DNA of 20,043 nt. Source: a virus. Below, piece after piece: positions 1 through 20,043 of this stretch. The DNA lies in IMG/VR virus record IMGVR_UViG_3300025133_000767, positions 1 through 20,043 of that record; one strand, given 5' to 3'. The notes under the pieces are model-generated. The model did not search any database, was not told the origin of the DNA, and saw only the letters and a program-made list of their open reading frames with translations. The first letter of the stretch is position 1. Each line of letters begins with the position of its first letter. Made by a program: the position numbers and the translations under genes.

Positions 1-332
1 GAGTAATAGACAACTTACATACATCGAAAGAAGAAAAACTTGAAGCAGAACAAAAAGTTAAAGAACTCGTCTCTAGTTATGAAATAGAGATGGAAAAGAA
101 TATTACTGAGCGATGGAAAATGGATATGCAATCTGATTCATGGCTTAGTAAAAATATACGTCCACTAGTATTAGTATTTTTAGTTGTATCTACAGTATTA
201 TTGATATTTATCGATGCTGGAGCTATCTCTTTTAAGGTACAAGATAAATGGACAGATTTATTACAATTAGTATTAATAACCGTGATCGGTGCCTATTTTG
301 GTGGACGATCATTAGAAAAAGTAAAAAAATAA
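1..332 (+). CDS. Holin-like membrane protein, 3TM/GTA-holin type (5' partial)
   Basis: The reading frame is open from base 3, so the gene begins before the window. The ATG at 90 is an internal methionine, not a convincing start. Visible are a charged helical N-terminal part (KEEKLEAEQKVKELVSSYE), then ERWKMDMQSDSWLSKNIRP, a membrane segment (about PLVLVFLVVSTVLLIFIDAG), a short polar stretch, a second hydrophobic segment (LLQLVLITVIGAYFGGRS) and a basic tail ending LEKVKK. The 'ERW..DM.SDSWLS.N.RPL' block and the terminal 'GAYFGGRS.EK' block are, from memory, typical of the 'Holin of 3TMs, for gene-transfer release' family (GTA_holin_3TM). That family is thought to act in the inner membrane to let lysis enzymes out. 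The role is inferred from family resemblance. It ends four bases before the next start. Confidence 0.75.
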   Translation, partial: VIDNLHTSKEEKLEAEQKVKELVSSYEIEMEKNITERWKMDMQSDSWLSKNIRPLVLVFLVVSTVLLIFIDAGAISFKVQDKWTDLLQLVLITVIGAYFGGRSLEKVKK

Positions 333-336
333 AATT

Positions 337-1122
337 ATGGGAAAATATTTTAACGTAACAGCAAAACCTTATATAGATCCAGACGAGCAACATGACGGTA
401 ATATAACAGACGCACAAATATTAGCCGATTGGACAGAATTTGAAATACCAAAAGGTGCAGCTAGATTAATAGGGATAACAGTTTTGTACAGAGGAAAAGA
501 TGGTGCAGATGTTACTCCAACTGATTTTGAAATCATTTGGGCTAAAGGAGATGTTGATGGAACAGCACCAACGTCATTAGGCTCTGTAGCGGGTGCTGTA
601 GGTGCCCCAGCAGCAGGATCACCACCCTGGTTTAACAATATACAAGGTAAAACATATATAGACGCTTCTTTAATGAGTAATGACGGAGACTTGGTATACT
701 TAAATGTATTAAGTATACCTGAAGGAGAAACTGATTTTGGTGATACAGGTCGTTTTGTTAATCCTTTTCCAGGGAATATGGTACTACAAGGAGAGCCTGA
801 TAGTGGATCAAACGTTGGATATGACAAATTATATTGTGCTTTGATAGCAAAAGCTACTCATAACTGGGAATCTACTTTAGATATAAACGGTACAATGGTT
901 ACTACTAGTCCTACATTAACCGTGGCTACTATCGACGCTAGACTTGCAGTTGCCCCAGGAGATGTATTATATGATGAAGATAATCTTCTACTTGGAACAG
1001 TTAAAAGTGTAGATTCAGCAACACAAATAACAATGGAGAGTAATCTATCAAACGCAAGCAGTAATGATAAAAAAGTATATAACGGTAGTCCAATAACATT
1101 GGTATTATCATTCGAAAAATAA
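337..1122 (+). CDS. Putative virion protein of unknown role (possible head decoration)
   Basis: The 261-residue product has no signal peptide or membrane segment. It opens with MGKYFNVTAKPYI and looks beta-rich throughout, with a Gly/Ala/Pro-rich linker around residues 85-95. Residues about 193-253 hold a beta-strand motif (GDVLYDEDNLLLGTVKSVDS, then a TQITM strand) resembling the 'GM.V....GT.V..I....I.L' repeats in the connector and muzzle proteins downstream. Its place beside head genes and its beta content suggest a virion surface or decoration protein; that is inference, and I cannot name a characterised family. The start follows the previous stop by four bases (TAAAATTATG), with no Shine-Dalgarno sequence. 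Confidence is high that it is a gene and low for its role. Confidence 0.6.
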   Translation: MGKYFNVTAKPYIDPDEQHDGNITDAQILADWTEFEIPKGAARLIGITVLYRGKDGADVTPTDFEIIWAKGDVDGTAPTSLGSVAGAVGAPAAGSPPWFNNIQGKTYIDASLMSNDGDLVYLNVLSIPEGETDFGDTGRFVNPFPGNMVLQGEPDSGSNVGYDKLYCALIAKATHNWESTLDINGTMVTTSPTLTVATIDARLAVAPGDVLYDEDNLLLGTVKSVDSATQITMESNLSNASSNDKKVYNGSPITLVLSFEK

Positions 1123-1153
1123 AAACAAATTAAATTAACTTAAATTAAATAAA
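1123..1153 (+). promoter_or_regulatory. A/T-only leader with repeated AAATTAA units
   Basis: This 31-base gap has no purine-rich Shine-Dalgarno sequence. It contains three near-repeats of AAATTAA before the ATG at 1154. It could be a Bacteroidota-style AT-rich translation leader or simply base composition. No clear promoter boxes are seen. Confidence 0.3.
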
Positions 1154-1459
1154 ATGGCAAAAAGAAAAACACCGAAAGCGGAGAAAGTAGTAGACTTAAC
1201 TCCGAAAGCAGAGAAAATAACTGATGAGCAACTAAAGAAAGTTCAAGAGACAGTAAGCAATCTTAATAGGGCACAAATGGAACTCGGTCAATTAGAGACT
1301 CGAAAACACGAAATATTACACAATGTCGCTAGTATAAAAGATGGACTCGCTGAATTACAAACTGAATTTAAAGAAGAGTATGGCACTGTTGATGTGAACA
1401 TCCAAGATGGTAGTATAAATTATCCCCCAGACAATGGCGAAACTGATAAGAAAGATTAG
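1154..1459 (+). CDS. Small coiled-coil protein
   Basis: A 101-residue hydrophilic protein. Residues about 1-20 are basic and carry a duplicated TPKAEK unit. Residues about 25-75 form a predicted long helix with heptad-like spacing (LKKVQETVSNLNRAQMELGQ and onward), i.e. a coiled coil. The C-terminus is a polar tail (QDGSINYPPDNG). The pattern recalls small prefoldin-like coiled-coil proteins of marine phages, but I cannot assign a function. Its last 26 bases overlap the start of the next gene, which suggests translational coupling. It sits in the block of small genes leading into the terminase. Confidence 0.7.
   Translation: MAKRKTPKAEKVVDLTPKAEKITDEQLKKVQETVSNLNRAQMELGQLETRKHEILHNVASIKDGLAELQTEFKEEYGTVDVNIQDGSINYPPDNGETDKKD
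1172..1216 (+). repeat. Short in-gene direct repeat (period 30 bases)
   Basis: CCGAAAGCGGAGAAA at 1172-1186 recurs as CCGAAAGCAGAGAAA at 1202-1216, 14 of 15 bases identical. It encodes the duplicated PKAEK units at the N-terminus of the coiled-coil protein. It looks like a small in-frame tandem duplication of a basic linker. Confidence 0.7.
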
Positions 1460-1655
1460 TGTAGGTAAAGATTATAAAAACGACGCCATGCATTACGCTG
1501 TTGGTCAAGAAGTATATGGTGGACATAAAATATGTGATATAATAGAAGAAGATGATAAGTTTTCTGTTTATATTAGAAAAGATAAAGATGTCTTACCATG
1601 GAAAGACTTTAACAAAAATATGGCGGTATCTGTAGAGTATAATCTAGAATACTAA
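1434..1655 (+). CDS. Conserved small phage protein, unknown function
   Basis: A 73-residue protein starting MAKLIRKISVGKDYKNDAMH. Features seen: a basic N-terminus, 'AMHYAVGQEVYGGHKICDII', then alternating short strands (FSVYIRKDK, AVSVEYNLEY), suggesting a small beta or alpha/beta domain. I have the impression of similar small proteins just upstream of packaging genes in uncultured marine phages, but no function is known to me. It starts inside the previous gene (26-base overlap, different frame). Its TAA shares one base with the ATG of the next gene (TAATG at 1653-1657), so translation is probably coupled along this block. Confidence 0.7.
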   Translation: MAKLIRKISVGKDYKNDAMHYAVGQEVYGGHKICDIIEEDDKFSVYIRKDKDVLPWKDFNKNMAVSVEYNLEY

Positions 1656-2248
1656 TGAAAAGTGTTTACAACTTTGTTGTAACGCCAATTGGAGATAGAT
1701 ATAACAATACTAAAAAAGTTGAAGGTGGTGATCTTATATTAAACACTGAGATTTACAATCATCAATTTGTAAATAGAGTTGCAAAAGTTATATCAACCCC
1801 TATAGTTGGTGATACAGATATTAAAACTGGAGATGAGGTAATAGTACATCACAATGTGTTTCGTAGGTGGCATAACGTAAAAGGTATAGAGAAAAATAGT
1901 AGGAGTTACTTTAATGAGTCTACTTACTTAATAACTCAGGACCAAATATTTCTATATAAAAGAAACGGTGAGTGGAATGCTCCAAAAGGATTTTGTTTTA
2001 TAAAACCCTTAAAAGAAATAGATGACCCACTTAACGTGAATATAGAAAGACCTTTAATAGGTATCGTCAAATATTCAGATGGTACTGTTAAGGTTAACGA
2101 GTTAGTTGGTTTTAAGCCAAGTAGTGAATATGAGTTTATAATCGACGAAGAACGATTATATAGAGTTTTATCTAATTTTATCACGATCAAATATGAATAT
2201 CAAGGAGACGAAGAAGAATATAATCCAAGCTGGGCAAAAAGCAGTTGA
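1655..2248 (+). CDS. Probable tandem GroES-like (Cpn10-fold) protein
   Basis: A 197-residue protein. Residues 7-101 follow the GroES pattern in order: a first strand (NFVVTPIGDR), a GGDLIL block at 24-29 in the place of the GGIVL mobile loop that contacts GroEL, VAKVIS (42-47) like GEVLAVG, DIKTGDEVIVHHN (55-67) like VKVGDIVIFND, and a closing YLITQDQIFLY (91-101) like VLIMSESDILAIV. Residues about 113-190 look like a weaker second copy: FIKPLKE, PLIGIVKYSDG, VKVNELVGF, YEFIIDEERLYRV, FITIKY. Phage co-chaperonins such as T4 gp31 replace GroES so that host GroEL can fold the capsid protein; a similar role is inferred here. Bacterial GroES is about 95 residues, so 197 fits a doubled form. TAATG coupling links it to the gene before, and its last 56 bases overlap the next gene. 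Confidence 0.55.
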   Translation: MKSVYNFVVTPIGDRYNNTKKVEGGDLILNTEIYNHQFVNRVAKVISTPIVGDTDIKTGDEVIVHHNVFRRWHNVKGIEKNSRSYFNESTYLITQDQIFLYKRNGEWNAPKGFCFIKPLKEIDDPLNVNIERPLIGIVKYSDGTVKVNELVGFKPSSEYEFIIDEERLYRVLSNFITIKYEYQGDEEEYNPSWAKSS

Positions 2249-2468
2249 AGAACTGATTAAAGTCGCTAAGGAACCAATTGTAGATTCAGATGACGATATA
2301 TCAGCAGACAGATTAAAGAACGCTGCAGCTACTAAAAAGCTAGCTATATTTGATGCGTTTGAAATACTAACTAGAATCCAAGAAGAAGAAAATCTTTTGG
2401 AAGGAAAAGAACCAAAAGAAAAGAAAGAACAAGTTTTTAAAGGATTCGCTGAAGGTAGATCTAAATAA
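2193..2468 (+). CDS. Small helical protein in small-terminase position
   Basis: A 91-residue, highly charged and mostly helical protein (ETKKNIIQAGQKAVEELIKV; DRLKNAAATKKLAIFDAFEI; then LEGKEPKEKKEQVFKGFAEG). It overlaps the previous gene by 56 bases in another frame. Its TAA overlaps the ATG of the terminase large subunit by one base (TAATG at 2466-2470). Size, charge, helical content and position directly before terL fit a small terminase subunit or DNA-recognition partner, but no helix-turn-helix motif is clear enough to prove it. The ATG at 2193 is the start used; the overlap is long but the composition is protein-like from that point. Confidence 0.55.
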   Translation: MNIKETKKNIIQAGQKAVEELIKVAKEPIVDSDDDISADRLKNAAATKKLAIFDAFEILTRIQEEENLLEGKEPKEKKEQVFKGFAEGRSK

Positions 2469-4690
2469 TGTACGAGCAAAGTTTAGTTAAAATAATTGAA
2501 CCTATAAAACGCACGACTATAAGTCGTATGAATAAAGGTAAAAAATGGAAATATGGATACAATAAAGAACATGATATCATCGTTATATCAAAAACTGGAA
2601 AAATTGGGGAAATATATGAAATCCAAAATTTGCGAATTGGTTTGCCGTTGGAACCAGTGCGAATGCGAGTGCGCGACAGTGGACAAGGAAAATGGGTAAA
2701 AGAAGAATATCCTAAAGAATTAAATAGGATAAAAAATATATTTGATTGGAGAAACTATCCAGACGAACAAAAAGATAGATGGTTCGATTATATAGACGAA
2801 GAATTTAAGCGAAGAGATGAGGGATTTTGGTTTATGAATAACGGTAAACCAACCTATATAGTAGGTACGCATTATATGTACTTACAATGGAGTAAGATTG
2901 ATGTTGGCGCTCCAGATTTTAGAGAAGCAAATAGACTGTTTTATATATTTTGGGAGGCATGTAAAGCAGATAAAAGATGTTATGGTATATGCTATTTAAA
3001 AAATAGACGATCTGGATTTTCTTTTATGTCTTCGGCTGAAGCAGTTAATCTAGCTACATTAGCAACTGATAGTAGATATGGAGTACTTTCTAAAACAGGT
3101 GCAGATGCTAAGAAGATGTTTACTGACAAGGTAGTTCCTATAAGTATTAATTACCCATTCTTTTTTAAACCTATCCAAGATGGTATGGATCGACCTAAAA
3201 CAGAATTAGCATATAGAGTACCAGCAAGTAAATTTACTAGAAAGAAAATTACAGCTAACGAAAAACTAGAAGACATACAAGGATTAGATACAACTATTGA
3301 TTGGAAAAATACTGGAGATAATAGTTATGACGGTGAAAAACTAAATCTATTAGTACATGATGAGAGTGGTAAATGGGAAAGACCCGATAATATATTAAAT
3401 AATTGGAGAGTTACAAAAACATGTTTACGATTAGGTAGTAGGATTATTGGTAAATGTATGATGGGCTCAACTTCAAACGCATTAGACAAAGGTGGAGACA
3501 ATTTTAAGAAATTATATAACGCGTCAGATGTCACAAAGAGAAATAGAAATGGCCAAACAAAGTCTGGTTTATATTCTCTGTTTATCCCAATGGAGTGGAA
3601 CTACGAAGGATTTATTGATGAGCACGGAATTCCAGTTTTTGATACACCAGACGTCGATGTGTTCGGTCCAGATGGTGAATTAATAGACGTAGGCATTATA
3701 GAGCATTGGCAAAACGAAGCTGATGGTTTAAAAGGTGATCATGATGCTTTAAATGAATTTTATAGACAATTTCCAAAAACTACTGAACACGCGTTTAGAG
3801 ATGAAGCGAAAGGAAGTATCTTCAATTTAGTTAAGATATATGAACAGATAGACTACAATGAAGAAATGTCAAGAACCCTTGGGGTTACAAAAGGTAATTT
3901 CCAATGGGTTAACGGGGTAAAAGATTCACAAGTTATATTTTATCCAGATCAAAATGGTAGATTTAAAGTTAGTTGGGTTCCAAAGACTGGATTACAAAAT
4001 AAGGTGGTACTTAAAAATGGTGTAAAATATCCTGGTAATGAACACATGGGAGCATTTGGTTGTGACTCTTATGATATATCAGGAACCGTAGATGGACAAG
4101 GTTCTAAAGGAGCATTACACGGCTTAACCAGGTTTAGTATGGAGGACGCTCCTGCGAACAGCTTCTTTTTAGAATACCTATCAAGACCACCTACGGCTGA
4201 AATATTCTTTGAAGATGTTTTAATGGCACTAGTATTTTATGGAATGCCAATACTTGCAGAGAATAATAAACCTAGATTACTTTATTATCTTAGAAGAAGA
4301 GGTTATAGAGGATTTAGCATGAACAGGCCGGATAAGATATGGAACAAATTATCTGTAGCAGAAAAAGAAGTTGGGGGAATTCCTAACTCTAGTGAAGATA
4401 TAAAACAAGCACATGCCGCAGCGATTGAAATGTATATACAAGATCACGTAGGCATGAAGCAAGATGGAACATTTGGAGACTTATATTTTAATGAACTATT
4501 AAATGATTGGTCTAGATTTGATATAAATAAACGTACAAAGTTTGATGCGTCTATTAGTTCAGGTTTAGCTATCATGGCAAATAATAGGCATTTATATGCT
4601 CCAAACGCAAAAATAGAAAAACCGAAATTAAACATACACGTTTCTAAATATGAGAATAAGGGTAGTATGTCTAAAATAATCAAAAAATAA
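2468..4690 (+). CDS. terL: Terminase large subunit (packaging ATPase/nuclease)
   Basis: A 740-residue DNA-packaging motor protein that hydrolyses ATP to drive DNA through the portal and cuts the concatemer. The N-terminal ATPase domain has an atypical Walker A-like segment LKNRRSGFSF (177-186), in which Phe occupies the usual Lys position after Gly. It also has a Walker B LNLLVHDE (292-299, D298/E299) and a coupling motif GKCMMGSTSN (328-337). The C-terminal RNase H-like nuclease shows likely metal ligands D533/D536 in GCDSYDISG, E582/D583 in EIFFEDV, and D693 in RTKFDASISSG. The sequence is complete and slightly longer than many terminases, because of an N-terminal extension of about 110 residues. 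It is coupled to the gene before (TAATG) and the portal starts two bases after its stop. A local patch near 2656-2690 uses CGA/CGC arginine codons, unlike the AGA preferred around it. Confidence 0.96.
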   Translation: MYEQSLVKIIEPIKRTTISRMNKGKKWKYGYNKEHDIIVISKTGKIGEIYEIQNLRIGLPLEPVRMRVRDSGQGKWVKEEYPKELNRIKNIFDWRNYPDEQKDRWFDYIDEEFKRRDEGFWFMNNGKPTYIVGTHYMYLQWSKIDVGAPDFREANRLFYIFWEACKADKRCYGICYLKNRRSGFSFMSSAEAVNLATLATDSRYGVLSKTGADAKKMFTDKVVPISINYPFFFKPIQDGMDRPKTELAYRVPASKFTRKKITANEKLEDIQGLDTTIDWKNTGDNSYDGEKLNLLVHDESGKWERPDNILNNWRVTKTCLRLGSRIIGKCMMGSTSNALDKGGDNFKKLYNASDVTKRNRNGQTKSGLYSLFIPMEWNYEGFIDEHGIPVFDTPDVDVFGPDGELIDVGIIEHWQNEADGLKGDHDALNEFYRQFPKTTEHAFRDEAKGSIFNLVKIYEQIDYNEEMSRTLGVTKGNFQWVNGVKDSQVIFYPDQNGRFKVSWVPKTGLQNKVVLKNGVKYPGNEHMGAFGCDSYDISGTVDGQGSKGALHGLTRFSMEDAPANSFFLEYLSRPPTAEIFFEDVLMALVFYGMPILAENNKPRLLYYLRRRGYRGFSMNRPDKIWNKLSVAEKEVGGIPNSSEDIKQAHAAAIEMYIQDHVGMKQDGTFGDLYFNELLNDWSRFDINKRTKFDASISSGLAIMANNRHLYAPNAKIEKPKLNIHVSKYENKGSMSKIIKK

Positions 4691-4692
4691 AT

Positions 4693-7113
4693 ATGGCAGA
4701 GTCTGGCATTAAAAGTTATTTTCCAAGTCAAACAGTAAGTGATGCTGAAAAGCTTAGCGAAGAATATGGTTTAAAAGTTGCTAAAGCTATCGAAACCGAG
4801 TGGTTTAATAACGATAGAAGTCTTAATAGGTATAAAGCTAACTATAACAATTTTCATAAATTACGATTGTACGCTAGAGGCGAACAATCTATTCAAAAAT
4901 ATAAGGATGAGTTATCAATAAATGGTGATTTGTCCTATCTTAATTTAGATTGGAAACCAGTTCCAATTATTTCTAAATTTGTGGATATAGTGGTTAACGG
5001 AATTGCAGAAAGAACATATGATATAAAAGCATACTCTCAAGATCCATACGGTGTAGAAAAAAGAACTAAGTACATGGAATCTGTACTTAATGACATGAAG
5101 TATAAAGAGTTTAATAATTTTGCTGTAGAGAATCTTGGTGTAGACACAAGAGAAAGTGAAGTAGAGGAATTACCAGAATCAGATGAGGAGTTAGGTATCC
5201 ACATGCAATTAACTTACAAGCAATCTGTGGAGTTAGCAGAAGAACAGGCGTTAAACGTTTTATTTGAAGGTAATAAATATGAACTAACTAAAAAACGATT
5301 TTATTATGATCTTACGGTTTTAGGTATTGGAGCGGTAAAATCATCATTTAATACATCAGAAGGCGTCGTAATAGATTATGTTGATCCAGCTAATTTAGTT
5401 TATTCTTATACTGACTCTCCTTATTTTGATGATATATATTATGTTGGAGAAGTAAAATCAATTCCAGTAAATGAATTAGTTAAGCAGTTTCCTGATTTAT
5501 CTCAAGAAGAACTTGAAGATATAATGAAGAATAAGTCATTTAATAGAAATAATAATAGCACAAGATATTCTGTAGATAAGGAAGACAATAACACAATTCA
5601 AGTTTTATATTTTAATTATAAAACTTATATGAACGAAGTCTATAAAGTAAAACAAACTGGTACTGGCGCTAATAAAATCATACCTAAAGATGATAAATTT
5701 AATCCACCTAAAAATATGGAAGGTGGATATTCTAAATTATCAAAATCTATAGAATGTTTGTATGACGGAGCAAAGATTCTTGGAACAGACAGAATACTTA
5801 AGTGGGGAATGGCAAAGAATATGATGCGTCCTAAAAGCGATTATACCAAAGTTAAAATGAATTATGCTATTGTAGCTCCTAGAATGTATAATGGTAAAAT
5901 AGAATCATTAGTTGGTAGAATTACCGGGTTTGCTGATATGATTCAGTTAACACACTTGAAATTACAGCAAGTAATGTCTAGATTAACACCAGATGGTGTT
6001 TATTTGGATGCAGATGGTTTAGCTGAGATTGATTTAGGTAACGGAACAAATTATAATCCTCAAGAAGCGTTAAACATGTTTTTCCAAACTGGTTCTGTAA
6101 TCGGTAGAAGTTTTACTTCTGAAGGTGATATGAACCCTGGAAAAGTACCTATTCAAGAAATACAATCAGGATCTGGAGGACAAAAAATGCAAAGTTTAAT
6201 TGGTACATATAATTATTATCTACAAATGATTAGAGATGTTACCGGGTTAAATGAAGCTAGAGATGGTAGTACGCCAGATAAAAACGCTTTAGTAGGTATA
6301 CAAAAAATGGCCGCAGCAAATTCAAATACAGCGACAAGACATATTCTACAAGCTGGATTATTTTTAACAGCTGAAGTGGCGGAATGTTTATCGCTTAGAA
6401 TATCTGATATAATAGAATATTCTCCAACTAAAGATGCGTTTATTCAAGCTATTGGAGCACATAATGTAGCTACATTAGAAGAAATGCAAAATTTGCATCT
6501 TTATGATTTTGGCATATTTATTGAGTTACAACCAGATGAAGAAGAGAAACAAATGTTAGAAAATAACATTCAAATGGCGCTACAACAACAAAATATTGAA
6601 CTTGAAGATGCTATTGATCTTAGGGAAATTAAAAACATTAAACTTGCTAATCAACTACTAAAGATACGTAGAAAGAAAAAACAAGAAAGAGATCGACAGT
6701 TACAATTAGAAAATATCCAAGCGCAAACAGAATCTAACACACAAGCAGCTCAAGCTGCTGCTCAAGTAGAAATGCAAAAAAATCAAGCGATGATGCAATC
6801 TGAAACGCAACTTGAACAAATGAAGGCTCAAATTGACTCTCAAAAAATGCAACAAGAAGTTATGCACAAGAAAGAGTTGATGGAATTAGAGTTTCAGTAT
6901 AACATGCAACTTAAAGGAATTGAAGTTGATGGGGTAAAAGAAAGAGAGAGACAGAAGGAGGATAGAAAAGATGAAAGAACAAAGATACAAGCAACACAGC
7001 AATCAGAAATGATTGAACAAAGAAATAGTGGGAAACCACCCAAAAACTTTGAATCCGCAGGTAATGATACACTAGGTGGCGGATTTGATTTAGGAGCATT
7101 TGAACCTAGATAA
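4693..7113 (+). CDS. Portal protein with long Gln-rich coiled-coil tail
   Basis: An 806-residue protein directly after terL. The body (about residues 1-610) has the portal pattern: an N-terminal helical part, WKPVPIISKFVDIVVNGIAE (wing/stem region), strands around YDLTVLGIGAVKSSF and VIDYVDPANLVYSYT, a long helix region LVGRITGFADMIQLTHLKLQ, then IRDVTGLNEARDGSTPDKNA. Portals form dodecameric rings at one capsid vertex and act as the DNA channel and terminase docking site. Residues about 616-775 form a Gln/Glu/Lys-rich helix that would be a barrel or crown extension, as in P22-type and crAss-like portals. The C-terminal peptide carries KPPK (781-784) and FESAGND (786-792), echoing the scaffold N-terminus. 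Assignment rests on size, position and recognisable sequence; no enzyme motif exists for this family. Confidence 0.92.
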   Translation: MAESGIKSYFPSQTVSDAEKLSEEYGLKVAKAIETEWFNNDRSLNRYKANYNNFHKLRLYARGEQSIQKYKDELSINGDLSYLNLDWKPVPIISKFVDIVVNGIAERTYDIKAYSQDPYGVEKRTKYMESVLNDMKYKEFNNFAVENLGVDTRESEVEELPESDEELGIHMQLTYKQSVELAEEQALNVLFEGNKYELTKKRFYYDLTVLGIGAVKSSFNTSEGVVIDYVDPANLVYSYTDSPYFDDIYYVGEVKSIPVNELVKQFPDLSQEELEDIMKNKSFNRNNNSTRYSVDKEDNNTIQVLYFNYKTYMNEVYKVKQTGTGANKIIPKDDKFNPPKNMEGGYSKLSKSIECLYDGAKILGTDRILKWGMAKNMMRPKSDYTKVKMNYAIVAPRMYNGKIESLVGRITGFADMIQLTHLKLQQVMSRLTPDGVYLDADGLAEIDLGNGTNYNPQEALNMFFQTGSVIGRSFTSEGDMNPGKVPIQEIQSGSGGQKMQSLIGTYNYYLQMIRDVTGLNEARDGSTPDKNALVGIQKMAAANSNTATRHILQAGLFLTAEVAECLSLRISDIIEYSPTKDAFIQAIGAHNVATLEEMQNLHLYDFGIFIELQPDEEEKQMLENNIQMALQQQNIELEDAIDLREIKNIKLANQLLKIRRKKKQERDRQLQLENIQAQTESNTQAAQAAAQVEMQKNQAMMQSETQLEQMKAQIDSQKMQQEVMHKKELMELEFQYNMQLKGIEVDGVKERERQKEDRKDERTKIQATQQSEMIEQRNSGKPPKNFESAGNDTLGGGFDLGAFEPR

Positions 7114-7143
7114 ACTTTTTATTAATTATTATTATATTATATT
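7114..7143 (+). promoter_or_regulatory. AT-only leader before the scaffold gene
   Basis: Thirty bases made almost only of A and T, ending TATTATATTATATT just before ATGG. A nearly identical leader precedes the gene at 9934. No Shine-Dalgarno sequence is present. It may be an AU-rich unstructured ribosome-landing site or contain a promoter; the sequence cannot decide. Confidence 0.35.
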
Positions 7144-8322
7144 ATGGAAGAAAAAGATGAACAAGTAGTTGAAGAGACTACAGAAGAATCGACTGAACAG
7201 GTTGATGAAACAAAATTTGATAGCGCTGGAGATGATAGCGTAATAAAAGTAGACTTAAACAAACCACCAAAAGAAAAAGAAGATGAACAGCCAGTTGATA
7301 ACAAAGAAACCGAGGATGTTCAAAAGGAGGTTGTTGAAGAAACGACTAATAAAGAAGAGGTTACTGACGAGTCTACAAAAGAAGATACTGAAACACCTAT
7401 TCTAGAAGAGGTTACAGATGAAGAAGTAGAAGAAACAGCTGAAGAATTAGAAGAACAAGTTGAAGAAGCTGTTGCTGCAGCAGAAGCTACTGGAAAACCA
7501 ATCCCTGAAAATATCCAAAAACTAATGGATTTTATGGAAGAAACTGGTGGAGATTTAAATGACTATGTAAGACTTAATCAAGATTATAGTAAGTTAAAAG
7601 ATAACGATTTATTATATGAATATTATAAACAAACAAAACCTCATTTAAATACAGAAGAAATTAACTTCCTTATGGAAGACACGTTCTCTTTTGATGAAGA
7701 CATGGACGATGAAAGAGATATACGTAGAAAAAAATTAGCGTTAAAAGAGCAAGTTGCCAGCGCTAAAGCCCATCTGGACGGGCAAAAGTCCAAATACTAT
7801 GAAGATATCAAAGCTGGGTCAAAGTTGACTCAAGAACAACAAAAAGCAGTTGATTTCTTTAATAGATACAACAAAGAATCAGAAGTAACTAAAAAAGCAG
7901 CAAAAACTAATTCTGATATTTTTACACAAAAAACTGATAAAGTTTTTAACGACAAATTCAAAGGTTTTGAATATAGTGTCGGTGATAAGAGATATAGATT
8001 TAATGTAAACAATGCTGATGAGATTAAAGCAACTCAAAGTGATATAAACAATTTTACCAAAAAGTTTTTGGATAAGAATTCAACATTATCAGACGCTAAG
8101 GGTTACCATAAATCTCTATTTACAGCAATGAATGCTGATGCTGTTGCTAATCACTTTTACGAACAAGGAAAAGCAGATGCTATGAAAGATAGTGTCGCTA
8201 AAGCCAAAAACGTGAATATGGATCCAAGGCAAGCCCATGGAACTATTGAAGCGGGTGGTGTTAAAGTAAGAGTGTTAGGTGATGATTCTTCTGATTTTAA
8301 AGTTAAATTAAAACAAAAATAA
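7144..8322 (+). CDS. Scaffolding / capsid assembly protein (probable)
   Basis: A 392-residue protein between portal and major capsid protein, the usual scaffold position. Residues 1-115 are extremely acidic and low in complexity (runs of Glu, Thr, Val, Asp), likely disordered. Residues about 115-290 are helical (NIQKLMDFMEETGGDLNDYV; EEINFLMEDTFSFDED; then RRKKLALKEQVASAKAHLDG, coiled-coil-like). The C-terminal part includes FTAMNADAVANHFYEQGKAD and a basic end (KVKLKQK), as expected for capsid-protein binding. No protease motif is visible, so nothing shows that it cleaves itself. A FDSAGDD peptide at 25-31 plus KPPK at 40-43 mirrors the portal C-terminus. Function is inferred from position, composition and architecture. 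Confidence 0.78.
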   Translation: MEEKDEQVVEETTEESTEQVDETKFDSAGDDSVIKVDLNKPPKEKEDEQPVDNKETEDVQKEVVEETTNKEEVTDESTKEDTETPILEEVTDEEVEETAEELEEQVEEAVAAAEATGKPIPENIQKLMDFMEETGGDLNDYVRLNQDYSKLKDNDLLYEYYKQTKPHLNTEEINFLMEDTFSFDEDMDDERDIRRKKLALKEQVASAKAHLDGQKSKYYEDIKAGSKLTQEQQKAVDFFNRYNKESEVTKKAAKTNSDIFTQKTDKVFNDKFKGFEYSVGDKRYRFNVNNADEIKATQSDINNFTKKFLDKNSTLSDAKGYHKSLFTAMNADAVANHFYEQGKADAMKDSVAKAKNVNMDPRQAHGTIEAGGVKVRVLGDDSSDFKVKLKQK

Positions 8323-8342
8323 CAATTTAAAATTACAAAATT

Positions 8343-9860
8343 ATGGCAATTTCAAATGGTGATAATCTGAACAGCGTGCCCGCTTCACAGAAGCAAACAC
8401 TAAGTTCAAATTATATCGATTTTACGACCACCGCTACGAAAGGGTGGGCACAACAATATGTACCTGATTTAATGGATAAGGAAGCTGAAGTGTTTGGTAA
8501 TAGAACAGTTTCAGGTTTTCTTTCTCAAGTTGGTGCAGAAGAGGCTATGACAGCCGACCAAGTTATTTGGTCAGAACAAGGTAGATTACACGTGTCAGTT
8601 AAAGGTACTTTGAATACAGATACATCTGTGTTCGCTGTTACATCTGATATTGATGGTAATAACGCAAGTAGCACAAATGTATTTACATTAGCTAATCATG
8701 GTGTACGGTTAAATGATATATGTCTTGTAGCTGTAGCTGGTAAAGTAATAAGAGCTCAATGTGTATTAGTAAATGGCGCGAATATTACAGTACAACCTTA
8801 CAGTGTTGAGAACTTTGATGATGATTCTTCTATCGCTGATGATGACTTATCTGCAACTTTAGTAGTTATAGGTTCTGAATTTAAGAAAGGTACTACTGGC
8901 CACGCTTCTTATACAGCTTCATCAACAGTAACAGGAACATTGAACAAAGCGGTTAAACCAACTCATGTTTCATTCAACAACAAACCACTTATCATGAAAG
9001 ACTATTATGAGATCTCAGGATCTGACGCGTCTCAAATTGGTTGGGTGGAAATATCTGGTGAAGATGGACAAAGTGGTTACTTATGGTATTTAAAAGCTGA
9101 AGGTGATACAAGAACTAGATTTACTGATTATTTAGAGATGACTATGATAGAAGCTGAGAAAACTCAATCTACTTCACACGTTGCTGATGGTGGCGGTACT
9201 GATGACGATGCTTATGGTGGTATGGGTACTAATTCAGGTAGCGAAGGTATGTTTGCTGCTATTGAATCAAGAGGTAATGTTACTACTGGTGTTACCGGTG
9301 TTAACGCTGCCACTGATTTAGCTGAATTTGACGCTATCTTAGCAGAGTTTGACAATCAAGGCGCTATTGAAGAAAATATGATGTTTGTTAATAGAGCGAC
9401 TGCTCTTGCAATGGATGACATGTTAGCTTCAATGAATTCTTATGGTGCTGGTGGTACTTCTTACGGGGTATTTAACAACTCAGAAGACATGGCACTTAAT
9501 TTAGGTTTCTCAGGATTCCGTAGAGGTTCTTATGATTTCTACAAAACTGATTGGAAATATCTAAATGACAAAGCTACTAGGGGATCAATTAACGAACGTG
9601 CTACTAGTGATGCTACTAGAGGTGTTATTGTTCCTGCAGGTGTATCTTCAGTTTATGATCAACAATTAGGAAAGAATCTTAAACGTCCTTTCTTACACGT
9701 TAGATATAGAGCTTCTGCAACAGATGATAGAAAACTCAAAACTTGGGTTACTGGTTCTGTTGGAGCAGTTACATCTGATTTAGATGCAATGCAAGTACAT
9801 TATTTATCTGAAAGATGTTTAGTTACGCAAGGAGCTAACAACTTTATGATGTTTAAGTAG
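8343..9860 (+). CDS. Major capsid protein
   Basis: A 505-residue protein after the scaffold, of the length seen in crAss-like and related marine phages and probably of HK97 fold. The N-terminal arm (SNYIDFTTTATKGWAQQYVP) leads to 'DKEAEVFGNRTVSGFLSQVG' and EAMTADQVIWSEQGRL. A beta-rich stretch around residues 88-200 looks like an inserted or extended domain; it contains NVFTLANHGVRLNDICLV, similar in style to the beta repeats elsewhere. Then come the helix around FTDYLEMTMIEAEKTQS, a Gly-rich loop, EFDAILAEFDNQGAIEENMM (spine-helix-like), SGFRRGSYDFYKTDWKYLND, and the C-terminal domain ending ANNFMMFK. It forms the icosahedral shell. It is followed at once by a strong terminator, consistent with high expression. 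The leader is A/T-rich (AATTTAAAATTACAAAATT) with no Shine-Dalgarno sequence. Confidence 0.92.
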   Translation: MAISNGDNLNSVPASQKQTLSSNYIDFTTTATKGWAQQYVPDLMDKEAEVFGNRTVSGFLSQVGAEEAMTADQVIWSEQGRLHVSVKGTLNTDTSVFAVTSDIDGNNASSTNVFTLANHGVRLNDICLVAVAGKVIRAQCVLVNGANITVQPYSVENFDDDSSIADDDLSATLVVIGSEFKKGTTGHASYTASSTVTGTLNKAVKPTHVSFNNKPLIMKDYYEISGSDASQIGWVEISGEDGQSGYLWYLKAEGDTRTRFTDYLEMTMIEAEKTQSTSHVADGGGTDDDAYGGMGTNSGSEGMFAAIESRGNVTTGVTGVNAATDLAEFDAILAEFDNQGAIEENMMFVNRATALAMDDMLASMNSYGAGGTSYGVFNNSEDMALNLGFSGFRRGSYDFYKTDWKYLNDKATRGSINERATSDATRGVIVPAGVSSVYDQQLGKNLKRPFLHVRYRASATDDRKLKTWVTGSVGAVTSDLDAMQVHYLSERCLVTQGANNFMMFK

Positions 9861-9869
9861 GCAATTTTT

Positions 9870-9911
9870 AAAAGAGGGTGGAGCTTAGTCTCCACTCCCT
9901 TTTATTTTTAT
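9870..9911 (+). terminator. Rho-independent terminator after the major capsid gene
   Basis: An inverted repeat pairs 9870-9883 (AAAAGAGGGTGGAG) with 9890-9903 (CTCCACTCCCTTTT) around a six-base loop CTTAGT. The 14-position stem has one G-U pair and one A-C mismatch. The 3' side runs into T-rich sequence (TTTTATTTTTATT). It starts ten bases after the capsid stop codon. Confidence 0.88.
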
Positions 9912-9933
9912 TAATTTTATTATATATTATATT
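9904..9933 (+). promoter_or_regulatory. AT-only leader before the 9934 gene
   Basis: A/T-only sequence between the terminator and ATGG, ending TATATATTATATT, closely matching the leader at 7114-7143. Since it follows a terminator it could hold a promoter, but no convincing -33/-7 Bacteroidota boxes can be fixed by eye. Confidence 0.35.
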
Positions 9934-10761
9934 ATGGCAAAAAAAGCAAAAACAAAAGTTGAGGTAAAAGAACCTCAGGTTGTAGAACAACCAAATGTAG
10001 TTGTTAAAGAAAAACCTTTACCAACTCCAAAAAAAGACGAATGGGAAATTAAAGATAGAATATACTATCTAAATAGACAAAGAAAACCACTTTCATATTC
10101 GATAAAATCTTCTGGTATATATTATTTCGATGAAGAAAAAGGTTATGAAAGAGAACTCAAGCATACCGAAAATCAGAAAACACCATTTGTAGATGAAATG
10201 GTGGGTGATCAAAGATTAGCACATATTATATTTAGGAATGGATATCTTCATGTGGGAAAAGAAAAAACTGTTTTACAAAAGTTATTATCTTTATATCACC
10301 CAGATAGAGGTCAATTATTTTATGAATATAAAGTAGAGAAAGTAGCTGAAAGTGAAATTGATGTTATCGAGAGAGAAATAGAGGCTTTAAACACAGCGCG
10401 CTCACTCGATATAGACATGGTGGAAGCAGTTTTACGTGCAGAAAAAGGTTCTAAAGTATCTAAAATGAGTTCTCAAGAACTTAAACGTGATTTATTAATA
10501 TTCGCTAAGAAGAATCCTAAATTGCTTTTAGAATTGGTTAATGATGAGAATGTACACCTTAGAAACGTTGGTATAAAAGCAACTGAAATGGGGATATTAA
10601 AGTTATCATCAGATCAAAGAACTTTTTATTGGGGATCTAATGATAGAAAACTAATGAACGTTCCATTTGATGAACATCCATATTCAGCTTTGGCCGCTTG
10701 GTTTAAAACTGACGAAGGAATGGAGATTTACTCCAATATAGAAAAACGATTAAATTCGTAA
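9934..10761 (+). CDS. Conserved-looking capsid-adjacent protein, unknown function
   Basis: A 275-residue protein. Residues 1-35 are Lys/Val/Pro-rich and probably disordered. Residues about 36-130 look like a compact alpha/beta domain (DRIYYLNRQRKPLSYSIKSS, LAHIIFRNGYLHVGKEKTVL, LLSLYHPDRGQLFYEYKVEK). Residues 140-210 are helical, with KMSSQELKRDLLIFAKKNPK. The end holds DQRTFYWGSNDRKLMNVPFD and a C-terminal helix. It has no membrane segment or catalytic motif. The pattern 'F.NG.L.V......LQ..L..HP......F.E' recalls proteins next to the capsid gene in other marine phages, but I know no assigned role; a capsid or portal accessory protein is the most likely guess. It is bracketed by a terminator on each side, so it may be expressed as its own unit or by readthrough. 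Confidence 0.65.
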   Translation: MAKKAKTKVEVKEPQVVEQPNVVVKEKPLPTPKKDEWEIKDRIYYLNRQRKPLSYSIKSSGIYYFDEEKGYERELKHTENQKTPFVDEMVGDQRLAHIIFRNGYLHVGKEKTVLQKLLSLYHPDRGQLFYEYKVEKVAESEIDVIEREIEALNTARSLDIDMVEAVLRAEKGSKVSKMSSQELKRDLLIFAKKNPKLLLELVNDENVHLRNVGIKATEMGILKLSSDQRTFYWGSNDRKLMNVPFDEHPYSALAAWFKTDEGMEIYSNIEKRLNS

Positions 10762-10768
10762 CAACCCT

Positions 10769-10807
10769 AAAGAATAGCCACTCTTTTTAGGGGTGGCTAT
10801 TTTTTTA
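10769..10807 (+). terminator. Rho-independent terminator after the 275-residue gene
   Basis: The 5' arm 10769-10783 (AAAGAATAGCCACTC) pairs with 10791-10805 (GGGTGGCTATTTTTT) around the loop TTTTTAG, giving a 15-bp stem with two G-U pairs and a terminal U tract. It starts eight bases after the stop codon. The upstream CCCTAAA (10765-10771) could instead pair with TTTAGGG (10786-10792), a mutually exclusive hairpin. Confidence 0.88.
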
Positions 10808-10826
10808 AAAACAATAATAAAAAATA

Positions 10827-11561
10827 ATGGTAAGTATAGATACAATATATCAAAAAGTTTTAGCATTTGCTAACAAAGAGCAGAGAGGATATGTAACTCC
10901 TCAAGAGTTTAATCTATTTGCCGACCAAGCACAAATGGAAATATTTGAGCAATATTTTTATGATATAAATCAGTTTAGAAGAGTACCAGGTAACAACCAC
11001 ATGTATTCTGACATGCTTAGTAATTTACAAGAAAAAATTGATTTGTTTAATAAAGATTTATCCAATGCAGAAATTAACAATAATTACGGTGATATAAAAT
11101 TAAACACTACTATACCTGATTTATATAGGTTAGGTAGGGTGAAAGTTACATACGCGGGACATGAAGAAGCAATGGCTGAATATATAGATTGGAAAGAGAA
11201 TATATTATATGGAAAATCACCATTAGCAAAATGGTCAAAAAATAGACCTGTATATAATAAGTGGACTAATCAAGCTGGTGATGATCTATTAAAAATACGA
11301 CCTTATCCGGAAGATGGCGTAGATATAGTGCGAATATTCTATACAAAAAAACCATCAAAACCAAATTGGGGTTATGTAGTTGTAAATGATAAACCACTTT
11401 ATAATGCAGATACATCAACTAATTTTGAACTACATCCCGCAGAAGGACCTGAATTAGTATATAAAATACTAACATTTGCTGGTATTGCAATTGAAAAACC
11501 TGGGTTAGTACAAGTAGCTGCGGGATTAGAAGCAGGTAAAATTCAACAAGAAAAACAATAA
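10827..11561 (+). CDS. Probable head-tail connector / ring protein
   Basis: A 244-residue protein. The N-terminal helical part (IDTIYQKVLAFANKEQRGYV; TPQEFNLFADQAQMEIFEQY) is followed by a central beta part with IPDLYRLGRVKVTYAGHE and DDLLKIRPYPEDGVDIVRIF, and a C-terminal helical segment with HPAEGPELVYKILTFAGIAI. The mix of a helical bundle plus a beta domain and the position between capsid and tail-hub genes fit an adaptor that binds below the portal, like P22 gp4-type or crAss-like ring proteins. The sequence type is familiar from uncultured marine phages, where it lies in the same position. The start follows an A-rich leader (AACAATAATAAAAAATAATGG) with no Shine-Dalgarno. The next gene begins four bases after its TAA. 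Confidence 0.7.
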   Translation: MVSIDTIYQKVLAFANKEQRGYVTPQEFNLFADQAQMEIFEQYFYDINQFRRVPGNNHMYSDMLSNLQEKIDLFNKDLSNAEINNNYGDIKLNTTIPDLYRLGRVKVTYAGHEEAMAEYIDWKENILYGKSPLAKWSKNRPVYNKWTNQAGDDLLKIRPYPEDGVDIVRIFYTKKPSKPNWGYVVVNDKPLYNADTSTNFELHPAEGPELVYKILTFAGIAIEKPGLVQVAAGLEAGKIQQEKQ

Positions 11562-11565
11562 ATAA

Positions 11566-12930
11566 ATGGGATTATTAGATGGTACTACACAACAACAATA
11601 TTATCAAGGAAATGACTATGGTAATTATCAATTTACCTCTTTAGATGATATTATAACACAGTTTCAAATAGCTTATGTTGGTGAAGATAAAATTATATCT
11701 AAAATAAAAAGAACTGATATAGCTTTTCACGCACAACGAGCTATGCAAGAGTTATCTTTTGACACTTTTAAATCTATTAAATCTCAAGAAATAAAAGTAC
11801 CGGCAACATTACAAATGATACTTCCACAAGACTATGTTAATTATACAAAAATAAATTGGGTGGATTCTGCTGGTATAAAACATCCATTATATCCTACAAG
11901 TAGAACTTCAAACCCGCCAAATCCATTACAAAATTCTGATGGGGACTTTAAATTAACTGCAGTTGGTACGTTAGATGATGGTTCTAGCAGTATAGAATTA
12001 GATGCAGAATATAAAGACATTCAAGTAGGTATGGTTGTTAGTGGTCCATATATACCAGTAACTCCAGATACTGATTATGGTAGTTCTAAAACTTACGTTG
12101 CATCTACATCCAACTCTAGTAGTATTACTACTATAACAATAGAGGATGCTGATGGAGTAGCGGTATTACCAACTGAAAGTAACTCAGGGACAACTTTAAC
12201 ATTTGAAACAAGAAAACGTGATGGAGGAGGTTTAATTTTAGAAAAACAATCTTCTCATGTAGTAGAAAACTTATCTTGGAACCTTACTGATTATAAAATA
12301 ACAGGAACCGCTTCTGAATTAACTGATATAGAAGTTGGTATGTTAGTATCTCATGATAATTTTCCAAAAGGAACAACAGTAACAAACATTTATACAACCA
12401 CTATAGTTGTATCCGAGTTACCAGATACAGCTGTAAGTTCTGGTGGTGAAGTAACTTTTATATCTCCAGATTCTGAGTCTGATACTTGGTCTAGTTATAA
12501 ATCTACGACTCCATCTGAAAATAATAATGACGATTATGAAGATGATACATATTGGCCTATAGACGGGGAAAGATATGGATTAGATCCTCAACACGCTCAA
12601 GCTAATGGTTCGTTTTACATAGATAATAATACTGGAAAAATACACTTTAGTTCTAACATATCTGGAGAAACCGTAATATTAGATTACATAAGCGATGGTC
12701 TTGGTACAGATGCAGAAATGCAAGTACACAAATTTGCAGAAGAAGCAATGTATAAATCTATACTTTGTGCTATAATGTCTGCTAAAGCTAATGTTGGTGG
12801 AAGACAATTAGCATATTATAAAAAAGATAAATTTGCAGCTGTGAGAACAGCAAAATTAAGGTTATCAAATTTAAAATTAGAAGAATTAACTCAAACGTTA
12901 CGAGGTAAATCTAAACATATAAAACACTAG
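11566..12930 (+). CDS. Probable ring / head-tail adaptor protein with beta-repeat insertion
   Basis: A 454-residue protein. The N-terminal part (about 1-125) has a Gln/Tyr-rich start, then FTSLDDIITQFQIAYVGEDK, KRTDIAFHAQRAMQELSFDT, and MILPQDYVNYTKINWVD. The C-terminal part (about 330-454) has RYGLDPQHAQANGSFYIDNN, KIHFSSNISGETVILDYISD, GTDAEMQVHKFAEEAMYKSI and a basic end (LRGKSKHIKH). These two parts are the conserved ring-type core. Between them lie two beta-rich repeats, residues about 127-217 and 237-301, each containing a 'VGM.VS...P' turn and a T-rich strand pair. Those look inserted. It would stack under the portal and carry the muzzle-type protein encoded next, three bases downstream. 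The role is inferred from position and resemblance to uncultured marine and crAss-like phage proteins. Confidence 0.72.
   Translation: MGLLDGTTQQQYYQGNDYGNYQFTSLDDIITQFQIAYVGEDKIISKIKRTDIAFHAQRAMQELSFDTFKSIKSQEIKVPATLQMILPQDYVNYTKINWVDSAGIKHPLYPTSRTSNPPNPLQNSDGDFKLTAVGTLDDGSSSIELDAEYKDIQVGMVVSGPYIPVTPDTDYGSSKTYVASTSNSSSITTITIEDADGVAVLPTESNSGTTLTFETRKRDGGGLILEKQSSHVVENLSWNLTDYKITGTASELTDIEVGMLVSHDNFPKGTTVTNIYTTTIVVSELPDTAVSSGGEVTFISPDSESDTWSSYKSTTPSENNNDDYEDDTYWPIDGERYGLDPQHAQANGSFYIDNNTGKIHFSSNISGETVILDYISDGLGTDAEMQVHKFAEEAMYKSILCAIMSAKANVGGRQLAYYKKDKFAAVRTAKLRLSNLKLEELTQTLRGKSKHIKH
11944..12216 (+). repeat. VGM-type beta repeat A (protein-level)
   Basis: Encodes residues about 127-217 of the 454-residue protein: GTLDDGSSSIELDAEYKDIQ, then VGMVVSGPYIPVTP, then SITTITIEDADG and GTTLTFETR. 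It matches repeat B in the order strand, VGM.VS, IP/FP, strand, LTF. The similarity is at protein level only. Confidence 0.55.
12274..12466 (+). repeat. VGM-type beta repeat B (protein-level)
   Basis: Encodes residues about 237-301 of the same protein: DYKITGTASELTDIEVGMLV, then SHDNFPKGTTVTNIYTTTIV and VSSGGEVTFIS. This is the more canonical form of the repeat, with the FPKGTTV turn. Confidence 0.6.
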
Positions 12931-12933
12931 TAC

Positions 12934-15900
12934 ATGCCAGAGATTAAGCATAATTTTACCGCTGGTAAAATGAATAAGGATCTCGACGAGAGACTTATTC
13001 CAAATGGAGAATATAAAGACGCGATGAATATACAAGTGTCAACTTCAGAAGGATCTGATGTTGGTACTGTTCAAAATATATTAGGTAATTCAATTGTTCC
13101 TGGACAAAACTTTATTAGTGATGATGCGGTTTGTGTTGGTAGTATTGCTGACGAAAAAAATGATAAATTATATTGGTTTATCATAAACTATGAAAATACC
13201 GAATATATAACAAATGGTACTTTTACTGGTAATGCAGATCATTGGACACACAACGGTAATCCATTAGATGGAACTGGAGGATGGGATTACGCCGATAATA
13301 ATGTTTTGGCTGTAGATGTGTTAAAATGGGATTCGTTAAAGCAAAGTCCTGTATCGATCACACATGGAGAGACATATATTATACGTGTTGAAATTTTGAA
13401 TCATACTGGTACTGGTGATTTAAGTCCAGTTATTGTTGATGAATTTGGCGGATGGACTAGGCCAATACATAGTCTTGCTGCTACTGGTGATGGGATATGG
13501 GAGTGGACGCTTGATACTAGTAAAGATTCTATAGATCAAGAAACATCTTATACAGGAAATTGGGGAAATCAAACACCGTATTCTCCAAGTCATATTTACT
13601 TTCAAAATAGGATGGAAACCGGTACTGGCGATCCTGCGACTAATAAATTAAATTGTAATATTGATAATATATCTATTACAGGTATTAATAATAGTTGTAT
13701 TATTGAATATGATACTAAAAACAATAAAGTTACACCAGTATTAGTTGACGCTAATAATACTATTTTAAAATTAGATCCTAGTAAATTAATTACGGGAATT
13801 AACATTATTGATGATTTATTATTTTGGACAGATAACAATTCTGAGCCTAAAAAAATAAATATCCAACGTTGTATACAGGGCACGGACCCGGGCGGGTTTA
13901 GAAATACAAAACTTATAAATAGTGCTCAAAATTTAGCTACTGATCCAGCTATCGGTGATGTGGTTAATATCGAAGAAGAACACGTAGCTGTCGCTAAACA
14001 ATCCCCAAAACATCCTTTAAAATTAGACTACACAACGTTTAGAGACGTTGACGGCATGTATACAGGTGTGATGAAAGTTAGTGATGGTACAGTACCATCT
14101 TCAATCTTAAATTCATCTATAGGTCATATAAATGATTTTAGTTTCTTAGAGGTTGGTGATACTTTTAGAACCGTAATAGAAACAGATATAAACAAGAGTA
14201 ATGATTTTAACTTAAGGTGGAATAATTGGTCTCCAGTAGTTATAAAAGAATTTAATGACGATATAGCCCCTTCAGTTCCAATTTCAAACTATAGAATAAA
14301 AGGTAAAATAACTGATTGGGAAGGTAATCGTTTTACTAACACTAATTTACTTTTAACAGAGAATGGTGATTTGTCAGAGGGAAGTGGCAGTACTCCAGAT
14401 CATTGGGATAATTCACAAGGTCAGTGGACTTGGGATCAAAGTGCAGGAACGTTTACGTGTAGTGGATTAGGAGCGGCAAAATATAAAAAAGTATGGAATA
14501 GTAACGACAACGGAAATATTGTAGAAGGTAAACGATACAAAGTAAAGTATGCTATTGATCCACCGATCGGAGGAAATTTAGAAGGAAAACTAGCTGTACG
14601 TTTATTTGGCAGTGGTACTGGTAATGGCGCTGCGCTTGATGGATATTATTGGAATTTAGGAAGTCATACAGCGGCAGGGGAATTTGAGTTTAGTGAAGCA
14701 AATGGCAACGAGATAGTTTGGACTAACACAGATGGGGGTTTAAGCCGTGGACCACAAGGAGAATGGACTTATGGAAGTAATACTGGAGTATACCTAAACG
14801 CTATAATGTTTGAATCACGACAAGAAGGGAGTGAGATATATCTAGGTCCAGAAACAATAAATATGAACGCAAGTAGCGTTAGTTATAGTAGCAGTCATAA
14901 TGTGAATATCGCTAATCCCGGTGGTGGTTACACTAATCCTTTTACTATTACAAATGATTCGACGATATCTTTTGATGGCGTAATGGCGACAGATATTTAT
15001 GATAACACTGCTTACAGCACCGTTTTTTTCAAAATAAACAATGTAATGGATGCTAATTTAGTGGCTGGTGAAACGTATAAGTTGGAAATGGACGTTACTA
15101 ATTTTACGTGGACTGGTGCCGGTAACGGTGTTCAAATTGAAGCTGGGATTGGGGTGTCACAAGCTTCAAGTAATTATACCAACGCAAGATTTGCCCATAC
15201 AGGAGCTACTTATGGAGTAGGGTTGGCACAAGGTGCTAGTGGTACTTATGAAGAAACTTTTACAGCAACTACCAATAAACTAGACATAAGAGTACATAAA
15301 AACGCATCTTTTGATAGTTTTACAGTATCTGTTAAGAAAGCTGAAGATCAAACTTTTAATGGTACAATACGTGATGTTTCTGTAGAAGAGATAGACGATA
15401 CCCAAGCAAGAGTTGAAATAAGAGTAGATTCTATAGATGGAGATCCACCAACTCCAATGGGTAGTGATACAGAGTTAAATTACGCTATAGATAAGTTTGA
15501 TCAAGAAGATAAACTATTTGAATTAAAATTTCCAAGATTTGCTTATAGATATAAGTACGAGGATGGCGAGTATTCTACTATGTCTCCTTTTACAGAAGTT
15601 GCTTTTATACCAGGATCTTTTGATTATCATCCTAAAAAAGGCCATAATTTAGGTATGTCAAATAACTTAAAGTCTTTAACACTAAAAGATTTTACTCGCC
15701 TACTACCTAAAGACGTAAAAAGCATCGACTTACTATATAAAGAAGAACATTCACCAAATATTTATATTGTTGACACTATAAAAGATTTAACAACTACAGA
15801 ATACAATATAGATAAAGAAACAATTAAAAATGGTTTAGTACCTTCAAATCAATTATTAAGACCTTGGGATAACGTACCTAGAAAAGCTTTAGCTCAAGAT

Positions 15901-18900
15901 GTTGTTGGTAATAGAATTGTTTATGGTAATTATTTGCAGAATTATGATTTAGTAAATAGTGTTTCAGCTTTAGATTTTGATTTAAACTTAGATGTTGATG
16001 TTATATCAAGCGAAAACAGATCTAGAGTTGGAAAAAATTCTATAAAATCATTAAGAGAGTATCAAGTTGGTGTTGTATATACAGATAAGTACGGAAGAGA
16101 AACACCTGTTTTAACAAATGCAGATGCAACAGTGAGACTTGATAAATCCGTAGCTTCTGAAGTAAATCAATTAGAAGTTAGAGTACTTGGTGAAGGTCAT
16201 CCGGTTAATATGAAATACTTTAAGTTTTTTATTAAGGATACCGGTGGAGAGTACTATAATTTAGCTATGGATCGATACTACGATGCTAAAGATGATAATA
16301 TTTGGTTAGCATTTCCTTCTACTGACAGAAACAAATTAGATATTGACGACTATTTAATACTGAAAAAAGGTGTTGGAGATGTAATTGATCCAAAAGGCAC
16401 CAATAAATGGGGTATTCCTAACATAATAAAAGAAAGAGCGGAATATAAAATACTAGACATAAAAAATGAAGCCCCTGATTTTATAAAAAGAAAGGAAACG
16501 TTAATAGCATCAATAAGGCACACGTCTAATGCTAGTCAAAAAATCTTTGTAGACGGAGATTTACCAGCGGCAAATGATATTAACTTTAAAATTGATTATG
16601 ATTTAATTCAAGACGCTTCTTTTGCTAATCTACATGAAGATTTGGGTAAAGATTCTGAGGTTGAATACCATATATCGTTAAGTAATACTGATTTAAATAG
16701 AACTTCTGATAGATACAAAGTAATACAACTAGACACTAGTGGAGTTGCTCCAAGTACATATTGGCATTTCACACTAGAAAAACCGTTTACTTCAGAGATA
16801 AATGTTTTTACTAATAATCCTTCTGGAGAAAATTCTTTTGAAATAACTGTACTTAATAATACATTCTTAAATATATACAGAACAGCCGTAGATAAATCTG
16901 CTTCTTATAAATTTGATGGGAGATTTTTTGTTAAAATATATAATGATGATGTGTTCCGAAGAGCACTGAAAGACAAACAAGATGAAGATGTTACTCCAGA
17001 ATATAAGCGTACTGGTATAGCTCGTAAGATTTATTCTTTAGAAACACACGCTGGTTCTAATCGTATTAAAAAGCATTTTGACGATAGTAGTGTAACGCAG
17101 GTGTTTAAAGACATAGCAACTAACACAACTAACTCTGGATTAAACACTAAAGTAGTTAGCAATTCAACTAACACCGGTGATTATGCCAACACTTTTCAAT
17201 GGAATCATTACTACAAAGCTACTAACGATTTTGCAAAAAGTCTTGGTACATTAAATGGTAAAAGATATGTCAAAAATACAGATACCCATATAAATGATGA
17301 AAATTTAAGGGATGAAGGCACGTGGCAAGACTACGACGCTTATTTTAGAGGAATAAATGTGAATTTAAGTGACAGTGCTCTTGAAGATCGTACCATAGAA
17401 TTAGATATACATGATAACAATAAAGATGATCAAAAATTTGCAGATGTTTGGTTTATAGATAAAGCAGTTAGTGTAGGTAATTTTCATCATAGCAATATTG
17501 CTAGTACAGATTTAGGTTGGGACGCTAATCCTTCACATACTCGTATAAATTCTATGGGATTAACTGGAACTGGTACAGGTATTGGTATATTAGAACTATC
17601 TTTTGGCGGTATACAACCTACAAGATGGTCTAGAAATTCAAATGGTTGGGAAGCTAGAGATGAAAGTTTTTTTGACTTAGGAGAACAAAATACTCACTAT
17701 TCTAAAACGGAAGCTGAATTTATAGAGCAAATTGCTATTGGTAGTCAGTTTAGATTTGCAGAAGATCCAGATCACACAATATATACTATTACTAATGTTG
17801 ACATATTTCTTAGAGCGAGGTATGAATCTTTGAACGACTATTCTAATCAAGCTAGTGGATTTGAAAATACTGGAGAGTGGGAGATTGAAAATGGACATAC
17901 ACATTTACGTTCTGTAGATTTATTTCCGTTACATGCTAAATCACGAGCTGGTGAACCTACAGGGTTTAGAATGGAAGGTGGAAATTATGTATCAAATGTT
18001 ATAGGCGGTAGTGAAAAAGTTACTGGTTATGGTTTTGAAACGGATATTGAGGTTGAAACTGGCGATGTAATATATAAAACAAGTAGTTATTTAAGACCTA
18101 GTAATTATACTAAAAATTGGAGACTTACATTAGATAAATCGTTTACAGGTAATTGGAATCCTTTAGATACTGGCAATGAAATATCTAATGGGAAGACAAT
18201 AACATTAACAGCAACAAGTGTTGCACAAGGGGTTGGAAATCAAAATTGGGTGGTAGTTGAATCTATTAAGGATAGTACTGTTACTGATCCTTACGGTAAC
18301 GCTAAAGGTAATATGCTTGAAGTTGGTATGGTATTGAAAAAATATGCATCAACTACTTTAACTACACCTGCAATTGTTTCTAAGATAGAACCGGCTCGTG
18401 GTCCAGCAACATTAGAGTTTCCTGAAGGTGAAATTCTAGACCCTTCAGGTGAAACTTTACCAATTAAAATATGGTTTAAAACATATGATGGTACAGATGA
18501 TTTTCCATCTTCTGGTGGTCGTCCTGCTGGTATTAGCGGTGGGAACACTTTAGAATTTCATCAATATCCAATGAACGGATTGAGTCCTAATTCAGCTAAA
18601 AATTTAAATTTCTTTAGAGGTGGAAAAGGTTTTGATGATAGTTCGTCTGGAAGTTTAAAATCTGGTACAGATGCTATAGGATATACTTTAGAGTGGTTAG
18701 AAGAAAAATCTGCTAACTCAGAAGAAGATATATTACCACCAAATCCAGCTATTTGGGAAACAAAACCAAAAGAGAGCACAGATTTAGATATATACTATGA
18801 AGCAACAGGACAAATTCCTATAGAAAATTTTATATCTACTCAGAGTATGCTTGATACTATCCCTATCGGATCTATAGTAGAACATTTGGGTAGTAACACT

Positions 18901-19017
18901 ATTCCTAAAGAAACTAGGGTAAAAGAAGTAGACGCTATTAATAAAACAATTACTCTAACAAACGATATAACTATAGTATCTTCAAGTTTTGCTACTCCAA
19001 CAAATAGAATAACATAA
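12934..19017 (+). CDS. Giant muzzle / tail-hub-type structural protein (N-terminal part of family)
   Basis: A 2027-residue virion protein, by far the largest here. It starts MPEIKHNFTAGKMNKDLDER, a start typical of muzzle/P22 gp10-like ('stabilisation') proteins of crAss-like and marine phages, which form the distal part of a short tail. Core landmarks: LYWFI (about 82-86) and CIIEYD (from 255), split by an insertion; LLFWTDNNSEPKKINIQRCI; FELKFPRFAYRYKYEDGEYS (862-881); GNRIVYGNYLQNYD (from 993); KYFKFFIKDTGGEYYNLAMD (about 1094-1113); FDGRFFVKIYNDD (from 1327); NPAIWETKPKESTDLDIYYE near 1937. Three CBM-like modules (about 90-253, 470-645, 650-825) interrupt the core, and a VGM-like motif sits at about 1977-2015. 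The family usually continues with the sequence found in the next ORF, so this protein looks like the larger part of a split gene. The start is three bases after the previous stop. Confidence 0.82.
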   Translation: MPEIKHNFTAGKMNKDLDERLIPNGEYKDAMNIQVSTSEGSDVGTVQNILGNSIVPGQNFISDDAVCVGSIADEKNDKLYWFIINYENTEYITNGTFTGNADHWTHNGNPLDGTGGWDYADNNVLAVDVLKWDSLKQSPVSITHGETYIIRVEILNHTGTGDLSPVIVDEFGGWTRPIHSLAATGDGIWEWTLDTSKDSIDQETSYTGNWGNQTPYSPSHIYFQNRMETGTGDPATNKLNCNIDNISITGINNSCIIEYDTKNNKVTPVLVDANNTILKLDPSKLITGINIIDDLLFWTDNNSEPKKINIQRCIQGTDPGGFRNTKLINSAQNLATDPAIGDVVNIEEEHVAVAKQSPKHPLKLDYTTFRDVDGMYTGVMKVSDGTVPSSILNSSIGHINDFSFLEVGDTFRTVIETDINKSNDFNLRWNNWSPVVIKEFNDDIAPSVPISNYRIKGKITDWEGNRFTNTNLLLTENGDLSEGSGSTPDHWDNSQGQWTWDQSAGTFTCSGLGAAKYKKVWNSNDNGNIVEGKRYKVKYAIDPPIGGNLEGKLAVRLFGSGTGNGAALDGYYWNLGSHTAAGEFEFSEANGNEIVWTNTDGGLSRGPQGEWTYGSNTGVYLNAIMFESRQEGSEIYLGPETINMNASSVSYSSSHNVNIANPGGGYTNPFTITNDSTISFDGVMATDIYDNTAYSTVFFKINNVMDANLVAGETYKLEMDVTNFTWTGAGNGVQIEAGIGVSQASSNYTNARFAHTGATYGVGLAQGASGTYEETFTATTNKLDIRVHKNASFDSFTVSVKKAEDQTFNGTIRDVSVEEIDDTQARVEIRVDSIDGDPPTPMGSDTELNYAIDKFDQEDKLFELKFPRFAYRYKYEDGEYSTMSPFTEVAFIPGSFDYHPKKGHNLGMSNNLKSLTLKDFTRLLPKDVKSIDLLYKEEHSPNIYIVDTIKDLTTTEYNIDKETIKNGLVPSNQLLRPWDNVPRKALAQDVVGNRIVYGNYLQNYDLVNSVSALDFDLNLDVDVISSENRSRVGKNSIKSLREYQVGVVYTDKYGRETPVLTNADATVRLDKSVASEVNQLEVRVLGEGHPVNMKYFKFFIKDTGGEYYNLAMDRYYDAKDDNIWLAFPSTDRNKLDIDDYLILKKGVGDVIDPKGTNKWGIPNIIKERAEYKILDIKNEAPDFIKRKETLIASIRHTSNASQKIFVDGDLPAANDINFKIDYDLIQDASFANLHEDLGKDSEVEYHISLSNTDLNRTSDRYKVIQLDTSGVAPSTYWHFTLEKPFTSEINVFTNNPSGENSFEITVLNNTFLNIYRTAVDKSASYKFDGRFFVKIYNDDVFRRALKDKQDEDVTPEYKRTGIARKIYSLETHAGSNRIKKHFDDSSVTQVFKDIATNTTNSGLNTKVVSNSTNTGDYANTFQWNHYYKATNDFAKSLGTLNGKRYVKNTDTHINDENLRDEGTWQDYDAYFRGINVNLSDSALEDRTIELDIHDNNKDDQKFADVWFIDKAVSVGNFHHSNIASTDLGWDANPSHTRINSMGLTGTGTGIGILELSFGGIQPTRWSRNSNGWEARDESFFDLGEQNTHYSKTEAEFIEQIAIGSQFRFAEDPDHTIYTITNVDIFLRARYESLNDYSNQASGFENTGEWEIENGHTHLRSVDLFPLHAKSRAGEPTGFRMEGGNYVSNVIGGSEKVTGYGFETDIEVETGDVIYKTSSYLRPSNYTKNWRLTLDKSFTGNWNPLDTGNEISNGKTITLTATSVAQGVGNQNWVVVESIKDSTVTDPYGNAKGNMLEVGMVLKKYASTTLTTPAIVSKIEPARGPATLEFPEGEILDPSGETLPIKIWFKTYDGTDDFPSSGGRPAGISGGNTLEFHQYPMNGLSPNSAKNLNFFRGGKGFDDSSSGSLKSGTDAIGYTLEWLEEKSANSEEDILPPNPAIWETKPKESTDLDIYYEATGQIPIENFISTQSMLDTIPIGSIVEHLGSNTIPKETRVKEVDAINKTITLTNDITIVSSSFATPTNRIT
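13201..13692 (+). other. Galactose-binding/CBM-like module 1 inside the muzzle-type protein
   Basis: Residues about 90-253. It opens with EYITNGTFTGNADHWTHNGN and contains a 'VSITHGETYIIRVEI' strand, the pattern of CBM4/9-type beta-sandwich modules (N-G-x-F...W, then V..G..Y.....). It separates the core strands LYWFI and CIIEYD, so it looks inserted in a loop. Fold assignment is by pattern only. Confidence 0.5.
14341..14868 (+). other. Galactose-binding/CBM-like module 2 inside the muzzle-type protein
   Basis: Residues about 470-645. It starts LLLTENGDLSEGSGSTPDHW, followed by WTWDQSAGTFTCSG, then 'NIVEGKRYKVKYAI' and a run of strands (LEGKLAVRLFGSG). It has the same order of elements as module 1 and no close DNA similarity to it. 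Confidence 0.5.
14881..15408 (+). other. Galactose-binding/CBM-like module 3 inside the muzzle-type protein
   Basis: Residues about 650-825. A strand-rich module with 'NLVAGETYKLEMDVTNFTW', then GTYEETFTATTNKLDIRVHK and 'FDSFTVSVKK', ending at FNGTIRDVSVEEID before the core resumes (ARVEIRVDS). The closing 'I.DVSVEEI' is a usual last strand of such modules. The N-terminal N-G-x-F signature is weaker here. Confidence 0.45.
18862..18978 (+). repeat. VGM-like beta motif at the muzzle C-terminus (protein-level)
   Basis: Residues about 1977-2015, PIGSIVEHLGSNTIPKETRV then KEVDAINKTITLTNDITI. It follows the same scheme as the repeats in the 454-residue protein (G..V......IP..T.V..I....I.L). It lies immediately before the stop. 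Confidence 0.45.
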
Positions 19018-19038
19018 ACTAATTAATAAAAGTAACAC
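19018..19038 (+). other. Gap with three further in-frame TAA codons between the muzzle-type ORFs
   Basis: After the TAA at 19015-19017 the same frame reads ACT AAT TAA TAA AAG TAA CAC and then ATG at 19039. Four in-frame stops within 21 bases rule out simple readthrough. No hairpin or Shine-Dalgarno is seen; the A-rich leader resembles others in the window. Confidence 0.8.
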
Positions 19039-20043
19039 ATGACAGGTTTTTTAAATCCATTAAGAAATATTCATGACGGTGATTGGCTTAAAATTACCCG
19101 TCCAGATTATAGTGTTATCTATGTTAAAATAGAAGATACTAATATGGGTAGCACGAGTGTAAATCACAGTGATACTTTTACAATAGATACTATTAATCCT
19201 CATAAAGCGGCCCATAAATTAGATTGGTCAAATTGTTATTCTTTTGGAAATGGTGTTGAATCTAATAGAATTTCTGATAATTTTAACACACCACGTGTAA
19301 CGCCTGGGGTAAAAGTATCAACGGTTTTTGAAGATTATAAAGAAGAATATAGAAAATACGGTTTAATATATTCTGGAATTTATAATTCTATAAGTAATAC
19401 AAATCGTTTAAATCAATTTATACAAGCAGAGAAAATTACAAAAGATATAAATCCTATATATGGTAGTATACAAAAACTACACACAAGAGATACAGATTTA
19501 ATAGCTCTTTGTGAAGATAAAGTTTTAAGAATCTTAGCAAATAAAGACGCTGTATATAACGCAGATGGAAAACCACAATTAACAGCTAATGAAAACGTGT
19601 TAGGACAAGCAGTACCTTTTGTGGGTGAATTTGGAATATCTAAAAATCCAGAATCATTTGCGAGTGAAAGTTATAGAACTTATTTTACAGATAAACAAAG
19701 AGGTGCGGTAATGAGGTTGTCAAAAGACGGGTTAACACCTATTTCAATGCATGGTATGAAAGATTGGTTTAGGGATAATTTGTCTACTACTAGAGTGAAC
19801 TTATTAGGTGAAGATAATTTTTCTTCAAATGATAATTGGAATCACAATAGTACAACTAGTAATATTTATATAAACGATGGAGTAGCGACATTTGGTTATT
19901 ATAATAGTTACATACATAGTAATCAAGCGTTTAGGATAGCGGGTTTCCGCAAAAATAATGTACTAGAAATTGGGAAAAAATATAGATTACAATTTGATAT
20001 TACTAGTCACAGTGGTTACAGTGAAGAATCGGGAGGATTTGCA
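19039..20043 (+). CDS. Muzzle / tail-hub-type protein, C-terminal part of family (3' partial)
   Basis: The frame is open from ATG 19039 to the window end (335 codons) and truncated there. It starts MTGFLNPLRNIHDGDWLKIT. Residues about 65-78 read NCYSFGNGVESNRI. Then come YRKYGLIYSGIYNSISNTNR, FIQAEKITKDINPIYGSIQK, LIALCEDKVLRILANKDAVY, PFVGEFGISKNPESFASESY, and YFTDKQRGAVMRLSKDGLTP (215-234) leading to HGMKDWFRDNL. As I remember them, these blocks lie in the C-terminal half of the same marine muzzle-type proteins whose N-terminal part is encoded just upstream. From residue 255 (LLGEDNFSSNDNWNH) a fourth CBM-like module begins. The ORF is in the same frame as its upstream partner but separated by four TAA codons. 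It probably assembles with that protein in the tail tip. Confidence 0.8.
   Translation, partial: MTGFLNPLRNIHDGDWLKITRPDYSVIYVKIEDTNMGSTSVNHSDTFTIDTINPHKAAHKLDWSNCYSFGNGVESNRISDNFNTPRVTPGVKVSTVFEDYKEEYRKYGLIYSGIYNSISNTNRLNQFIQAEKITKDINPIYGSIQKLHTRDTDLIALCEDKVLRILANKDAVYNADGKPQLTANENVLGQAVPFVGEFGISKNPESFASESYRTYFTDKQRGAVMRLSKDGLTPISMHGMKDWFRDNLSTTRVNLLGEDNFSSNDNWNHNSTTSNIYINDGVATFGYYNSYIHSNQAFRIAGFRKNNVLEIGKKYRLQFDITSHSGYSEESGGFA
19801..20043 (+). other. Galactose-binding/CBM-like module 4 (partial)
   Basis: Residues 255-335 of the last ORF: LLGEDNFSSNDNWNHNSTTS, then INDGVATFGYYNSYIHSNQA, and 'VLEIGKKYRLQFDITSHSG'. It begins directly after the conserved KDWFRDNL block, so it appears inserted or appended at a domain edge. 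It is cut by the window end. Confidence 0.5.

Follow-up and report, generated by a model that had tools for sequence, protein, structure and literature searches.

Phage muzzles and carbohydrate-binding modules

In the crassvirus structure the muzzle is a hexamer built from a beta-propeller, a pair of Ig-like domains and a distal domain that has been proposed to touch the cell, and variation in the length of crassvirus muzzles through insertions has been noted (PMC10172136). Structural work has so far only proposed that the muzzle tip takes part in attachment. In lactococcal 936 phages, carbohydrate-binding module (CBM) domains from proteins of the tail and neck bound to host cells when fused to GFP (PMC6669499). 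Here we describe a muzzle gene in which CBM-like modules are found at fixed positions within an otherwise conserved core.

The window and its relatives

The window analysed here is the whole of a 20,043-base virus record, a fragment whose end falls inside the muzzle gene. It comes from a relative of Cellulophaga phi38:1/phi13:2, a tailed phage, and encodes, from left to right, a holin, a 261-aa protein, small proteins, a GroES-like co-chaperonin, the large terminase, the portal, a probable scaffold, the capsid protein, three more head-tail proteins and the muzzle. The co-chaperonin (window 1655-2248) matches PHROG 13932 at 5.6e-18; chaperonin cpn10 is also listed as a Pervagoviridae core gene. 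Cultured relatives comprise Cellulophaga phages phi38:1 (Pervagoviridae) and phi13:2 and phi19:3 (both Pachyviridae), Tenacibaculum phage Gundel_1, Maribacter phage Panino and the Flavobacterium elemo phages. Their hosts are Flavobacteriaceae, and several are from seawater. Homologues were collected from viral contigs plus seven phage genomes (individual relatives carry L numbers below), and 88 muzzles were aligned.

A muzzle split over two ORFs

The identification of the last two ORFs as a muzzle, made in a first-pass annotation of the sequence, is borne out by profile searches. The first ORF (12934-19017, + strand, 2027 aa) matches PHROG 14478 at 3.3e-75 and has homologues among the structural proteins of phi38:1, phi13:2 and the elemo phages, where they are encoded in a single ORF, and the second (19039-20043, + strand, 335 aa before it runs off the contig) matches positions 903-1098 of the same PHROG at 2.4e-51. 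The Pfam family crAss_MUZ_C matches C-terminal segments in 53 of 55 homologues (best 3.2e-11); the window's own counterpart of this segment lies past the contig end.

The two ORFs share a reading frame, are separated by four TAA stops (window 19015-19038) and represent one muzzle interrupted by several stops. An identical split is seen in L010, L013, L015, L016 and L021, which together with the window form one supported clade in the core tree. Panino (L004) also has two muzzle ORFs but the break is at a different place. Stop-codon reassignment was considered as the cause of the split and is ruled out by the four TAA codons between the ORFs and by the relatives that are split alike.

Muzzle length among the 88 homologues ranges from about 950 aa (Panino main ORF) to 3,765 aa, with a common core of about 1,200 columns. 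C-terminal expansions of more than 1,000 aa follow the KDWFRDN motif in L026, L036, L062 and others. Those C-terminal segments that were scanned contain GC...NY..A...DGSC repeats and, in some cases, fn3, cadherin-like or bacterial Ig domains. A profile search of the PDB with two muzzle-core profiles matched no solved muzzle, these being too distant or below the sensitivity of the search, and a single-sequence search of the PDB with the window ORFs gave no match.

Three sockets in the muzzle core

Occupancy in the 88-homologue alignment is about 0.9-1.0 in the muzzle core but shows two gaps, with values of 0.15-0.5 over the greater part of muzzle aa 91-255 and of 0.02-0.3 over the greater part of aa 481-825. 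The first of these gaps corresponds to a socket (socket 1, muzzle aa 87-269; 13192-13740, + strand) formed by the loop that joins a pair of core strands (LYWFI ... VLVD), where the window carries module 1. Relatives with an empty site 1 have 16-31 aa at this position (66 in two rows), with further length classes at about 110-230 aa (one unit) and about 290-460 aa (two units). Socket 2 (muzzle aa 461-829; 14314-15420, + strand), where modules 2 and 3 stand in tandem, measures 0-70 aa in 75 rows, about 165-230 aa in nine and about 370-410 aa in four, the window among them. Socket sizes are thus stepwise, as would fit the absence of a module or the presence of one or two. A third site follows KDWFRDN; in 69 rows it is empty, with at most 40 aa before the next core motif, and in L010, L024 and L052 it holds 206-222 aa.

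All four stretches singled out by the first-pass annotation, which had placed them at the edges of core blocks, fall in these gaps. Two of the sequence blocks by which it had marked the edges do less well: NRFTNTN lies mostly outside the core, whose last stretch there is about GKITDW, and CIIEYD is only partly conserved.

Individual junctions can be compared directly with those of relatives in which a site is empty. Where the window has 183 residues at site 1, L019 and L025 have 18-24, and where it has 369 at site 2 they have 11-18. At the third site, NLLGED... comes right after KDWFRDN in the window and L010; L013 continues directly with LKLGNKLIGSYDDRNDEYN. L013 has the core nearest to that of the window (79% identity over 819 columns) and carries one module at site 2 but none at site 1 or the third site. 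The existence of close relatives without individual modules supports the view that the modules are insertions. Ig-like domains are inserted into the propeller of muzzle cores themselves (PMC10172136), and the stretches might be read in the same way, as parts of the core fold (a crass or IG2 domain). Relatives with 60-79% identical cores wholly lack one or more of the stretches, however, and the same family is present in other genes; with sockets empty in so many relatives, this reading is ruled out for practical purposes and we give it next to no credence.

The core tree requires at least 16 state changes at site 1 and at least seven at site 2. The modules also diverge faster than the muzzle core: between the window and L010 the core is 77% identical, while the modules are 63%, 43% and 30% identical. 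The sequence flanking site 1 (KLYWFI ... ITGINIIDDLLFWTDN) appears to resemble propeller strands, which would make a hairpin loop plausible at this position, and the socket loops may well lie on the outer surface of the muzzle.

Modules 1-3 are a single protein family

To define the module family, we used an iterated HMM seeded with module 1, with every sequence also present in reversed form as a decoy. The HMM gathered 40 copies and no reversed decoy fell below 1e-4. Module 1 itself (muzzle aa 88-256; 13195-13701, + strand) matches the family HMM at 1.1e-32, module 2 (aa 467-649; 14332-14880, + strand) at 1e-22 and module 3 (aa 648-830; 14875-15423, + strand) at 1.2e-19; in the last round of the search modules 2 and 3, which share a protein with the seed, were recovered at 4.7e-17 and 8.8e-16. 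A first-round model, built from module 1 of the window and L010 only, already found L045's upstream tail protein (6e-40). Single-sequence searches tie each module mainly to L010, and a scan of the collection with module 1 found only L010's contig and L094, while modules 2 and 3 found no relatives in that scan.

Profile-profile comparison using hhalign relates module 1 to module 2 (E 4.5e-6, probability 87) and to module 3 (E 1.5e-6, probability 90), with controls against unrelated insert families giving 0.04 and 0.47. By these sequence comparisons, modules 1-3 are one protein family with a common ancestry, confirming for these three the shared pattern that the first-pass annotation had described in four stretches. 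For module 4 (19789-20043, + strand), an insert after KDWFRDNL of which only the N-terminal 85 aa precede the contig end, the profile-profile scores are weak (E 7e-4 to 4e-3, probability 9-27). Its only matching relatives are L010, L052 and L024 (1e-25 to 1e-17); of these, L052 has a copy that the family HMM finds at 3.4e-4. Module 4 is therefore a likely, rather than a certain, member of the family.

At the protein level, modules 1 and 3 are 28% identical (142 aa) and modules 1 and 2 are 22% identical (94 aa), while at the DNA level nothing beyond short AT-rich matches was found among the modules. This agrees with the earlier argument that they are not the products of a recent tandem duplication. 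An old tandem duplication could still lie at the origin of modules 1-3, because the three are homologous and only not recent copies of one another.

Likeness to carbohydrate-binding modules

Evidence that the modules resemble CBMs, as had been suggested from the sequence pattern, comes from profile searches and from structure prediction. When the 40-row family profile was compared with PDB sequences, the six best matches were 4d0q (3.2e-8), 1gu3 (3.1e-4), 1ulo (3.2e-4) and, at E 0.03-0.05, 2cov, 4mgs and 4qpw, all of them CBMs or other chains of polysaccharide-degrading enzymes. A broad family profile is needed for this signal, as a nine-row profile matched the PDB only weakly (4d0q at 0.62). 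Scans of the insert segments against Pfam, NCBIfam and PHROG identified no significant CBM family, with Pfam single-sequence matches to CBM_4_9 (0.035) and DUF642 (0.011) falling short of significance.

An AlphaFold2 model of module 1 built from the 40-row alignment is essentially all-beta (pLDDT 82.7, pTM 0.81), as expected of a CBM4/70-like jelly roll. Foldseek matches of this model in the PDB are mostly to CBM sandwiches: top matches include CBM4 (2.5e-4, probability 1.0), CBM86, CBM6, CBM29, CBM16, CBM35 and the hyaluronan-binding module 4d0q. Most have a probability near 1, with modest TM-scores (about 0.3-0.55) and rmsd values mostly of 6-10 Å. Against predicted viral proteins, the same model matches many phage structural and tail proteins. 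While module 1 alone was modelled well, a model of muzzle aa 1-868, spanning modules 1-3, was of low confidence (pLDDT 62.9, pTM 0.38); it too matches the CBM70 module 4d0q (probability 0.96, 141 columns), which we take as weak support.

Taken together, these results lead us to think that modules 1-3, and probably module 4, are CBM4/CBM70-like beta-sandwiches carried in muzzle loops at three fixed sockets, where they are gained, lost, doubled and exchanged among relatives, and that they probably bind glycans. The beta-sandwich fold, it should be said, also serves purposes besides sugar binding. The modules could be real inserted beta-sandwiches that act as structural or protein-binding decorations (spacers, stabilisers or docking sites) and bind no sugar. 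No conserved set of ligand-contacting residues is visible in the family, the only near-invariant columns being Y63 and G76, which look structural; insert families with no CBM match fill the same sockets; and the fn3, cadherin-like and bacterial Ig domains in the C-terminal segments of relatives are of types that often act as spacers. Nevertheless, among solved structures the closest sequence relatives are CBMs and not Ig or fn3 domains, and gain and loss between cores that are 79% identical speaks against a needed structural role, and we regard a purely structural function as unlikely, if worth keeping in mind.

A variant of the glycan-binding explanation has the modules recognise environmental polysaccharides of an algal or exopolymer matrix instead of the host envelope, with virions gathering where their hosts feed. 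Folds of this family are typically found in enzymes that act on plant and algal polysaccharides, agar- and porphyran-binding modules are present in the Foldseek list, and the flavobacterial, in part marine, origin of the cultured relatives fits with this. A position at the tail tip, however, speaks more for a part in adsorption, and we consider this variant rather improbable.

A module family shared between structural genes

The ORF directly upstream of the muzzle gene (11566-12930, + strand; PHROG 13977, 2.2e-39) has a socket of its own. Its position in the gene order suggests a ring or adaptor protein; searches of Pfam and, by profile, of the PDB gave no relevant match, to a crassvirus ring protein or otherwise. 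The socket (aa 147-304 of the window ORF) has two states with no intermediates: 17 rows are empty (0-25 aa) and 68 carry an insert of 128-279 aa. In the window it is filled by an insert (12007-12474, + strand) with 'VGMxVsG..iP.gTxV' repeats that matches no family searched, is unrelated to the CBM-like family by profile comparison and, by clustering and alignment, belongs to a family seen only in this upstream gene.

Clustering of inserts gave four main families. Three of these are confined to one location, being restricted to the upstream gene (33 members, including that of the window), to site 1 (33) or again to the upstream gene (22). The CBM-like family, by contrast, occupies the upstream-gene socket 13 times, site 1 nine times and site 2 in 13 of 13 filled cases. 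It is also present in a third structural gene in one phage, L094, where the homologue (L094 2331-4145) of window ORF 10827-11561 is about 600 aa in length instead of about 240 and has two CBM-like modules inserted; the L094 muzzle contains several more. One module family is thus common to three structural genes of these phages (the muzzle, the upstream tail gene in 13 relatives and the third gene in L094), which is a new observation.

A tree of the 40 modules requires at least 10 changes of socket, and one supported clade brings together modules from site 1 (L049), a C-terminal part (L018) and the upstream gene (L041). Placing all upstream-gene copies in one clade was rejected (p-AU 0.03). These results provide moderate evidence that CBM-like modules have moved between genes, moderate because the branches of the module tree are long. 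It is conceivable, although we put this forward tentatively and as slightly less than an even bet, that a single pool of CBM-like modules supplies interchangeable adhesion cartridges to several virion genes of one lineage. Shared subfamilies are present at muzzle sites 1 and 2, in the C-terminal part of the muzzle, in the upstream tail protein and in the third structural protein, and recombination would let binding specificity pass from gene to gene on unchanged cores.

Downstream genes and tail fibres

It had also been proposed that sugar-binding modules on the muzzle take the place of separate tail fibres, no fibre gene being visible in the window. The latter is true but carries little meaning because the contig stops inside the muzzle gene, and the replacement of fibres finds no support: downstream of its muzzle, L013 encodes a 186-aa protein (L013 13333-13893) that matches the PHROG families short tail fiber protein (6.9e-25) and tail fiber adhesin (6.9e-21). 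Directly after the muzzle, a 540-620 aa protein of no known family is found in L010 (18870-20732), L013 (11653-13281) and L018 (12397-14016), the L010 protein having 'VGDRVeG.GIp..sTV'-type repeats.

A possible role in attachment

The muzzle core tolerates CBM-like modules at three fixed sockets, and these modules may bind glycans of the host surface or the surrounding matrix, a suggestion based on sequence, predicted fold and analogy. Were the muzzle hexameric, as in phiCrAss001, four modules per chain would place 24 binding sites at the tail tip. Multivalency of this kind could turn weak binding into strong and hold the tail tip at the surface, after which a conserved part of the muzzle would trigger ejection. 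Quick turnover of modules on a stable core could then represent adaptation to varying host polysaccharides. We infer multivalent, glycan-directed attachment from the structure of the crassvirus muzzle (PMC10172136) and from the CBM precedent in 936 phages (PMC6669499).

The locus offers a concrete and testable place where muzzle-bearing Bacteroidota phages may encode recognition of surface or matrix sugars, with empty and filled sockets in cores about 79% identical providing natural controls. If the modules do bind glycans, the set of modules seen in metagenomes could serve as a signal of host range.

Comparison with known systems

The window's protein shares with the phiCrAss001 muzzle gp44 (PMC10172136) a place at the tail tip, the crAss_MUZ_C domain (as judged from the C-termini of its homologues) and variation in length driven by insertions, and phi13:2, a relative of the window, serves as an outgroup in that study. 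It differs in being longer and in being split over two ORFs, and the text of PMC10172136 contains no carbohydrate-related term. Among solved proteins, CBM70 of pneumococcal hyaluronate lyase (4d0q) and CBM4 of Cellulomonas fimi endoglucanase C (1gu3, 1ulo) are the best profile-sequence matches to the modules and resemble their predicted beta-sandwich, but these CBMs are linked to enzymes and are only about 10-18% identical to the module in structural alignment.

Putative sugar-binding domains have been seen in other Bacteroidota phage proteins, with BACON and other lectin-like domains present in the tail spikes of crAss-like phages (PMC10136315) and in some marine flavophage contigs (PMC8776804). 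These belong to another domain family than the modules described here and are found in other carrier proteins. Closer in organisation are the Dit, major tail and neck passage proteins of lactococcal 936 phages (PMC6669499), in which, as in the present case, optional CBM-like modules occur in several virion structural proteins and, in 936 phages, some of them bind host cells. The 936 phages, however, are long-tailed, infect Gram-positive hosts and use BppA-type and other modules, whereas here the modules are CBM4/70-like and sit in a muzzle, the phages are relatives of Bacteroidota phages, and there are sockets in upstream genes as well as three in the muzzle. Phage tails decorated with CBMs are, therefore, already known, and it is the shared use of one module family across structural genes that adds interest to the phages described here.
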